From: Aestuariibaculum sp. M13
Lineage (GTDB): Bacteria; Bacteroidota; Bacteroidia; Flavobacteriales; Flavobacteriaceae
DNA: 64,000 nucleotides
Assembly (NCBI RefSeq): GCF_024723255.1
Contig: NZ_JANIAC010000006.1
Location: forward strand, 1 to 64,000
Direction of reading: 5' to 3'
Shown: piece by piece, positions 1 to 64,000 of the stretch
How the letters are laid out: every line of letters starts with the position of its first letter
Position numbering within the stretch: position 1 is the stretch's first letter
Translations under genes and position numbers: made by a program
Notes under the pieces: model-generated
Databases searched by the model: none
Told to the model about the DNA's origin: nothing
Seen by the model: only the letters and a program-made list of their open reading frames with translations

Positions 1-16
1 CAACAACCTAAAATTT

Positions 17-122
<106 letters not shown>

Positions 123-127
123 TTTTG

Positions 128-162
128 ATCCTCAGTCTTATAGAATAGACTGAGGATTTTTT
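128..162 (+). terminator. Rho-independent terminator of the rRNA operon
   Basis: The arms ATCCTCAGTCT and AGACTGAGGAT form a near-perfect stem followed by a run of six T. It lies directly behind the 5S gene and should end the rRNA transcript. The tRNA that follows therefore probably has its own promoter, or is read by leak-through. Confidence 0.85.
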
Positions 163-203
163 ATTATATGCCTTGTGTAATGACAGATATGCAAGCTATG
201 AAA

Positions 204-276
204 GACTAGGTAGCTCAGCTGGTAGAGCATAACACTTTTAATGTTAGGGTCCTGGGTTCGAACCCCAGCCTGGTCA
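204..276 (+). tRNA. tRNA-Lys (anticodon TTT)
   Basis: A full cloverleaf can be folded. The acceptor stem is GACTAGG with CCTGGTC. The D arm contains AGCTCAGCTGGTAGAGC. The anticodon stem is TAACA/TGTTA with loop CTTTTAA, giving anticodon TTT. The T arm is CTGGG-TTCGAAC-CCCAG and the discriminator is A. CCA is not encoded, so it must be added after transcription. Confidence 0.95.
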
Positions 277-292
277 CAAAACTTCAAATAAC

Positions 293-326
293 AAAAGCCT
301 TTATCATTATCGATAAAGGCTTTTTT
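293..326 (+). terminator. Terminator behind tRNA-Lys
   Basis: AAAAGCCTTTATC pairs with GATAAAGGCTTTT across a short loop and runs into six T. It sits 16 bases after the tRNA. Confidence 0.85.
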
Positions 327-434
327 GTTTAGTATACGTTCACTACCGGAGAGTTATTTTAAAGGCTTTACACGACGCTTTTATTGGTTTTGGATACTAT
401 TTATATCAAATGCAATACCAGACGGTTTAAGTCA

Positions 435-466
435 TAAAAAAAGCGCTCATAATTAAATGAACGCTT
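435..466 (-). terminator. Terminator of the sulP-carbonic anhydrase transcript
   Basis: On the minus strand AAGCGTTCAT pairs with ATGAGCGCTT (one mismatch) and is followed by seven T. It starts 27 bases beyond the carbonic anhydrase stop codon. Confidence 0.8.
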
Positions 467-492
467 GAGGGTATTTTAATATGATATTTAAT

Positions 493-1122
493 TTACTCAT
501 TAAATGTTACTTCGCCTGTATTAATGTCGTACATGGCACCAACAATCATAATCTCTCCTTTCTGTTCCATTTCGTTTAAAACTTCACTTTCTTTACGTAT
601 TCTGTCGATAGTAAGTAAAACGTTTTTCTGAGCTACATTATCAACAAACTCTGAGTTTTTTGAGTTTCTTAAGCTTGGGTCTGATGGTTCTGTTACTTCT
701 TCAACCGCAGGTTTAATTTTTGAAAGCATTGCTGTTAAGTTCCCTAATTTAGCATCGTCGCAAGCACCTTTTACTGCGCCGCAGCTGGTATGACCTAAAA
801 CAACAATAAGTTTGGTTCCTGCTAGTTTACAAGCAAATTCCATGCTTCCTAAAATGTCTTCGTTAACAAAGTTTCCTGCTATACGAACACTAAAAATATC
901 TCCAAGACCTTGGTCGAAAACCAATTCGGCAGATACTCTAGAATCTATACAACTTAAAATGGTAGCGAAAGGAAATTGTCCATCACTGGTATCGTTTACT
1001 TGTTCTAAAAGGTTTCGGTTTGCTTTAAGGTTTTGTTGGAATCTTAGGTTTCCTTCTTTTAGGAATTGTAATGACTTTTTAGGAGTCATTGTTGCTTGGG
1101 TTTCTCTAGTATGTGCTTTCAT
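493..1122 (-). CDS. Beta-class carbonic anhydrase
   Basis: This zinc enzyme interconverts CO2 and bicarbonate, probably in the cytoplasm since no signal peptide is seen. The 209 residues show the beta-class signature. The ligand Cys58 lies in the CxDSR motif with the Asp60-Arg62 catalytic dyad. The second motif, GHTSCGAVKGA, supplies His111 and Cys114. The length is typical of the class. ATG codons at residues 1 and 12 are both possible starts. It lies 131 bases downstream of a SulP permease on the same strand and ends in a clear terminator, so the pair probably forms a bicarbonate uptake and hydration unit. An own promoter in the 131-base gap is possible but not convincing. Family assignment is firm; the physiological role is inferred. 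Confidence 0.95.
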   Translation of the reverse strand: MKAHTRETQATMTPKKSLQFLKEGNLRFQQNLKANRNLLEQVNDTSDGQFPFATILSCIDSRVSAELVFDQGLGDIFSVRIAGNFVNEDILGSMEFACKLAGTKLIVVLGHTSCGAVKGACDDAKLGNLTAMLSKIKPAVEEVTEPSDPSLRNSKNSEFVDNVAQKNVLLTIDRIRKESEVLNEMEQKGEIMIVGAMYDINTGEVTFNE

Positions 1123-1253
1123 AGTATTTTAAACGTTTAAGTAATATGTTGTTTTCAAGCAAATAATATTAGCTTTGAAATTGATGTTGTAATTGAAAAT
1201 GTTATAATAAACGGGCCAAATTTAAGATTTTATCTTTGTTTAGGCAATTGGAT

Positions 1254-2846
1254 CTAACTTAGGCTTAAATCAGATTTTGGCCTTTCGTTAAAGAATTGAA
1301 TAAAGCTTTCAGGGTTATGAACAGTACCACGTTTAGAAACCAGTTTGATATCTATATGACGTTCTTTGGCCTTAAATAAGAAATCTTCTAGAATTTCTAT
1401 GACATCATTATCCAGATATCGGGTTTTAATTAAATTGATTTCCAAAATAGTATTTATTGGTAAACTGTCTAATTCTTTAAGAATGGCACCTTTGTTAAAG
1501 AAGGTAACCTCTTCTGCTAATGTCATTTTTATTTGGTGTTTGCCATTACTTTTATCTTCAATATGTAGGAAATGTGAGTTTTGATAGCTCTTTAGTAAAA
1601 CGACAACAATACCGACTAAGAGTCCTAAACTAATGCCGACCAATAAATCTGTAAAAACTATACCCAGAACTGTTGTTATAAAAGGAAGCCATTGTTTCCA
1701 ACCTAAGGCGTACATGGTTTTAAATAATGAAGGTTTAGCCAGTTTGTAACCTACAACTAATAGCACGGCTGCTAAAACCGACAAAGGAATCATATTTAAT
1801 AATCTAGGAATTAATATTACCGAAATTAACAGGAAAAAACCATGTAGGATAGTCGATAATTTGCTTTTACCACCAGACTGAACATTGGCAGAACTTCTAA
1901 CAATAACCTGTGTAATTGGTAAACCTCCAATAAGACCGGAAACAATATTTCCTGCACCTTGAGCTAAAAGTTCGCGGTTAGTTGGGGTTACGTTTTTATC
2001 AGGGTCAATTTTATCGGAAGCTTCCACGCATAACAGGGTTTCTAAACTTGCAACCAAAGCCATGGTAAAGGCTACAATCCAGACTTCTGTATTTGTAATT
2101 GCAGAAAAATTTGGAAAGCTGAACTGATTAAAAAAAGACGTTGTGTCTTCCGGAACTGGAACACTTACCAGGTGTTTATCAAGAATTGAGATACTATCTG
2201 AGCTTGAAGTAAGAATAACATAAATTATACCAACAACAACAGCTACTAATGGGCCTTGAATAACCTGAAAGAATTTTGCTTTTTTAGATAAAACTTTGTC
2301 CCAAAACAGAATAATTGCCAATCCAATAAACCCTACAATCATTGAGCCTAAAGTAATATTGTCTACAATGTGTAGAATAGCAGAGAAAGTGTTCTCTCCT
2401 GATGCTTCAATAAAGCTATCGGCACCTTCAGGTTCGGCATCGTATCCAAAAAAGTGTGGAATTTGTTTTAAAATAATGATGATACCAATACCGGTAAGCA
2501 TACCTTTAATAACCGAAGAAGGGAAATAGTATCCAATAACTCCCGCTTTTAAAACGCCAAATACAATTTGAATGATTCCGGCAATAACAACGGCAACCAA
2601 AAAGTTTTGGTAGCCACCAAGAGAGCCAATTGCAGTCAATACTATGGCTGCTAAACCGGCAGCGGGACCACTAACGCCAATTTTAGATCCACTAAGACCT
2701 CCTACAACAATTCCACCAATTATACCGGCAATTAATCCGGAGAATAACGGCGCACCACTGGCTAAAGCAATACCTAAACAAAGAGGTAATGCAACAAAGA
2801 ATACTACGATACTTGCAGGCAAGTCGTTTTTTAAAGTTTTAAACAT
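1254..2846 (-). CDS. SulP family anion permease (possible bicarbonate transporter)
   Basis: This is an inner-membrane anion transporter of the SulP/SLC26 family. About 530 residues hold many hydrophobic helices through roughly residue 410, then a cytoplasmic STAS-like domain to the end. The early stretch LPASIVVFFVALPLCLGIAL and the following glycine-rich segment are typical of the family. The longest open frame starts with TTG at 2867; the ATG at 2846 (MFKTLKNDLPAS) matches the usual family start and was chosen. The next gene on the same strand is a beta-carbonic anhydrase. That pairing suggests bicarbonate rather than sulfate as substrate, because SulP members linked to carbonic anhydrase are thought to move bicarbonate. 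Substrate cannot be read from the sequence. Sulfate or another anion remains possible. Confidence 0.9.
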   Translation of the reverse strand: MFKTLKNDLPASIVVFFVALPLCLGIALASGAPLFSGLIAGIIGGIVVGGLSGSKIGVSGPAAGLAAIVLTAIGSLGGYQNFLVAVVIAGIIQIVFGVLKAGVIGYYFPSSVIKGMLTGIGIIIILKQIPHFFGYDAEPEGADSFIEASGENTFSAILHIVDNITLGSMIVGFIGLAIILFWDKVLSKKAKFFQVIQGPLVAVVVGIIYVILTSSSDSISILDKHLVSVPVPEDTTSFFNQFSFPNFSAITNTEVWIVAFTMALVASLETLLCVEASDKIDPDKNVTPTNRELLAQGAGNIVSGLIGGLPITQVIVRSSANVQSGGKSKLSTILHGFFLLISVILIPRLLNMIPLSVLAAVLLVVGYKLAKPSLFKTMYALGWKQWLPFITTVLGIVFTDLLVGISLGLLVGIVVVLLKSYQNSHFLHIEDKSNGKHQIKMTLAEEVTFFNKGAILKELDSLPINTILEINLIKTRYLDNDVIEILEDFLFKAKERHIDIKLVSKRGTVHNPESFIQFFNERPKSDLSLS

Positions 2847-2928
2847 ATCATTAATAATTTTTTCCAACTGTTAAGAAGGAATATGTTAATATTTACAATA
2901 AAGGTAGAGTTCAAGAACTCTTATAAGA

Positions 2929-3225
2929 TTATGATAAGTATTGTTCGGGAGGTGGTGAAACCAAATTTAAATGTGGTTTCGGATAGGTTTTAAAACGATA
3001 GGTATAAAACTGAAAGTTATTAATTGAAAAGTTTGTTAAACCTTCATGTGTTTGTAATGAGAAGGGAGAAACTAAACTTTTACATTTACCATTTTCTTCT
3101 TCTTCTGCCATAGAATAAAAAATAGAAGTATCAATAGAATCGTCCAGAACAGCAATTACCGATGGCGCTGTAATTAACGCCATGAAAATTGTAGTAAGAC
3201 ATATTGCTATTGCTCTTTTAAACAT
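2929..3225 (-). CDS. Small exported protein of unknown function
   Basis: I do not recognise this family. The 98 residues begin with a positively charged, then hydrophobic segment (about residues 4-25) that could be a signal peptide or a membrane anchor. An acidic patch (AEEEEN) follows near residue 40. The C-terminal half is rich in aromatic and proline residues and ends in PPPEQYLS. It lies 82 bases upstream of the SulP gene on the same strand and could share its transcript. Its reading frame is open over the whole length, has an ATG start, and shows codon use like its neighbours, so it is probably a real gene. No function is proposed. Confidence 0.6.
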   Translation of the reverse strand: MFKRAIAICLTTIFMALITAPSVIAVLDDSIDTSIFYSMAEEEENGKCKSLVSPFSLQTHEGLTNFSINNFQFYTYRFKTYPKPHLNLVSPPPEQYLS

Positions 3226-3362
3226 CTAAATACAGTTGTTTAAAACAAATATAACATTCTATGCTATTTTTTAAGTTAATTATTTTTAAAAATGAACTAA
3301 AAGGGAGGTATTTTTTAAAATTTGAAAATAAACGATATTAAAAATTGAGGAGGTAATAATTA

Positions 3363-3396
3363 AAAACCCTCTCACAATTATCTGTAAGAGGGTTTT
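3363..3396 (-). terminator. Terminator of the gltBD operon
   Basis: AAAACCCTCT pairs with AGAGGGTTTT around a short loop. On the minus strand it ends in a T-rich tail 23 bases after the gltD stop. It may also work on the plus strand, where the tail is TTTTG. Confidence 0.8.
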
Positions 3397-3419
3397 GTTA
3401 ATTTTTAAATTATTGATAA

Positions 3420-4883
3420 TTAAAGAGCTACTAAATCTCCAGAGGCATCTTTAGTAGGTAAATCTGACTTACCCATTAAATAAATATCAACTTGTCTTGC
3501 GGCTTCTCTACCTTCAGAAATGGCCCAAACTATTAATGATTGTCCGCGACGCATATCACCGGCAGTAAATATATTTGGGATATTTGTCTGGTATTTACCA
3601 TATTCTGCTTTGTAGTTAGAACGGGCATCGGTTTCAATGCCTAATTTTTGAGCTATTGTTGCCTCAGGACCTGTAAATCCAAGTGCTAATAAGGCTAAGT
3701 CACATGGCCAGGTTTTCTCGGTGCCTGCAATTTCTATTAATTGTGGGCGCTCTCCCGGAACCATTTTCCATTCAACATTAACCGTTTTTAACGCGATTAA
3801 TTTACCATTTTCATCTTTAACGAATTCTTTGGTGTTAATTAACCAGTTACGTTCAACACCTTCTTCGTGAGAAGACGATGTTTTTAACTGTAAAGGCCAG
3901 AAAGGCCAAGGCGTTGTTGGAGAACGGTGTCCTGGTGGTTTCGGCATAATCTCGAAGTTTACAACCGATTTTGCTCCATGACGGTTAGACGTACCAATAC
4001 AATCTGACCCGGTATCTCCACCACCAATAACAATAACATCCTTACCTGTAGCTAATACCTGATCTTTAACTTCTTTACCAAAAACTACTTTAGTTTGTTG
4101 TGTTAAGAAATCCATAGCTTGAACTACACCATCGGCGTCAATGCCAGGAGTTGGTAAGCTGCGTCTTTCGGTAGCACCACCACAAAGCACAACGGCATCA
4201 AATTCGTGAAGTTTTTCAACGTCGTAGTTTACACCAACATTGACATTGGTTTTAAACGTAATCCCTTCAGCTTTTAAGATCGCTAAACGACGATCGATGA
4301 TTTCTTTCTCTAATTTAAAGTTAGGAATACCATAACGTAATAAACCTCCAACTTCATCATCACGCTCAAAAACAGTTACGGTATGACCAGCTCTGTTTAA
4401 TTGTTGAGCAGTTGCCAAACCAGCAGGACCAGATCCTACAACGGCAACTGTTTTACCAGTTCTTGTTTTAGGTGGCTGCGGTTTAATCCATCCCTCTTTA
4501 AAGGCGCGTTCAACGATGTTTTTTTCAATGTTTTCAATTGAAATCGGATCTTCAATAATACCTAATACACATGCTTTTTCACACGGAGCAGGGCATAAAC
4601 GACCTGTAAACTCAGGGAAATTATTGGTTGAGTGTAATAACCAAGAGGCTTTTTGCCACTCACCTTGGTGTACCATATGGTTGAAATCCGGAATTAAGTT
4701 ACCAAGCGGACAGCCACTGTGGCAAAACGGTATTCCACAATCCATACAACGAGAACCTTGTTTTGTGATTTCGACGTCGCTTAACGGAACTGTAAATTCT
4801 TTATAGTGTTGTACACGGTCTTTTACAGGCGTGTAACCTTCATCTTGTCTTTCAAATTCTTTAAATCCTGTTACTTTTCCCAT
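3420..4883 (-). CDS. gltD: Glutamate synthase, small (NAD(P)H) subunit
   Basis: The beta subunit of GOGAT takes electrons from NAD(P)H through FAD and passes them by iron-sulfur clusters to the large subunit, where glutamine and 2-oxoglutarate become two glutamates. The N-terminal region has the two cysteine groups expected for 4Fe-4S clusters: Cys46, 49, 54 and 58, then Cys97, 101 and 105. A dinucleotide-binding GSGPAGLATA motif lies near residue 150 and a second, GGGDTGSDC, near residue 285. The length (487) is standard. It starts five bases behind the gltB stop, so the two are one operon, and a terminator follows. Cytoplasmic. Very secure. Confidence 0.97.
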   Translation of the reverse strand: MGKVTGFKEFERQDEGYTPVKDRVQHYKEFTVPLSDVEITKQGSRCMDCGIPFCHSGCPLGNLIPDFNHMVHQGEWQKASWLLHSTNNFPEFTGRLCPAPCEKACVLGIIEDPISIENIEKNIVERAFKEGWIKPQPPKTRTGKTVAVVGSGPAGLATAQQLNRAGHTVTVFERDDEVGGLLRYGIPNFKLEKEIIDRRLAILKAEGITFKTNVNVGVNYDVEKLHEFDAVVLCGGATERRSLPTPGIDADGVVQAMDFLTQQTKVVFGKEVKDQVLATGKDVIVIGGGDTGSDCIGTSNRHGAKSVVNFEIMPKPPGHRSPTTPWPFWPLQLKTSSSHEEGVERNWLINTKEFVKDENGKLIALKTVNVEWKMVPGERPQLIEIAGTEKTWPCDLALLALGFTGPEATIAQKLGIETDARSNYKAEYGKYQTNIPNIFTAGDMRRGQSLIVWAISEGREAARQVDIYLMGKSDLPTKDASGDLVAL

Positions 4884-4888
4884 GACAA

Positions 4889-7800
4889 TTATGCTATTTC
4901 TAATTCTTCTACCATTTGTTCTTCAGTCTCTAAACGCTTAAGTGCACGTTTGTATTCGGTTGGCATCACTTTTACAAAGTTTGCTAAGCTGTTTTCCCAG
5001 TCTTCAAGCAGTGTTTTTCCTTTGTTACTATCTGTATAAGCCACGTGTTTTTGAATCATTGATTTTAAATCGTTAGCATCTTCAGCAGATAACTCTTCGA
5101 ATTCAATAGTCTCCGTGTTACATAATCCGTTAGTAAACTTATTTTCTGGGTCGTAAACGTAAGCGATACCACCACTCATACCAGCTGCAAAGTTTCTTCC
5201 TGTTTTACCAAGAACTACCACTTTACCTCCTGTCATGTACTCACAACAGTGGTCTCCAACACCTTCTACAACGGCTTTCGCTCCAGAGTTTCTAACAGCG
5301 AAACGTTCTCCGGCAATACCGTTAATGTAAGCTTCACCTTCAATAGCTCCGAATAAACAAACGTTTCCTACGATGATGTTGTTTTCAGCAATAAAGTCGG
5401 CTTTGGCAGGTTTCTTAACAATTAATTTCGCTCCGGATAATCCTTTTCCTAAGTAATCGTTCGTATTTCCTTCTAGTTTGAAAGTTAAACCATGAGCACC
5501 AAATCCTCCGAAACTTTGTCCTGCCGATCCTGTAAAACTGATGTTTAAGGTGTCTTCAGGTAACCCTAAGTGCCCGTATATTTTAGAGATTTCATTACTT
5601 ACAATAGCACCAACCGTACGATCTGTATTGTGGATTGGGTAAGCTAAATCCATTTTCTCTTTTCTATATAAAGCGCGGTGAGAATCTTTTAAGATCGTGA
5701 AATCTAAAACTTCATCTAAATTGTGATCTTGTTTTTCAGTATTTCTTACGGTCATTTTGCTGTATGCTTCCGGTCTGTGAAGAATAGCAGATAAATCTAA
5801 ACCTTTTGCTTTATAGTGTGTAATCGCTTTATTGGCGTTGATTTTATGTGTTTGACCAACCATTTCAGCAAGTGTTCTAAATCCTAACTGAGCCATGATG
5901 CCTCTTAACTCTTCAGCAACATAATAGAAGAAGTTAATAACGTGCTCAGGCGTACCTTTAAAGTTTTTACGTAATTCTTTGTCTTGAGTTGCAATACCTA
6001 CAGGACATGTATTTAAGTGACATTTACGCATCATGATACATCCTGAAGCTACTAACGGTGCAGTTGCAAATCCAAACTCTTCAGCTCCTAATAAGGCAGC
6101 GATAGCTACGTCACGTCCTGTTTTTAATTGTCCGTCGCACTCTACAACAATACGGCTACGTAAGTTGTTAAGTACTAAAGTCTGTTGTGCCTCAGCTAAA
6201 CCAAGCTCCCAAGGTAAACCTGCATGTTTTAAAGAGGTTAGTGGGGAAGCTCCAGTACCACCGTCATATCCTGAAATTAATACCACATCAGCTTTGGCTT
6301 TTGCTACACCGGCAGCGATAGTACCTACACCAACTTCTGATACTAATTTCACGTTAATACGCGCTTCACGGTTTGCATTTTTCAAGTCGAAAATAAGCTG
6401 AGCTAAATCTTCAATAGAGTAAATATCGTGGTGAGGCGGTGGTGAAATTAATCCAACAAAAGGTGTTGAGTTACGGGCAGAAGCAATCCAAGGTAAAACT
6501 TTTTCACCAGGAAGCTGTCCACCTTCTCCAGGTTTCGCACCTTGGGCCATTTTAATTTGAATCTCTCTTGCATTGGTTAAGTAGTGCGATGTTACACCGA
6601 AACGTCCAGAAGCTACCTGCTTGATGGCCGAGTTACGGCTATCACCGTTTACATCTGGATGGAATCGACGTCTGTCTTCTCCACCTTCACCAGAGTTCGA
6701 CTTACCACCAATACGGTTCATTGCAATGGCTAAGTTTTCGTGTGCTTCACGAGAAATCGACCCATAAGACATCGCTCCGGTTTTGAAACGTTTTACAATG
6801 TCTGTCCATGGTTCTACTTCTTCAAGTGGAATTGGATCTAAATTATCGAATTCGAATAATCCACGAATAGTCATTAAGTTTTCAGCCTGATCGTTTACAG
6901 CCTGAGCGTAAACATCGTAGCTTTTCTGATCGCTTAAACGAACAGCTTGTTGTAATTTAGAAACGGTAGTCGGGTTAAACATGTGGCGTTCACCATTACG
7001 TCTCCAACGATAATCGCCTCCAATATTTAAACCTAATTTCTTATCGATTAAGTTATCAGGGTAAGCTTGCTTGTAACGTTCGTTAATTTCTTTTTCAATT
7101 TCGTAAAGTCCGATACCTTCAATTCTTGAAGCAGTGTATGGGAAATATTTTTCAACAAATTGTGAGTTGAAACCAACAATTTCGAAAATTTGAGAACCTC
7201 TGTACGAGTGTAATGTAGAGATTCCAATTTTGTTCATAATTTTTAGAAGTCCTTTGCCGATAGCTTTATTGAAGTTAGTCACAGCTTTATCTTCATCCAT
7301 GCCTTCAATGAAACCTTCTTTCACCTGCATTCTAATGATTTCGTTAACCATGTACGGGTTAATGGCACTGGCTCCGTAACCGAATAAGGTTGCGAAATGA
7401 TGCGGTTCGCGAGGTTCTGCAGATTCGATGATGATATCGAAGTACGAACGCTTACGTAAACGGTTCATCTGGTGGTTAACATAAGAACATGCTAATAAAG
7501 CAGGAATAGGAGCGAAGTCTTTGTTAACACCACGATCTGATAAGATGATGATGTTTGTGCCACGTTCCAAGGCTTTAGTAACCTGTACAATAATATCTTC
7601 TAAAGCATTTTCTAAACCATTAAGTCCTTGACTTTTTGGGTAAAGCATGTGAATAGTTTCTGCCTTGAATCCTTCAACAGAAATGGTTCTTATTTTTTCT
7701 AAATCGGCATTAGAAATCACCGGATTTTGAATACGTAACTTTCTACATTGTCTTTCGGTAATGCTAAAAATATTACGGTCTTTACCTAAGTTTAGAGCTA

Positions 7801-9403
7801 TATCGGTTACAATTTCTTCACGAATACCATCTAATGGCGGATTGGTTACCTGCGCGAATAATTGTTTAAAGTAATTTGAAATAAGTTGAGGTCGGTCTGA
7901 CAACACTGCTAATGGCGTATCGATACCCATAGACCCTAAGGCTTCTTTGCCGTCAATGGCCATAGGGGTAATAACCTCTTGTATGTCTTCGAACGTGTAA
8001 TTGAATAAACGTTGTCTTGTTTTAATGTCTATTGTCTCAATCGGACAGGTTTCGTTGGTATAGGCTACATCTCTTAAATGTAGTCTGGTTTTGTTTAACC
8101 ATTCCTGGTAAGGACGTTCAGAAACCACCTTATTTTTAATTTCTTCGTCACTAACAATGCGGCCTTCGTTCATATCTACCAGGAACATTTTTCCTGGTTC
8201 TAAACGACCGTGTTCTTTAATATCGTCTGGTTCGATATCTACAACACCAACTTCAGAAGACATGATTAATTTTCCACTTTTAGTTACGGTGTAACGCGAT
8301 GGTCTTAATCCGTTACGATCAAGAAGGGCTCCAATATAATCACCATCGGTAAATGGTACAGAAGCAGGGCCATCCCATGGTTCCATAATACAAGCATTGT
8401 ATTCGTAAAATGCTTTACGCTCTGGCGACATGGTTTTGTGTTTTTCCCAGGCTTCAGGAATCATCATCATCATAATTTCTGGCAATGATCTTCCGGTATG
8501 TGTTAATAATTCAACAACCATATCCATAGAGGCAGAATCTGACTTTCCTGGTAATATGATTGGGAATAATTTATCAATTTGAGGTCCGAAGACTTCACTC
8601 TTCATAATTTCCTCACGAACACGCATTCTACTTACGTTTCCACGAAGGGTGTTGATTTCACCATTTTGACACATGAAGCGGAATGGCTGAGCCAGTTCCC
8701 ATGTTGGCATGGTGTTGGTTGAGAAACGCTGGTGTACCAAAGCCAGACGGGTTACTAAATCGATTTGTTGTAAATCGGTGTAGTATGGTCCGATATCTTC
8801 AGGCATGATAATACCTTTATATATCAATGTTGTTGTTGATAAACTTGGTACATAAAAATAGCCGCTTTCAGAAATTTTTGATGTTCTAATCGTGTGCTCG
8901 GTAATTTTACGAGCAGCATATAGTTTAGCTTTAAAAGTATCTTCCGAAATCTCTTCGGTTTTACCTACAAATAACTGTTCAATAGTAGGTTCAGACGCTA
9001 ATGCGATTTCACCTAATTGAGACGAATCTACAGGTACTTTACGCCATCCTAAAATAGAAAGCCCCTGAGCTTTTATTTCCTTCTCGAAAATATCTTTACA
9101 GAATTTATATTGGTTGGTGTTTTTTGGTAAAAAAACCATACCTACGGCATACTCTCTTTGTTCTGGTAAACTAAAGCTGCATACACGCTTAAAATAATCA
9201 TGAGGAATATCAATCAATAAACCGGCACCATCACCAGTTTTTCCATCGGCACTAACGCCTCCCCTATGTTCTAGTTTTACAAGAATTTCTAATGCATCGT
9301 GTATGATTTGATTTGTCTTCTCACCGTTAAGATTACAAATAAAACCAGCACCACAATTTTCATGTTCAAACTCAGGTAAATACATTCCTTGTTTCTTCAG
9401 CAT
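4889..9403 (-). CDS. gltB: Glutamate synthase, large subunit
   Basis: The alpha subunit of GOGAT hydrolyses glutamine in an N-terminal Ntn-type amidotransferase domain and channels ammonia to an FMN-containing TIM barrel. About 1504 residues is the full family length. With the ATG at 9403 the nucleophile Cys sits at residue 17 in ENCGAGF, so a short propeptide must be removed to expose it. An upstream TTG at 9412 is less likely. The FMN barrel includes GEGGEDRRR and [13 protein letters not shown]. The 3Fe-4S ligands lie in [15 protein letters not shown] near residue 1122-1133. The C-terminal beta-helix domain is glycine rich. It is divergent from the barrel protein and Amt genes, sharing a 464-base promoter region, which fits joint nitrogen control. 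Confidence 0.97.
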
Positions 9404-9867
9404 AATCAACAAATTTTGGTTTTGAAAAGTGACTTAATAAGCGAATATATGTATAGATTTTAAATAAAAATAATGACGATTTCATTATTTCGATATTAGG
9501 AGAGAAGTGAAGATAAAAATAATTATATGTTAATAAATACCTAAATTTTTAATAAATACTCAAAGTGTTATTATCAGTGTTTAATTGAGATAACTGAAAT
9601 TATTTTAATGAATATTTCAATAAATAGAATTTAACGCATTAAAAAACATTAAATATTGATGATAATTCAATATGTCGAGTTGTTAAAATTCAAAAAAATC
9701 AAAAAAATAAAACAGTACCCTTAAAAAAAAAGGGATAAAATTAGAATATCTATAAAAGTTTAAGTTGTACCCCTATTTTTTATGGGGGTTAAGTTTTTTT
9801 AACATAAGTTTACGACGTTCTTAAGGAAAAATTAACCAAAAAACATTAATAACTTAAATTAAACATT
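9404..9867. promoter_or_regulatory. Divergent promoter region between gltB and the Amt-linked barrel gene
   Basis: This 464-base gap holds no gene. It is extremely AT-rich apart from two islands of inverted CCC/GGG. The first has arms CCCTT and AAGGG at 9718-9735. The second has arms ACCCC and GGGGGT at 9769-9789. Both are preceded by GTACC. A -7-like element TAAGTTTA lies at 9805-9812 for the plus-strand gene, so the second palindrome covers its -33 region. On the minus strand a degenerate -7 (TATATTCG) lies near the gltB start. The palindromes are seen directly; a nitrogen regulator binding them is inference. Confidence 0.5.
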
Positions 9868-10869
9868 ATGAAAAAACTACTTACTCTTTCAATGCTTTTT
9901 GCAGCTACGACACTGTTTGCTCAGGAGGACAAAAAACCTGCTTTGTCTATTTCAGGTAGCGTAGATGCTTACTACCAAACTTATTTGACAGCTTCAGACA
10001 ATATGGGACAATCGTTTGGAACAGCTTTCGCAGGTCAGTCTGGTTTTGCATTAGGTATGGGAAATTTAATAGCTAGCTACGAAGGTGAAAAAGTAGGAGC
10101 TGTTCTTGACTTAGTTACCGGGCCTAGAGGAGCTGGTGCTACATTTAATACTGATATCGTAGACGGTATCGTTAACCAGGCGTATGTATACTGGAATGTA
10201 TCTGAAAGTACAACGTTAACATTTGGTAGATGGAATACGTTTTTAGGATACGAGGTTATCGCTCCAGCGGCAAACTTTAACTACAGCTGTTCTTACTTAT
10301 TTTCAAATGGGCCTTTCTCACATATGGGTTTAAAAGCTGATTTTGCTTTATCTGATGATTTAAGCTTAATGTTAGCTGTAACTAATCCATGGGATACTAA
10401 CGATACATCTTGGACTGGAGAATATGCATTTGGTGCTCAGTTAGGGTATTCAGGTCAGTTCTTAAACTTATATTATGACAGCGGAGAGCACGGAGGTTTA
10501 GGTTTCGAAGTTGATTATACTGGTGGTTTTGATTTATCTGATGCATTTTATTTAGGTATCAATGCTGCGTACAACGATAATGATGGTTCTGGTTTCTACG
10601 GAGCTGCATTATATCCTCAATATGGAATGTCTGATTCTTTTAGCTTAGGGTTAAGAGGTGAGTATTTTGGTTTACATGGTGATGCTAATCCAGATGAAGA
10701 AAGTGTATTAGCTCTTACTTTAACTGGAAGTTATTCAGTTGATAACCTAATCATCAAGCCAGAGATTAGATTAGATTCTTGGACTGATGCTATGCCATAT
10801 GTTGATAGTGATGGTGCTGCAACAGATAACTTAGCTGCTTTTACTCTTGCAGCAATCTATTCATTCTAA
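9868..10869 (+). CDS. Outer-membrane beta-barrel protein linked to ammonium transport
   Basis: This is an exported 333-residue protein with a clear signal peptide (MKKLLTLSMLFAATTLFA-Q). The mature part is made of alternating aromatic/hydrophobic strands with glycine- and aspartate-rich turns, ends in the outer-membrane pattern AAIYSF, and has no cysteine-rich domain. It resembles the OmpL-like porin-2 group of Bacteroidota barrels. It stands directly before amtB and divergent from gltBD, so it may be a porin that admits ammonium or another nitrogen compound, made when nitrogen is scarce. The substrate is inference from neighbours only. A hairpin at 10907-10950 separates it from amtB and could lower or tune readthrough. 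Confidence 0.8.
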   Translation: MKKLLTLSMLFAATTLFAQEDKKPALSISGSVDAYYQTYLTASDNMGQSFGTAFAGQSGFALGMGNLIASYEGEKVGAVLDLVTGPRGAGATFNTDIVDGIVNQAYVYWNVSESTTLTFGRWNTFLGYEVIAPAANFNYSCSYLFSNGPFSHMGLKADFALSDDLSLMLAVTNPWDTNDTSWTGEYAFGAQLGYSGQFLNLYYDSGEHGGLGFEVDYTGGFDLSDAFYLGINAAYNDNDGSGFYGAALYPQYGMSDSFSLGLRGEYFGLHGDANPDEESVLALTLTGSYSVDNLIIKPEIRLDSWTDAMPYVDSDGAATDNLAAFTLAAIYSF

Positions 10870-10906
10870 TATAAAAGCATGCAATAAATTTTAAATAAAC
10901 TATAAT

Positions 10907-10950
10907 GGAGGGTGGGGTACATACTAACTAACCAACTTACTTCACCTTCC
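10907..10950 (+). other. Intergenic hairpin between barrel gene and amtB
   Basis: GGAGGGTG at 10907-10914 pairs with CACCTTCC at 10943-10950 with one G-U pair and a 28-base loop. No T run follows, so it is not a classical terminator. It could be a processing or attenuation structure that sets the ratio of barrel to transporter. The right end is 31 bases before the amtB ATG. Confidence 0.4.
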
Positions 10951-10981
10951 AAAACAATCTAACCCTTAAAAATTATATAAT

Positions 10982-12286
10982 ATGTCTTTATTAAACATGC
11001 CTCTTTTAATTCAGGATACCGCTGCGGTTGATGCTTTAGCAGAATCAATCAAGGGCGATATGGGGATGCTATGGATGCTGATCTCTGGTATCTTAGTATT
11101 TTTTATGCAAGCAGGATTCTTTTTAGTTGAGTCTGGTATGACAGATTCTAAGAATGCTGTAAATATTGCTATGAAAAACTTCCTTGACATCGCTGTTGGG
11201 TCGTTGGCATTCTGGTTTATCGGGTATTCGTTAATGTACGGAGCTGATGTTTCGGGAGGTGGATTTTTCCACTGGGGTGGTTTTGTGTTTTCACAAGGAG
11301 CTGCCGATTTATTCTTCCAAACAGTATTCGCTGCTACAGCTGCAACCATTGTATCTGGAGCAATAGCTGGAAGAACAAAGTATACTACGTATGCTATTTT
11401 TAGTATTATCATTACAGCTCTAATCTATCCAATCGCTGGTGGTTGGGAATGGAATGGCGGATGGTTAAACGCTGAATGGATGCCAGCTGAATTTATCGAT
11501 TTCGCAGGATCTTCAATCGTTCACTCTGTTGGAGGATGGGCTGCACTTGTTGCTGCTTGGATGGTAGGACCTAGAATTGGAAAATTCTTAAATGGTAAAC
11601 CAATTGAAATGCATGGTCACAACCAGATGTATGCTACACTAGGGGTGTTTATCCTTTGGTTAGGATGGTTCGGGTTTAACGGTGGTTCTCAATTAGCTTG
11701 GGGTGGCGACGATTCTACTGCTGCTTCTCAAGTAGTATTAGTAACTAACTTAGCTGCAGCTGCTGGTGCTTTAAGTGCTTTATTATTCACTTGGATTAAA
11801 AATGGAAAACCAAATTTAAGTATGACTTTAAATGGTGCTTTAGCTGGTCTTGTTAGTATTACTGCAGGATGTGGTAATATGAGCGAATGGGGAGCTGTTT
11901 TAGCTGGTTTAATAGGTGGTATTTTAGTGGTGATTTCTATTGGACTTGTAGAAAGTAAATTAAAAATAGATGATGCTGTAGGTGCCATTTCTGTACATGG
12001 TATTGCTGGTGCTTGGGGGACTTTAGTAATAGGTCTTTGGGGTATCGATGGTGATGCAGGTATTGGTATCTTAAATGGTGGAGGTGTAGCTCAATTAGCT
12101 GCTCAGGCCATCGGAGTTGTAGCTTATGCTGTGTGGGCATTAGCAACATCTTGGATATTCTTGACCATTATTAGTAAGTGTTGTGGTGGTTTACGCGTAA
12201 CAGAAGCTGAAGAGATTGCAGGTCTTGATATTTCTGAGCACGGATCTATTGCTTACGCAGGTAAGAGACAAAGAGAAATAGAATAG
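10982..12286 (+). CDS. amtB: Ammonium transporter (first of two)
   Basis: This is an Amt/Mep/Rh channel of the inner membrane that conducts ammonium under nitrogen limitation. The 434 residues give about eleven hydrophobic helices. The twin pore histidines are present: His181 in FAGSSIVHSVGGWAA and His339 in VGAISVHGIAGAWGT. The conserved LGWFGFNGGS segment lies at about residues 227-236. A short hydrophilic N-terminal extension precedes the first helix. Its C-terminal tail (about 395-434) is the region P-II proteins contact in other Amt proteins. It is followed by a terminator and then by P-II and a second Amt, so control of uptake by P-II is likely. Compared with the downstream paralogue it is slightly longer. 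Confidence 0.96.
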   Translation: MSLLNMPLLIQDTAAVDALAESIKGDMGMLWMLISGILVFFMQAGFFLVESGMTDSKNAVNIAMKNFLDIAVGSLAFWFIGYSLMYGADVSGGGFFHWGGFVFSQGAADLFFQTVFAATAATIVSGAIAGRTKYTTYAIFSIIITALIYPIAGGWEWNGGWLNAEWMPAEFIDFAGSSIVHSVGGWAALVAAWMVGPRIGKFLNGKPIEMHGHNQMYATLGVFILWLGWFGFNGGSQLAWGGDDSTAASQVVLVTNLAAAAGALSALLFTWIKNGKPNLSMTLNGALAGLVSITAGCGNMSEWGAVLAGLIGGILVVISIGLVESKLKIDDAVGAISVHGIAGAWGTLVIGLWGIDGDAGIGILNGGGVAQLAAQAIGVVAYAVWALATSWIFLTIISKCCGGLRVTEAEEIAGLDISEHGSIAYAGKRQREIE

Positions 12287-12334
12287 TAAAAAAATTATAA
12301 GAACGATTTCTTTATAGAAATTAGAGTTTTGTTT

Positions 12335-12367
12335 AAAAGATGTCTTGTGTTCACAAGGCATCTTTTT
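12335..12367 (+). terminator. Terminator behind the first amtB
   Basis: AAGATGTCTTGTG pairs with CACAAGGCATCTT with one G-U pair around loop TT, followed by TTTTT. It separates amtB from the P-II gene, which thus needs its own promoter or leak-through. Confidence 0.85.
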
Positions 12368-12446
12368 AACTGTTTATGAAGATGGATGGAATTATGAGAA
12401 AAGATATTTTTCTAAATTTAACTAACTAAACAAATAAGAGGATATT

Positions 12447-12785
12447 ATGAAAAAAATTGAAGCAATTATTAGAAAATCTAAATTTCGTGTGGTTAAGGAA
12501 GCTTTACACGAAGTAGGTGTTAACTTCTTTTCGTATTGGGATGTTACTGGTATTGGTAATGAAAAAGAAGGACATGTTTACAGAGGTATAAGTTACAGTA
12601 CTTCAGATATTCAGCGTAGGTATTTATCTATTGTTGTTAATGATGATTTTGAAGAGGCTACCATTCAGGCTATTTTGGGTTCAGCAGGAACAGGTGAAGT
12701 AGGCGACGGTAAAATCTTTGTTTCAGACATTACAGAATGTTACAGAATACGAACAGGAGAAAAGGGAGGAGAAACATTAAAATAA
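12447..12785 (+). CDS. glnK: P-II nitrogen regulatory protein
   Basis: This small trimeric signal protein reads ATP/ADP and 2-oxoglutarate and blocks Amt channels when nitrogen is plentiful. The 112 residues match P-II length. The N-terminal MKKIEAIIRKSKF and the B-loop TGEVGDGKIF (about 82-91), then YRIRTGEKG near the end, are typical. The T-loop (about 36-55) retains Tyr50 in YRGISY at the position uridylylated in E. coli, but the rest of the loop is unlike proteobacterial GlnB. No uridylyltransferase gene is present in this window. It is placed 35 bases before the second amtB, the classical glnK-amtB pairing. The symbol glnK is given from that linkage. Confidence 0.93.
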   Translation: MKKIEAIIRKSKFRVVKEALHEVGVNFFSYWDVTGIGNEKEGHVYRGISYSTSDIQRRYLSIVVNDDFEEATIQAILGSAGTGEVGDGKIFVSDITECYRIRTGEKGGETLK

Positions 12786-12820
12786 TAATAGCATCTTAAA
12801 AGATTAAATAACTAATAACA

Positions 12821-14047
12821 ATGGAATTACTTACTACAAATAATGTATGGATGATGATCTGTACAGCACTGGTTTTTTTCATGCACTTGGGATTTGCATG
12901 TTTGGAAATTGGTTTAACTAGACAAAAAAATACAATAAACATATTATTTAAAAACATATTTATCATCACAATCGGGTTGTTATTATACTGCTTGGTTGGA
13001 TTTAATTTAATGTACCCGGGAGAGTTTAATGGTATTATAGGATTTGCCGGTTTCGGATTAGATTCGCCGTTAACAGCTGAGGGTGCTTTAGATTTAACAT
13101 ATAATGAAGGGTATACGTACTGGACAGACTTCTTATTTCAAGGGATGTTTGCGGCAACCGCAGCAACGATTGTGTCGGGAGCTGTAGCAGAGCGTATTAA
13201 AATTGTTCCTTTCATGATCTTTACCTTAATATATGTAGGTTTAGTATATCCGATTGCTGGTTCTTGGAAATGGGGTGGCGGATTTTTGGATGCTATGGGC
13301 TTCTATGATTTTGCAGGTTCTACATTAGTGCACTCTGTAGGAGGATGGGCTGCTGTTGTAGCGGTTTGTCTTTTAGGGCCTAGAATTGGTAAATTTAAAG
13401 AAGGAAAAGCGCAGGCGATTCCAGGACACAGTATTCCATTAGCTACTGCCGGAGTATTAATTCTTTGGTTAGGATGGTTCGGATTTAACGGTGGTTCTGT
13501 ACTTTCAGCTGATCCTGGATTAACGTCTTTAGTGTTGGTAACAACCTGTTTAGCCGCTGCTGCAGGTGGAGTATCAGCTATGTTGTTATCTACTGCTATG
13601 TATAAAAACATGGATTTAACCATGTTCTTAAATGGTATTTTAGGAGGTTTAGTAGGTATTACTGCTGGAGCTGATGTGGTTTCTCCAACCAGTGCAATCA
13701 TTATTGGTGTTATTGCAGGTGTGTTAATCGTGTTGGCTGTAAGCTTTGTAGATAATAAGTTAAAACTAGATGATCCTGTTGGAGCTATTGCAGTGCATTT
13801 GGTATGTGGTATTTGGGGGACTTTAGCAGTTGGAATCTTTTCTACAAACCCAGATCATAGTTTCTTAACGCAATTAATAGGTGTGCTTTGTTATGCTGCT
13901 ATTTGTGTAGTGTCATCGTTTGTAATTATTTATGTACTTAAGAAAACTGTAGGTATCAGAGTGTCTGAAAAAGAAGAAATTGAAGGGTTAGATGGTCATG
14001 AACATGGAATGGATGCTTATCCGGATTTCAGGTTAAATGACAACTAA
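12821..14047 (+). CDS. amtB: Ammonium transporter (second of two)
   Basis: This is a second Amt family channel of 408 residues, co-transcribed with the P-II gene just upstream (35-base gap). Twin pore histidines are His171 in FAGSTLVHSVGGWAA and His326 in VGAIAVHLVCGIWGT. The LGWFGFNGGS block is also shared with the first Amt. The two copies differ throughout, in loops, N-terminus and C-terminal tail, so they are old paralogues and not a recent duplication. It may differ in affinity or in response to P-II; nothing in the sequence decides which. A strong terminator follows at 14072. Confidence 0.96.
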   Translation: MELLTTNNVWMMICTALVFFMHLGFACLEIGLTRQKNTINILFKNIFIITIGLLLYCLVGFNLMYPGEFNGIIGFAGFGLDSPLTAEGALDLTYNEGYTYWTDFLFQGMFAATAATIVSGAVAERIKIVPFMIFTLIYVGLVYPIAGSWKWGGGFLDAMGFYDFAGSTLVHSVGGWAAVVAVCLLGPRIGKFKEGKAQAIPGHSIPLATAGVLILWLGWFGFNGGSVLSADPGLTSLVLVTTCLAAAAGGVSAMLLSTAMYKNMDLTMFLNGILGGLVGITAGADVVSPTSAIIIGVIAGVLIVLAVSFVDNKLKLDDPVGAIAVHLVCGIWGTLAVGIFSTNPDHSFLTQLIGVLCYAAICVVSSFVIIYVLKKTVGIRVSEKEEIEGLDGHEHGMDAYPDFRLNDN

Positions 14048-14071
14048 TTATATATCGTTTTAGTTAGTGTG

Positions 14072-14115
14072 AAAAAGGATGGTTTGTTATGTAAATGGCA
14101 AGCTATCCTTTTTTT
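14072..14115 (+). terminator. Terminator of the glnK-amtB operon
   Basis: AAAAAGGATGGTTTG pairs with CAAGCTATCCTTTTT over 15 positions, allowing G-U pairs, and runs into seven T. It starts 25 bases after the amtB stop. Confidence 0.85.
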
Positions 14116-14277
14116 ATTTTAATTAATAGTTAAGTTGTCTGCCGAAGTTTTGTTGTAATAAGAAGAGGCTGATTCGTTGATACTACAGATTATTTGCCAG
14201 TCTCTCAATGTAAAATTACCCGATAAATTTTTTAAAATAATCAACCAGAATAGTTGAGGTGATCTATTAAGGAAATG

Positions 14278-14305
14278 AAAAAGCCTTCGATATCGAAGGC
14301 TTTTT
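14278..14305 (-). terminator. Terminator of ppc
   Basis: A perfect 28-base palindrome with arms AAAAAGCCTTCGAT and its complement lies 26 bases beyond the ppc stop. It ends in a T run on both strands and could work either way. Confidence 0.85.
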
Positions 14306-14331
14306 CTATTTGTGTAAAATGTAATTTATTT

Positions 14332-16920
14332 TTAAGCAGAATTTCTACTGGCATTAATATTACCAAAAAGTGAACGTGTTACGATTTTTTCGAAAATTTT
14401 CTTTTCTTCATCATCAACCGGAACTCCTTGTTTTTCTAACTCCTGAATTTTCTTAAGGGCATATTGCTGTATGGTTAATAAAGGAAGAACAATCGATTCT
14501 CTTACCTCAATTGAAGCTTTGCCAGATGGTTCGTTTTCCATTAATTCGCTGTATCCCGTTAGCTTTAAAAGCAACGATTTTGTAGTTTGATACTCGGTAT
14601 AAATGATGTTCCAGAACGCGCCAAATTCTTCGTCTTTAGACATGTATTTAGTTAAATCGAAGAACGATTTGGTTAACGACATCATACTGTTTTCTAACAA
14701 CGTTTTGAAGAATTTAGAGTTGTTGTAAAGTTGTTCCACTTTGTGGAATTCTCCACGCTCTTCATATTTCTTTAAAGCAGTACCTACACCAAAGAATCCT
14801 GGTACATTTTGTTTTAACTGGCTCCAGGATCCAACAAAAGGAATGGCTCTTAAATCGGAGAAAATTAATTTGTCAGATTTCGAACGTTTTGAAGGTCTAC
14901 TTCCGATATTCGTTTTCGCGTAGTATTTTAAAGTACTCATGCGTTCTAAATATGGAATGAACATCTCGTGTCCTTTAAAGTCTTTGTAAACCTGATAACT
15001 TGTTTCAGCTAAATCGTTCATAACAACGCGATCTTCATCAGAAAGCATGTTTTTCTCGGTTAGCCTGTTTTTAATACCAGAACTAATTAATTGCTCAAGG
15101 TTGTATTGCGATGAGTCTAAAGTTCCGAAATTAGAACTAATGGTTTGTCCCTGGATGGTTAGCTGTACTTCTTTATCTTCAATAGTTGGACCTAATGAAG
15201 AATAGAACTGATGCGTTTTTCCTCCTCCACGTGCTGGCGGTCCACCACGACCGTCAAAGAATATGGCGGTAACATCGTATTTTCTAGACATTTCGGTTAA
15301 CAGTTCTTTGGCCTTGTAAATACCCCAGTTTGCCATTAAATAACCACCATCTTTAGTTCCGTCTGAGAACCCAAGCATAATGGTTTGTTTCATGCCTCTT
15401 TCTTTTAAATGCGCCATGTATTGTGGGTTGCTGTAAAGTTGCTCCATAACGGCTGGTGCATTTTCTAAATCGGTAATGGTTTCAAATAAAGGTACCACAT
15501 CTACGGTTAAATTATCGCTAAAAGCAACCATTTTTAGCATAGCAAATAGCTGCATCACGTTTAATGCGGTCTGGTTGTTACTAATAATGTAACGGTTAGC
15601 ACCTTTTTCTCCGTTTGTGGCCTGAATTTCTTTTATGGCTTCAATAGTCTTTAAAGTATTATAAACCATTTCATCTTCAAAGGCATTAAAATCGATATCT
15701 TCATTAGAAACTTTCGATAAAATATCGATTTGTTCAGCTTCCGATAAATCGTGATAATTACTTGGGATAGACTTACTTCCTTTAGCAATTAAATGATCGA
15801 CTACACTTGTAAATACCGAATGGTGAATTCTACTGTCCTGTCTGATATCTAATGTAGCGAAGTGATATCTGAACATGTGAATTCTATTAATAAGCTGATT
15901 GATTTCGTTTTCGTATAACGACTGGTGTTGTTCAACGACAACGTTTCTTATGCTTAATAATTCGGTAAGTAGCTCTTTTGCCGAAATTTTATCTGGCGTG
16001 TCTAAATCGATACTGTAATTATAGATAATGGTTTCTAAACGTATAATACGATCTTCAACTCCTCTAAAGGTTAGTTTTCTTCTTAAATTTTTAAGATCGG
16101 CGTAATATTTCTTTAAAATAGACTGCTTTAACTTACGAGCTACCTTAAGTGTTGTGTCTGGCTTAACAAATGGGTTTCCATCACGGTCACCACCTGGCCA
16201 GAATCCAATATTAATAATCTCGTTATGTTTTTTACTGTCGTCGTAAATATTGGTTTGAATGTAGTTGTAAATCTGTCCGAATGAATGATAGAATACATTC
16301 TCTAAATACCATATTAAGCTAATTGCTTCGTCGTAAGGCGTAGGTTTGGTGTGCTTAAAGAAAGGCGTTTTACCTAACTGCCCGAATAAATTGTTAATTT
16401 GAGACAGGTCGTTGCTTTTAATGGCTTCGGTTAAATCGGTAATAATTCCTAAAACCGAACCCGGGTAAAATTGTGTTGGATGCGCAGTTAATACAATACG
16501 CACTTTAAATTCTTCCAGGTACGCGCGTAATTCTTCAAGTTTGTTTTCAGAATTCGACGCTTCTTTCAGGTTTCTTAAAGTTCCAATCCCTTCCATGTTG
16601 TTTACAATCGGGAAGGCGGCATCTTCAATAGCATCAAATAATACAACCTGACGCTCTATGTATTGTATAAATCTGAATAACAGATTAATTTGACTTTCTT
16701 TATTACGCCTTGCCTGATATTTTTTGAAGAAGGTGTCTACAATCGTGGTCGGATCGTCTCCGTTTGCAAATCCTTTTCTACAAGTTTCATGAAATAATGG
16801 GAGTAAGACTCCTGTTTTTGTGATCGAATCAAAAGGTAATGTCATAAATATACTGTTGTATATTTGGTATTTAGACAATACGTTTTGTTTGAATCGCGTT
16901 AATTTTGGTTCTACAGACAT
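14332..16920 (-). CDS. ppc: Phosphoenolpyruvate carboxylase
   Basis: The enzyme adds bicarbonate to phosphoenolpyruvate, giving oxaloacetate to refill the TCA cycle. The catalytic motifs are plain: VLTAHPTQF (His at about residue 147), FWPGGDRDGNPFV, MLGFSDGTKDGGYL, and the glycine-rich FFDGRGGPPARGGG. The C-terminus is asparagine-rich but shows the usual NINASRN-like end. About 862 residues is near family length. ATGs at 16947 and 16920 are both possible; the second (MSVEPKLTRF) looks more like relatives. It stands alone on the minus strand with its own terminator. Its substrate bicarbonate may be supplied by the SulP and carbonic anhydrase genes near the left edge; this link is inference. 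Confidence 0.95.
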   Translation of the reverse strand: MSVEPKLTRFKQNVLSKYQIYNSIFMTLPFDSITKTGVLLPLFHETCRKGFANGDDPTTIVDTFFKKYQARRNKESQINLLFRFIQYIERQVVLFDAIEDAAFPIVNNMEGIGTLRNLKEASNSENKLEELRAYLEEFKVRIVLTAHPTQFYPGSVLGIITDLTEAIKSNDLSQINNLFGQLGKTPFFKHTKPTPYDEAISLIWYLENVFYHSFGQIYNYIQTNIYDDSKKHNEIINIGFWPGGDRDGNPFVKPDTTLKVARKLKQSILKKYYADLKNLRRKLTFRGVEDRIIRLETIIYNYSIDLDTPDKISAKELLTELLSIRNVVVEQHQSLYENEINQLINRIHMFRYHFATLDIRQDSRIHHSVFTSVVDHLIAKGSKSIPSNYHDLSEAEQIDILSKVSNEDIDFNAFEDEMVYNTLKTIEAIKEIQATNGEKGANRYIISNNQTALNVMQLFAMLKMVAFSDNLTVDVVPLFETITDLENAPAVMEQLYSNPQYMAHLKERGMKQTIMLGFSDGTKDGGYLMANWGIYKAKELLTEMSRKYDVTAIFFDGRGGPPARGGGKTHQFYSSLGPTIEDKEVQLTIQGQTISSNFGTLDSSQYNLEQLISSGIKNRLTEKNMLSDEDRVVMNDLAETSYQVYKDFKGHEMFIPYLERMSTLKYYAKTNIGSRPSKRSKSDKLIFSDLRAIPFVGSWSQLKQNVPGFFGVGTALKKYEERGEFHKVEQLYNNSKFFKTLLENSMMSLTKSFFDLTKYMSKDEEFGAFWNIIYTEYQTTKSLLLKLTGYSELMENEPSGKASIEVRESIVLPLLTIQQYALKKIQELEKQGVPVDDEEKKIFEKIVTRSLFGNINASRNSA

Positions 16921-17110
16921 ATATCGTTCTAATTGAAAATTAAGCATAAAAGTAATGAAGCTCTAAGAAACAAGTGCAATCGTCTTAAAGTTTTATTAAA
17001 ATTTTCTATTTATCGATTTCTTGTTGTGAATAATTAAATAAAAGAAGAGTTTCTTACAAATCTTTATAATCCCGAAACCCTTATGGTTACTTATCTTGGT
17101 TAATATTGGT

Positions 17111-17157
17111 TTTATGATAAATGTCATAAATAGTGAAATATGAACACTTTACTTTTA
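17111..17157 (+). promoter_or_regulatory. Crp/Fnr-type operator and -7 element for the 17.2-kb gene
   Basis: An inverted repeat TTTATGA-N6-TCATAAA lies at 17111-17130 with core ATGA-N6-TCAT at 17114-17127. A -7-like element TACTTTTA lies at 17150-17157, exactly 22 bases after the core. That puts the operator centre at about -41, the place for a class II activator. The same layout recurs at 51693-51736. Confidence 0.5.
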
Positions 17158-17188
17158 ACCTTTTAAAAAAGTAACCAAAAATTCAACT

Positions 17189-19000
17189 ATGAATAAAAAG
17201 GCACATTCGTTTCATATTCCGGTTATGGGGATTGGTTTTACTATAGATTCACCCCTAAAAGTTGCGCAATATGGAATTGATTCGGTGATTTCTCTGGTAG
17301 ACGATATTCTTATCGAGAAGTTACGAAAAATGTATAGTGAGAAGTTTGAATTACCTTATCAGGAAATTACAAATAAAGTTGACGATTTTAGAGCCAAACG
17401 TATTACCTCTTATCTGAATTTAATTCATGATGTGGTTGATAAAAAGTTTGAAGCGATGAAAAAATCAGCGCTCGAAATGAGTCATGATTTTAAAACGTAT
17501 TTAGATTTACTGCCTACCCATAGTAATCTTAAAACTGAGTTTCAGGCATTAATTGAAAAAGGTGTGGCAAAATCGGATATTAAATCATGGTTAGATCAAC
17601 GATTGGTTAAAGGGAGTATTGATGTGAACATCATGACCAAAGTTGATAAAGATAATTATGATAAAGATGAAAAACTACCTGTAGAATATAACGATGCACA
17701 TGCGGCATTTAGAGGTTTTGCTAATAGCAAATTAAATTCTTCGGTGGTACTTTCGGCTGGTATGAATCCACGGTTGTATGCGTATATGAGTTCGTTTGAA
17801 GATTTTTTTCCTAATCAGCAAGGCGAGTTTAAAAAGAAAATCATTTTAAAAGTAAGTGATTATCGTTCGGCATTAATTCAGGGGAAATTTTTAGCTAAAA
17901 AAGGACTCTGGGTATCAGAGTATCGCATAGAATCTGGTTTAAACTGTGGAGGTCATGCATTTGCTACCGATGGTTATTTGCTGGGACCTGTATTGTCTGA
18001 ATTCAAAGAAAACCGAGAAACGTTAAGAAGCTCTATTGAATCTATTTTAAAGCAGGAATTGGAAAATCAAAATAGGGTTATTCCAGAAGAATCTTTATCG
18101 ATAAAAATTTCGGCACAAGGCGGTGTGGGAACTCATGAAGAGCATGAGTTTTTATTGGATGAATATGAGTTAGATGCCATAGGTTGGGGAACGCCTTTTT
18201 TATTGGTTCCAGAAGCGACAACAGTTGATGAGAAAACTATAGATAAGCTGCTTTTAGCTAAAGAAGACGATTTGTATTTAAGTGATATCTCGCCATTAGG
18301 AATTCCGTTTAATAACCTAAAGAATAACACTAAAGATTTAGAAAAGGAAACCTTGATAAATAAAGGGCGTCCGGGTAGTGCTTGTCCTAAAAAGTTTGTG
18401 GCTCTCAATAAAGAATTTAAGGACACAGGGGTTTGTACGGCATCCCGTGAATATCAGCATTTAAAAATTAAAGCTTTAGATGATTTAAATCTGTCTGATC
18501 AGGTTTATAATGAAGAATATAATAAGATTATAGAAAAATCTTGTACTTGTGTTGGTTTAGGGACTTCTGCGTTGTTGAAATATAATTTGGATACAAAAAC
18601 AGAAGGCCAAGGCGTTTCTATTTGTCCGGGACCTAATATGGCGTATTATTCTAAAGTTATGAGCCTTGAAAATATGACCGATCACATTTATGGTCGGGAT
18701 AATATGATTTCCAGAACAGACAGACCTCATATGTTTGTTAAGGAGCTTTTTATCTATATCGATTATCTAAAACAAAAGGTGGATGCAGCTAAAAATGATA
18801 TGACAGCGAAAGAGGAGAAGTACCTAAAGACCTTTTTGACAAATATGAAAGCCGGTGTTTCTTATTATAAAATCATGTTTTTAAATATTCAGAACAAGTT
18901 TCAGGATGTTAAGAATGATGTTTTGAGTCAGTTGGAAAGAGGTGAGTTTACATTAAAAAGTTTAGAATTAGAACTTGAAAATGAGGTTCTAGTGAGTTAA
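17189..19000 (+). CDS. Large conserved cytoplasmic protein, function unknown (possible flavin-type TIM barrel)
   Basis: I do not recognise a named family with confidence. The 603 residues have no signal peptide. The opening FHIPVMGIGFTIDSPLKVA, a middle GLNCGGHAFATDG, then ISAQGGVGTHEEHEFLLDEY and GWGTPFLLVPEAT recall FMN-binding barrels of the nitronate monooxygenase or glutamate synthase kind, where GG-G repeats hold the phosphate. The C-terminal third has several cysteines (GSACPKKF, SCTCVGLGTS, SICPGPNM) that could bind a metal or cluster. The last 80 residues look helical. It stands alone with a probable Crp/Fnr-controlled promoter and its own terminator. The barrel idea is inference from motif order only; a redox enzyme is a reasonable guess. 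Confidence 0.7.
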   Translation: MNKKAHSFHIPVMGIGFTIDSPLKVAQYGIDSVISLVDDILIEKLRKMYSEKFELPYQEITNKVDDFRAKRITSYLNLIHDVVDKKFEAMKKSALEMSHDFKTYLDLLPTHSNLKTEFQALIEKGVAKSDIKSWLDQRLVKGSIDVNIMTKVDKDNYDKDEKLPVEYNDAHAAFRGFANSKLNSSVVLSAGMNPRLYAYMSSFEDFFPNQQGEFKKKIILKVSDYRSALIQGKFLAKKGLWVSEYRIESGLNCGGHAFATDGYLLGPVLSEFKENRETLRSSIESILKQELENQNRVIPEESLSIKISAQGGVGTHEEHEFLLDEYELDAIGWGTPFLLVPEATTVDEKTIDKLLLAKEDDLYLSDISPLGIPFNNLKNNTKDLEKETLINKGRPGSACPKKFVALNKEFKDTGVCTASREYQHLKIKALDDLNLSDQVYNEEYNKIIEKSCTCVGLGTSALLKYNLDTKTEGQGVSICPGPNMAYYSKVMSLENMTDHIYGRDNMISRTDRPHMFVKELFIYIDYLKQKVDAAKNDMTAKEEKYLKTFLTNMKAGVSYYKIMFLNIQNKFQDVKNDVLSQLERGEFTLKSLELELENEVLVS

Positions 19001-19031
19001 ATATTAAGCTATTGATGGTTAGTAGTTTCCT

Positions 19032-19068
19032 AAAAGGCGTTTCAATTTTATTAAAGAAACGCCTTTTT
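19032..19068 (+). terminator. Terminator behind the 17.2-kb gene
   Basis: AAAAGGCGTTTC pairs with GAAACGCCTTTT around a 12-base loop and ends in five T, 32 bases after the stop codon. Confidence 0.85.
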
Positions 19069-19224
19069 CTTTAACAAGAATTAAAAGATTTATAGAATAG
19101 ATAATTTGTATTCAATTCCGCTTTATTTTTTAAGGCAAACACAATGCATTATAATTTTAATTATGATATTTGCAAAAAATATGCGTTTACACCGGTGTAC
19201 GATTGTAGATGAAATTGAGAAGAT

Positions 19225-20163
19225 ATGAGTGAAACAATAGATTTAGTAAAAGAAATAAATCGTCTTAAAAAGGAAAAAAATGCTGTAATTCTTGCCCACT
19301 ATTATCAGGTGCCGGAAATTCAGGATATTGCAGATTATGTAGGAGATAGTTTAGGCTTGTCACAAAAGGCGGCCGAAACCGATGCCGATATTATAGTATT
19401 TGCAGGCGTGCACTTTATGGCCGAGACTGCTAAAATATTAAACCCGAATAAAACGGTAGTGTTACCAGATTTAAAAGCGGGCTGTTCGTTAGCCGATTCT
19501 TGTCCTCCTGATAGTTTTGAGGCTTTTACTAAAGCGCATCCAGATCATGTCGTGATTACTTATGTTAACTGCTCAGCAGAAATAAAAGCATTAAGTGATA
19601 TTGTTTGTACGTCTTCAAACGCATTAAAAATTGTTCAGTCTATACCAGAAGAAACACCTATTATTTTTGCGCCAGATAAAAATCTTGGTCGTTACATAAT
19701 GAGAGAAACCGGTAGAGATATGCTACTATGGGATGGTAGTTGTGTGGTTCATGAAGCCTTTTCTATAGATAAGTTAATTGAACTTCACAAAAAACACCCG
19801 GATTATAAGATTATTGCGCACCCGGAATCTGAAACACATATTTTAGATACGGCGGCGTATATCGGGTCGACTTCAGGAATGATTAATTTCGTGAAACAAC
19901 ATCCAAACGAAAAGTTTATCGTAGCTACCGAAGCAGGTATTTTACATAAAATGCAGGAAGAAATCCCTACGGCCGATTTAATTCCTGCGCCTGCGGTTGA
20001 AGATAACACTTGTGCTTGTAGTGAGTGTCATTTTATGAAAATGAATACCATGCAGAAATTGTACGATTGTTTGTTAAACGAATCGCCTCAAATTCACGTA
20101 CCGGATAACATTATAGAGCGTGCGTTACTGCCTATTGAACGCATGTTGGAATTGTCTAAATAG
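19225..20163 (+). CDS. nadA: Quinolinate synthase
   Basis: NadA condenses iminoaspartate with dihydroxyacetone phosphate to quinolinate, the second step of de novo NAD synthesis. The 312 residues match the short bacterial form. The three ligands of the 4Fe-4S cluster can be placed: Cys87 in [12 protein letters not shown], Cys173 in [12 protein letters not shown], and a cysteine in the CACSEC group at 264-269. The opening [20 protein letters not shown] is typical. nadB follows 77 bases later on the same strand, so the two share a transcript. A GATATTTGC element about 60 bases upstream could be the -7. Secure. Confidence 0.96.
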
Positions 20164-20240
20164 ACAATAATTTTAATATAAAATAGTATTGAATTCGAGG
20201 TTAACTCGAAGTATTTAATTCTCGATTGTCGAGTAAAACC

Positions 20241-21800
20241 ATGGTTACTACAAATTATTTAGTTATTGGTTCGGGTGTTGCCGGATTAACGTTTTCAGTT
20301 AAAATTGCTGAAAAATTTCCTGAAAGAAAGGTCATTATTGTTACTAAGGCAAACGAAGACGAATCGAATACTAAATATGCGCAAGGCGGTGTAGCCATAG
20401 TGCTTGATAAGGAAAACGATTCGTTTAAAAAGCATATAAAAGATACTTTAATTGCCGGTGACGGACTTTGTAAAGAGGACGTGGTTAAAATGGTGATTAA
20501 AGAAGGGCCAGAACGCCTAGAAGAGTTGTTACTTTGGGGTGCAAATTTCGATTTGGACGCCGAGGGAGAATTCGATTTAGGTAAAGAAGGTGGGCATTCC
20601 GAATATCGTGTGGTACATCATAAAGATATCACAGGATATGAAATAGAGCGTGCTTTATTAATGCGTGTGCATCAGTTGCCAAATATTACTATTTTACCCC
20701 ATCATTTTGCTTTAGATTTAATCACCAATCACCATATTGAAGGTGCGGATCCTGAAGAGTTGAAATGTTATGGCGCTTATGTCTTTGATCAAGAGACCGG
20801 AGAGATTTCAACAATAAAGGCAAATAGTACCTTGTTAGCGGCCGGAGGTATTGGTTGTGTTTACGGGCATACTACAAATCCGGTAATTGCTACAGGCGAT
20901 GGAATTGCCATGGCATACCGAGCTAAGGCTCGAATTAAAGATATGGAGTTTGTACAGTTTCATCCAACGGCATTGTACGATGCAAAAGGGGAATCTTCAT
21001 TTTTAATTTCTGAAGCGGTTCGAGGTTTTGGTGCTTATTTGAGAAATGGTGAAGGCGAACGTTTTATGTTAAAATATGACGATCGTGCTGAATTGGCATC
21101 ACGAGATATTGTATCGCAAAGTATTGACAGGGAATTAAAAAAATCGGGAGCATCTCATGTATTTTTAGATTGTACCCATTTAGATTTTCAAGCCTTCATT
21201 AAACACTTTCCGAATATTTATCAGAAATGTTTAGATAATCATATCGATATTAAAACTGATTGGATTCCTGTAGTCCCTGCATCTCATTATTTGTGTGGAG
21301 GTATTAAGGTTTCCAAAAAAGGAAAAACGACCATTGATAATTTATTTGCTTGTGGCGAATGTACAAGAACAGGCTTACATGGTGCGAATCGTTTAGCTTC
21401 TAATTCGTTATTAGAAGCTTTAGTTTATGCGCATAATATCTATAAGTATCATGTGAAACATGAGTATAAATCTGCCGATGTAGATATTCCGGATTGGAAT
21501 GATGAGGGAACGGCGATTACTAAAGAACATGTGTTAATTCAGCATAATTTAAAAGAATTACAGGCGTTGATGCGTAATTATGTGGGTATTGTAAGAAGTA
21601 ACCAGCGTTTAAATCGTGCTAAGAAGCGTTTGGAGCTAATTCATGATGAGGTTGAAGCATTTTATAAAGAATCGAAAATCACCTCGTCGCTTTGTGAACT
21701 AAGAAACATGATTAATGTTGCTCACCTTATTGTAAGCCAGTCTTTAGAACGAAAGGAAAATAAAGGCGGTTATTTCAATATCGATAACGTAAAAAAATAA
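20241..21800 (+). CDS. nadB: L-aspartate oxidase
   Basis: NadB is a flavoprotein that oxidises L-aspartate to iminoaspartate, the substrate passed to NadA. The FAD-binding GSGVAGLTFSVKIAE lies near the N-terminus. The SNTKYAQGGVA segment, HPTALY, EAVRGFGAYLRN and the C-terminal CGECTRTGLHGANRLASNSL all fit the succinate dehydrogenase/aspartate oxidase family. The open frame begins with TTG at 20226, but the ATG at 20241 (MVTTNYLVIG) gives the usual start directly before the Rossmann strand and was chosen. Length is then 519, normal for the family. It is downstream of nadA in one operon and ends in a short terminator. Confidence 0.96.
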   Translation: MVTTNYLVIGSGVAGLTFSVKIAEKFPERKVIIVTKANEDESNTKYAQGGVAIVLDKENDSFKKHIKDTLIAGDGLCKEDVVKMVIKEGPERLEELLLWGANFDLDAEGEFDLGKEGGHSEYRVVHHKDITGYEIERALLMRVHQLPNITILPHHFALDLITNHHIEGADPEELKCYGAYVFDQETGEISTIKANSTLLAAGGIGCVYGHTTNPVIATGDGIAMAYRAKARIKDMEFVQFHPTALYDAKGESSFLISEAVRGFGAYLRNGEGERFMLKYDDRAELASRDIVSQSIDRELKKSGASHVFLDCTHLDFQAFIKHFPNIYQKCLDNHIDIKTDWIPVVPASHYLCGGIKVSKKGKTTIDNLFACGECTRTGLHGANRLASNSLLEALVYAHNIYKYHVKHEYKSADVDIPDWNDEGTAITKEHVLIQHNLKELQALMRNYVGIVRSNQRLNRAKKRLELIHDEVEAFYKESKITSSLCELRNMINVAHLIVSQSLERKENKGGYFNIDNVKK

Positions 21801-21828
21801 TCAAGACCGTTTATTTAAACGGCCTTGA
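21801..21828 (+). terminator. Probable terminator of nadAB
   Basis: TCAAG-a-CCGTTT pairs with AAACGG-c-CTTGA with one mismatch directly at the nadB stop. The tail (CTTTATG) is weak in T, so strength is uncertain. Confidence 0.6.
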
Positions 21829-21856
21829 CTTTATGAAAATAATTCGTAGCAGTTAA

Positions 21857-22189
21857 TTATTTTCCCAACATTAAAAGTTCGTTACAAACAATCTCTGTAA
21901 TGTAGCGTTTATTGCCTTCTTTATCGTCGTAGCTTCGTGATGTTAACTTGCCTTCAATAGCTACTTCTTTGCCTTTACTTACATATTTTTCAATAATCTT
22001 AGCGGTATGTCCCCAGGCTATTACATTATGCCATTGGGTGTCGGTAATTTTCTCTCCCTTATTATTTGTATAACTTTCGTTAGTTGCAATAGTGAATTTG
22101 GCCAGTGTTTTGCCAGATTCTAAATTCATAATTTCAGGGTCATTTCCTAAGTTTCCAATCAACTGTACTCTGTTTCTAAGCGTATTCAT
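21857..22189 (-). CDS. ssb: Single-stranded DNA-binding protein, short form
   Basis: This is an OB-fold protein that coats single-stranded DNA. The 110 residues contain the family pattern NRVQLIGNLGNDPEI, then TIATNESY, QWHNVIAWGHTAKIIEKYVSKG and VAIEGKLTSRSYDDKEG. It stops right after the OB fold (LLMLGK) and lacks the glycine-rich linker and the acidic C-terminal tip (DDDIPF type) that recruits repair enzymes. So it may be an accessory SSB, with a full-length ssb elsewhere in the genome. It is convergent with nadB. Upstream lies an unusual triple GTTTGTA repeat. Confidence 0.9.
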   Translation of the reverse strand: MNTLRNRVQLIGNLGNDPEIMNLESGKTLAKFTIATNESYTNNKGEKITDTQWHNVIAWGHTAKIIEKYVSKGKEVAIEGKLTSRSYDDKEGNKRYITEIVCNELLMLGK

Positions 22190-22294
22190 AATTTTAAATT
22201 TAAGGTTAAACAGTTAATACTATCGAGTTCTTATGTTTCGACAAGGCAAAGGTGCGATACGGTAGAAATGTTAGTCGGTTATTACTTGTTTAAA

Positions 22295-22345
22295 TTCGTT
22301 TGTAAATGTTTGTAGTCGTTTGTAAACGAATAATTTGTATATTTA
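22295..22345 (+). promoter_or_regulatory. Triple GTTTGTA repeat and -7 element
   Basis: GTTTGTA occurs at 22298, 22308 and 22318, exactly 10 bases apart, so all copies face the same side of the helix. The block is closed by TTCGTTT at 22295-22301 and AAACGAA at 22324-22330. A -7-like TATATTTA follows at 22338-22345 for the plus-strand gene. The region is shared with the divergent ssb promoter. Confidence 0.45.
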
Positions 22346-22377
22346 GTAGATGTTGAATATGATTTTGCCTAGTCCCT

Positions 22378-22884
22378 ATGAAATATAATTTAATATTAAT
22401 ACTTCTTACTTATACTTTAATTGGTTATTCTCAAAATAAACTGACTGACGAAATTGATAAATATGTTAAGAGTATTGATTCAAACTCTGAATTAAAAGTG
22501 AGTGAATATGACTGGAATAAAATTACAGAAAGTCATGTTGATCATGGAGCAATATTAAGAATATGGAAGACAAAAAATCAAATAGTTAAAGTCGAAGAAC
22601 AATTTGAAGCTTCTTATGGTAGGTGCACAAGATTAATTTATTTGAAAAATAATAAACCAATAAAGGGAGTTGAACTTGAAGAAAATTTTGAATTTAAAAA
22701 TAATGAAATTGATTATTCGGATTTAAGTAGTCAATTCAAAATGCAAGTCTATGTAATTGGATTTAATGACTTGATAGATGAATACGAATTCGAAGCAAAA
22801 GAAGAAGGTCAAAGAAAAGTTACAGAACCCTATTGTGATTTCAATGATCTTTTTGCAATCTTAGATGAGATTACGGATTTGTAA
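22378..22884 (+). CDS. Secreted protein of unknown function
   Basis: I do not recognise this family. The 168 residues begin with a signal peptide (MKYNLILILLTYTLIGYS-Q). The mature protein is acidic, with a mixed strand pattern including RIWKTKNQIVKVEEQFEASYGR and a C-terminal helix. A charged DEYEFEAKEEGQRK stretch lies near residue 140. It has two cysteines (about 82 and 154) that could form a disulfide. It is alone on its strand and divergent from ssb. The base composition is even lower in GC than its neighbours, which may mean recent gain. A periplasmic or surface role is all that can be said. Confidence 0.7.
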   Translation: MKYNLILILLTYTLIGYSQNKLTDEIDKYVKSIDSNSELKVSEYDWNKITESHVDHGAILRIWKTKNQIVKVEEQFEASYGRCTRLIYLKNNKPIKGVELEENFEFKNNEIDYSDLSSQFKMQVYVIGFNDLIDEYEFEAKEEGQRKVTEPYCDFNDLFAILDEITDL

Positions 22885-22999
22885 AAGGGGTTGGCCACAA
22901 CACTATAACTGTAATTATAATATTTTCAATTGTGTCAATCAACTTAATTGTTAACAAGAGTGCAAAACCAAAAACAACCTAAACCGTAAAACACATACT

Positions 23000-23347
23000 A
23001 TGAAACAATGTTTAGAATGTGGTGAAAAAATTGTAGGTCGCATCGACAAGAAATTCTGCAGCGATGGTTGCCGGAATGCTTATAACAATCGGGTAAATAA
23101 GGATAGTAAAAACCTGATTCGAAATACCAATAACAGACTTCGAAAGAATCACAGAATTTTAGAACAGTTGAATCCTAATCAGAAAACCAAAACTTCCAGA
23201 GCAAAATTAATTGAAGCTGGTTTCGATTTTAATTATTTTACCAGTATCTACACTACAAAAACGGGTACTGTTTATTACTTTGTTTACGATCAAGGATACT
23301 TGCCTTTAGAAGGAGATTATTATGCTTTGGTTAAACGTGAAAGTTAG
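23000..23347 (+). CDS. Small zinc-ribbon protein
   Basis: The 115 residues start with a treble-cysteine or zinc-ribbon unit: CLECG at residues 4-8 and FCSDGCRNAYNNR at about 19-31, giving four cysteine ligands. A basic, asparagine-rich helix follows (NLIRNTNNRLRKNHRILEQL), then a hydrophobic C-terminal domain with GTVYYFVYDQGYLPLEGDYY. The first part resembles DUF2116-type ribbons seen in many Bacteroidota. Nucleic-acid binding is plausible from the basic helix but not shown. It stands alone on the plus strand with an ATG start. No signal peptide, so cytoplasmic. Confidence 0.75.
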   Translation: MKQCLECGEKIVGRIDKKFCSDGCRNAYNNRVNKDSKNLIRNTNNRLRKNHRILEQLNPNQKTKTSRAKLIEAGFDFNYFTSIYTTKTGTVYYFVYDQGYLPLEGDYYALVKRES

Positions 23348-23489
23348 AATCTGTTGTAATTAGCTTTGTCTGAGACATGGTCTAACATGGATTAACCTTG
23401 ATATTTTAATTCTAAATTTTATGCTTATCTTTATAAAGCAAGTTGCTCTAAATCATGGTAATATTAAAGTAATCTAAAATTTGAATATT

Positions 23490-24545
23490 ATGGATGTTAA
23501 ACAAGTTAAAGCTTATGGTACAGAAGCCAGTGATGCTGGTTTAGGAGAACTAAGCATTAAAAGAAGGGGAGTAACAGCGAAAGATGTTGAGATAGATATA
23601 GAGTATTGTGGAGTTTGTCATTCCGATCTTCATTTTGCAAAAAACGATTGGGGCTTTTCGGTTTACCCGGTAGTTCCCGGTCATGAAATTGTTGGAAAAG
23701 TTACTAATGTGGGGGATGCGGTTACAAATTTTAAAGTTGGTGACCTCGTGGCTGTAGGGTGTTTGGTAGATTCGTGTAGGTCGTGTTCTAATTGTGAAAA
23801 TGATTTAGAACAGTATTGTCCGGAATGGGTTGGTACCTATGGCGGTCATGACAAGTATTTTAATATGCAGACTTTTGGAGGGTATTCCGAAAGTATTGTC
23901 GTCGATGAACATTTTGTATTAAAAGTGCCCACTAACCTGAACCCGGCTGCCGTGGCACCAGTGCTTTGTGCCGGAATTACGACCTGGTCTCCTTTAAGAC
24001 ACTGGAAAGTTGGGAAGGGTAGCAAAGTGGCTGTAATTGGTTTGGGTGGACTCGGGCATATGGCTATAAAGTTGGCGAATGCTTTGGGATCCGAAGTAAC
24101 CTTATTCTCAAGATCTCCTGATAAAACAAAGGATGCTATGAACTTGGGAGCGCACAGGGTTATTATTTCTACAGATAAAGACCAAATGAATACATTTCAA
24201 GGACATTTCGATCTTATTATTGATACGGTACCATACATTCATGATGTAAACCCTTATGTCGGAACCTTGGCTACAAACGGAACTTTAGTATTAGTAGGGT
24301 ATTTAGGGCCATTAGATCCAATGTTAAATTCTGTTCCTATGATTATGGGACGTAAAACCGTTGCGGGTTCGTTAATTGGAGGCATTGCTGAAACTCAGGA
24401 ACTACTGGATTTTTGTGGAGAGCATGGTATAATTTCAGAAATTGAAGTTATCAATATTCAAGATATTAATTCAGCTTACGAGCGTATGTTGAAAAGCGAT
24501 GTTCATTATAGATTTGTAATTGATATGGCATCTTTAAAGGCTTAG
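23490..24545 (+). CDS. Zinc-dependent NAD(P) alcohol dehydrogenase (cinnamyl alcohol/YahK type)
   Basis: This is a medium-chain dehydrogenase that would reduce aldehydes or oxidise primary alcohols. The catalytic zinc ligands are Cys43 in CGVCHSDLH and His65 in PGHEIVG, with a later cysteine in APVLCAGIT. The structural zinc site is Cys96, 99, 102 and 110 in DSCRSCSNC...QYC. The Rossmann motif GLGGLGHMAIKLA lies near residue 180. An open frame begins with TTG at 23481; the ATG at 23490 (MDVKQVKAYG) is preferred. About 351 residues is the usual size. The substrate is not determined by sequence. It is convergent with the CBS gene, sharing a hairpin between them. Confidence 0.92.
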   Translation: MDVKQVKAYGTEASDAGLGELSIKRRGVTAKDVEIDIEYCGVCHSDLHFAKNDWGFSVYPVVPGHEIVGKVTNVGDAVTNFKVGDLVAVGCLVDSCRSCSNCENDLEQYCPEWVGTYGGHDKYFNMQTFGGYSESIVVDEHFVLKVPTNLNPAAVAPVLCAGITTWSPLRHWKVGKGSKVAVIGLGGLGHMAIKLANALGSEVTLFSRSPDKTKDAMNLGAHRVIISTDKDQMNTFQGHFDLIIDTVPYIHDVNPYVGTLATNGTLVLVGYLGPLDPMLNSVPMIMGRKTVAGSLIGGIAETQELLDFCGEHGIISEIEVINIQDINSAYERMLKSDVHYRFVIDMASLKA

Positions 24546-24603
24546 TTTGCAATGCTGTTATTAGAATTATACTTTTATTAATCGTAAAGATGATACAAAC
24601 AAA

Positions 24604-24636
24604 AAAGCTTTTGGAAAATGAATAACCAAAAGCTTT
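24604..24636 (-). terminator. Terminator between alcohol dehydrogenase and CBS gene
   Basis: AAAGCTTTTGG pairs with CCAAAAGCTTT around an 11-base loop. On the minus strand it continues into six T, so it mainly serves the CBS gene; it may also stop the plus-strand transcript. Confidence 0.75.
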
Positions 24637-24667
24637 AATGTTGGAAGATTTTTTGCTTATCTCTCTT

Positions 24668-25135
24668 CTACTTCCAATTTTGTCCTTTTAATTGCATGGC
24701 TGCTTTTAAAATATCTTTCTGACTAATTTGTCCTACCAGTTTGCCGTTTTCCACAATAGGAAAACGTCGTCTTTTTGCGTTTAAAAATTTACTGGCGGCG
24801 TCAAAAATATTCATATTACCATCAATAGTCTCTACATTTTTAGCCATGTAGTGTTCAATGGTTTTATCCTGCATAGGCATATTGTAATAGCGACTTTCGC
24901 TAATTTTTTTAATGCAATCTCCTTCCGAAATGATGCCAACCAATTCGTGTTTATCATTAATTACTGGTCCACCCGAAATTCTATGATGTATTAACGCTTC
25001 AATTACAGTTTCAATGGTTTGATCGGGAGTAAACGTAATCAAATCGGTAGACATGTAATCACTCACTTTTAGAGGTGTTTCATCAACCATCTGTGCTTGA
25101 TGTTTCCTCGCTCCTTGAAAACTTTTTATCCCCAT
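24668..25135 (-). CDS. CBS-domain pair protein
   Basis: A 155-residue cytoplasmic protein built almost wholly of two CBS domains, at about residues 27-75 (VSDYMSTDLITFTP...GIISEGDC) and 93-148 (IEHYMAKNVETID...GQISQKDIL). Tandem CBS pairs bind adenosine nucleotides and act as energy sensors. There is no attached catalytic or transport domain, so it must act on a partner. The first 25 residues are basic and probably disordered. The gene is alone on the minus strand. Two further CBS pairs occur in this window, in the ClC proteins near 56-58 kb, but nothing ties them together. Confidence 0.88.
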   Translation of the reverse strand: MGIKSFQGARKHQAQMVDETPLKVSDYMSTDLITFTPDQTIETVIEALIHHRISGGPVINDKHELVGIISEGDCIKKISESRYYNMPMQDKTIEHYMAKNVETIDGNMNIFDAASKFLNAKRRRFPIVENGKLVGQISQKDILKAAMQLKGQNWK

Positions 25136-25324
25136 AATATTTAATTTAGTAGTTCTAAATATAATTCTTTTTTTCTAGTAATCCTAAGAATGCCATTTTT
25201 CGTTTTTAACAATTATTAAAGTTTAAGTGAAGTGTTTTAATTTTTTAATAAGATTATTGGTAAATTTTTACTTGTGTAACTGTTAAATTTTTATAGTTTT
25301 AGCATCCTAGAAAAACAAAGACGC

Positions 25325-26038
25325 ATGAAAAGAATATTAGTATTGGTTTTATTAGTTTGTGGCATGACAATGGGAGCCCAGAGTAACTCAGATTTAATAA
25401 AACATTTTGAAGCTTATTATAAGCAAATGCAAAAGCAGGGTGATGTGCAGGGAATCATAAATGGTTTAACGCATCTAAATGTATTATCGCCATCGTTTGA
25501 ACGCTTAGACACTTTGGCTTACATATACATGAGAGAGGGGCAATATGTTCAGGCGCTTAACACCATTGGTATTGATAAAAAAATGGACGATTCGGATATG
25601 GCTTTAGAAGTAAAGGCGATTTCATTAAAAGCAGTGAAGCGTCCTGAATTGGCTATCGGATTTTTTCAGGAAATTTTTAAAAGAGACCCGAATGCTCATT
25701 TAGCTTATGAATTAGCTGAACTTAATTTACAAACACAACAGATTGAGGAAGCTGATAAAAATATTACTTATGGTTTAGCAAATGCTACAGATGATATGAA
25801 AAAGGCGTTTTACGAAACTCAACAGCCTTACGAGGTGTCTTTAAAATCTGCATTTATGTATTTACAGGCTTTATCGCTTTACAATAAAGACCGAAAAGCA
25901 AATATTGATGCAGCTGTAGATATTTTAGATGCAGCATTTAAAGAAGCGCCTAATTTTAATCTGATTCAAATTACGAAGAATGAGTTGTTAAGACAAAAAC
26001 AAATGCTTCAGGCACAGGCTACAGAAGAGAAAAAATAA
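25325..26038 (+). CDS. Exported TPR-like repeat protein
   Basis: The 237 residues start with a signal peptide (MKRILVLVLLVCGMTMGA-Q). The mature part is all helical, with TPR-like pairs such as LDTLAYIYMREGQYVQALNTI and ELAIGFFQEIFKRDPNAHLAYELAELNL. Two or three full repeats are visible from about residue 60 to 150, and a further helical region ends in a glutamine- and lysine-rich tail. A periplasmic scaffold or assembly role is usual for such proteins. It is a single gene with its own terminator. No specific partner can be named. Confidence 0.78.
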   Translation: MKRILVLVLLVCGMTMGAQSNSDLIKHFEAYYKQMQKQGDVQGIINGLTHLNVLSPSFERLDTLAYIYMREGQYVQALNTIGIDKKMDDSDMALEVKAISLKAVKRPELAIGFFQEIFKRDPNAHLAYELAELNLQTQQIEEADKNITYGLANATDDMKKAFYETQQPYEVSLKSAFMYLQALSLYNKDRKANIDAAVDILDAAFKEAPNFNLIQITKNELLRQKQMLQAQATEEKK

Positions 26039-26056
26039 ATTTAGTGTTAAAGAAGA

Positions 26057-26093
26057 AAAGGGTGTTTTCTAATTTTGAAAACACCCTTTTTTT
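26057..26093 (+). terminator. Terminator between the TPR gene and the M13 peptidase gene
   Basis: AAAGGGTGTTTTC pairs with GAAAACACCCTTT and runs into seven T on the plus strand. It ends two bases before the convergent peptidase stop and is fairly T-rich on the minus strand too. Confidence 0.85.
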
Positions 26094-26094
26094 A

Positions 26095-28188
26095 TTACCA
26101 GATTTTTACTCGTTTACTCGGTTCTAAATATAAACTGTCGGTTTCTTTAATATCAAAAGCCTGATAAAAGGCATCAACATTTAAAAGAGGTTGAACAGCT
26201 CTGGTCATACCCGGTGAGTGCGGATCGGTTTTAATTTGATTTTTTAAAGCGTCATCACGCATTTTGGTTCTCCAAACAGTCGCCCAAGACATGAAGAAAC
26301 GTTGCTCGGCAGTAAAACCGTCGATGTCTTCTGGTCTTCCATTGTCTTTAAAGCTAAGCTGTAAAGCATCGTAAGCTGCATTTACACCACCTAGGTCCCC
26401 AATATTTTCGCCAAGTGTGAATGGACCGTTAATATTGGTTTCAGGTAACACCTCAATGGCACTGTATTGATCTGCTAAATCTTTTCCTAAAGCTTCAAAC
26501 TGTGTTAAATCTTCGTCTGTCCACCAGTTGTTCAGGTTTCCGTTTTTATCATATCTCGCACCAGAATCATCAAAACAGTGTGAAATCTCATGACCTATAA
26601 CCGCACCAATACCACCGTAGTTAACAGCATCGTCTGCCTGAAAATTGAAAAATGGTGGCTGTAAAATAGCTGCAGGGAATACAATTTCGTTAAACGATGG
26701 ATTGAAGTAGGCATTAACCGTTTGTGGAGACATACCCCAACGGCTTTTATCTACTGGCTGGCCTAAATCTTCTAAATTCTTTTTATGGTTCCAGGCGCTA
26801 ACGTTAAGCATGTTTTGAGAAAAGGATCCGTTTTCATCTGTTGAACTGATTTCCAAATCGGAGTAATCTTTCCATTTATCAGGATAAGCGATTTTAACGG
26901 TTAAAGCTAAAAGTTTTTCGACAGCTTTTTCTTTCGTTTCTTCAGTCATCCAGGCTGCATTTCTAATGCGATTTTCAAAAGCTTTAATCACATTAGCAAT
27001 CATTTTTTCTGCACGCTGTTTAGCTTCAGGAGGAAAAACTTCATCTACATAAAGTTTGCCTAAGGCTTCGCCAACAGCACCGTTAACAGTTAAAAGCGCT
27101 CGTTCTTCTAAAGGACGTTGTTGTTTTGCACCACGTAATGTTTTGCCATAGAATTCCCAGTTAGCAGTTTCTATTTCGGTACTTAATGCACCTGCCGATC
27201 GGTTGAATAAAGACCAACGTAAATACGCTTTCCAGTCGTCTACATTATTTTCAGCAAGAATGTTTTGTAATGCTTCGGTATATTTTAATTCGCCAACAAT
27301 AATGGTGTCGATACTTTTAACGCCGATACCTTTAAAATAAGTATTCCAGTTAATAGCGGGAACCATATTTTGTAATTCGGCGATAGATTTAGGGTTGTAG
27401 CGTTTGCGGGCATCACGACGTTCTACCTTATCCATTTTTGGTTCGGCAAGTCGTTTTTCGAAAGCTAAAATACGTTTAGCCTGGTCGTTAGCTTCGGCTT
27501 CGGTATCTCCTAAATATTGAAGCATTTTAGTAACATGTGCCACGTAAAGTTCTCTTTTCTCTTTAGAGTCTGTATCATCTTTAACGTAATAATCTCTATC
27601 AGGAAGTCCTAAACGACCCGAACCTAAAAAGGCAGAGTTAATATTACTGTTTTTTGGGTTGGTACCTACATGAAAACCAAAGAAACCAATGCCTCCGGTA
27701 GGTTCCATTTCAATTAAAAAGTTTTGAAGGTCTTCTATATTCTGAATGGCATCAATCTTTTTTAAGTCTTTTTTAATGGGATTGATACCCATTTTATTTC
27801 TGCTTACAGTATCAATTATGGTTTTAAAAAGTTCGATAGCTTTTTGTTGGTCAGATCCCGGAAGTACTTCACTCTTTTTAATGTCTTTGTTGTCAGACAT
27901 GGCATTTTTTAAGATGGTTAGAGCGTCTTCATCGGTTTTCTTTCTTAATTCGTTAAAGCTTCCCCAACGGGTTTGGTCATCCGGAATTTCGGTAGTTGCT
28001 AACCATTTACCATTAACGAATTTGAAGAAATCGTTCTGTGGTTTTACAGAAGGATCCATAAACTCAAGGTTAATGCCAGGTGTCTGGGCAACTTCGGTGG
28101 TTTCGGTTTTTGTTTCGTTTTTACACGAAGCTACAGCCAAGACCAACGATAAGCCTAAGAAAGGCTTAAGATTTAAGTTTGTTTTCAT
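26095..28188 (-). CDS. M13 family zinc endopeptidase, lipoprotein
   Basis: A neprilysin/PepO-type metallopeptidase that cuts oligopeptides in the periplasm or at the outer membrane. The signal peptide ends in a lipobox (AVASC) with Cys22, so it is lipid anchored. The zinc site is HEISH at residues 533-537, with the third ligand Glu594 in ENIGDLGG. The NAYFNPSFNEIVFPAAILQPPFF segment before it is a family hallmark. The C-terminus ends in the usual RVKIW. The 697-residue length is normal. A lipoprotein of unknown function lies upstream on the same strand with a 116-base gap, and may or may not share its transcript. Confidence 0.94.
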   Translation of the reverse strand: MKTNLNLKPFLGLSLVLAVASCKNETKTETTEVAQTPGINLEFMDPSVKPQNDFFKFVNGKWLATTEIPDDQTRWGSFNELRKKTDEDALTILKNAMSDNKDIKKSEVLPGSDQQKAIELFKTIIDTVSRNKMGINPIKKDLKKIDAIQNIEDLQNFLIEMEPTGGIGFFGFHVGTNPKNSNINSAFLGSGRLGLPDRDYYVKDDTDSKEKRELYVAHVTKMLQYLGDTEAEANDQAKRILAFEKRLAEPKMDKVERRDARKRYNPKSIAELQNMVPAINWNTYFKGIGVKSIDTIIVGELKYTEALQNILAENNVDDWKAYLRWSLFNRSAGALSTEIETANWEFYGKTLRGAKQQRPLEERALLTVNGAVGEALGKLYVDEVFPPEAKQRAEKMIANVIKAFENRIRNAAWMTEETKEKAVEKLLALTVKIAYPDKWKDYSDLEISSTDENGSFSQNMLNVSAWNHKKNLEDLGQPVDKSRWGMSPQTVNAYFNPSFNEIVFPAAILQPPFFNFQADDAVNYGGIGAVIGHEISHCFDDSGARYDKNGNLNNWWTDEDLTQFEALGKDLADQYSAIEVLPETNINGPFTLGENIGDLGGVNAAYDALQLSFKDNGRPEDIDGFTAEQRFFMSWATVWRTKMRDDALKNQIKTDPHSPGMTRAVQPLLNVDAFYQAFDIKETDSLYLEPSKRVKIW

Positions 28189-28304
28189 ATGCTGATTTGG
28201 TTAAATAATGAGCCCAAGGTAGCATACTTGTCTATTAACAGGGGGTTGATTATGAAAATCTTAACACAAATTGAAAGAACAAACCTGTTAAAATGAAAAG
28301 TAGA

Positions 28305-28823
28305 TTAAGGACGTTCAAAAACGTTTTTGTCGGCCTCCATTTTTTTATTCATTTGAAGGTTTAAATTTGAAAATGAAACTAGAAATTCTTTAATCGTTGC
28401 AAGCAACTCATCTCGTTTGGTTGTTGATAACCCGGAAAAACTTTGTAGTTTATAAAGTTTGGTTTCAAAAGCGGTAATACGTGCTTTAACAGCATCGGTA
28501 TTTACTTTTTCGGGAATATTTTTATTAAAATCTTTAAGGAGAACAGTGATGGCTTCATCGTTGTCATTGAAAAAGCTGAGGTCGCCTTTTTTTACGTTGT
28601 TAACAACATCGTTAATTTGTGTGTATTCGTTCCAGCTCTGTATGGCTTCTTCTGTTTGATTATCTAATAAGAATTCGGTGTATTTAAGTTTGGCAATATC
28701 ACTTTCGGTCACTTCGTTAGTGTTTTTAGAACTATCGGTATTTTGTTCCTGGTTTTCAGATTGTTTACAAGAACTCATGATTATGATGAAAATGCCTAAA
28801 AGACTTAAAAATTTAAAATTCAT
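28305..28823 (-). CDS. Lipoprotein of unknown function
   Basis: The 172 residues have a lipoprotein signal ending in IIIMSSC, with Cys19 as the likely lipid site. A low-complexity Ser/Asn/Glu linker follows to about residue 40. The rest is helical: an early segment EAIQSWNEYTQINDVVNNV and a long helical region from about 95 to 165. No enzyme motif is visible. It could be a periplasmic helical bundle. It is upstream of the M13 peptidase on the same strand and divergent from the threonine dehydrogenase gene. Function unknown. Confidence 0.72.
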   Translation of the reverse strand: MNFKFLSLLGIFIIIMSSCKQSENQEQNTDSSKNTNEVTESDIAKLKYTEFLLDNQTEEAIQSWNEYTQINDVVNNVKKGDLSFFNDNDEAITVLLKDFNKNIPEKVNTDAVKARITAFETKLYKLQSFSGLSTTKRDELLATIKEFLVSFSNLNLQMNKKMEADKNVFERP

Positions 28824-28979
28824 AGGTTTTTAAATATAAATACAACGACAAAGATATAGGAATAGTTTATTAATCTTTAAAATAGATGGTGATGAAGTTT
28901 AAAATGTTTTCATGTAGAAATGAAAAGTTTTCAATAAAATCTTAGTAATTTTAAGTAGTACACATAAAACCTTGGTTAA

Positions 28980-29951
28980 ATGAAACCTAAAATATTAATA
29001 ATAGGGGCTTGCGGACAAATTGGTTCAGAATTAACATTTAAGCTACGTGATTTGTATGGTAGTACGAATGTTATTGCAAGCGATATTAGTTACAGCAATT
29101 TAGGTGTTGTTAATACAGGTATTTTTGAAGTGGTCGATGCGCGAAGCTATTCCAGTATTAAAATATGTGTCGATAAATATCAGATTGACACGATTTATCT
29201 TATGGCGGCTATGCTTAGCGCTACGGGAGAAAAATTCCCAATGAAAGCCTGGGATTTAAATATGGAATCGCTGTTTCATGTGCTAAATCTGGCGAAAGCC
29301 AATGTGATTAAAAAAGTATTCTGGCCATCGAGTATTGCGGTGTTTGGACCCACAACTCCGGTTGAAAATACACCTCAGTATACTGTTATGGAGCCATCAA
29401 CCGTTTATGGTATTACCAAGCAGGTGGGCGAGCGTTGGTGTGAGTATTATTTTAATAAATTTGGGGTAGATGTCAGGAGTTTACGTTACCCTGGAATTAT
29501 AAGCTGGAAAACCATGCCTGGTGGAGGAACTACCGATTATGCCGTTGAAATTTATCATAAAGCGATAACCGATGGGGCTTATGAATGTTTTCTGTCTGAA
29601 AACACAAAATTACCAATGATGTATATGGATGATGCTATAAAGGCAACTGTTGATATTATGGAAGCACCTGCCGAAGCAATAAAAATAAGATCGTCTTATA
29701 ATTTATCGGCTATTAGCTTTACACCAAAAGACGTTGCAGAAAGTATTCAGGCATCGCATCCCGATTTTAAAATAACCTACAGTCCGGATTACAGGCAGAC
29801 CATTGCGGATAGCTGGCCTAAAAGTATTGATGATTCGCGTGCCAGAGCAGACTGGGGATGGAATCATAGTTTTGATCTTCAGGATATTACTAAAGAGATG
29901 CTCTTTCAGTTGGATAAAAAGTATAACACGCCTCTGAAAAAATCGAATTAA
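28980..29951 (+). CDS. L-threonine 3-dehydrogenase, short-chain (GalE-like) type
   Basis: An NAD-dependent enzyme that oxidises L-threonine to 2-amino-3-ketobutyrate. It belongs to the extended short-chain family, not the zinc family. The NAD motif GACGQIGSEL is at residues 9-18. The catalytic residues are Ser118 (WPSSIAVFG), Tyr143 and Lys147 (STVYGITKQ). Segments RYPGIISWKTMPGGGTTDYAVEIYHKAI and LPMMYMDDAIKA match the Flavobacterium threonine dehydrogenase group. The 323-residue length fits. The gene is a single unit with a degenerate -7 (TAATTTTA) about 30 bases upstream. A UDP-sugar epimerase is the alternative, but the GGGTTDYAVEIY loop argues for threonine. Confidence 0.88.
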   Translation: MKPKILIIGACGQIGSELTFKLRDLYGSTNVIASDISYSNLGVVNTGIFEVVDARSYSSIKICVDKYQIDTIYLMAAMLSATGEKFPMKAWDLNMESLFHVLNLAKANVIKKVFWPSSIAVFGPTTPVENTPQYTVMEPSTVYGITKQVGERWCEYYFNKFGVDVRSLRYPGIISWKTMPGGGTTDYAVEIYHKAITDGAYECFLSENTKLPMMYMDDAIKATVDIMEAPAEAIKIRSSYNLSAISFTPKDVAESIQASHPDFKITYSPDYRQTIADSWPKSIDDSRARADWGWNHSFDLQDITKEMLFQLDKKYNTPLKKSN

Positions 29952-29954
29952 TTG

Positions 29955-29962
29955 TATCTTTG
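29955..29962 (+). promoter_or_regulatory. -7 promoter element for the HupE/UreJ-like gene
   Basis: TATCTTTG matches the Bacteroidota consensus TAnnTTTG exactly. It starts four bases after the threonine dehydrogenase stop codon and implies a start of transcription near 29966, about 24 bases before the ATG at 29990. Confidence 0.55.
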
Positions 29963-29989
29963 ACATTTCCCATATCTTAATTAATTATT

Positions 29990-30580
29990 ATGCTAGAGAA
30001 TTTTTGGTTTAACGTAGAGTATGGTATAAACCATGTCCTTGATATCAAAGCCTACGATCACGTTTTGTTTCTTATCGTACTAACGGTTCCTTATCTGTTT
30101 AAAGACTGGAAGCGTGTGTTTTTATTGGTTTCTATGTTTACCCTAGGACATACTTTGTCTTTGGTTCTGGCATCTTATGGGATGGTGAGTGTAAATGCTA
30201 CGATTGTTGAATTTTTAATACCTATTACCATTTTAGTGGTCGCCTTGTTTAATGTGTTTACCTCAGGTAAAGGCGCGCAGAAGGAAAAAGTTGGTGTCTT
30301 GTTTTTATCGACTTTATTTTTTGGATTAATTCACGGATTGGGTTTTGCCAGAGAGTTTAAAATGTTACTTGGAGATTCTGATAGTAAACTTGTATTGTTA
30401 TTAGAATTTGCATTAGGAATAGAAATCGCACAGATTATTATTGTGTTTATCGTGTTGTTTTTAGGGTATTTGGTGCAAACCATTTTCCGTTTTTCAAAAC
30501 GCGACTGGATTATGGTGATTTCGGCCATTGTGGTTGGGCTCGTTATTCCTATGATTTTAAACAGCGATTTCTTGGCTTAA
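29990..30580 (+). CDS. HupE/UreJ-like membrane protein
   Basis: A 196-residue integral membrane protein of the HupE/UreJ-2 type with about six helices. Hallmarks are the early GINHVLDIKAYDHVLFLIVL, then FTLGHTLSLVLA and FFGLIHGLGFA with conserved histidines in the membrane (about residues 15, 24, 53 and 106). HupE and UreJ proteins are linked to nickel uptake in some bacteria, but no hydrogenase or urease gene lies nearby, so the metal and role here are open. It has its own promoter element. No terminator is evident before the structured element at 30688. Confidence 0.85.
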   Translation: MLENFWFNVEYGINHVLDIKAYDHVLFLIVLTVPYLFKDWKRVFLLVSMFTLGHTLSLVLASYGMVSVNATIVEFLIPITILVVALFNVFTSGKGAQKEKVGVLFLSTLFFGLIHGLGFAREFKMLLGDSDSKLVLLLEFALGIEIAQIIIVFIVLFLGYLVQTIFRFSKRDWIMVISAIVVGLVIPMILNSDFLA

Positions 30581-30687
30581 TCTAAAAATTAAGTACTTAA
30601 CATCTAAAATTATATAAACTTTCGTAAAAGTTTAACGAAGTAGGGTTGTAATTAAAATACGAACCAAGTATATTCGTTATAATATTT

Positions 30688-30777
30688 CGCGTGAAGGATT
30701 GAGGTAGTTGTTGGAGCTCTTTATTTTGTAAAAATAAAAGCGACTACCGAAAGCCTGGTTGCTAAAAGCAACACGCC
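30688..30777 (+). other. Structured intergenic element (branched RNA fold or dispersed palindromic repeat)
   Basis: Nested complementary arms can be drawn. GCGTG at 30689-30693 pairs with CACGC at 30772-30776 and closes the fold. Inside, GGTAGT at 30703-30708 pairs with ACTACC at 30743-30748 and encloses a hairpin CTTTATTTT/AAAATAAAG. A second branch, GTTGCT/AGCAAC, lies at 30758-30772. The whole ends 19 bases before the dCMP deaminase ATG. It could be a leader RNA or a member of a dispersed repeat family of Flavobacteriia. Which one cannot be decided from a single copy. Confidence 0.5.
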
Positions 30778-30795
30778 AAAAACAAATACAGATTC

Positions 30796-31227
30796 ATGCC
30801 GAAGATTAAACAGCTTAAGTACGATAAAGCGTATTTAAGAATTGCTAAAGAGTGGGGAAAATTGTCTTACTGTAACCGCAGACAGGTTGGAGCGCTTATT
30901 GTAAAGGATAGAATGATAATTTCTGATGGGTATAATGGTACGCCATCGGGGTTTGAAAATTTTTGTGAAGATGATGAAGGCTACACAAAATGGTATGTTT
31001 TGCATGCCGAAGCCAATGCGATTCTAAAAGTTGCGGCATCGACACAATCATGTAAAGGTGCTACCTTATACATTACCATGTCACCGTGTAAAGAATGTAG
31101 TAAACTTATACACCAAGCAGGTATTGTAAAAGTGGTTTATCAGGATGCTTACAAAGACGATTCTGGTCTTAAATTTTTAGCTAAAGCTGGCATCGAACTG
31201 AAACAAATTGAAGATATAGAAGCTTAA
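30796..31227 (+). CDS. Deoxycytidylate (dCMP) deaminase family protein
   Basis: A zinc enzyme that deaminates dCMP to dUMP for dTTP supply. The 143 residues carry the cytidine-deaminase signature: His70 and Glu72 in HAEANAI, Cys98 and Cys101 in SPCKECSKLI. The stretch RRQVGALIVKDRMIISDGYNGTPSGFENFCED is typical of dCMP deaminases (ComEB group), including the extra Cys and GTPSG loop. Its stop codon overlaps the start of the S41 peptidase by one base (TAATG), so the two are translationally coupled. Cytoplasmic. Competence-linked or pyrimidine salvage roles are both possible. Confidence 0.92.
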   Translation: MPKIKQLKYDKAYLRIAKEWGKLSYCNRRQVGALIVKDRMIISDGYNGTPSGFENFCEDDEGYTKWYVLHAEANAILKVAASTQSCKGATLYITMSPCKECSKLIHQAGIVKVVYQDAYKDDSGLKFLAKAGIELKQIEDIEA

Positions 31228-32819
31228 TGTCTAATAATAAAAAATACTTGCCCTTAATACTTGGTGTTGCTATTGCGGCAGGGATTTTTATTGGCGGAAA
31301 GTTAAATTTTAGCGATTCGCCGGACAGGTTGTTTTCTACAAACAGCAAAAAAGATAAGCTTAACCGACTTATCGATTATATCGATTACGATTACGTTGAT
31401 GACATTAACACCGATAGCATTGTAGATGTTACAGTAAATGGCATTCTGGAGAATCTCGATCCGCATTCGGTGTATATTCCAAAAGAAGATATGCAGCGCG
31501 TTTCAGAAAACATGAAAGGCGATTTTATTGGTATTGGCGTAAGTTTTTATCCGTTTAGAGATAGTATTGCAGTTATTCGTGCTATTGAAGGCGGACCAAG
31601 TGAAAGGGCTGGTATTAAAGGCGGTGATCGTATTTTAATGGCCGATGGCGATACACTTTTTGGAGCGAAGCTGAACAATAGTGATATGGTCGATAAGCTA
31701 AAAGGACCTGAAAACACTAAAGTGAAATTAACGGTCTATAGAAAGGGCGAATCGAAACTTTTAGATTTTACAGTGAAGCGTTCTGCGATTCCTATTAAAA
31801 GTGTTGATGCGGCTTATATGTTAACTGGTAAGCTGGGTTATATAAAAATTAACCGCTTCGCGGAGTCGACTTATAAAGAGTTTAAAACAGCTTTAGATAA
31901 ATTACTGGATGAAGGCGCGACAGAAATCGCTTTAGATTTACGTGATAATCCGGGTGGTTTTCTTGGGATTGCCGAGCAAATTGTTGATGAGTTTTTAGAA
32001 GATGAAAAGCTAATATTATTCACTAAAAATAAACGAGGTCATATTGAAAAAAACTTTGCAACCAGCAAAGGCGATTTTGAAGACGGTAAGTTATTTGTAT
32101 TAATTAATGAGAATTCGGCATCGGCAAGTGAAATTGTGGCCGGAGCGCTTCAGGATAACGACAAAGGGACTATTGTTGGTCGCCGAAGTTACGGTAAAGG
32201 CCTGGTGCAACGTGAAATGGATTTAGGTGATGGCAGTGCTGTGCGTTTAACAGTTTCTAGGTATTATACCCCTACAGGACGTTCTATTCAACGTTCTTAT
32301 AACAAAGGAAACGACGATTATTATCATGATTATTTCGATCGTATTGAGAGTGGAGAGTTATTTGATTCCGATAAGATTAAAGTAGCCGATTCCCTAAAAT
32401 TTACAACACCAAAAGGTAAAGTGGTTTATGGAGGCGGAGGTATTATTCCTGATGTATTTGTTCCTATCGATACAAGCTTACAAAACGAAACCTTAACCTT
32501 TTTACAGCGCAGTGGTTTTATAAGTAATTTTGTGTTCGTAGAGTTGGATAAAGATCGAAAGGCTTATGGCATTATGTCTCGAGAAGATTTTATTGATAGC
32601 TACATGGTGAGCGATGAAATGGTTTTCGACTTTCAGGATTATGTAAATCTTCGTACCAATACTAAAATTACTTTTGTGGCTTATCACGACGAGGTGAAGC
32701 AATACATTAAAGCTGCTTTAGCCGATCAATTGTATGGTGATGGTGCATTTGAGCAAATTATCAATCAGAGTGATATTATGATTGATGAGGTAATTCGGTT
32801 AAGTGAGGTAGGGGAGTAA
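31227..32819 (+). CDS. S41 family C-terminal processing protease
   Basis: A membrane-anchored periplasmic serine protease of the CtpA/Prc type. An N-terminal hydrophobic segment (about residues 6-23) serves as anchor or signal. A PDZ domain spans roughly 85-170 (GDFIGIGVSFYP...GGPSERAGIKGGDRILMADG). The peptidase core has the nucleophile Ser near residue 300 in NENSASASEIVAGAL and the general-base Lys near 323 in SYGKGLVQ. A C-terminal region of about 120 residues continues beyond the core. The start codon overlaps the stop of the dCMP deaminase gene by one base. No terminator follows; the next gene is convergent with no gap. Confidence 0.94.
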   Translation: MSNNKKYLPLILGVAIAAGIFIGGKLNFSDSPDRLFSTNSKKDKLNRLIDYIDYDYVDDINTDSIVDVTVNGILENLDPHSVYIPKEDMQRVSENMKGDFIGIGVSFYPFRDSIAVIRAIEGGPSERAGIKGGDRILMADGDTLFGAKLNNSDMVDKLKGPENTKVKLTVYRKGESKLLDFTVKRSAIPIKSVDAAYMLTGKLGYIKINRFAESTYKEFKTALDKLLDEGATEIALDLRDNPGGFLGIAEQIVDEFLEDEKLILFTKNKRGHIEKNFATSKGDFEDGKLFVLINENSASASEIVAGALQDNDKGTIVGRRSYGKGLVQREMDLGDGSAVRLTVSRYYTPTGRSIQRSYNKGNDDYYHDYFDRIESGELFDSDKIKVADSLKFTTPKGKVVYGGGGIIPDVFVPIDTSLQNETLTFLQRSGFISNFVFVELDKDRKAYGIMSREDFIDSYMVSDEMVFDFQDYVNLRTNTKITFVAYHDEVKQYIKAALADQLYGDGAFEQIINQSDIMIDEVIRLSEVGE

Positions 32820-33431
32820 TTACTCTTCTATTTTATCGTGTACTTTAGCATGAATTCCATCATTCCAAAGGGTTAGAATGTCTGTAGCGACATGAGCGCC
32901 ACTGCCTGAACAAATAGCAAACTGACTGCGCCATCCTGCTAAAGATCCGGCAACATAAAGATTTTCTTCAATTAAATGGTCGGTGTTTTTTAGCCATATA
33001 CGGTCTTTTTCAATTGCAGATCTTGGGTGAGGCTCAACATATTGTTCTAAACCTTTAATGTGCATTAAATTGGTATAGCCAACCGCAACAACAACAATTC
33101 TAGATTGGTAGGTGTGTTTGTTGGTTTTAATTTTAAAACCGTTTTTAATTTTTTCTAATTCAAGAACCTTTTCACCTTCAATTTGTTCTACATGCGGATA
33201 AAGCTCCGTAAGTTGCTGTTTCCCGCTTTCAAGAATAGATTCGCCGGTTGTTCCAGGCGTTAATCCCAGAACATTGTTGAATAAGGCGGTTTGCAGATGC
33301 GATGTTTTTTGGTGAACAACAATGCCAATGTGTTTGTCTTTAGCGTAGGCTTTGTTCTTTGCGGAGCCTAAAACTAAAGCACAGGATAAACCAGCTGCGC
33401 CACCTCCAATAATAAATGCGTCGAACTCCAT
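32820..33431 (-). CDS. FAD-dependent pyridine nucleotide oxidoreductase, short thioredoxin-reductase-like
   Basis: The 203 residues open with an FAD-binding GGGAAGLSCALVL at about residues 9-21 and end with an AGSLAGWRSQFAICSGSGAHVATDIL segment that closes the FAD site in thioredoxin-reductase relatives. The protein is much shorter than thioredoxin reductase (about 310 residues) and lacks the CxxC redox pair and most of the NAD domain. It may be a small flavoprotein oxidoreductase with a separate partner. Its stop abuts the stop of the S41 protease gene. It is one base from the next minus-strand gene upstream, so the 33.4-34.2 kb genes form an operon. Confidence 0.82.
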   Translation of the reverse strand: MEFDAFIIGGGAAGLSCALVLGSAKNKAYAKDKHIGIVVHQKTSHLQTALFNNVLGLTPGTTGESILESGKQQLTELYPHVEQIEGEKVLELEKIKNGFKIKTNKHTYQSRIVVVAVGYTNLMHIKGLEQYVEPHPRSAIEKDRIWLKNTDHLIEENLYVAGSLAGWRSQFAICSGSGAHVATDILTLWNDGIHAKVHDKIEE

Positions 33432-33432
33432 G

Positions 33433-33636
33433 TTAACGGCGTTCTTTTACTTTTTGTTCTATGCGCTTAGAGGTGTATAAAATAAGCATAATAAGAATGG
33501 CACAAAGCGAAGCTAAAATGGTAATTATCGCAACAGAACTTTCGCCTTGTAATGGGGCGCTGAAATTAATTTTTGTAGCATTAAAAACCACAAGGGCTAA
33601 TGCTAATACACTTATAACTATGGTTGCTATTTTCAT
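33433..33636 (-). CDS. Small two-helix membrane protein (LapA-like)
   Basis: A 67-residue protein with two hydrophobic helices, about 4-18 and 34-54, joined by a short polar loop, and a basic tail (SKRIEQKVKERR). The layout VLALALVVFNATKINFSAPLQGES resembles LapA/DUF1049 proteins, in which NxxxxxxF follows the first helix. It is packed between MarC (13 bases upstream) and the flavoprotein gene (one base downstream), which supports a real gene in an operon. In other bacteria LapA-like proteins have a role in envelope lipid handling; no such role can be shown here. Confidence 0.72.
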   Translation of the reverse strand: MKIATIVISVLALALVVFNATKINFSAPLQGESSVAIITILASLCAILIMLILYTSKRIEQKVKERR

Positions 33637-33649
33637 TTTAAGAATGTTT

Positions 33650-34237
33650 TTAGGTTAAAGCGAATAAGGCTTTAATGTTGTGAGCGAATAATTTAACGGC
33701 AATAGCCAATAAAATAACCCCGAATACTTTACGGATAATATTAATTCCGTTTTGCCCTATAAGGCGCTCAATCTTTTTTGATGTTTTAAGCACTACAAAA
33801 ATAATAATAACATTTAACAGTACCGCAACAATTATATTTTCGGTGCTAAACTCTGCTCTTAGCGATAATAATGTGGTTAAACTTCCCGGGCCTGCTATTA
33901 ATGGGAAAGCTAAAGGAAACACCGTGGCAGACATAGCGCTGTGCTCTTCTTCCTTGTAAAGGGTAATGCCTAAAATCATTTCTAAAGCAATAAAGAATAG
34001 TATAAATGAACCGGCAACCGCAAAGGAATTAACGTCAATACCAACCAGATTCAAAATGCTTTTACCTAAAAATAAAAACATGATTAAAATAACTCCTGCA
34101 ATAATGGAAGCTTTACCACTTTGAATGTGTCCCATTTTTTTTCTTAAATCGATAATAATTGGAATGTTTCCAATAATATCGATAACAGCGAAGAGAACCA
34201 TAAAGGCAGTAAATATTTCTTTAAAGTTGAATTGCAT
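33650..34237 (-). CDS. MarC family integral membrane protein
   Basis: A 195-residue inner-membrane protein with six hydrophobic helices and the MarC pattern: FMVLFAVIDIIGNIPI early, GSFILFFIALEMILGI in the middle and AFPLIAGPGSLTTLL at about residue 125. MarC was once linked to multidrug resistance, but its function is not known. The open frame begins with TTG at 34264; the ATG at 34237 (MQFNFKEIF) is the likely start. It heads a minus-strand operon with the LapA-like and flavoprotein genes. It is divergent from the DUF3109 gene. Confidence 0.9.
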   Translation of the reverse strand: MQFNFKEIFTAFMVLFAVIDIIGNIPIIIDLRKKMGHIQSGKASIIAGVILIMFLFLGKSILNLVGIDVNSFAVAGSFILFFIALEMILGITLYKEEEHSAMSATVFPLAFPLIAGPGSLTTLLSLRAEFSTENIIVAVLLNVIIIFVVLKTSKKIERLIGQNGINIIRKVFGVILLAIAVKLFAHNIKALFALT

Positions 34238-34315
34238 AAGTTCATGTTTTAAATTTCGTAACAAATGTATAGCAATATCATAAATTACAATAGTGTTTTA
34301 AACATAAAGTTTCGT

Positions 34316-34323
34316 TATTTTTG
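34316..34323 (+). promoter_or_regulatory. -7 promoter element for the DUF3109 gene
   Basis: TATTTTTG matches TAnnTTTG exactly, 24 bases before the ATG at 34348, with a likely transcription start near 34327. It also argues against the TTG at 34321 as start codon, because that codon lies inside the promoter element. Confidence 0.6.
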
Positions 34324-34347
34324 CACCCGAAAAATGGTAGTAAAGGT

Positions 34348-34914
34348 ATGTTTCAATTAGGGAAAACAATTGTTTCTGAAGATATTATAGAAAAAGAATT
34401 TGTGTGTAATCTTTCGGCATGTAAAGGAGCGTGTTGTGTTGATGGTGATGCAGGAGCACCACTGGATAAGGAAGAAGCTCAGATTTTAAAAGATATTTAC
34501 CCAAAGGTGAAACCTTACTTACGTCAGGAGGGTATTGATGCTATTGAAGCGCAAGGTGCTTTTGTGACGTCGGAAGATGATGGTGAATTAGAAACGCCTC
34601 TTATTAATGGTGCCGACTGTGCTTATGTTATTTATGATGAGAAGGACGTAGCACTTTGCGGTATTGAAGCGGCTTATCGAAATGGTGACGTGTCATGGAA
34701 AAAACCAGTGTCTTGTGAACTGTATCCAATTCGTGTTCAGGATTACAGTGAATTTTCGGCTGTTAATTATCATAAATGGCAAATTTGTGACGATGCATGC
34801 TCTCTTGGAAAGGAATTACAGGTGCCTGTTTACAAATTTGTTAAAAATGCTTTGATAAGAAAATTTGGTGAAGACTGGTATGCTGAGTTAGAGAAAATCG
34901 CCGAGGCTAAATAA
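34348..34914 (+). CDS. DUF3109 family protein
   Basis: A 188-residue cytoplasmic protein of the DUF3109 family found across Bacteroidota. It is rich in conserved cysteines: FVCNLSACKGACCVDGDAG near the start, then ADCAY, ALCGIE, SCELYPIRV and WQICDDACSLGK. The pattern is close to the YkgJ-like zinc- or iron-cluster proteins that read CxxxCxxCC. The biochemical role is unknown. The ATG at 34348 was chosen because a perfect -7 element overlaps the upstream TTG. A weak terminator follows at 34942. Confidence 0.85.
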   Translation: MFQLGKTIVSEDIIEKEFVCNLSACKGACCVDGDAGAPLDKEEAQILKDIYPKVKPYLRQEGIDAIEAQGAFVTSEDDGELETPLINGADCAYVIYDEKDVALCGIEAAYRNGDVSWKKPVSCELYPIRVQDYSEFSAVNYHKWQICDDACSLGKELQVPVYKFVKNALIRKFGEDWYAELEKIAEAK

Positions 34915-34941
34915 TTGCTTAAAACACCTGTAAAATAAAGG

Positions 34942-34963
34942 GTTTTCCGGTCGGAAAACTTTT
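34942..34963 (+). terminator. Probable terminator behind the DUF3109 gene
   Basis: GTTTTCC pairs with GGAAAAC around loop GGTC and is followed by TTTTAATTT. The stem is only seven pairs, so strength is uncertain. Confidence 0.5.
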
Positions 34964-35193
34964 AATTTCTGTAAACTTTTTGAAAAAACAAAAAACGTAA
35001 AACACTGTTAATCAGTAATTAAGTGTTTTTTATTTGTAAACTTCTTATACTCAGTAATTTTCATTATTGTTAAAAACTTTTGCACAATGTTTATAACTAA
35101 AGCTTTCATTTTTAACATCATTTTCCAATATTTGTTACTCCCAAATCGATTAAAAATTTTCGTTAAACTTTAAAATTAAAACTCTCAAAAACA

Positions 35194-36174
35194 ATGTCTC
35201 AGGCTATCGAACCCATTCTCCAAGAAAATAAAGATCGTTTTGTAATATTCCCAATTCAGCATCATGACATCTGGGAATGGTATAAAAAATCAGAAGCAAG
35301 TTTCTGGACCGCAGAGGAAATCGATTTACATCAGGATTTAACCGATTGGAAAGATAAGTTAACTGATGATGAGCGTTATTTTATTAAACACATTCTTGCT
35401 TTCTTCGCAGCAAGCGATGGTATTGTAAATGAGAATTTAGCTGAAAACTTCGTTAATGAAGTTCAGTACAGTGAAGCCAAATTTTTCTACGGATTTCAAA
35501 TCATGATGGAAAATATTCACAGTGAAACCTACTCCCTATTAATTGATACTTACGTAAAAGACGAAAAAGAAAAGGACATTTTATTCAATGCTATTGAAAA
35601 TTTCCCGGCGATTAAGAAAAAAGCAGATTGGGCTTTAAAATGGATTGAATCACCAAGTTTTGCAGAGCGTTTAATTGCATTCGCAGCAGTAGAAGGTATT
35701 TTCTTCTCCGGAGCGTTCTGTTCTATTTTCTGGTTAAAGAAACGTGGTTTAATGCCAGGTTTAACCTTCTCTAACGAGTTAATCTCAAGAGACGAAGGTG
35801 TACACTGCGATTTTGCGGTGCACCTACACAACAATCACTTAGTAAACAAAGTGCCAAAAGAACGTATCAGAGACATTATTGTTAATGCTTTAGATATCGA
35901 GCGCGAATTTATCACAGAGTCTTTACCAGTTAGTTTAATTGGTATGAACTCTAAATTAATGACCCAGTACCTTGAATTTGTTACCGACAGATTACTGGTG
36001 GAATTAAACTGTGAGAAAGTTTACAATGTGGGCAATCCGTTTGATTTTATGGATATGATTTCGTTACAAGGAAAAACAAATTTCTTTGAAAAACGTGTGT
36101 CCGAATATCAAAAAGCGGGTGTTCTTAACAAAGAAGAAGACAAAGATAAGTTCTCTTTCGACGAAGATTTTTAA
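35194..36174 (+). CDS. nrdB: Ribonucleoside-diphosphate reductase class Ia, small (radical) subunit
   Basis: The R2 subunit holds a di-iron centre and a stable tyrosyl radical used by R1 to make deoxyribonucleotides. The 326 residues resemble the eukaryotic-type R2. Iron ligands can be placed at Asp44 (FWTAEEIDL), Glu106 and His109 (MENIHSETY), and the later Glu/His of [10 protein letters not shown]. Tyr113 occupies the radical position. The C-terminal tail FSFDEDF matches the peptide that docks to R1. It is upstream of nrdA with a 202-base gap that contains a hairpin but no strong terminator, so joint transcription is likely. No obvious NrdR box was seen upstream. Confidence 0.96.
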
Positions 36175-36224
36175 TTAAAAATCCGGTTGAAAAACCAACT
36201 TATTAATCCATAAAAGTATCATCT

Positions 36225-36243
36225 CATTCCCTTCTGGGGAATG
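36225..36243 (+). other. Hairpin between nrdB and nrdA
   Basis: CATTCCC at 36225-36231 pairs with GGGAATG at 36237-36243 around a five-base loop. There is no T tail. It could tune the relative amounts of the two subunits or mark a processing site. A small GGTT-GAAA-AACC hairpin precedes it at 36184. Confidence 0.4.
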
Positions 36244-36376
36244 GGGTTTAAGTAAGATTTTATATAGCCAACTAAATCATCTAAGTATTGATCTTTTTAT
36301 TGATCGGTATTTGGAAATATCTAATTAACCCTTTTTCTGAAGCTGTAATCAGGAAAACCAAAACACGTGTAAAACT

Positions 36377-38863
36377 ATGTATGTAATCAAAAGAGACGGC
36401 AGAAAAGAACAAGTGATGTTCGACAAAATCACCGCCAGGGTGCGAAAATTATGTTACGGATTAAACGAGTTAGTAGATCCATTAAAAGTAACAATGCGAG
36501 TAATTGAAGGACTTTACGATGGTGTAACCACGAGCGAACTTGATAATTTAGCTGCTGAGATTGCTGCAACCATGACAACGGCACATCCAGATTATGCACG
36601 TTTAGCGGCACGTATCTCTGTGTCTAACTTACATAAAAACACGAAGAAGAGTTTTAGTGATGTTATGCACGATCTTTATACTTACATCAATCCGCGTACC
36701 GGGCAGGAAGCACCGCTTTTAGCTGATGATGTATACAAAGTGATTATGGATAACAAAGAGGTGTTAGATTCTACCATTATCTACAACCGCGATTTTGGTT
36801 ACGATTACTTCGGATTTAAAACCTTAGAGCGTTCTTACCTGTTAAAATTAAACGGAAAGATTGCTGAGCGTCCACAACATATGTTAATGCGTGTAGCAGT
36901 TGGTATTCACTTAGACGATATCGAATCGGTAGTAGAAACTTACGAGTTGATGTCTAAAAAATACTTTACCCACGCGACGCCAACTTTATTTAATTCAGGA
37001 ACGCCAAAACCACAAATGTCGTCTTGTTTTCTTTTAACAATGAAAGATGACAGTATTGATGGTATTTACGATACATTAAAACAAACGGCCAAAATTTCTC
37101 AATCTGCCGGAGGAATTGGTTTAGCTATTCACAATATCCGTGCAACAGGAAGTTATATTGCCGGAACCAACGGAACATCAAATGGTATTGTTCCAATGCT
37201 AAAAGTATTTAACGATACAGCACGTTATGTAGATCAAGGAGGAGGAAAGCGTAAAGGAAGTTTCGCGATGTACATCGAAACCTGGCATGCCGATATTATG
37301 GATTTCTTAGACCTGAAGAAAAACCACGGTAAGGAGGAAATGCGTGCGCGTGATTTATTCTACGCGATGTGGATTTCAGATTTATTCATGAAACGTGTTC
37401 AGGAAGACGGATCTTGGACCTTAATGTGTCCTAACGAATGTCCAGGATTAGACGAAGTGCACAGTGAAGCATTTGAAGAATTATATTTAAAATACGAAAG
37501 CGAAGGTAAAGGTCGTAAAACGATTAAGGCACGTGAACTTTGGGAGAAAATATTAGAATCTCAAATCGAAACGGGTACACCGTACATGTTGTATAAAGAT
37601 GCAGCGAACCGTAAATCGAACCAACAGAATTTAGGTACCATTCGTTCTTCTAATTTATGTACAGAGATTCTTGAATACACATCTCCAGATGAAGTTGCCG
37701 TATGTAACTTAGCATCGATTGCGTTACCAATGTTTATTAAAAACGGAGAGTTCGATCACAAGGAATTATTCCGTATTACAAAACGTGTAACAAAAAACTT
37801 AAACCGAGTAATCGACAGAAATTACTATCCGGTAATTGAAGCTGAAAACTCAAACATGCGTCACCGTCCAATTGGATTAGGAGTACAAGGATTGGCAGAT
37901 ACGTTTATTAAATTACGTATGCCTTTTACTAGTGATGAAGCAAAACAATTAAACCAGGATATATTTGAAACCCTTTATTATGCTGCAGTAACGGCAAGTA
38001 TGGAAGAAGCTAAGGTAGACGGACCGTACCAGACTTACGAAGGTTCTCCTATTAGTAAAGGTCAGTTCCAACACAATCTTTGGAATATTAAAGATGAAGA
38101 ATTAAGCGGTAACTGGGATTGGGATAAATTACGTCAGCAGGTATTAAAACACGGAGTTCGTAACTCGCTTTTAGTAGCACCAATGCCAACAGCTTCAACA
38201 TCTCAGATTTTAGGAAATAATGAGTGTTTCGAGCCTTACACATCTAACATTTATACACGTCGTGTATTATCGGGTGAATTTATCGTTGTAAACAAACATT
38301 TATTAGAAGACTTGGTAGAACTTGGTCTTTGGAATGAAAGTTTAAAACAAGATATAATGCGTGCTAATGGTTCAGTACAAAATGTTGATGTTCCTCAGCA
38401 TATTAAAGAACTTTATAAAACGGTTTGGGAGTTAAGTATGAAAGATATTATCGATATGTCTCGTCAACGTGGATACTTTATCGATCAGTCGCAATCGCTT
38501 AACTTGTTTATGGAAGGTGCAACCATGGCTAAATTAACATCGATGCACTTCTATGCCTGGAAAAGCGGCTTAAAAACAGGTATGTATTACTTACGTACTA
38601 AGAGTGCTGTTGATGCCATTAAATTTACGCTTCAAACCACTAAAAAAGAAGAACCTGTTGCTCAGACTGTAGAAGTTAAAGAGGTTAATGTTCAGGAGCA
38701 GGATCAAAAGCAAAATGTAGCAGCAAAAAATGCAGCTAAATTTTCAAAACAAACACAGGCAGAGGTTGATGTTCAACCAATGACTCCAGAAGAAATGAAA
38801 GCCCTAATTGCACAAGCTAAAGCTGGTCAAGGTGACGACGATTGTGTGATGTGTGGTTCATAA
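36377..38863 (+). CDS. nrdA: Ribonucleoside-diphosphate reductase class Ia, large subunit
   Basis: R1 binds the substrate and carries the catalytic thiyl chemistry. An N-terminal ATP-cone ([18 protein letters not shown]) provides the overall dATP/ATP control. Active-site segments include [20 protein letters not shown] (first redox cysteine) and [11 protein letters not shown] with the Asn-Cys-Glu triad, then VCNLASIAL. The C-terminal swinging pair Cys823 and Cys826 is in DDCVMCGS. Before it lies a low-complexity Gln/Lys/Glu linker (about 755-800). The 828-residue length matches class Ia R1 of the eukaryotic-like group. A strong terminator follows. Confidence 0.97.
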
Positions 38864-38929
38864 TAATATGCATTCTATATGAGCTTTTAATTGGCTGAGA
38901 ATGATTTTTTAATTAAGTGTTATATTACA

Positions 38930-38959
38930 AAAAAAGCACCTCTTTGGAGGTGCTTTTTT
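38930..38959 (+). terminator. Terminator of nrdBA
   Basis: AAAAAAGCACCTC pairs with GAGGTGCTTTTTT around loop TTTG. It is T-rich on both strands and lies between nrdA and the convergent ppnP, so it can serve both. Confidence 0.9.
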
Positions 38960-38979
38960 AGTTTGATTAAGGTCTGGTT

Positions 38980-39261
38980 TTATTGGTACTGACACAAATA
39001 TGAGGTTTGTGTGCTAACCTTTACTAAAAAGCTTTTATTTGCGTCAATTTCGTAGGCTTCACCTGCTTTATATGTTGCCCATTCATTTGAATTAGGAAGT
39101 TTTACGGTCATCTCACCTTCAATGACGGTCATAGTTTCATGTAGTGAGGTTGAGAATTCGTATTCTCCCGGTTCCATAACGCCTAAAGTTGATTTTCCTT
39201 CAGCTGTGGTATAGCCTAAGGATTTTACATTATTGTTAAAATAACTGTTTTCTGATATCAT
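38980..39261 (-). CDS. ppnP: Pyrimidine/purine nucleoside phosphorylase
   Basis: A small cupin-fold enzyme that splits nucleosides with phosphate (YaiE/PpnP family). The 93 residues show the conserved NSYFNNNVKSLGY start, then STLGVMEPGEYEFSTS and the barrel core HETMTVIEGEMTVKLPN, ending LVKVSTQTSYLCQY. The frame opens with TTG at 39291; the ATG at 39261 (MISENSYF) follows a perfect -7 element and matches the family start. It is next to the phosphate block on the same strand but has its own promoter and lacks the 11-bp repeats, so it is probably not part of that regulon. Confidence 0.92.
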   Translation of the reverse strand: MISENSYFNNNVKSLGYTTAEGKSTLGVMEPGEYEFSTSLHETMTVIEGEMTVKLPNSNEWATYKAGEAYEIDANKSFLVKVSTQTSYLCQYQ

Positions 39262-39278
39262 AATTGGTTTGTTTTTTG

Positions 39279-39286
39279 CAAATGTA
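39279..39286 (-). promoter_or_regulatory. -7 promoter element for ppnP
   Basis: On the minus strand the sequence is TACATTTG, an exact match to TAnnTTTG, 17 bases before the ppnP ATG. It supports the start at 39261. Confidence 0.6.
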
Positions 39287-39340
39287 TACAAAATAGGTAG
39301 GAATTAAATAGTATTCGTGTTTAGGATGTTATAAAAATTA

Positions 39341-39365
39341 AAAAGCACCCAGAACAGGTGCTTTT
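39341..39365 (-). terminator. Isolated minus-strand terminator
   Basis: AAAAGCACC pairs with GGTGCTTTT. On the minus strand the tail is TTTTTAATTTTT. It lies after the terminator of the PiT gene (39502-39535), so it would stop a transcript that begins between the two. No reading frame of note lies there. Confidence 0.6.
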
Positions 39366-39501
39366 CATCTAACTCAACGATTCAAATGTTATGGAAAAGG
39401 ATTTCCCTTTACTTTGTGAGCGCCAAATTAGGTGCATTATGTTAAGTAAATAGGGGTTTAGTATTAAGATAGTTTTATCTTATTTATAAAAGACATAAAA
39501 C

Positions 39502-39535
39502 AAAAAAGCCTGTGAAATTTTCACAGGCTTTTTTT
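39502..39535 (-). terminator. Terminator of the PiT gene
   Basis: A perfect palindrome with arms AAAAAAGCCTGTGA and TCACAGGCTTTTTT lies 20 bases beyond the stop. It is T-rich on both strands. Confidence 0.9.
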
Positions 39536-39554
39536 ATATGAAGTAATATGTTAC

Positions 39555-41861
39555 TTATGCTTTTGTTTCTTCAGCTTTAATAGTCGCAGGAGCTACAGAT
39601 GCGTCGTGTGCCTGGTCGTATTCTTCTAAAAGATTCATAGTTGCATTTAATAAATCTTTAGTTTCTAAAAGTAAGCTAAAGTATAAGGTTGTGTTTTTCG
39701 GACTCGATTCTTCAGTACGAGTACGTTCAACCTGTTTTTGAATTTTAGTTGTAACTAAAGAAGTGATTTCAGATTTTCTTCCTAAAATTACAGAAAGTTG
39801 ATCGAAAGATTCTGTGTTAAATGCATTGTGAACATTAGTGAATAATCTTTCGAAACGCTCATCTACTTCTTTAAGTTCTTTAATCTGATTAAACTTCAAC
39901 TTTTTATGGTTGTTGTTTATGTGTTTATGACTCACTTTAGTAATGTACTCTAAAGACTGAACCATATCTTGTAAATAACCTAAAATGTGAATGTAGAAGT
40001 TACTTGCGCCAACACTAGATTCATCTAAGTTTTTAATAAAATAGAAGATATTATCTCTCAATTCATCAACTTCATTCGATAGTTTGATAATTTGAGTTTT
40101 GTTCTTTTTCAATAAAACTAAATCCTGTTTTGCTAAACCGTTAATGGCATTGGTGTAAATTTTGTTTCCGCGTTTTACAACATTGGCAATGTTTTTAGAG
40201 CTTTCGTGAATAACACCTTGAATAGAACTGTTTTCAGAAAGGGTTAAGCTGTCTTCAGTTTTAGATTCCGCAGATGATTTTCTATGTGAAATATAGTTTC
40301 TCGCTAATAAAACAATAGCAAATAATAATAAAACCGGTACCATTACTGATACATTCCAGTTAATTAAATATGCAATTAATCCGGCAGCGATAAAGGCGAT
40401 AAATGCGGTAAAGAACCAACCTCCAATAACGTTTAATACTCCGGCAACACGATATACAGCGCTTTCACTACCCCAGGCTCTGTCGGCTAAAGAGGTACCC
40501 ATGGCCACCATAAAGGTTACATAAGTTGTAGAAAGTGGTAATTTCATAGAAGTCGCTAAAGAGATTAAAGCTGCAGCAACTGTTAAGTTAATGGCTGCTC
40601 TAACCATATCGAAAGCCGGTAAATCTTTTGCTTTCGATTTTGAAGTTGACACTTCTGGTTTTTCAAATTGTTTTTCAATTTTTTCTTGCCACGATCCTGG
40701 TAAGATAAACGATGACATTTGCGACATAGCAATAGCCGATCTTACGAAACCACGAGATAAGAAGTTTGGTTGAAAACGCTCTTTCCCTTCACCTTCTCTA
40801 GATAAATTAATTTCTGTTTCAGTTACTTTCTTCGCTTTTGAAGAGAACCATAACGTAGCTACCATTACTAAACCTGAAATAACAAGCATAATGGTTGGCG
40901 TAGGTACTTTTTCAGCTAATACACCCATGCTAAATGCATCGGCAGCAACACCAGAACTAACCCAGGCGTTGTAAGACTGGTAACCAGCGATAGGCACACC
41001 AATAAAGTTTACTAAATCGTTTCCAGCGAAAGCTAATGCTAACGCAAAGGTACCAACAGCAATAATTACTTTATAAATATTAGCTTTTAAGAAGGTCATT
41101 AATGCGTATGAAATTAAACTCCATAACACAAAACTTAAAGACACAATAAGTAGTACTTTTTCTTCTAAGAACTTGCTGATTTTCATACCGCCAAGCATTT
41201 CTAATTCCTGACTGGCAAATGCAGTTCCTTTAATTCCTTTTAAGAAAATAAAGTAGGTAATTGAAGCTAAGGCTAAACCACCAAAAACAGCACCAACCCA
41301 TTTAGCTTTATTTAAAAAGTTGTATGACAATAATAAACGGGTAATCCACTGCACAATGGCTCCTATTGAAAAAGCAACTACTACCGAGAGTAAAATACCA
41401 AAAATAATGGACGTCGCTTTCGAGGTGTTAATGTAGTTTACAACATCGGAAAAGTTTCCGTTTTGGTGTGCAATTTTAATAAGGGCCATAGCAACAGAAG
41501 CTCCAAGTAATTCGAATACAATAGAAACTGTTGTAGAGGTAGGCATACCCACCGTATTAAAAAAGTCTAAAAGGAGGATGTCTGTAATCATTACCGCCAT
41601 GAAAATGATCATAATTTCATTGAACATGAATTCATGCGGATTGAAAATCCCTTTTCGGGCAACTTCCATCATACCGCTTGAGAAAATAGCTCCTACGGCA
41701 ATACCAATACTGGCAACAATCATTATCGTTTTAAACGAAATGGCTTTCGAACCGATAGCGGAGTTTAAGAAGTTTACCGCGTCGTTACTAACCCCAACAA
41801 CCAAATCGGCAATGGCTAAAATGGCCAGGGCAATAATCATAAATAAATAAATATTTTCCAT
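39555..41861 (-). CDS. PiT family inorganic phosphate transporter with PhoU-like C-terminal domain
   Basis: An inner-membrane cation-coupled phosphate symporter. The two PiT signatures are GVSNDAVNFLNSAIG at about residues 23-37 and AGNDLVNFIGVPIAGYQSY at about 283-301. Around a dozen helices extend to about residue 530. The remaining 230 residues (about 560-740) are soluble and helical, with heptad-like runs such as KQDLVLLKKNKTQIIKLSNEVDELRDNI, like PhoU domains that modulate phosphate uptake. Usual PiT proteins have about 350-500 residues, so this is a natural fusion. Its promoter has an 11-bp repeat box and a GATATTTGC -7. The phosphate-selective porin lies upstream on the same strand. 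Confidence 0.93.
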   Translation of the reverse strand: MENIYLFMIIALAILAIADLVVGVSNDAVNFLNSAIGSKAISFKTIMIVASIGIAVGAIFSSGMMEVARKGIFNPHEFMFNEIMIIFMAVMITDILLLDFFNTVGMPTSTTVSIVFELLGASVAMALIKIAHQNGNFSDVVNYINTSKATSIIFGILLSVVVAFSIGAIVQWITRLLLSYNFLNKAKWVGAVFGGLALASITYFIFLKGIKGTAFASQELEMLGGMKISKFLEEKVLLIVSLSFVLWSLISYALMTFLKANIYKVIIAVGTFALALAFAGNDLVNFIGVPIAGYQSYNAWVSSGVAADAFSMGVLAEKVPTPTIMLVISGLVMVATLWFSSKAKKVTETEINLSREGEGKERFQPNFLSRGFVRSAIAMSQMSSFILPGSWQEKIEKQFEKPEVSTSKSKAKDLPAFDMVRAAINLTVAAALISLATSMKLPLSTTYVTFMVAMGTSLADRAWGSESAVYRVAGVLNVIGGWFFTAFIAFIAAGLIAYLINWNVSVMVPVLLLFAIVLLARNYISHRKSSAESKTEDSLTLSENSSIQGVIHESSKNIANVVKRGNKIYTNAINGLAKQDLVLLKKNKTQIIKLSNEVDELRDNIFYFIKNLDESSVGASNFYIHILGYLQDMVQSLEYITKVSHKHINNNHKKLKFNQIKELKEVDERFERLFTNVHNAFNTESFDQLSVILGRKSEITSLVTTKIQKQVERTRTEESSPKNTTLYFSLLLETKDLLNATMNLLEEYDQAHDASVAPATIKAEETKA

Positions 41862-41881
41862 TTTTTAATTAGAAATAGTTT

Positions 41882-41927
41882 GCAAATATCTTTAGTGTTT
41901 CTGTATGTAATGTTATATTAATGTTAA
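41882..41927 (-). promoter_or_regulatory. Pho-box-like promoter of the PiT gene
   Basis: On the plus strand ATGTT occurs at 41910 and 41921, exactly 11 bases apart (TTAACAT-type repeats on the coding strand). The -7 element reads GATATTTGC on the minus strand, 41882-41890. The distance from the last base of the -7 (41882) to the first ATGTT is 28 bases, the same as at 43149 and 43314. The box thus replaces the -33 element, as expected for an activator like PhoB/PhoP. Confidence 0.6.
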
Positions 41928-41930
41928 CTT

Positions 41931-43121
41931 TTAGAAATGGATATCGCACTGTAGTCTGTACATCACCTGACCGTTGTTGGTTGGTACATCTAAATAGCTA
42001 ATATCGGTTTGTACTTTTAATTTATGTCCTACAATAAATTTAGACAGTCCTAATGTATATTGTGTTTCAGGATTTTTACCTGTAATATTTTTATCTAATT
42101 CTACGTTGGTATAACGACCAGTAACTTCCCAGTTATTTTTGAATAAATAGCCTGATTGAAGGTTTAAACCTTTACCAACTTGTACTTCAGCTCCTGTTAA
42201 ACTACCATCGGCATTTTTAGCTATTGGATCATCAGCTGTTCTATCGGCATATTCACCCATAAAAGAGAATCCTTTATACTTAAACATGGCATCTATAAAG
42301 ATAGTAGAAATATTTGTTTCGTACAGCCCTTCATTAGTTTCCATGTAAGATCCCAGATTTCCTCGGTCTCTTACGGCGTTGTTATTGAAGTTATACGTAG
42401 CACCTACAGCTAATTTAGGAGTTTGCTCGCGGTTTAAATCAGAACCTTTATAGTCTCCCTTACTTTGAAAATCTCCAAAAGGATATAATTCTACACGTCC
42501 GGTATATTGATGACCTCCTTCATTCCCTGTTGTTACATTACGACCTTCACCTTGAGAAATAGAAGCTATTTCTTTAACAATAAATTTATTTGTTAGGTTG
42601 AAATGGTGTCTTAACTGAAGTCCCATATCACGGTCAATGTTAAAACGGCTGTTTACTAACGAACGGTCTACCAATTGTAAATCTGCAGATGAGATTACAC
42701 GTTCGCGATTCCCTGGTAATTTGGTTTGTCCCGCCCATAATACAAAGTTTCCTGCAAAATTCCATTTTAAAACAGCATCCATTACGTATCTTGGAGAATT
42801 ACTGGTGTATTGGGAAGCGCCAGACATATCGCGGTTGGCTAATCCTAACTCTACTTTATACTGAAGTTTTGGAGAGAAGGCGAAACCGTCAAATTTTAAA
42901 CGCGAACGTCTAATTAACATGCTGGTTTCTAAAGATTCTCCATCCTGCCATGTTGAAGTTCCTAAAAGTTGCATACGAAATCCAACTTTCATTGTAAATG
43001 AACTGTCCTTGCCAACTAGATTAAAAAGTCCTTTGCCAAACTTTGGGGCATTAGTTTCTTGCGCATAATAAGTGCTTGTAGCTAACATTAAAATAGCTAC
43101 CAGGCTCCATCTAAATTTCAT
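41931..43121 (-). CDS. Phosphate-selective porin (OprO/OprP type)
   Basis: An exported outer-membrane barrel of 396 residues with signal peptide MKFRWSLVAILMLATSTYY-A-Q. The mature part has the OprO/P pattern: SFTMKVGFRMQLLG, then LIRRSRLKFDGFAFSPKLQYKVELGLANRD and FVLWAGQTKLPGNRERVISS, with many basic residues that could line an anion path. It ends with the strand pattern YRLQCDIHF. It lies 69 bases upstream of the PiT gene on the same strand, and each gene has its own Pho-box-like promoter. The likely role is passage of phosphate through the outer membrane when it is scarce; the family supports this, the regulation is inferred. Confidence 0.9.
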   Translation of the reverse strand: MKFRWSLVAILMLATSTYYAQETNAPKFGKGLFNLVGKDSSFTMKVGFRMQLLGTSTWQDGESLETSMLIRRSRLKFDGFAFSPKLQYKVELGLANRDMSGASQYTSNSPRYVMDAVLKWNFAGNFVLWAGQTKLPGNRERVISSADLQLVDRSLVNSRFNIDRDMGLQLRHHFNLTNKFIVKEIASISQGEGRNVTTGNEGGHQYTGRVELYPFGDFQSKGDYKGSDLNREQTPKLAVGATYNFNNNAVRDRGNLGSYMETNEGLYETNISTIFIDAMFKYKGFSFMGEYADRTADDPIAKNADGSLTGAEVQVGKGLNLQSGYLFKNNWEVTGRYTNVELDKNITGKNPETQYTLGLSKFIVGHKLKVQTDISYLDVPTNNGQVMYRLQCDIHF

Positions 43122-43148
43122 AAATTTTATTCTAAGTTTTTGTCGCCG

Positions 43149-43194
43149 GCAAAAGTCTAACTTTAAAACGATTTCAATGTTTCCTTAATGTTAA
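43149..43194 (-). promoter_or_regulatory. Pho-box-like promoter of the porin gene
   Basis: ATGTT lies at 43177 and 43188 (11 bases apart) on the plus strand. The -7 is GACTTTTGC on the minus strand, 43149-43157. The 28-base distance from -7 to box equals that of the PiT promoter. Confidence 0.6.
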
Positions 43195-43202
43195 ATGTAC
43201 GT

Positions 43203-43308
43203 AAAAAAAAAGAGACTACCTTGGCCGAAGGTAGTCTCCATAGAAATCATAATAATGTAGTCGACAAAAACTAATAGATTATATGAAATACTAAATGTTG
43301 TCTTAAGA
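43203..43308 (-). ncRNA. Candidate small RNA in the phosphate block
   Basis: A very strong minus-strand terminator lies at 43203-43238: GAGACTACCTT pairs with AAGGTAGTCTC around a five-base loop and nine T follow. It stands upstream of the porin gene and downstream of no minus-strand gene, so it needs a transcript of its own. A -7-like TTTTATTTGC lies at 43314-43323, giving a start near 43308 and an RNA of about 105 bases. No convincing reading frame is inside. The existence of the RNA is inference. Confidence 0.45.
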
Positions 43309-43313
43309 CTCAC

Positions 43314-43359
43314 GCAAATAAAACGTAATTGCATGATTTAAATGTAACGGTAATATTAA
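43314..43359 (-). promoter_or_regulatory. Putative promoter of the candidate small RNA
   Basis: The -7-like TTTTATTTGC occupies 43314-43323 on the minus strand. A degenerate box, ATGTA at 43342 and ATATT at 43353, has the 11-base period and again lies 28 bases from the -7. The 385-base gap from 43122 to 43506 otherwise holds the porin promoter, the small RNA and the four-unit repeat array. Confidence 0.4.
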
Positions 43360-43428
43360 GTAATTATTAATTCACGTATGTTAAATTTTAACATATAACG
43401 GATTGGTATTCAGTGTTAAATGTATTCA

Positions 43429-43484
43429 ATGTTAAATTAATGTTATCTAACTGTTGATTAAATGTTATGAAATGCGTATATTTA
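43429..43484 (+). promoter_or_regulatory. Four-unit 11-bp repeat array and -7 element before the MORN gene
   Basis: ATGTT at 43429, ATGTT at 43440, CTGTT at 43451 and ATGTT at 43462 form four copies at an exact 11-base period. A -7-like TATATTTA follows at 43477-43484. The repeats face the opposite way to those of the PiT and porin promoters relative to transcription. Confidence 0.5.
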
Positions 43485-43506
43485 CTGTATAAATGTTTAA
43501 TACCCC

Positions 43507-43863
43507 ATGATTATGAAGAAGTTTATTTTATCTCTGGCCTTTTTAGTTACTGTGGTTTCTTTTGGACAACAAAAAAGAGACTTAAAGCTTAATAAAGATA
43601 CTAATTTAATTGAGGTAACTTACTATCATGACAATGGAGTGGTAGCCCAAACAGGGTTTTACACTACAGATGGTAAATTACAAGGTGAATGGTTAAGCTA
43701 CAACGAAGAAGGCACGAAAACAGTTTCAGGTAATTATGATAATGGGAAAAAAGTCGGCAAATGGTTTTACTATACTGGTGAAACTATAAAAGAAGTAGAT
43801 TACAACGCTAATGAAATAGCAAGTTTAAAAGAAACAAACGTGAAGAACGATAAGGGTCTTTAA
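43507..43863 (+). CDS. Exported MORN-repeat (YwqK-like) protein
   Basis: A 118-residue protein with signal peptide (MKKFILSLAFLVTVVSFG-Q). ATGs at 43507 and 43513 are both possible. The mature part contains MORN-like units: VTYYHDNGVVAQTGFYTTDGKLQGEWLSYNEEG and GNYDNGKKVGKWFYYTGETIKE, with the typical YYxNG and GxWxxY pattern. Such proteins are often called YwqK-like and have no assigned catalytic role. It is the only plus-strand gene in the phosphate block and follows a four-unit 11-bp repeat array. It shares a two-way terminator with the convergent beta-helix lipoprotein. A phosphate-starvation envelope protein is a fair guess. Confidence 0.82.
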   Translation: MIMKKFILSLAFLVTVVSFGQQKRDLKLNKDTNLIEVTYYHDNGVVAQTGFYTTDGKLQGEWLSYNEEGTKTVSGNYDNGKKVGKWFYYTGETIKEVDYNANEIASLKETNVKNDKGL

Positions 43864-43881
43864 AACGTAAATACTAAACAT

Positions 43882-43913
43882 AAAAAAAGCATCTCAATTG
43901 AGATGCTTTTTTT
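43882..43913 (+). terminator. Two-way terminator between MORN and beta-helix genes
   Basis: A perfect 32-base palindrome with arms AAAAAAAGCATCTCAA and its complement, T-rich on both strands, between two convergent genes. Confidence 0.9.
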
Positions 43914-43937
43914 ATGTTTTATAAGGTTGAAATTTTC

Positions 43938-45134
43938 TTATAATTTGATTACCACAAAGCTTTGGTTAGCCCATGAGAAAACTGATAAGTCAGCTCCAAC
44001 ACCAGCCTTAGTAGAAATTGTATTGTCAGCAGTAACAGTGATTCCATCTGTAATTTCTGTAACAGTACCATTGATGTCTCCACCTACTTTATCGGTGCCT
44101 ACGTTTCCTTGAGCAACAGCATTAGTGATAGTTACCGTACCGTTACCAGAAGAATCGTCAGTATCAATTCTGTTTCCGAAAGAAGCATTACCATAAGCGG
44201 CAAACAATATGTTATTTACAGTAGCAACAGTTCCTCGTCTAATTTCAGCACCAGCTTTTAAAGCAACGTCTGGATTAAGGTTTAAGATTGTTACATTTTT
44301 TAAAGAAGGAGTAGAGATTGGTGCAGCAGTTGGATCTGAACTATTGCTATCTCCTTCAAGACCTCTTGGATCTTCACTGGCAGCGTCAAAACCATCATTA
44401 CGAACACCAAAAGCATTGTTTATTGTTCCAGAGTAACCTTCTGTCCAGTCAAACATATCATCTGCAATATTAGCACAATAAACGTTTGTTACATTAACAG
44501 TTCCTCCAAAGAACTCAACACCGTCATCATTTCCGTTGTTTACTACAATGTTGTTAACGATTGTTCCGCTACCAACACCAAAGAAAGAAATTCCGTTAAA
44601 TTCTTGCTCTCCGTTAATTTTAGCACCTGTATATTCAGCAATAATATAGCTTAATTCACCAGAACTATCAGCATCATCAGTACCGCCATAAAGTAATCCA
44701 GCAACCTCAGACTGTACGTCTGTTCCTTTGTTTGTTTTAGCTTTACCGGCAAGAACTAATCCTCCCCAGTCACCAGCTTTTGGAGACGCTGCATCTGAAG
44801 TGAAAGTAATTGGCAATGCAGCAGTTCCTTTAGCGATTAATTTAGCACCTCTTTCAACAGCTAAAAACACATCAGTTCTTCCGCTCTTCGCTTTAATTAC
44901 AGTTCCTGGTTCGATAGTTAAAGTTGCTCCTTCTTTTACAGTTAAAGAGCTAGTTAATGTATATTCAACAGATGCTAATAAAGTAGCATTTTCAGAAATT
45001 TCACCTTTTAATTCATTATCAGTGATAACTCCTCCTCCAGTTCCTGGGTCTATAGTTCTGTTGTCATCATCACTTGAACAAGAGAAAATTGAAGCGGCAA
45101 CTGCAACGATTAATAAGTTTCTAAAGTTTTTCAT
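43938..45134 (-). CDS. Surface lipoprotein with beta-helix-like repeats, TonB receptor partner
   Basis: The 398 residues begin with a lipoprotein signal ending IFSCSSDDD (Cys19). After a glycine-rich linker comes YTLTSSLTVKEGATLTIEPGTVIKAKSG, the usual opening of right-handed beta-helix domains, followed by repeats such as GTIVNNIVVNNGNDDGVEFFGGTVNVTN. It has Asp-rich loops but no visible catalytic triad. It is just downstream of a TonB-dependent receptor on the same strand (214-base gap, with a terminator between). This receptor-lipoprotein order is common in Bacteroidota nutrient uptake. Promoter repeats suggest phosphate control. A substrate-binding or cell-surface role is inferred; the ligand is unknown. 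Confidence 0.8.
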   Translation of the reverse strand: MKNFRNLLIVAVAASIFSCSSDDDNRTIDPGTGGGVITDNELKGEISENATLLASVEYTLTSSLTVKEGATLTIEPGTVIKAKSGRTDVFLAVERGAKLIAKGTAALPITFTSDAASPKAGDWGGLVLAGKAKTNKGTDVQSEVAGLLYGGTDDADSSGELSYIIAEYTGAKINGEQEFNGISFFGVGSGTIVNNIVVNNGNDDGVEFFGGTVNVTNVYCANIADDMFDWTEGYSGTINNAFGVRNDGFDAASEDPRGLEGDSNSSDPTAAPISTPSLKNVTILNLNPDVALKAGAEIRRGTVATVNNILFAAYGNASFGNRIDTDDSSGNGTVTITNAVAQGNVGTDKVGGDINGTVTEITDGITVTADNTISTKAGVGADLSVFSWANQSFVVIKL

Positions 45135-45174
45135 TTTGTTTTCTATTTTTTAGTTTCCTAGTTTTTATTGTTCT

Positions 45175-45260
45175 GCAAATTAAAGTCGTTAGTTTAAATC
45201 TAGTTTGAAGCTAACATTAGTATTAGGTTAAGAAATTTGATTAATGTTAAGTTAATGTTT
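45175..45260 (-). promoter_or_regulatory. Repeat boxes and -7 element upstream of the beta-helix gene
   Basis: The -7-like TTTAATTTGCAG lies around 45173-45184 on the minus strand. ATGTT at 45244 and 45255 gives a good 11-bp pair, but 69 bases away. Nearer, AGTTT at 45191 and 45202 also has the 11-base period but fits the 28-base rule less well (off by two). Confidence 0.4.
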
Positions 45261-45293
45261 ACTATGGCTTTAAGTGCTTTATTTTAATAAAAA

Positions 45294-45324
45294 CCCCTCT
45301 AGTATATTTTTAATAATAGAGGGG
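45294..45324 (-). terminator. Terminator of the TonB receptor gene
   Basis: CCCCTCTA pairs with TAGAGGGG. On the minus strand the tail is TTTTTATT. It starts 24 bases after the receptor stop. Confidence 0.8.
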
Positions 45325-45348
45325 CTAATAGTTGAATTTTATTTGAGA

Positions 45349-48120
45349 TTATAATTCGTAAGCGATTCCAACTGAGAAAGATGTTCCTCTTTTGTATGAA
45401 TTCATGGTTAGCTTTTCTGGTATATCTCTGTATCTGTCGAAACTTGGGTTTAAAATATTTTTAACATTGAATTTCATTCCTAAGTTTTTATTGAATTTGT
45501 GGCTGAAAACGAAATCTAATAAAGGCACACCTTTTTCAATAATATTTTCTTTAAAGTTAGTACCAACACTATAAACTTTATCGCTTTGGTAGTTGAAAAC
45601 TAAAGTCGACATGGTTTCTTTTTCATTTACTTTAAATCTGTAAGAAACATCGGCGTTAATTGTAAACGGTGCTGCTCCTTCTAATTCAGAACTATCGCCA
45701 GTATAGTTGAATAACGTATTTGCCTTATTGAATTTAAGCTTTGTTTTCATTAAAGTGGCATTACCACCTAAAGTAAGATTCTGTGATTTGTCATCATCAG
45801 ATTCTATAGATAATAAGTCTACTTTTCCTTCTAATTCTAAACCAAATACGGTAGCATCTCCAGAGTTGTCGAATGTAAAGTCTCTTTCAATCGCTGAGTT
45901 TCTTTCTAATCGGTTGATAGAATTTTGGATTAATTTACCAAACACACCTATAGACACTAACTCCGTTTTATTAGGGAACATTTCAAATTTAAGTTCTCCA
46001 TTATAGTTGTCTGAAGGAAGTAATGCTGGATTACCACTTTCTTGATAGTTGATACCTTCGTAAGTAAAAGGAGCAATTTCTTTAAACTGAGGGTAAGTAT
46101 AAGTCATACTTCCAGATGCTCTTAAATTAATTTTATCGTTTACTTGATATTTTAAGTTAAGTGTAGGCAAAACGTATTGCTTATCTAATGCAATTTGACT
46201 GTTGTTTGAGAAACCAGGGAAACTAATGTTGGTATCCCATTCAACATCCATTTTAATATCCTCAGCACGTAAACCTATATTTGCAGTGAATTTATCGCTA
46301 AAGTTATATACGGCATCAATATATGCTGCATGAATTGTTTTCGTTGCATCATACAATTGTGGCAAGTAAGTTTCAGGATCGTCACTGTTTCTACCACGTG
46401 ATGTTTCTACACCAAATACATCATTGTCTAAATTGATTTGATTGAAGGTTGCATCTAAATTATTTACATCAACAAAAGTTGTTCTTGGATTTGTGAAGTT
46501 GTGATCGAAATAGATACCATCAAATTTTCTGTCTGTAACACTTCCATTATATCCCAAAGTTACTTTTCCTTTATTTTCGAAACGCTCACCAAAATATTTA
46601 ACGGCGCTTAAGTTTCCTGCAATGCTGTTTTCAAAAAGATTTCCGTAAAATCTACTGTTATCCCTTACGGCATTTTGAGAAATTCTAGTTGTGTTAGCAT
46701 CATTATCAATAATGAATGTGTTTTTTCTTCTATCTGGTTCATCGTTGTAGATAGCATTATAACTTACAGCAGCATTAACATCAAATGATTCTCCAAATTG
46801 ATTTTCAGACATTAATTGGTTAACAAAAAGTTTGTTTTGTACTTCTGTCTGCAAAACAAGGTTTACTAATCTGTTGTCGTCTTCAGGTCTACCTATATCT
46901 GTAGTTGTTCCAAGGAAATCCTCAATTTTTTGAGAATTTGAGTGTACAAATAAGTGATTGTAACTTAATTTGTGGTTGTTGTTAATTTTGTAAGATACAT
47001 TACCCATTAACATTTTTGAAGCGCTATAACTATAGGTTTTTGTGTCAAAAATAGAACCCACGTTAAGAGAACCATCATCATAAACGTCCACAATAGCATC
47101 AGATGTTCCTTCTTGGTAAGCATATTTGTTATCGAAAGACCCAACTAAAAAGAAGCTAATGTTACTATCATCAGACAAAGTTATTTTTCTACCATAGTTG
47201 ATTGATAATCCCATGTTAGGATTTGCTGTTCCAGAATCTGGAGTAAAGCTATTGTCGAAGCTATAAGTATTAAGATTTCTAACTTTGTGGTGTGTATTTG
47301 AGTTTACTCCAAACCAATTTGCTCCATCAATAGTTTTGAAATCTTTAAATGTTGTTTGAGTGTTAGCTCCAGAAGAAAGACTAACTTTAAATAAGGATTT
47401 TTCGTTTGTAGCCTTACTTACGATATCGATACTTGCTCCAGCAACATCAGAAGACATGTAAGAAGAAAATGCTTTACCAATACCAACACTTTCTATAATA
47501 TCTGAACTGAATAATGATAAATCGATGTTTTTGTTTCTAGGGTCGTTTGAAGGTAATGGTAAACCGTTAAGTGTGGTGGAGTTATATCTATCACCTAATC
47601 CTCTTACATAAATTTTACTAGATCCTTCTTGTTTGTTAACACCAGTAACTTTTAGAGTTGCATCAGCAGCGTCAGAAACAGCTTTTTTACTTAATTCTTG
47701 AGCCCCAATAGCAGTTTTGATTTCTACCGCTTTCTTTTGTTCTAATAATAAGGCAGTTTCGCTTTCACGTTTTGTAGTAGTTGTAATAACAACCTCGCTT
47801 AATGAAGCAGCGCTGGCACCCATAGGTACATTAACTTCTGTTACTTTTCCAGCTGTTACTGTAACAGCAATTTCTTGAGTTTCGTAACCTACGAAACTGA
47901 AAACTAAAGTGTAATTACCAGCTTCTAGATTTTCAAGACTATATAGTCCGTCAAAGTCTGAAGTTGTACCGGTTGTGGTTCCTTTAATAAGGACGTTAGC
48001 AAAGGCTAATGGCTCGTCATTATATTCTTTATCAGTAAGTTTACCAACCACAGAACCAGTGGTTTGTGCGTATGATATTGCTCCTACTAATAGCATTAGC
48101 AATACAGTAAATTTTTTCAT
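45349..48120 (-). CDS. TonB-dependent outer-membrane receptor
   Basis: A 923-residue receptor that takes a substrate across the outer membrane with TonB energy. After the signal peptide (MKKFTVLLMLLVGAISY-A-Q) comes a carboxypeptidase-regulatory-like domain (about 24-105), then the plug with LSEVVITTTTKRESETALLLEQKK, KIYVRGLGDRYNSTTLNGLPLP and DVAGASIDIVSK. The barrel fills the rest and ends in GTSFSVGIAYEL. It is not a SusC type: the plug motif and the absence of a SusD gene differ. A beta-helix lipoprotein follows it and a free domain copy precedes it. Box repeats upstream suggest phosphate control. Substrate unknown; an organic phosphorus compound is a candidate. Confidence 0.9.
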   Translation of the reverse strand: MKKFTVLLMLLVGAISYAQTTGSVVGKLTDKEYNDEPLAFANVLIKGTTTGTTSDFDGLYSLENLEAGNYTLVFSFVGYETQEIAVTVTAGKVTEVNVPMGASAASLSEVVITTTTKRESETALLLEQKKAVEIKTAIGAQELSKKAVSDAADATLKVTGVNKQEGSSKIYVRGLGDRYNSTTLNGLPLPSNDPRNKNIDLSLFSSDIIESVGIGKAFSSYMSSDVAGASIDIVSKATNEKSLFKVSLSSGANTQTTFKDFKTIDGANWFGVNSNTHHKVRNLNTYSFDNSFTPDSGTANPNMGLSINYGRKITLSDDSNISFFLVGSFDNKYAYQEGTSDAIVDVYDDGSLNVGSIFDTKTYSYSASKMLMGNVSYKINNNHKLSYNHLFVHSNSQKIEDFLGTTTDIGRPEDDNRLVNLVLQTEVQNKLFVNQLMSENQFGESFDVNAAVSYNAIYNDEPDRRKNTFIIDNDANTTRISQNAVRDNSRFYGNLFENSIAGNLSAVKYFGERFENKGKVTLGYNGSVTDRKFDGIYFDHNFTNPRTTFVDVNNLDATFNQINLDNDVFGVETSRGRNSDDPETYLPQLYDATKTIHAAYIDAVYNFSDKFTANIGLRAEDIKMDVEWDTNISFPGFSNNSQIALDKQYVLPTLNLKYQVNDKINLRASGSMTYTYPQFKEIAPFTYEGINYQESGNPALLPSDNYNGELKFEMFPNKTELVSIGVFGKLIQNSINRLERNSAIERDFTFDNSGDATVFGLELEGKVDLLSIESDDDKSQNLTLGGNATLMKTKLKFNKANTLFNYTGDSSELEGAAPFTINADVSYRFKVNEKETMSTLVFNYQSDKVYSVGTNFKENIIEKGVPLLDFVFSHKFNKNLGMKFNVKNILNPSFDRYRDIPEKLTMNSYKRGTSFSVGIAYEL

Positions 48121-48142
48121 AAAATGTTAGTTTTTATCTGCT

Positions 48143-48262
48143 GCAAAGAACGTTACGTTGTATGAACGCATCGTTATCTAGAAGTTAAACAATAGTAATA
48201 AAAGCGTTATGTTAATGTTATGAGATTTAATGTTTGTAAACGTTAACTTAACATTGAAGTAT
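48143..48262 (-). promoter_or_regulatory. Repeat boxes and -7 element upstream of the TonB receptor
   Basis: A -7-like GTTCTTTGC lies at 48143-48151 on the minus strand. GTT at 48173 and 48184 (11 apart) sit exactly where the GTT of ATGTT sits in the PiT and porin promoters. Stronger but more distant repeats lie at 48204-48262, including TTAACTTAACATTG read on the plus strand. Confidence 0.4.
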
Positions 48263-48328
48263 GGAAACAAATCAATGAAATTCTATAGGTACGCTTGTTT
48301 TTTGGTGAAAGGTTTTGTTTTAAAAATA

Positions 48329-48359
48329 GCAAAGCCAATAACTTGGTTATTGGCTTTGC
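48329..48359 (-). terminator. Terminator of the 48.4-kb gene
   Basis: GCAAAGCCAATAAC pairs with GTTATTGGCTTTGC around a three-base loop. On the minus strand the tail is TATTTTTAAAA, 42 bases after the stop. Confidence 0.75.
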
Positions 48360-48400
48360 AGACTACTCGAATATATTAATCCCTAATATATTTATATTTT

Positions 48401-48784
48401 TTATCCTTGAGGTAAGGTTTTATTATTGTTTTCGGCAGTGGCAGTAAGAAGCGCTAATTCATCAAATGAAATGGTGCTTGCTGCTAATGAAAATTTAAGT
48501 TCTGTAGGTTCAAAAGCGTCAACATGAATATTAATTTCTTTTGTTTCGTAACCCACAAAGCTACATACTAAGGTGTAATCTCCTGCTTCTAAGTTTTCAA
48601 ATACAAATAAACCTGTTTGATCTGTATCAACTTTAGTTTCAGTACCCTTAATAGTTACATTAGCTAATACTAAAGGCGCATTATTTACTTCGGCATCCAT
48701 AATTTTTCCAACAACTAAGCCAGTGTTTTGGCTAAAAGATATTGCTGAAATTAACATTGCGGCTACAAAAAATAAACGTTTCAT
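48401..48784 (-). CDS. Free-standing carboxypeptidase-regulatory-like domain protein
   Basis: A 127-residue exported protein with signal peptide MKRLFFVAAMLISAISFS-Q. It is a close relative of the first 105 residues of the neighbouring TonB receptor: TGLVVGKIMD, NAPLVLANVTIKGT, then FVFENLEAGDYTLVCSFVGYETKEI compare with the receptor's LENLEAGNYTLVFSFVGYETQEI. It stops where the receptor's plug would begin. It has an own promoter and terminator, so it is a separate gene and not a broken receptor by frame error. Its codons are intact. It may be a duplicated domain that binds the same envelope partner as the receptor, or a decaying copy. Confidence 0.78.
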   Translation of the reverse strand: MKRLFFVAAMLISAISFSQNTGLVVGKIMDAEVNNAPLVLANVTIKGTETKVDTDQTGLFVFENLEAGDYTLVCSFVGYETKEINIHVDAFEPTELKFSLAASTISFDELALLTATAENNNKTLPQG

Positions 48785-48808
48785 TTATATGTGTTTTTTT
48801 AATAGACT

Positions 48809-48888
48809 GCAAATTAAAAGCTTAAATACAAGTATTGTGTTATCTCAATATTAAAGAATATTTACTTAATGTTATCTTAATGTTAATA
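48809..48888 (-). promoter_or_regulatory. Repeat boxes and -7 element upstream of the 48.4-kb gene
   Basis: The -7 is TTTTAATTTGC on the minus strand, ending at 48809. GTGTT at 48837 and ATATT at 48848 lie exactly 28 and 39 bases from it, the same geometry as at the PiT and porin promoters. A second, stronger pair ATGTT at 48869 and 48880 lies further up. Confidence 0.5.
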
Positions 48889-48975
48889 GAAGTGAGGTTT
48901 AGAATATTTGTAGCGAATAAAAGCCCCGTAAATATTGGTGAATTTAACTATCTTGCCATGCATTAATAATTTACT

Positions 48976-50316
48976 ATGAACTGGGAACAACTATTATCTT
49001 TAAAGCGATTTGGTGATACTAATAAACGACTTAGAAAAGAGCAGGACGAAACGCGTCTGGGTTTTGAGGTTGATTATGATCGTATTATATTTTCATCAGA
49101 ATTTAGAAGTTTACAAGATAAAACGCAGGTTATTCCTTTATCGGAAACCGATTTTGTTCATACCCGCCTAACACACAGTCTGGAAGTTAGTGTTGTTGGA
49201 CGCTCTTTAGGGCGATTGGTTGGAAAAAAATTACTTGAAAAACATCCGCATTTACAAAATGTTCATGGCTATCAGGCTAACGACTTTGGTGCTATTGTGG
49301 CTGCGGCAGCTTTAGCTCACGATATTGGTAATCCGCCATTTGGACATTCAGGTGAAAAGGCTATTGGAGAATTCTTTAAAACCGGAGAAGGATTAAAATA
49401 TAAAGACGAATTAACCGCAAAGGAGTATCAGGATTTATGTGATTTTGAAGGAAACGCCAATGGTTTTAAAATTTTAACTGAAGATCGTGCTGGACGTATT
49501 GGAGGATTACGACTAAGTTATGCTACTCTTGGGGCGTTTACTAAGTATCCAAAAGAATCGTTACCCAAAAAGCCAACAGCTCATATTGCAGATAAAAAGT
49601 ATGGGTTTTTCCAAAGTGAAAAGGAAGCTTACATTGATATTGCCGAAGAACTCGGATTGATAAAGCGTAGTGAAGACAGTGTTAGTTACGCGCGCCATCC
49701 GCTAACATTTTTGGTAGAAGCAGCCGACGATATTTGTTATACCATTATCGATTTTGAAGATGGTATCAATCTTGGGCTTATTCAGGAGGAATACGCCTTG
49801 GAGTATTTGTCAAAAATTATTCGTCATACCATCCGTCCTGAAAATTATTATGCGTTATCGACTAAAGCCGACCGAATTGGGTATTTGCGAGCACTGGCCA
49901 TCGGTTCTTTAATTAACGAAGCGGTCCATATTTTCATGGAAAATGAAGAAGCTATTTTAAATGGCGATTTCGACTGTGCATTAATGGATAAATGCAAATA
50001 CGAAGCGCAGATTAATGATATCATAAAAATAAGTATCGAAAATATATATCAATCAACCGAAGTCATAGATAAAGAAATTGCGGGTTATGGCGTTATTAAT
50101 ACCTTGTTAGAAACCTATACTGCAGCGGTAAATAATAGTTTTAACGGTACGGCTTCCAATTACGATAAACTGATTTTAAAAGGTTTGCCTAAAAATATAA
50201 AGATCGATAGTTCCAGTTTATATGCACGCTTATCAAGTGTGTGTTACTATGTGTCATTGTTATCCGATAGTAAAGCTATTTTAGATTATAAAAAGATAAA
50301 GGGTATTACTTTCTAG
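48976..50316 (+). CDS. dgt: Deoxyguanosinetriphosphate triphosphohydrolase
   Basis: An HD-domain phosphohydrolase that splits dNTPs to deoxynucleoside and triphosphate. The HD metal site is formed by His67 (HTRLTHSLEV), His115-Asp116 (AHDIGNPPFGHSGE) and a later Asp in VEAADDICYTIIDFEDG. The opening RLRKEQDETRLGFEVDYDRIIFSSEFRSLQDKTQV is the family pattern. The 446 residues fit the short Dgt group. It stands alone on the plus strand, convergent with the permease gene, with no clear terminator between. Cytoplasmic. Confidence 0.93.
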   Translation: MNWEQLLSLKRFGDTNKRLRKEQDETRLGFEVDYDRIIFSSEFRSLQDKTQVIPLSETDFVHTRLTHSLEVSVVGRSLGRLVGKKLLEKHPHLQNVHGYQANDFGAIVAAAALAHDIGNPPFGHSGEKAIGEFFKTGEGLKYKDELTAKEYQDLCDFEGNANGFKILTEDRAGRIGGLRLSYATLGAFTKYPKESLPKKPTAHIADKKYGFFQSEKEAYIDIAEELGLIKRSEDSVSYARHPLTFLVEAADDICYTIIDFEDGINLGLIQEEYALEYLSKIIRHTIRPENYYALSTKADRIGYLRALAIGSLINEAVHIFMENEEAILNGDFDCALMDKCKYEAQINDIIKISIENIYQSTEVIDKEIAGYGVINTLLETYTAAVNNSFNGTASNYDKLILKGLPKNIKIDSSSLYARLSSVCYYVSLLSDSKAILDYKKIKGITF

Positions 50317-50352
50317 AATTGCAATGCAGGCTTGTCTGTTGCATTACTCAAG

Positions 50353-51330
50353 TTATAAGATAATATTGAATAGATATCCTGAAATGATAATGCATAGAGT
50401 TACCACGCTAAAAAATATAGCAATAAGTTTAAAAGTCATAACTTTTTTCAAGAGCATGGCTTCCGGTAGTGATAGGCCAACAACCCCCATCATAAAGGCG
50501 ATGGCTGTGCCTAATGGTATACCTTTAGAAACTAATACCTGAACTATAGGAAGTATACCTGATGCGTTTGAGTACATGGGAACAGATAATATGGTGGCAA
50601 GAGGAATAGCAAAAAGATTGTCTTTAGCCATAAATTTTTCAAAAAAACCTTCAGGAATATATCCGTGCATGAATCCGCCAATGGCAATTCCAACAATTAC
50701 ATAAGGTATAATACCTTTAAGAATGTTTACAACTTCAGTCCATATTACTGGTAAACGCTTCGTGAAAGGTTGCTTTTCAGCTTCAAATATATCTTGTTCT
50801 TTTTTAGCATTTGCTAAAACGTCTTTGACCCAAGGTGTCAGGTAGCATTCCAGATTAAGATTTTGAAGAATGATTCCGGATATGGTGCCAAGCAATACGC
50901 CACTAATGATATATATAATTGTGGTTTTTATACCAAACAAACCTATAAAAAGGCCAATGGCGACTTCATTAACTAAAGGAGAGGTAATTAGAAAAGCAAA
51001 CGTAACTCCCAACGGAATACCGCCTCTTACAAAACCAATGAATAACGGAACCGATGAACAAGAGCAAAACGGAGTGACAACTCCAAAAAGACTTGCCATA
51101 AGGTATTCCAGTCCGTATAGTTTTTTTCTTGACAGATAATTTTTAACCTTGTCTATGGGGAAATAACTGTTAACGATGCCCATAAAAAAGATGACAATAA
51201 CAAGAAGGATTAGAATTTTAACAGTATCGTAAATGAAGAAGTTTAAGGCTTCAGCCAGATGTTGTTTCTGGTCTAAATTCAAGACATCATAAACCAACCA
51301 ATCTGCTATTTGTTGTAACCAATTAAACAT
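50353..51330 (-). CDS. YraQ/DUF318-type permease
   Basis: A 325-residue inner-membrane protein of the UPF0718 permease family with eight or so helices in two halves. The motif GVVTPFCSCSSVPLFIGF with Cys89 and Cys91 lies at the start of the first half, and GIPLGVTFAFLITSPLVNE follows. The second half has PLATILSVPMYSNASGILP and GIPLGTAIAFMMGVVGLSLPE. The gene for a tiny thioredoxin-like protein lies 76 bases upstream on the same strand. This pairing is common, often near arsenic or metal genes, but no ArsR or arsenate gene is seen here. The exported substrate is not known. Confidence 0.88.
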   Translation of the reverse strand: MFNWLQQIADWLVYDVLNLDQKQHLAEALNFFIYDTVKILILLVIVIFFMGIVNSYFPIDKVKNYLSRKKLYGLEYLMASLFGVVTPFCSCSSVPLFIGFVRGGIPLGVTFAFLITSPLVNEVAIGLFIGLFGIKTTIIYIISGVLLGTISGIILQNLNLECYLTPWVKDVLANAKKEQDIFEAEKQPFTKRLPVIWTEVVNILKGIIPYVIVGIAIGGFMHGYIPEGFFEKFMAKDNLFAIPLATILSVPMYSNASGILPIVQVLVSKGIPLGTAIAFMMGVVGLSLPEAMLLKKVMTFKLIAIFFSVVTLCIIISGYLFNIIL

Positions 51331-51406
51331 AGCTACTCCTATTCGAAAATTGTTTTACAATTTTCTATGTACCATGATTTATTAGAATAATGCATTGCTG
51401 TTTTTT

Positions 51407-51643
51407 CTAGTTTAAAAGTGCAAGAACTTCATCTTTTGAAGGGACTCTTCCTTTTATGGTAATAACATCATCAATTACCAAAGCAGGTGTCGTCATGATA
51501 TTGAATTTCATAATTTCTACGATATCTTCAACTTTTTCAATGGTTGCATCAATGTTATTGGTGGTAACCACGTCTTTAACAACATTGGTCATCGATTGAC
51601 ATTTAGGGCAACCGGTTCCTAAAATTTTAATTACTTTACTCAT
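51407..51643 (-). CDS. Small thioredoxin-like redox protein
   Basis: A 78-residue thioredoxin fold of the 'redox-active disulfide protein 2' type. The active pair is Cys12 and Cys15 in GTGCPKCQSM; a cis-proline loop is seen at TTPALVIDD near residue 52. It is found with DUF318 permeases in many bacteria, as here. It may reduce a cysteine of the permease (which has CSC) or its cargo. An upstream Crp/Fnr-type operator at 51723 suggests control by redox or oxygen. Cytoplasmic, no signal peptide. Confidence 0.88.
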   Translation of the reverse strand: MSKVIKILGTGCPKCQSMTNVVKDVVTTNNIDATIEKVEDIVEIMKFNIMTTPALVIDDVITIKGRVPSKDEVLALLN

Positions 51644-51692
51644 GATTAAATGTATTATTTTGGATGATAGATACAGGGATATCGATCAATTG

Positions 51693-51736
51693 TAAAATTA
51701 CGATAGAGATTTAAAATGATAGGTGACTTTTGTCAC
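51693..51736 (-). promoter_or_regulatory. Crp/Fnr-type operator and -7 element for the thioredoxin-permease pair
   Basis: The palindrome GTGAC-TTTT-GTCAC lies at 51723-51736. On the minus strand a -7-like TAATTTTA lies at 51693-51700, exactly 22 bases away. Operator type and spacing equal those upstream of the 17.2-kb gene. Confidence 0.5.
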
Positions 51737-51802
51737 GTTTTAGACGTTTTTGCGGAAGAGGAAACGAATAACTTTTGTGTGGAATTTAGTTTCTAATTAA
51801 CA

Positions 51803-53584
51803 TTATTGATTGTTTACAATCAATATGTTGTTTAATAGTTTTACTAAATGTGTTGCATCTAAACCTATTTGTTGTTGCAGTTCTGTTACGCTACCATGAT
51901 CAATAACTACATCAGGAATACCTAAAACTTTAATGTTATTCTTATAATTATTGGCTGAAGCAAATTCTAAAATCGCCGACCCGAAACCACCTTTAACCGA
52001 GTTGTCTTCTATGGTGATTATCACATTATGTTTTTTGAATATTTGATGTAGTAAGGCTTCATCTAAAGGTTTAACAAAGCGTAAATCGTAGTGAGCAATA
52101 GTTTCTGGATTATTGCAGCCATTTATGGCATCGGTAACATTTTTAGCAATAGTTCCTATACTTAAAACGGCAATTTTATCACCTTCTTTCAGTATTGTTC
52201 CGGTTCCAATTTCAATGGTTTCAAAAGGTTGTTTCCAGTTTGCTGTAATACCACTGCCTCTAGGATAACGAATGGCAATAGGATGGTTCAGTCCTAATTG
52301 GGCGGTGTACATGATATTGCGTAATTCCATTTCATTTCGCGGCGCGAAAATAATCAGGTTCGGGACGCATCGTAAATACGACAAGTCGTAAACCCCATGA
52401 TGTGTAGCACCATCTTCGCCAACCAATCCTGCACGATCTAAGCAAAAAATTACAGGTAAATTTTGTATAGCCACGTCATGAATAATCTGGTCGTAAGCGC
52501 GTTGTAAGAACGTAGAATAGATATTGCAAAAAGGAATTAGGCCCTGTGTTGCCATACCTGCTGCAAGTGTTACCGCGTGCTGTTCGGCAATACCAACATC
52601 AAAAGCGCGATCAGGTAGTTCGTCCATCATGTATTTTAATGAACTTCCTGTTGGCATGGCTGGTGTGATACCGACAATGTTTTTATTTTGTTTGGCTAAC
52701 TCTACAATAGTGTGTCCAAATACATCCTGATATTTAGGGATTTTTGAAGCAGATTTAGGAATCAATTCTCCGGTTTCAGAATCGAACTTTCCTGGGGCAT
52801 GGTATTTTACTTGATCTTCTTCGGCCTGACGTAAACCTTTGCCTTTGGTGGTAATAACGTGCAGAAACTTTGGGCCTTTAACTGTTTTTAATCGCTCTAA
52901 CTCCGAAATTACGGCATCTAAATCATGACCATCAATCGGTCCGGAATAATCAAAATTCAAGGCTTCAAAAATATTGTCCTGTTTTTGAGTTCCTTTCTTA
53001 ACATTGGTTAAGTACATTTTTAAAGCGCCAACACTTGGGTCAATGCCAATAGCGTTGTCGTTTAAAATAACTAACAGATTAGCATCGGTCACTCCCGCGT
53101 GATTTAAACCTTCAAAGGCCATACCACTTGCAATCGAAGCATCGCCAATAACGGCAATGTGTTGTTTTTCGGTTTCACCTTTTAGTTTAGAGGCAATCGC
53201 CATGCCTAAAGCTGCTGAAATGGAAGTTGACGAATGCCCGACACCAAAGGCATCGTAAATACTTTCGTCGCGTTTAGGGAATCCGCAAATACCACCTAAT
53301 TGTCGGTTGGTATGAAAAACCGTTTTGCGTTCGGTTAATATTTTATGTCCGTAAGCTTGGTGACCAACATCCCAGATGAGTTGGTCTTCTGGGGTATTAA
53401 AAACATAATGCAGTGCAATGGTTAATTCTACCACACCTAAACTAGCACCTAAATGTCCTTCTTTAGTCGCGACAATGTTAATAATAAACTCACGCAATTC
53501 CTGAGCAAGTTGAGGCAACTGCTCGGGCTTTAAAAGACGTAAGTCTTTAGGAGAATTAATGCTATGTAATAAGGTGTTTTGCAC
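51803..53584 (-). CDS. dxs: 1-deoxy-D-xylulose-5-phosphate synthase
   Basis: A thiamine diphosphate enzyme that joins pyruvate and glyceraldehyde 3-phosphate, the first step of the MEP isoprenoid pathway. Conserved His44, His75 and His80 lie in KEGHLGASLG and WDVGHQAYGHKILTER. The diphosphate motif is IGDASIASGMAFEGLNHAG. The pyrimidine-domain segment DVGIAEQHAVTLAAGMA and RAGLVGEDGATHHG follow. The 593-residue length is at the short end of normal. The best start is GTG at 53584; no suitable ATG lies near. It is downstream of the TonB-like gene on the same strand with an 18-base gap, so they may share a transcript. Confidence 0.95.
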   Translation of the reverse strand: MQNTLLHSINSPKDLRLLKPEQLPQLAQELREFIINIVATKEGHLGASLGVVELTIALHYVFNTPEDQLIWDVGHQAYGHKILTERKTVFHTNRQLGGICGFPKRDESIYDAFGVGHSSTSISAALGMAIASKLKGETEKQHIAVIGDASIASGMAFEGLNHAGVTDANLLVILNDNAIGIDPSVGALKMYLTNVKKGTQKQDNIFEALNFDYSGPIDGHDLDAVISELERLKTVKGPKFLHVITTKGKGLRQAEEDQVKYHAPGKFDSETGELIPKSASKIPKYQDVFGHTIVELAKQNKNIVGITPAMPTGSSLKYMMDELPDRAFDVGIAEQHAVTLAAGMATQGLIPFCNIYSTFLQRAYDQIIHDVAIQNLPVIFCLDRAGLVGEDGATHHGVYDLSYLRCVPNLIIFAPRNEMELRNIMYTAQLGLNHPIAIRYPRGSGITANWKQPFETIEIGTGTILKEGDKIAVLSIGTIAKNVTDAINGCNNPETIAHYDLRFVKPLDEALLHQIFKKHNVIITIEDNSVKGGFGSAILEFASANNYKNNIKVLGIPDVVIDHGSVTELQQQIGLDATHLVKLLNNILIVNNQ

Positions 53585-53602
53585 GTGGCAAAAGTACAGA
53601 TT

Positions 53603-54565
53603 TTATTGGTCATCTGCATTAAAAATAATAGGGAGGTTGTATAGTACATCTATAGGTTTATTTCTTTGTGTTGCGGGAATAAATTCGGGTAAAAGTTTAA
53701 GTACCCGAATGGCTTCATTTTCTAAATCGGGATGTGGAGCTCTGACTTGAATATCGACTATTTTACCTTCTTTATTAATTTTAAATCTTGTGGCAATATT
53801 TTGTATTCCTTTTAATTCTGAACAAACCGAAGTGTTAAAGTTATCCTGTATTATTTTAGAAATACGTTTTTGAAAAAGTTCTTTTTTCTCAGCATAATTT
53901 AAGTTGGATGGCGAGTCTTTAAATTTGGGAACGTCTTCTATTACTATCATACCAAATGTTAAATCTTCTTCAATGTTTTCACCGGAAAACCCTTTACATA
54001 AAATGTCAATTTCATCTTCAATGTCGTCATCCGGAGAAACAGGGCTTGTAATAATTTCACCAAGTGTTTCAATTTCAACAAAACCTGTTGGATTTGGAGC
54101 TGGTATATTTGTGTTTTTTATGCAATTTTTAATTATAGTGTCATTTTTTGTTACTGCGTTTATAAATTTTACAGAATCCAAAACTTTATTTTGTAACGTA
54201 TCGAAAACTTCTATACTGTCAATTTTTTGTTTGTAGCCTATGTTGTTGGTGCAATTCATTAAAGTAGTTCCCATAACTAAAAGTAAGGCCAGTAAAAAAG
54301 TTTTATGAAAGCTTTTGGTTGCGGTGATTGTTTTTGAAGAAATCCGCAGGTTAATACTGTCTATCTGGGTTTGTTTAAAATGTCCGCAAATATGTTTATG
54401 ACTATTAGATTTTATGTACTGTTGTATTTCTTCGGAATTCATTTTTGTAAAATCCACAACCGTTTTAACACAGGAATTACAAAATCTGCCCTTCTCGTTG
54501 GGAGACATTTTATTCCAGTCTTCATGGCAAGGTTTTGGAATGGATATAGAATAGTGTTTTTGCAT
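53603..54565 (-). CDS. Membrane protein with N-terminal cysteine motif and TonB-like C-terminus
   Basis: A 320-residue protein, counted from the ATG at 54565 (MQKHYSISIPKPC); TTG at 54592 and ATG at 54589 are alternatives. The N-terminal 60 residues have SIPKPCHEDWNKM, then GRFCNSCVKTVVDFT and HICGHF, a cysteine pattern common in Bacteroidota that could bind iron or zinc. One membrane helix lies at about 68-85. A long acidic linker follows. The last 90 residues, KIVDIQVRAPHPDLENEAIRVLKLLPEFIPA, are the TonB C-terminal fold. So it may be a TonB-family transducer with a cytoplasmic metal-binding head. No ExbB/ExbD is nearby. Confidence 0.75.
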   Translation of the reverse strand: MQKHYSISIPKPCHEDWNKMSPNEKGRFCNSCVKTVVDFTKMNSEEIQQYIKSNSHKHICGHFKQTQIDSINLRISSKTITATKSFHKTFLLALLLVMGTTLMNCTNNIGYKQKIDSIEVFDTLQNKVLDSVKFINAVTKNDTIIKNCIKNTNIPAPNPTGFVEIETLGEIITSPVSPDDDIEDEIDILCKGFSGENIEEDLTFGMIVIEDVPKFKDSPSNLNYAEKKELFQKRISKIIQDNFNTSVCSELKGIQNIATRFKINKEGKIVDIQVRAPHPDLENEAIRVLKLLPEFIPATQRNKPIDVLYNLPIIFNADDQ

Positions 54566-54629
54566 GATGGAAGTTTTTTTGAATAGCATCAAAATTCTTG
54601 CCGAATCATTTTTGAGTGTTTTGAAATCG

Positions 54630-54637
54630 TATATTTG
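54630..54637 (+). promoter_or_regulatory. -7 element abutting tadA
   Basis: TATATTTG matches TAnnTTTG exactly and ends four bases before the tadA ATG at 54642. The transcription start would fall on or next to the start codon. A TTTTTG at 54609-54614 is a poor candidate -33 because the spacing is short. Confidence 0.5.
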
Positions 54638-54641
54638 AATT

Positions 54642-55091
54642 ATGGAAAACCCGTTTGATGATACGTATTTTATGAAAAAAGCCCTGCAGGAGGCAGAGTT
54701 GGCTTTTGATAAAGGTGAAATACCTGTTGGAGCTGTTGTTGTTATTGATAATAGAATTATTGCTCGCGGTCATAATTTAACTGAAACCTTAAACGATGTG
54801 ACGGCACATGCCGAGATGCAAGCTATTACAGCGGCGGCTAATTTTTTAGGGGGCAAGTATCTTCAGAATTGTACCTTATACGTGACTTTAGAGCCTTGCC
54901 AGATGTGTGCAGGCGCGTTGTACTGGAGTCAGATTTCTAATATAGTTTATGGTGCCAGAGATGAGCAGCGTGGATGCATTAATTTAAATACCAGATTACA
55001 CCCGAAAACTATTATGAAAGGCGGTGTTTTAGAAGCTGAAGCATCTGAATTAATGAAACGTTTTTTTATTGAAAAACGAAATTTGAATTGA
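54642..55091 (+). CDS. tadA: tRNA-specific adenosine deaminase
   Basis: TadA deaminates the wobble adenosine of tRNA-Arg(ACG) to inosine. The 149 residues have the deaminase core: His56 and Glu58 in TAHAEMQAI, Cys86 and Cys89 in LEPCQMCAGAL. The start DTYFMKKALQEAELAFDKGEIPVGAVVV is typical of TadA. A perfect -7 element TATATTTG lies at 54630-54637, only four bases before the ATG, so the message may have almost no leader. A small REP-like hairpin follows the gene. Cytoplasmic. Secure. Confidence 0.95.
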   Translation: MENPFDDTYFMKKALQEAELAFDKGEIPVGAVVVIDNRIIARGHNLTETLNDVTAHAEMQAITAAANFLGGKYLQNCTLYVTLEPCQMCAGALYWSQISNIVYGARDEQRGCINLNTRLHPKTIMKGGVLEAEASELMKRFFIEKRNLN

Positions 55092-55097
55092 TAGATT

Positions 55098-55129
55098 AGG
55101 CGAATGGCCTGACCCGAAGGGTAACGCCT
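55098..55129 (+). repeat. REP-like palindromic element
   Basis: AGGCG at 55098-55102 pairs with CGCCT at 55125-55129, and inside ACCC pairs with GGGT around GAA at 55112-55122. It stands in the 44-base gap between tadA and the next convergent gene. The GACCCGAAGGGT core is of a kind that occurs as dispersed repeats in Flavobacteriaceae. Only one copy is in this window. Confidence 0.45.
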
Positions 55130-55135
55130 TAATAA

Positions 55136-55372
55136 TTAAAGTCTATTGTCTTTTTGCGACTTACGCATTTCTTCTAAATTTTCTTTAGTGAGCATGTAGT
55201 CTTTTATGTTTTTGTCTTTCCAACGGTAATAGGCAAATAGGGGAAAGGCTATAAAAAAGAGACCCATAACGCCGAAACCAATAAGTTTTTGAGAATATGG
55301 CGTGTCCAATACAAAGCCGGTAATAATGCTTGCAAATACTAGAATAAATATGATAATGATGGCATATTTCAT
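55136..55372 (-). CDS. Small membrane protein of unknown function
   Basis: A 78-residue protein with two hydrophobic helices at about 2-21 and 31-49 and a charged, lysine-rich tail from residue 50. No family was recognised. Its start lies only three bases from the stop of the upstream ClC gene, so it is co-transcribed and probably co-translated with it. It may be an accessory subunit of the ClC protein, or just a fellow membrane protein. Confidence that the gene is real comes from this tight spacing and from the ATG start. Confidence 0.7.
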   Translation of the reverse strand: MKYAIIIIFILVFASIITGFVLDTPYSQKLIGFGVMGLFFIAFPLFAYYRWKDKNIKDYMLTKENLEEMRKSQKDNRL

Positions 55373-55375
55373 GGG

Positions 55376-57166
55376 TTATTGTGTGAATTTTAATAGTTGC
55401 CTTCTGTAGGCTGTTAATAATTTTGATTTAGAAATGTAACCGAAATATTTTCCGGATTTAACTACGGGTAAATTCCAGGCTCCGGTAGATTTGAACTTGT
55501 CCATAATGTCGTTCATGGTATCTTCATCGTAATTAATGATTCCGGCATCGGCATGCATCAAATCGGCTACGCTAACTTTGGTGTAAAGATCGGCATTAAA
55601 CATCATATGTCGTATATCATCGAGTCTTATTACACCTAAAAATTCATTTTCGTTGTTTACTACAGGAAAATGGTTTCTTGAAGACTTCGCCACGGCTTCA
55701 TTTAAAATATACCCCAGAGACATCTCGGGTTTTAGTTTAACAAAGTTGGTTTCTATAACTTTATCGATATTTAATGACATGAGGGTATTTTGATCTTTAT
55801 CATGCGTCATGAGTTCGCCGCGTTCGGCTAGTTTCATGGTGTAAATAGAATGCGATACGTAATATTTTGTAATGGCAAACGAAATAGCAGCAACAATCAT
55901 TAAGGGCACAAATAGCTCGTGGCCACTTGTAATTTCGGCAATTAGGAATATAGCCGTTAACGGTGCATGAAGTACACCTGCCATGAGTCCGGTCATCCCT
56001 AAAAGGGTAAAATTAGCTTCGTTAACCGAGAACCCAAGTCCAATATTATTTACAATTTTAGCAAAAGCGTTGCCTAAGGCGCTACCCATAATAAGTGTTG
56101 GAATAAAGATCCCGCCAACACCACCGGCACCAAAAGTGGTGGTCATGGCAATGGCTTTAAATATCGTAATTCCCAAAAGCATAGCAATCACAATCCAGAT
56201 ATTATCGAGGTCTAAACTTTTAAATGGTGTGGTATTTATTGCAGAAAGATGATCACCTTTTAAGAGGTTGTTCATAATGCCATAACCTTCACCATAAAGT
56301 GGTGGAATAAAGTATAGCATGGTGCCAATAGCAAGTCCGCCAATTAATAAGCGTTTGGCTCGGCTTTCAAACTGTTTGAAAAAGTTTGTAATGCCAAAAA
56401 AGACTTTTGAAAAGTAAACCGATGTAAACGCAGTAACAACACCCAACAGGATGTAAATAGGAATGTCGTTAAAATTGAAGGAATCTTTTATAATAACATG
56501 CAGCAAAACATCTGTTCCTAAAAACATATACGAAGTTATAACCGCTGAAACAGATGCCAGTAGTAATGGTACTAATGAGGTAAATGCAATATCGAGACTA
56601 AAAATTTCAACGGCGAAAACTATGGCTGCAATGGGTGCTTTAAACATGGATGCCATGGCTCCGGCCGATGCACAACCTATTAAAAGTAACCGGGTTTTAG
56701 TATTCATATGAAAGAGCTGAGCGGTATTAGATCCTAATGCCGAACCAACACTTACCGCAGGGCCTTGTAAACCTACCGATCCTCCAAAACCGGCTGTTAA
56801 CGGAGCAGTAATTAAAGCGGCATAAATATTATAGCTGGGGAGAATACCGTTAAGTTTAGATAATCCATATAGTGTTGTAGAAATGCCATGGCCAATATGT
56901 TTTTTTAGCCAGGTTTGCTTTATAATGAAAACTAAAACCAATCCAATTATTGGAAAGATGAAATATAAGGTATTTTGATAGTTTTTAAATAGATTGAGTT
57001 CGAGAAGCGACCGAATAAAATGGGTTAGATTTTTTAAAACAACCGTTCCCATACCTGCAAGCATGCCAACCAGTACACTTAAAATATAAATGAATTGTCG
57101 TTCGGAAATGTGTTTGTATTTCCAGATTAAAAATTTTCGTAGCAGGCTTTTAGCTTCAAAGGACAT
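55376..57166 (-). CDS. ClC family chloride channel/transporter with CBS domains (gating Glu replaced by Gln)
   Basis: An inner-membrane ClC protein of 596 residues. The transport region (to about 440) has GHGISTTLY, GSVGLQGPAVSVG, APIAAIVFAVEIF and GGIFIPTLIMG. A CBS pair follows (about 465-590). In most ClC proteins the second motif reads GxEGP, with the glutamate that gates the pore and couples protons. Here it is Gln134 (codon CAA). The internal proton glutamate is also absent: Ile follows Glu in FAVEIF. Loss of both would favour passive or uncoupled anion flow. The gene is 43 bases downstream of a second ClC gene that keeps the gating Glu. Confidence 0.92.
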   Translation of the reverse strand: MSFEAKSLLRKFLIWKYKHISERQFIYILSVLVGMLAGMGTVVLKNLTHFIRSLLELNLFKNYQNTLYFIFPIIGLVLVFIIKQTWLKKHIGHGISTTLYGLSKLNGILPSYNIYAALITAPLTAGFGGSVGLQGPAVSVGSALGSNTAQLFHMNTKTRLLLIGCASAGAMASMFKAPIAAIVFAVEIFSLDIAFTSLVPLLLASVSAVITSYMFLGTDVLLHVIIKDSFNFNDIPIYILLGVVTAFTSVYFSKVFFGITNFFKQFESRAKRLLIGGLAIGTMLYFIPPLYGEGYGIMNNLLKGDHLSAINTTPFKSLDLDNIWIVIAMLLGITIFKAIAMTTTFGAGGVGGIFIPTLIMGSALGNAFAKIVNNIGLGFSVNEANFTLLGMTGLMAGVLHAPLTAIFLIAEITSGHELFVPLMIVAAISFAITKYYVSHSIYTMKLAERGELMTHDKDQNTLMSLNIDKVIETNFVKLKPEMSLGYILNEAVAKSSRNHFPVVNNENEFLGVIRLDDIRHMMFNADLYTKVSVADLMHADAGIINYDEDTMNDIMDKFKSTGAWNLPVVKSGKYFGYISKSKLLTAYRRQLLKFTQ

Positions 57167-57209
57167 ATTTATAAAGTTAATAAATAAATGCTTTTGAAGC
57201 TATTCTATA

Positions 57210-59003
57210 TTAAGAATTTACCTGTAGCGTAATTAGTTGACGACGGTAAGCCGTTAATAATTTAGATTTTGAAATGAAACCAAAGTAGATGCCGTTTTTT
57301 GTAACCGGTAAATTCCATGCGCTACTATCTTGAAATTTCTGCATAATGTCAGTCATTTTATCTTTATCTAAATTGATAACTGCCGGTGGCTTTTGCATAA
57401 TATCTGTAGCTTTTACTTCCTGATAAAGCGATTGATCGAACATGATAGGACGCAAATCGTCTAATAGTATAATGCCTTGAAGTTTTTGCGTATCCTTTTT
57501 AACAACAGGGAAAATATTTCGGTTTGATTTTATCACGGCTTCATGAATCATTTCTTCAAGAGTCATATTAGGTGTAATGGCAATAAAATTAGTTTCAATA
57601 ACTTTATCGATATCCATTAAGGTTAAAACCGCGTGGTCTTTATCGTGAGTAATCAGTTCTCCTTTTCTACCTAGTTCCATATTATAAACCGAGTGGTGTT
57701 TAAAGTATTTAGTAATACCAAACGAAATGGTTGCGGTTAACATTAACGGAATAAAAAGTTCATAACCTCCGGTAAGTTCCGCTATTAAGAAGATAGCCGT
57801 AAGTGGGGCATGCAGTACACCGGCAAGTAAACCCGCCATGCCAACAAGGGTAAAGTTACTTTCTGAAACCGGTTCATTAAATAAACCACAATGGTTAATA
57901 ATTTTAGCCATGCAGTTCCCCATAATACTTCCCATAAATAAGGTAGGTGCAAAAATACCTCCAACACCACCAGCACCAAAGGTTAAACAACTGGCAATAA
58001 CCTTAAAGAATATAAGTCCGCCCAAGAGCATAACAACAATCCAGATGTTATCGGTGTCCATATGAAACAGGTTGCTTTGCAGTGCTTTTTCAGGGTTTCC
58101 AATAATTAAGTTGTTAATAACATCGAAACCTTCACCGTATAACGGCGGAATTAAAAAGATAAGTAAACCTAACCCGGCACCTCCAATAATTAATCGTTTT
58201 ACCGGCGATTCAATTTTATCGAAAAACGTATGAATCCTATCATAAATTTCAGTAAAGTAGATGGAAATAAACGAGGCTACAACACCTAAAAGAATGTAAA
58301 AAGGCGCATCGTTAATATAAAACTTGTCCTCAATTCTAAATGGTAAAAGAATATCGTCACCAAAGAAAAAGTAAGATGTTAAAATGGCTGAAAGCGATGC
58401 CAGTAATAACGGTAACATCGAAGCAATAGTAAGGTCTAAACTAAAGACTTCTATGGCAAAAATAATCGCGGCAATTGGGGCTTTAAAGATGGAACTCATA
58501 GCACCAGCGGCGGCACAACCAATAAGAAGGTTTCTTGAGGTTTGGTTCATATGAAACATTCTGGAAATGTTAGAACCAAGGGCAGCACCAGTAGCTACGG
58601 TTGGGCCTTCCAATCCTACCGACCCACCAAAACCAACCGTTATCGGGGCCGTTAAAATAGAACCAAACATTTGGTAGCGTTTCATGATACCTTTACGTTT
58701 TGCCATAGCGTAAAGGGTTGAAGGAATACCATGACTTACCTTATTTCTTATAACATATTTAATAATTAAATAGACCAGAGATAAACCAATGATTGGAAAT
58801 AAAAAATAAAAAGCATGATGATAGTCTGCTATAAGTTTACCTTCCAACAGATGCTGGAAAAAGTGTGTTAAGTTTTTTAGCACAACGGCACCAACACCAG
58901 ATGTGAAACCTATAACAATACTTAAAATATAAATAAATTGTCTGTGAGAGATGTGTTTGGCTCTCCAGATTAAAATCTGCTTTAAAATGGTTTGTTTGGG
59001 CAT
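57210..59003 (-). CDS. ClC family chloride channel/transporter with CBS domains (gating Glu present)
   Basis: A 597-residue paralogue of the next gene, alike along its whole length. It has HGIPSTLY, GSVGLEGPTVATG with gating Glu132, APIAAIIFAIEVF and GGIFAPTLFMG. CBS domains occupy about 465-590 (VIETNFIAITPNMTLEEMI and AVINLDKDKMTDIMQKF). The inner proton glutamate position is again hydrophobic (Val after Glu), so H+ coupling is doubtful. The two genes are probably one operon and could form heterodimers, since ClC proteins are dimeric. It follows aspS on the same strand with a terminator between. Confidence 0.93.
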   Translation of the reverse strand: MPKQTILKQILIWRAKHISHRQFIYILSIVIGFTSGVGAVVLKNLTHFFQHLLEGKLIADYHHAFYFLFPIIGLSLVYLIIKYVIRNKVSHGIPSTLYAMAKRKGIMKRYQMFGSILTAPITVGFGGSVGLEGPTVATGAALGSNISRMFHMNQTSRNLLIGCAAAGAMSSIFKAPIAAIIFAIEVFSLDLTIASMLPLLLASLSAILTSYFFFGDDILLPFRIEDKFYINDAPFYILLGVVASFISIYFTEIYDRIHTFFDKIESPVKRLIIGGAGLGLLIFLIPPLYGEGFDVINNLIIGNPEKALQSNLFHMDTDNIWIVVMLLGGLIFFKVIASCLTFGAGGVGGIFAPTLFMGSIMGNCMAKIINHCGLFNEPVSESNFTLVGMAGLLAGVLHAPLTAIFLIAELTGGYELFIPLMLTATISFGITKYFKHHSVYNMELGRKGELITHDKDHAVLTLMDIDKVIETNFIAITPNMTLEEMIHEAVIKSNRNIFPVVKKDTQKLQGIILLDDLRPIMFDQSLYQEVKATDIMQKPPAVINLDKDKMTDIMQKFQDSSAWNLPVTKNGIYFGFISKSKLLTAYRRQLITLQVNS

Positions 59004-59024
59004 GGCATTTATAACGCTATCAAA

Positions 59025-59047
59025 AAATCCTGCAAAAAGCAGGATTT
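59025..59047 (-). terminator. Terminator of aspS
   Basis: AAATCCTGC pairs with GCAGGATTT around five bases. On the minus strand the tail runs TTTTTTGATAG. It lies five bases beyond the aspS stop and about 20 bases upstream of the ClC start. Confidence 0.8.
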
Positions 59048-59051
59048 AGAA

Positions 59052-60806
59052 TTATTGTTTTATGTTAAGTTGTAAGCTTAGTTCTGTTAATTGCGCATCA
59101 TCAATTGGAGCAGGTGCATCAATCATAACATCACGACCAGAATTATTTTTAGGGAAAGCAATGAAATCACGGATGGTTTCTTGTCCTCCTAAAATAGATA
59201 CTAATCTGTCAAGACCAAATGCTAAACCACCATGTGGCGGTGCGCCGTATTGGAAGGCATCCATTAAGAAACCAAATTGAGCTTTTGCCTCTTCAGGAGT
59301 GAAACCTAAATAATCGAACATTAAAGATTGGGTTTCTTTATCGTGAATACGAATAGAACCACCTCCAATTTCGTTTCCGTTTAACACTAAATCATAAGCA
59401 TTAGCTTTTACATCGCCCGGATTGGTTTTTAGTAGTTCTAACTGTCCTGGTTTAGGAGAAGTGAATGGGTGGTGCATCGCATGGTAACGCTCGGTTTCTT
59501 CATCCCATTCTAAAAGCGGGAAGTCCATAACCCAAAGTGGAGCAAACTCCTCAGGGTTTCTTAAACCTAAACGTTCTGCTAATTCCATACGTAAAGCACT
59601 TAACTGCGCGCGTACTTTATTTTTATCGCCAGAAAGCACACAAATTAAATCGCCTGCCTTAGCGCCGGTAACTTCAGCCCATTTAGATAAATCGTCGTTA
59701 TCGTAGAATTTATCTACTGATGATTTGAATGTACCATCTTCATTACAACGACAGTAAACCATACCTAAAGCACCAACTTGCGGACGTTTTACCCAGTCGA
59801 TTAACTGGTCGATTTCTTTTCTGGTGTATGCGTTTCCACCAGGAACCGCAATACCAACTACCAATTCGGCACTATTGAAAACACCAAAATCTTTATGTTG
59901 AGCAACGTCGTTTAACTCGCCAAATTGCATACCAAAACGAATATCTGGTTTATCGTTTCCGTATAAACGCATCGCATCGTCGTATTGCATTCTCGGGAAT
60001 TTATCAATCTCGATACCTTTAACTTCTTTAAGCAGGTGACGTGTTAAACCTTCAAAAGCATTTAAAATATCTTCCTGCTCAATAAAGGCCATTTCACAGT
60101 CTATCTGAGTAAACTCAGGTTGTCTGTCGGCACGTAAATCTTCATCTCTAAAACACTTTACAATCTGGAAGTATTTATCCATACCACCTACCATAAGCAA
60201 TTGCTTAAAGGTTTGTGGCGATTGTGGTAAAGCGTAGAACTGACCTTCGTTCATGCGTGATGGTACTACGAAATCACGGGCACCTTCAGGGGTAGATTTA
60301 ATTAAGTAAGGGGTTTCAACTTCTATAAATCCTTCTTTAGATAAATAGTTACGAACCTCTTGTGTGACTTTATGTCTGAAGATTAAGTTGTTTTTTACCG
60401 GATTACGACGAATATCCAGATAACGGTATTTCATACGTAAATCTTCACCACCATCTGTTTTATCTTCAATAGTAAACGGAGGAAGTTTAGCCTCGTTTAA
60501 AATGTTTAATTCTGAAACTAATATTTCAATATCTCCGGTTGGTATATTCGGGTTTTTAGAAGCACGTTCGATTACAGTTCCTTTAACTTGAATAACAAAC
60601 TCACGACCAAGGTTCTGAGCCTGCTCCATCATGTCTTTCGATGTGCGCTCTTCGTCGAAAACCAATTGGGTAATACCATAGCGGTCTCTTAAATCTACCC
60701 AAACTATAAATCCTTTATCTCTTGATTTTTGAACCCAACCAGCAAGGGTTACTTCTTTATTAATATGTGATGCATTTAACTCACCACAATTATGACTTCT
60801 GTACAT
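59052..60806 (-). CDS. aspS: Aspartyl-tRNA synthetase
   Basis: A class II synthetase that charges tRNA-Asp. The N-terminal OB fold ([32 protein letters not shown]) binds the anticodon. The class II motifs follow: motif 1 near [20 protein letters not shown], motif 2 at [22 protein letters not shown], and motif 3 at [16 protein letters not shown]. An inserted GAD-type domain fills about residues 290-420. The 584-residue length is bacterial type. It is a single gene ending in a terminator. Whether it also charges tRNA-Asn cannot be told from these data. Confidence 0.96.
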
Positions 60807-61018
60807 AATGAAATTTTAGAGTTGCAAATTTAAATAAATACAATGGAGTACGAATTTTTTAGGGTGTTTTTTTAAGGGAATAAAAGGAAAATGGATTGAG
60901 TTGGAAGCGATTTTTATTTGTCGTTGTTTAGGGGAGTGTGTGCGTTATTAGTCGAAAAGATATTTTTTACGGTAAATAAAAAGATAGCTTTAGTTAAAAG
61001 TTTAAATTTTAGCTGCTT

Positions 61019-63589
61019 ATGATTAGGAATATTTCGTTTTTAATTGTTTTAATTTTCATTTCAATTCAGATTCAAGCCCAACAAAGAACTGGTAATATTG
61101 TTGAGTATTTTGGAAAGGAAAAGGTAGAAACTATTGAAGAAGGAAGGTTGATACATGTCTTTAAAGAGGCACTTACTTTAAAAGTGCCAACCTATAGGTT
61201 TAATTCGTCGACCTTTCCCGAGGATCCGGTTTTTAGCCGATTTTTAATGCATGATGGTTATGAGCCTAAAAAAGATGAGGTTTTTAATGTTGATTTTTTA
61301 GGAGAGCCCATGGTTTGGAAAACCATTACGGTTGATACGTCAAATACATTTAATGATCGTGAATTACGTTCCAGCTATGTGTGTTTAAAATATAAATCAG
61401 GTGCTGAAAAAACAGTTTTATTTGAAGCTTCAGGACATTCGTTAGTACTAATTAATGGTATGCCGCATGAAGGCGATCACTATGATTTTGGGTACAACTT
61501 AATTCCACTAAAACTAAAAAAGGGATTGAATGTTTTTGTGCTTAAGGTAGGGCGTTTTCCAAGAATTCGAGCCAGATTAATAGAACCGGAATCTGAAATT
61601 CAGTTTACAACAAGAGATTTAACGATGCCAGACATCTTAGTCGAAGAAACTAAGGGTTTTAAGGGAGCCATACGCGTCATAAACGGAACAGAAGGATGGT
61701 TGAAAAACTACACCATAGAGTCTACCATTAAAGGGAAGGCTATAAAAACCGAGATTTCAAATATACCACCAATGAGTGTTAGAAAAATACCGTTTTCAAT
61801 TGCTCATGTCTCAGATGATACCGTTTTGGGAACTTACGATTTAACATTAAATCTGATAAATAACAAAAAGGAGTCTCAGGATATAAAAACAATTCCTGTA
61901 GAGGTTAAGTCTAAGCATAAGCATCATAAACGTACATTTATTAGTCACTTAGATGGAAGTTTGCAATACTATAGTGTTGCGCCGTCGAGCAATGATACCT
62001 TAACTAATGGCGCTTTGTTTTTGTCGGTTCACGGGGCTTCGGTAGAAGCGGTTAATCAGGCCAATGCGTATAAACAAAAAGATTGGGGAAATTTAATAGC
62101 ACCAACCAATCGACGTCCGTTTGGTTATGCCTGGGAAGATTTAGGACGTTTAGATGCCTTAGAGGTTTTGACTGATGCAAAAGATATTTATCAACCCAAT
62201 CCACAAAAAATATATTTAACTGGGCACTCGATGGGAGGCCATGGTTCATGGTATTTGGGAGCTACCTATCCCGATAAGTTTGCAGCTATTGCACCTTGTG
62301 CGGGTTACCCCGACTTGTTATTGTATCGAGATGTGTCTTTAAATAGAATTTTAAAAAGTTCTGAAGAAGAATTGCGAGCATTTGGAATCACCCCAAAGGT
62401 TTTAAGTCGCTTGCAGTTAACGCCGGAATTGAATCCTGTGGAAACTATTATTGAACGGGCAGGGACGCCAAGCAGAACTTTAAAATTGATTAGAAATTAT
62501 CTGCACCATGGGGTTTATATTTTACATGGAGAAAAGGATAATGTGGTACCAACGTACATCGCCCGAGATATGAGAAAAAGATTAGGAGAATTTCATCCCG
62601 ATTTCACCTACTACGAATATCCTGAAGGAACACATTGGTATGGTAACCATAGTGTCGATTGGCCACCAATCTTCAATTTGTTTAGGGAAAGAACGATTCC
62701 GGAAGATAAGGATGTCGATAAGTTGGAGTTTTATACAGGAGCACCGGGAGTGTCATCAAAATCACATTTTATAACCATTCATCAGCAGGAAATACCTTTT
62801 GAGGTAAGCTCTTTTGATTATTCAAAAGAAGAGGGAAAGCACATTTTAAAAACAGATAATGTAGCATTAATTGAGATGGATTTTAGAATGTTCGATAAGG
62901 TTGAAAGTGAGCTTTTAGTTGATGGTGTTTCTTTTTCAATAAACGGAAATGAAATGTTATTCTTAAAGAAGGAAGATGGAGAATGGAAAACAACTAATAA
63001 GCCAAGTTTAAAGGAAAAGGGACCGCATAGAAATGGTGGTTTTAAGGATGCTTTTAGAAATAATGTGGTTTTTGTATTCGCTACAAAAGGGACACAAGAA
63101 GAGAATAATTGGTATTATAACAGAGCGCGTTTTGATGCTGAAACAATGTGGTATCGAGCGAATGGTTCGGTAGATTTGGTTAAAGATGTTGATTTTTCTC
63201 TGTCTAAATATGCCAATCGTAATGTTGTGTTGTATGGGAATAAAACAAATAATGCTACGTGGAATCAATTGTTAAAAGAGTCTCCTATTCAAGTAGAGAA
63301 TGATCAGGTTGATATTAATGGTAAAAAACTATCAGGAGATCAATGGGGGATGTATTTTATTGTACCCAGAACAGATAGTGATATAGCAAGTGTTGGAGTT
63401 GTTACGGCCAGTGGAGAAAAAGGAATGAAAGCAGCATACATGAATCATTATTTAGTAAACGGAACGACGTTTCCTGATGTTTTATTGTTTGATGATGAGG
63501 TGTTAATTAATGGAACATCGGTAGTAAAATGTGCAGGTTTTTTGGGAAATGACTGGTCTGTTGAACGAGGTGATTTTGAATGGAAATAG
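61019..63589 (+). CDS. Large secreted alpha/beta-hydrolase (esterase/peptidase-like)
   Basis: An exported 856-residue protein with signal peptide (MIRNISFLIVLIFISIQIQA-Q). A beta-rich N-terminal part (about 25-300) precedes an alpha/beta-hydrolase domain (about 310-560). The nucleophile is Ser404 in YLTGHSMGGHGSWYLGATYPDKF, and His539 in YEYPEGTHWYGN is the likely catalytic base. The oxyanion region is LSVHGASVEA. The C-terminal part (about 590-856) is beta-rich. It resembles PHB-depolymerase or prolyl-oligopeptidase relatives of Bacteroidota; the substrate is not known. It has no sorting domain for the type IX secretion system. Single gene with own terminator. Confidence 0.85.
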   Translation: MIRNISFLIVLIFISIQIQAQQRTGNIVEYFGKEKVETIEEGRLIHVFKEALTLKVPTYRFNSSTFPEDPVFSRFLMHDGYEPKKDEVFNVDFLGEPMVWKTITVDTSNTFNDRELRSSYVCLKYKSGAEKTVLFEASGHSLVLINGMPHEGDHYDFGYNLIPLKLKKGLNVFVLKVGRFPRIRARLIEPESEIQFTTRDLTMPDILVEETKGFKGAIRVINGTEGWLKNYTIESTIKGKAIKTEISNIPPMSVRKIPFSIAHVSDDTVLGTYDLTLNLINNKKESQDIKTIPVEVKSKHKHHKRTFISHLDGSLQYYSVAPSSNDTLTNGALFLSVHGASVEAVNQANAYKQKDWGNLIAPTNRRPFGYAWEDLGRLDALEVLTDAKDIYQPNPQKIYLTGHSMGGHGSWYLGATYPDKFAAIAPCAGYPDLLLYRDVSLNRILKSSEEELRAFGITPKVLSRLQLTPELNPVETIIERAGTPSRTLKLIRNYLHHGVYILHGEKDNVVPTYIARDMRKRLGEFHPDFTYYEYPEGTHWYGNHSVDWPPIFNLFRERTIPEDKDVDKLEFYTGAPGVSSKSHFITIHQQEIPFEVSSFDYSKEEGKHILKTDNVALIEMDFRMFDKVESELLVDGVSFSINGNEMLFLKKEDGEWKTTNKPSLKEKGPHRNGGFKDAFRNNVVFVFATKGTQEENNWYYNRARFDAETMWYRANGSVDLVKDVDFSLSKYANRNVVLYGNKTNNATWNQLLKESPIQVENDQVDINGKKLSGDQWGMYFIVPRTDSDIASVGVVTASGEKGMKAAYMNHYLVNGTTFPDVLLFDDEVLINGTSVVKCAGFLGNDWSVERGDFEWK

Positions 63590-63621
63590 CCCCTTTTTAT
63601 ATTTTGAATTAGTCCATTAAA

Positions 63622-63649
63622 AAAAGCCCTGACATTTGTCAGGGCTTTT
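63622..63649 (+). terminator. Terminator behind the secreted hydrolase
   Basis: AAAAGCCCTGACA pairs with TGTCAGGGCTTTT around a two-base loop, 32 bases after the stop. It is T-rich on both strands and may also serve the convergent RND gene. Confidence 0.85.
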
Positions 63650-63735
63650 CTGCTATTAATTAAGGCTTAAAGATAAAGCGTTAACTAATCTTCAATTTGA
63701 GTGTTAGTCACCACAGTAAATTGCTCTTCAATATT

Positions 63736-64000
63736 TTATGAACGCATTTTTGAACGATACCACATTTTAAGCTTCATACTTAAGAAGAATAAAACAGGTA
63801 CGACAATCAACGTTAAGAAGGTTGCTATAAATAATCCGTAGATTACGGTCCATGCTAATGGACCCCAGAATACCACGTTATCACCACCAATATATATGTT
63901 CGGATCAAGTTCGCCGAATAAGGTAAAGAAGTTAATATTTAACCCTATGGCTAAAGGTACTAAACCTAAAATGGTTGTGATTGCTGTTAATAATACTGGG
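63736..64000 (-). CDS. RND family efflux transporter, C-terminal fragment (runs off the window)
   Basis: Minus-strand translation from the window edge gives PVLLTAITTILGLVPLAIGL, then an insert NINFFTLFGELDPNIYIGGD, then AWTVIYGLFIATFLTLIVVPVLFFL and a basic tail ending KMRS. This is the final two membrane helices of an AcrB-type inner-membrane pump, the part after the AxGxxLRPILMT-like loop. About 88 codons are seen and the rest lies to the right. The insert between the helices is longer than in AcrB. In-frame codons continue after the stop for 16 residues (NIEEQFTVV...) to a second stop, which may be a lost tail. Substrates unknown. Confidence 0.85.
   Translation of the reverse strand, partial: PVLLTAITTILGLVPLAIGLNINFFTLFGELDPNIYIGGDNVVFWGPLAWTVIYGLFIATFLTLIVVPVLFFLSMKLKMWYRSKMRS

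Follow-up and report, generated by a model that had tools for sequence, protein, structure and literature searches.

The phosphate-starvation (Pho) regulons of proteobacterial PhoB (Escherichia coli) and Bacillus PhoP rest on 11-bp direct repeats read by a regulator of the OmpR family, with phosphate transport among the targets. In Flavobacterium johnsoniae, Pi depletion strongly induces a TonB-dependent receptor (TBDT) and a lipoprotein linked to phoB (PMC8115612), listed in the FC column of Table 1 (log2FC in the text) at 8.02 for Fjoh_0545 and 9.91 for Fjoh_0546. The OprP of the same organism (Fjoh_0542) is not Pi-induced, and the sections of that study bearing on the question contain no 'pho box', binding motif or small RNA (sRNA). 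Pho boxes have been predicted at plcP clusters of marine bacteria, with no box sequence in the relevant parts (PMC4796936), and PMC3547664 deals with the PhoB of Bacteroides fragilis, with no motif in the relevant part. Among sRNAs, Rfp18 of Flavobacterium psychrophilum (PMC9723704) is conserved in flavobacteria; it is tied to metalloprotease mRNAs, and no phosphate link appears in the relevant parts of that paper. Cis-encoded antisense sRNAs at polysaccharide-uptake loci of Bacteroides (cited in PMC9723704) lie beside an outer-membrane gene that they possibly target. Such antisense sRNAs are transcribed opposite to their target. The open-access literature that we searched, outside which fall most subscription papers and bioRxiv, yielded no Pho box or phosphate sRNA of Flavobacteriia.

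The locus described here, a cluster in a 64-kb window (the whole stretch of DNA that was analysed), shares several of these traits. It likewise has 11-bp direct repeats and phosphate transport genes, and its TTAACAT unit resembles that of Bacillus PhoP. In contrast to E. coli and Bacillus, its boxes keep fixed distances of 28 and 39 bases to a TTTGC -7 element downstream, its TBDT carries a second box at -61/-72, its genome is without detectable Pst or PhoU, and its putative regulon includes an sRNA. The TBDT and lipoprotein of the window resemble the genes that close relatives carry at the induced F. johnsoniae locus. Like Rfp18, the sRNA is conserved among flavobacteria; unlike the Bacteroides antisense RNAs, it lies upstream of its presumed target on the same strand, with its own promoter and terminator.

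The exact pair AACAT-N6-AACAT occurs five times in the window, always on the minus strand and always within the cluster (41910 to 48884), whereas 100 shuffles of the window gave a mean of 0.46 and a maximum of 2, none reaching 5. All features below lie on the minus strand unless stated otherwise, and offsets are counted between the initial A of AAC and the initial T of TTTGC. The gene for a PiT phosphate transporter (39555..41861; PF01384), which has a C-terminal helical extension of about 250 aa, is preceded by a promoter (41882..41931) with TTAACAT repeats, AACAT standing at -28 and -39 of TTTGC (41886-41882). This site was in the training set of the promoter model R2 and is matched by it at E 5e-7. 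The adjoining gene of the phosphate-selective porin O/P family (41931..43121; PF07396) has AACAT at the same two offsets (promoter 43149..43196, TTTGC 43153-43149; R2 match, training site). Upstream of the porin, the promoter of the sRNA (43314..43368, supported by sequence and relatives) has weak repeats, TACAT at -28 and AATAT at -39 (TTTGC 43318-43314). The TBDT gene (45349..48120), whose product shares 39% identity along its length with the TBDT next to phoB in Flavobacterium sp. ACN2, has a double box, AACGA at -28 and AACTT at -39 followed by AACGC at -61 and AACAT at -72 (promoter 48143..48219, TTTGC 48147-48143; R2 match, training site). A gene for a 127-aa CarboxypepD_reg-like protein (48401..48784) is preceded by repeats at -28, -39, -49, -60 and -71, with AACAC at -28, AATAT at -39 and AACAT at -60 and -71 (promoter 48809..48887, TTTGC 48813-48809; R2 match).

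The repeat geometry reported in an earlier note on this window is thus real. That note had claimed ATGTT pairs of 11-base period before the PiT and porin genes, which held as exact pairs at -28/-39; a distance of 28 bases from the -7 element to the first repeat, which also held, the figure comprising 23 intervening bases plus TTTGC; and the same geometry at the sRNA, the 127-aa gene and the TBDT, which held as weaker repeats at the same offsets. Three points were corrected. The TBDT box is double. A lipoprotein gene with TTTGC at 45179-45175 had been overlooked; it encodes a 398-aa lipoprotein-like protein (43938..45134; 34% identity over 326 aa to the L182 protein downstream of a phoB-adjacent TBDT) and has a strong repeat pair farther out, at -69/-80 (45230..45264, R2 match), with no AAC at -28. 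Finally, the repeat pair at 43428-43446, within tandem repeats matched by R2 (43418..43455), adjoins a gene divergent from the sRNA, 43507..43863 on the plus strand, whose 118-aa product shows weak likeness to MORN proteins (PF07661, below cut-off). These repeats are oriented opposite to the 43507 gene, and the orientation is wrong for it in 16 of 19 loci.

The geometry recurs in relatives. Counting only promoters with TTTG (2 of 21 PiT and 3 of 20 TBDT promoters were dropped), AAC stands at -28 in 19/19 PiT, 19/21 porin and 16/17 TBDT promoters, and at -39 in 19/19, 9/21 and 11/17, respectively. The second TBDT box is found at -61 in 15/17 and at -72 in 16/17, while a third porin repeat at -17, present in 18/21 loci, is absent from our genome. 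Of the lipoprotein promoters, just 4 of 12 have AAC at -28.

With up to 2 mismatches, the short motif matched our genome 69 times, as often as its backward control (69), though all 4 perfect matches lie in the cluster. The motif is too unspecific at 2 mismatches, and we therefore used a promoter-anchored pattern and model R2 instead. The anchored pattern gave 5 matches against 1 in the control, 2 of them within the cluster; from their position, the other 3 were taken as chance. R2 gave 10 matches at E<=0.11, of which 7 are in the cluster: the top three (PiT, TBDT, porin) are training sites, and those at 48857, 45230, 43418 and 48809 are not. The fourth-best match precedes a TBDT-phytase operon, yet stands on the opposite strand.

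The earlier note had read the boxes as phosphate control and named sites before pstS, phoA/phoX or phoB as support, and a random scatter of matches as refutation. In relatives, 11 of 20 PstS loci have an anchored box, oriented as pstS is, ahead of pstS or of the gene preceding it (6 of them at the pstS start itself), compared with 1 of 10 LysR regulator loci taken as control (3 of the 10 verified by Pfam). By coordinates, the same porin gene immediately precedes pstS in 10 of the 20 PstS genomes. In all six named genomes of the F. johnsoniae group, a box also precedes the TBDT gene that diverges from phoB; F. johnsoniae itself was not among the loci sampled (at least 80), and close relatives stand in for it. 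The anchored pattern is not enriched overall in these six Flavobacterium genomes (44 matches versus 49 in the backward control), and it is therefore the recurring place that counts. Our own genome (L041) encodes a PhoB-type regulator (PF00072, PF00486) 77% identical to the TBDT-linked PhoB of the F. johnsoniae group, and its gene adjoins those of a PhoR-type histidine kinase (PF00512, PF02518) and a PF04101 glycosyltransferase, an arrangement shared with the PhoBR operon of F. johnsoniae (PMC8115612). The OprP beside phoB in L186 shows a weak likeness to the cluster porin.

Not every check was positive. No box was found at the starts of PhoX-family genes (PF05787; 8 loci in 7 of 26 genomes), a set with two strong matches, the rest being partial or weak, that does not include the F. 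johnsoniae PhoX itself. Our genome gave no match to PhoU (PF01895) or PstS (PF12849) at E<=0.001. A PhoU-like nature of the PiT C-terminus was not retained: the Pfam match (E 0.029) is below cut-off, no PhoU came out of a profile search against the PDB, and PhoU chains stood among the top fold matches at E >0.2, for a model of mean pLDDT 52. Overall, the proposal of Pho control is supported by the pstS and phoB neighbourhoods in relatives and fails at phoX. We consider it very likely that the boxes are a phosphate-starvation switch; no expression, start-site or binding data exist for the organism.

The candidate sRNA noted earlier can be extended to a conserved family with a terminator and complementarity to the porin leader. 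The sRNA (43207..43318, model R1 match, including the -7 element) was found in 110 of 299 family genomes, with 99 of 112 copies lying 72-193 nt upstream of the porin; under our strict filters it was not detected at E<=0.001 in the other 189. Its -7 element is recognised in 17 of 21 loci, and a hairpin followed by a T-run forms an intrinsic terminator at its 3' end. In 3 of 10 loci examined (L268, L272, L276), the sRNA is kept with no porin match following it. No covariance model of Rfam (release 15) matches 43207-43318. We conclude that this is a conserved and apparently undescribed RNA, whose expression as a separate RNA is inferred. Its weaker, conserved box at the same offsets makes it a likely member of the Pho regulon within the model proposed below, again by inference.

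The core of the sRNA, AGTTTTTGTCG (43262..43272), is antisense to the porin leader CGACAAAAACT (43135..43145), the inferred 5' end of the porin mRNA. Complementarity was observed over 10-21 nt, G-U allowed, in 69/69 pairs, drawn from the 99 porin-upstream copies, and compensatory changes on both sides of the duplex were found in 14 genomes of 12 genera. In 21/21 loci, pairing between porin leader and sRNA exceeds that of 300 shuffles (p<0.01). With one genome per genus (59 genera), positions -4 to -1 are paired in 215 of 236 cases, compared with a shuffled mean of 190.4 and a maximum of 204 (0/5000 shuffles reaching the observed value). Five columns outside the duplex are not elevated (1421/5000), and complementarity drops sharply beyond the core. 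These shuffles take no account of relatedness. The complementarity and its covariation are shown; that the two RNAs are separate, that they pair and that pairing affects the porin are inferred.

Other leaders in the cluster gave a mixed picture. TBDT leaders beat shuffles (p<0.05) in 9 of 20 loci. The 127-aa query did so in 5 of 20, though this query often falls in the TBDT itself. The lipoprotein (1/20) and PiT (0/21) leaders are not supported as targets. The target motif alone is common, being found near the start of 33 of 367 reading frames of at least 150 aa in the loci examined, and a search for it after TTTG in our genome was noisy (10 versus 5 in the control); from that search, we used the TBDT match alone.

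Taken together, we propose a model that we hold to be likely as a whole. A PhoB-type response regulator of the OmpR family would bind the boxes, its dimers lying along a single face of the helix on direct repeats of 11 bp (TTAAC-N6-TAAC). The AAC closest to the promoter core stands exactly 28 bases ahead of TTTGC, the -7 element; there the dimers would substitute for a -33 element and recruit RNA polymerase at low phosphate. PiT, porin, TBDT, lipoprotein and the 127-aa protein would form a phosphate-acquisition unit. The sRNA core, AUUAGUUUUUGUCG, would pair with the first ~11-15 nt of the porin mRNA and most likely lower its translation or stability, repression being the least certain step. 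The regulon would induce both the porin and an sRNA that lowers it, and would therefore turn the porin on and also limit it. Our data show the geometry of the repeats and its conservation, the link to phoB and pstS in the genomes, and the covarying complementarity; PhoB binding, the Pi response, the start sites, the existence of two RNAs and the repression are all inferred.

Among rival explanations, the one that survives best, and that remains possible, is that the sRNA has a protective or activating effect on the porin mRNA, for instance by guarding the 5' end against decay. Pairing at the inferred extreme 5' end and the apparent co-induction of sRNA and target speak for it, and some 5'-end pairings are known to stabilise mRNAs. 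Against it, the duplex ends a few nt before the start codon in several genomes (for example L076, L084 and L087), and pairing near a start codon usually blocks ribosomes.

We regard as unlikely the rival that core and leader are a cis element, either one long hairpin in a read-through RNA (attenuation) or an inverted repeat in the DNA, bound by protein or with its arms kept alike by template switching. The arms are indeed close and on the same strand in those 99 of 112 cases, and in L051 they form an inverted repeat with 34 letters in common, which resembles repeat correction. However, the arms are separated by a strong intrinsic terminator, the porin gene is preceded by a conserved promoter of its own, the sRNA persists in the three loci with no following porin match, and complementarity stops sharply outside the core.

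Very unlikely is a box read by another regulator, with the phosphate genes as part of its set. Our genome has two OmpR-type regulators, the second at C7:53462, and 11-bp direct repeats fit the whole OmpR family. Against this stand the box between phoB and the TBDT in 6/6 F. johnsoniae-group genomes and those before pstS; moreover, the 20 kb around the C7 regulator hold one box-like match (2 mismatches), within a gene. That the repeats are chance AT-rich motifs, as the parity of 69 with 69 at up to 2 mismatches might suggest, is all but excluded by five exact pairs never reached in 100 shuffles and a PiT offset fixed in all 19 promoters having TTTG.

Returning to the Pho model with an sRNA that limits the porin, a bolder reading, to which we lean by a narrow margin, is that a Pho-controlled sRNA, present in more than one-third of the sampled family genomes, and the 5' nucleotides of the neighbouring porin mRNA (in some genomes those of the TBDT mRNA as well) have co-evolved at the level of single bases, the sRNA forming a built-in feed-forward loop on outer-membrane phosphate entry. 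Where a distant porin or another gene replaced the porin, the leader of the newcomer would have kept or re-evolved the site; where it was lost, the sRNA would have stayed. On this reading the sRNA remains after porin loss and newcomer leaders pair with it, and the RNA circuit would therefore outlive its protein target.

Both sea and soil harbour abundant flavobacteria. Members of the Pho regulon can be predicted in relatives by scanning for the motif TTAAC-N6-TAAC placed 28 and 39 bases upstream of TTTGC. A Pho regulon without detectable Pst or PhoU raises the question of how phosphate is sensed there. The sRNA, if our reading is true, would be a conserved pairing sRNA supported by covariation, one whose target is named and for which different genera offer natural compensatory variants; its mechanism would therefore be directly testable.

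The genome under study (4.16 Mb, 99.9% complete), which its relatives place probably in the Flavobacteriaceae, carries, between 39.5 and 48.9 kb of the window, a gene cluster on the minus strand encoding a PiT transporter (PF01384; 39555..41861), an OprO/P-type porin (PF07396; 41931..43121), a predicted small RNA (sRNA; 43207..43318), a lipoprotein-like protein of 398 aa that matches no Pfam family (43938..45134), a TonB-dependent receptor (TBDT; 45349..48120) and a 127-aa CarboxypepD_reg protein (48401..48784), with a small protein in divergent orientation (43507..43863, plus strand). All five exact AACAT-N6-AACAT pairs in the 64 kb fall within this cluster on a single strand (0.46 pairs in shuffles), as do all four perfect genome-wide matches of a longer motif. 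Each offset is the distance between the leading A of AAC and the leading T of the TTTGC -7 element. The earlier note had placed the repeat 28 bases from the -7 element at PiT and porin, and this held: both promoters have repeats at -28 and -39 before TTTGC. Its claim of a like geometry at the sRNA, TBDT and 127-aa genes held in weaker form, with weaker repeats at -28/-39 joined by others at -61/-72 (TBDT) and -60/-71 (127-aa gene). The lipoprotein gene has its repeat pair at -69/-80.

To examine conservation, 20 relatives were taken from the best porin matches, in stretches of at most 20 kb; all seven marker proteins were matched within the stretch in 18 of them. Counting only promoters with TTTG and including our own genome, AAC is found at -28 in 19/19 PiT, 19/21 porin and 16/17 TBDT promoters, and at -39 in 19/19, 9/21 and 11/17, respectively; 18 of the 21 porin promoters have an additional AAC at -17. 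The sRNA promoters (TTTG recognised in 17/21) show an AACAT-like unit at -39 in 13 cases and at -28 in 11. Promoters found with the 127-aa query also fit the rule (17/18), a count not independent of TBDT because the query's match is often the first domain of TBDT itself. Lipoprotein promoters do not obey the -28 rule (AAC at -28 in only 4/12). Separately, reversed 11-bp repeat units (one to four pairs) lie beside the promoter of the divergent, MORN-like gene at 43507 (43418-43480) in 16/19 loci (L074-L093); possibly this gene is repressed by the box regulator, or the repeats act on the sRNA at a distance. Tandem TTAACAT-like repeats also occur outside the cluster, upstream of two of three adjacent similar small-protein genes (locus L033, 7483-7516 and 8950; C1:1286482 and 1287949).

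Phosphate control, the reading proposed in the earlier note, is supported by three lines of evidence: a promoter-model scan, pstS loci and the phoB neighbourhood. Scanning our genome with the promoter model gave 10 hits at E <= 0.11, seven of them in the cluster (three being training sites); the only non-cluster hit below 0.01 is a strong box that precedes a TBDT-phytase operon (PF02333) but lies on the opposite strand (L038 4887-5050; G000:C1:1097811); a gene pair of this type is Pi-induced in F. johnsoniae (Fjoh_1368/1367; PMC8115612). In F. plurextorum and F. panici (L335, L346), box-like hits of the model lie upstream of a similar membrane-protein gene, which we take to be perhaps of phosphoglycerol-transferase type, judging from its sequence.

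For pstS, 20 PstS loci (E <= 2.6e-31) were sampled from 299 family genomes, including one (L202) that appears foreign by eye. An anchored box, defined as exact TTTG with at most one mismatch among the nine other fixed positions on the pstS strand, is present in 11/20 (six at the pstS start, seven at the preceding gene, two with both), compared to 1/10 LysR control loci, three of which were confirmed as LysR. By coordinates, pstS directly follows the porin in 10 of the 20 genomes; ours has PiT at that place. The predicted box before pstS was thus found in relatives, while PhoX-family genes in relatives lack it and count against the reading.

In the phoB neighbourhood, all six named F. johnsoniae-group genomes have the exact pattern in the interval separating phoB from TBDT, a positive result by position without genome-wide enrichment (44 occurrences over six whole Flavobacterium genomes versus 49 for the backward control). 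The gene at this TBDT place in F. johnsoniae, Fjoh_0545, and the adjoining Fjoh_0546 are induced under Pi depletion (8.02 and 9.91, FC column, Table 1, PMC8115612), but the OprP gene Fjoh_0542 is not induced (PMC8115612), which also counts against phosphate control. The window TBDT is 39% identical to the phoB-place TBDT of Flavobacterium sp. ACN2, the lipoprotein 34% to its L182 counterpart over 326 aa, and our genome's regulator 77% to the phoB-place regulator. This regulator is adjoined by a histidine kinase and a PF04101 glycosyltransferase, resembling the F. johnsoniae PhoBR operon, where Fjoh_0541 is listed with the PF04101 family (PMC8115612).

The sRNA has no Rfam match. A model built from 24 sequences detects it in 110/299 family genomes and, order-wide, in 11/395, 10 of these 11 in the same family; for 99 of 112 copies, a listed porin follows on the same strand at a distance of 72-193 nt. 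In the consensus fold, hairpins stand at the 5' end and at the terminator, and a weak stem covers the core; 5/15 pairs have two-sided changes. The copy in our genome is predicted to fold more stably than shuffled sequences (z -4.0).

The sRNA core (43262..43272) is antisense to the sequence directly after the porin -7 element (43135..43145). An uninterrupted duplex of 10-21 nt, G-U allowed, can form in all 69 genomes examined out of the 99 with a porin-linked copy; loci already sampled, nearly all weak model matches, G056 and a few others were omitted. Joint changes include sRNA TTAAG with mRNA CTTAA (G054, G279, G284, G167), TAAAG with CTTTA (G012, G266) and, inside the core, GTTTTAGTC with GACTAAAAC (G264, G043). 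When each of the 59 genera is represented by a single genome, positions -4 to -1 pair in 215/236 cases versus a shuffled mean of 190.4 (maximum 204), while five control columns outside the duplex gave no signal. At least one pair is changed on both sides in 14 genomes of 12 genera; G037, which does pair, was excluded from the covariation counts because the search expression missed its site. In one locus (L051, G122), an inverted repeat with 34 identical letters links the sRNA core to the porin 5' end, a pattern that would fit copying of one arm onto its partner.

Tested against shuffled leaders (p < 0.05), pairing with the sRNA is significant for the porin leader in 21/21 and the TBDT leader in 9/20, versus 1/20 for lipoprotein and 0/21 for PiT. 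Ten of the 13 copies without an adjoining listed porin were read. Downstream lies a distant Porin_O_P gene in two (L269, L277) and a 335-aa gene with weak or absent beta-barrel match in two (L270, L273), and all four keep GACAAAAA(C/T)TAA directly after the -7 element. A fifth (L271) precedes a 341-aa gene with the core altered on both sides; three (L268, L272, L276) retain the sRNA with no porin match between it and PiT; one (L274) is a second copy ahead of a porin remnant; and one locus (L275) stops at a contig end.

Neither a PhoU nor a PstS match was found in our genome. PiT carries a conserved, approximately 250-aa helical C-terminal extension (39558-40304) with a sub-threshold PhoU match; as a lead only, this tail might be a built-in phosphate sensor where PhoU and Pst go undetected. 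The literature searched turned up neither a flavobacterial Pho box nor a phosphate sRNA of flavobacteria (the Rfp18 sequence was outside the comparison). Fixed geometry, conservation, genomic ties and covarying complementarity are established. We infer that at low phosphate a PhoB-type dimer over the -33 region would recruit polymerase, and that the sRNA, made from its weaker box, would then pair with the porin leader. Such pairing would most likely reduce porin translation and, the sign of the effect remaining open, the net result may be a feed-forward limit on the outer-membrane pore.
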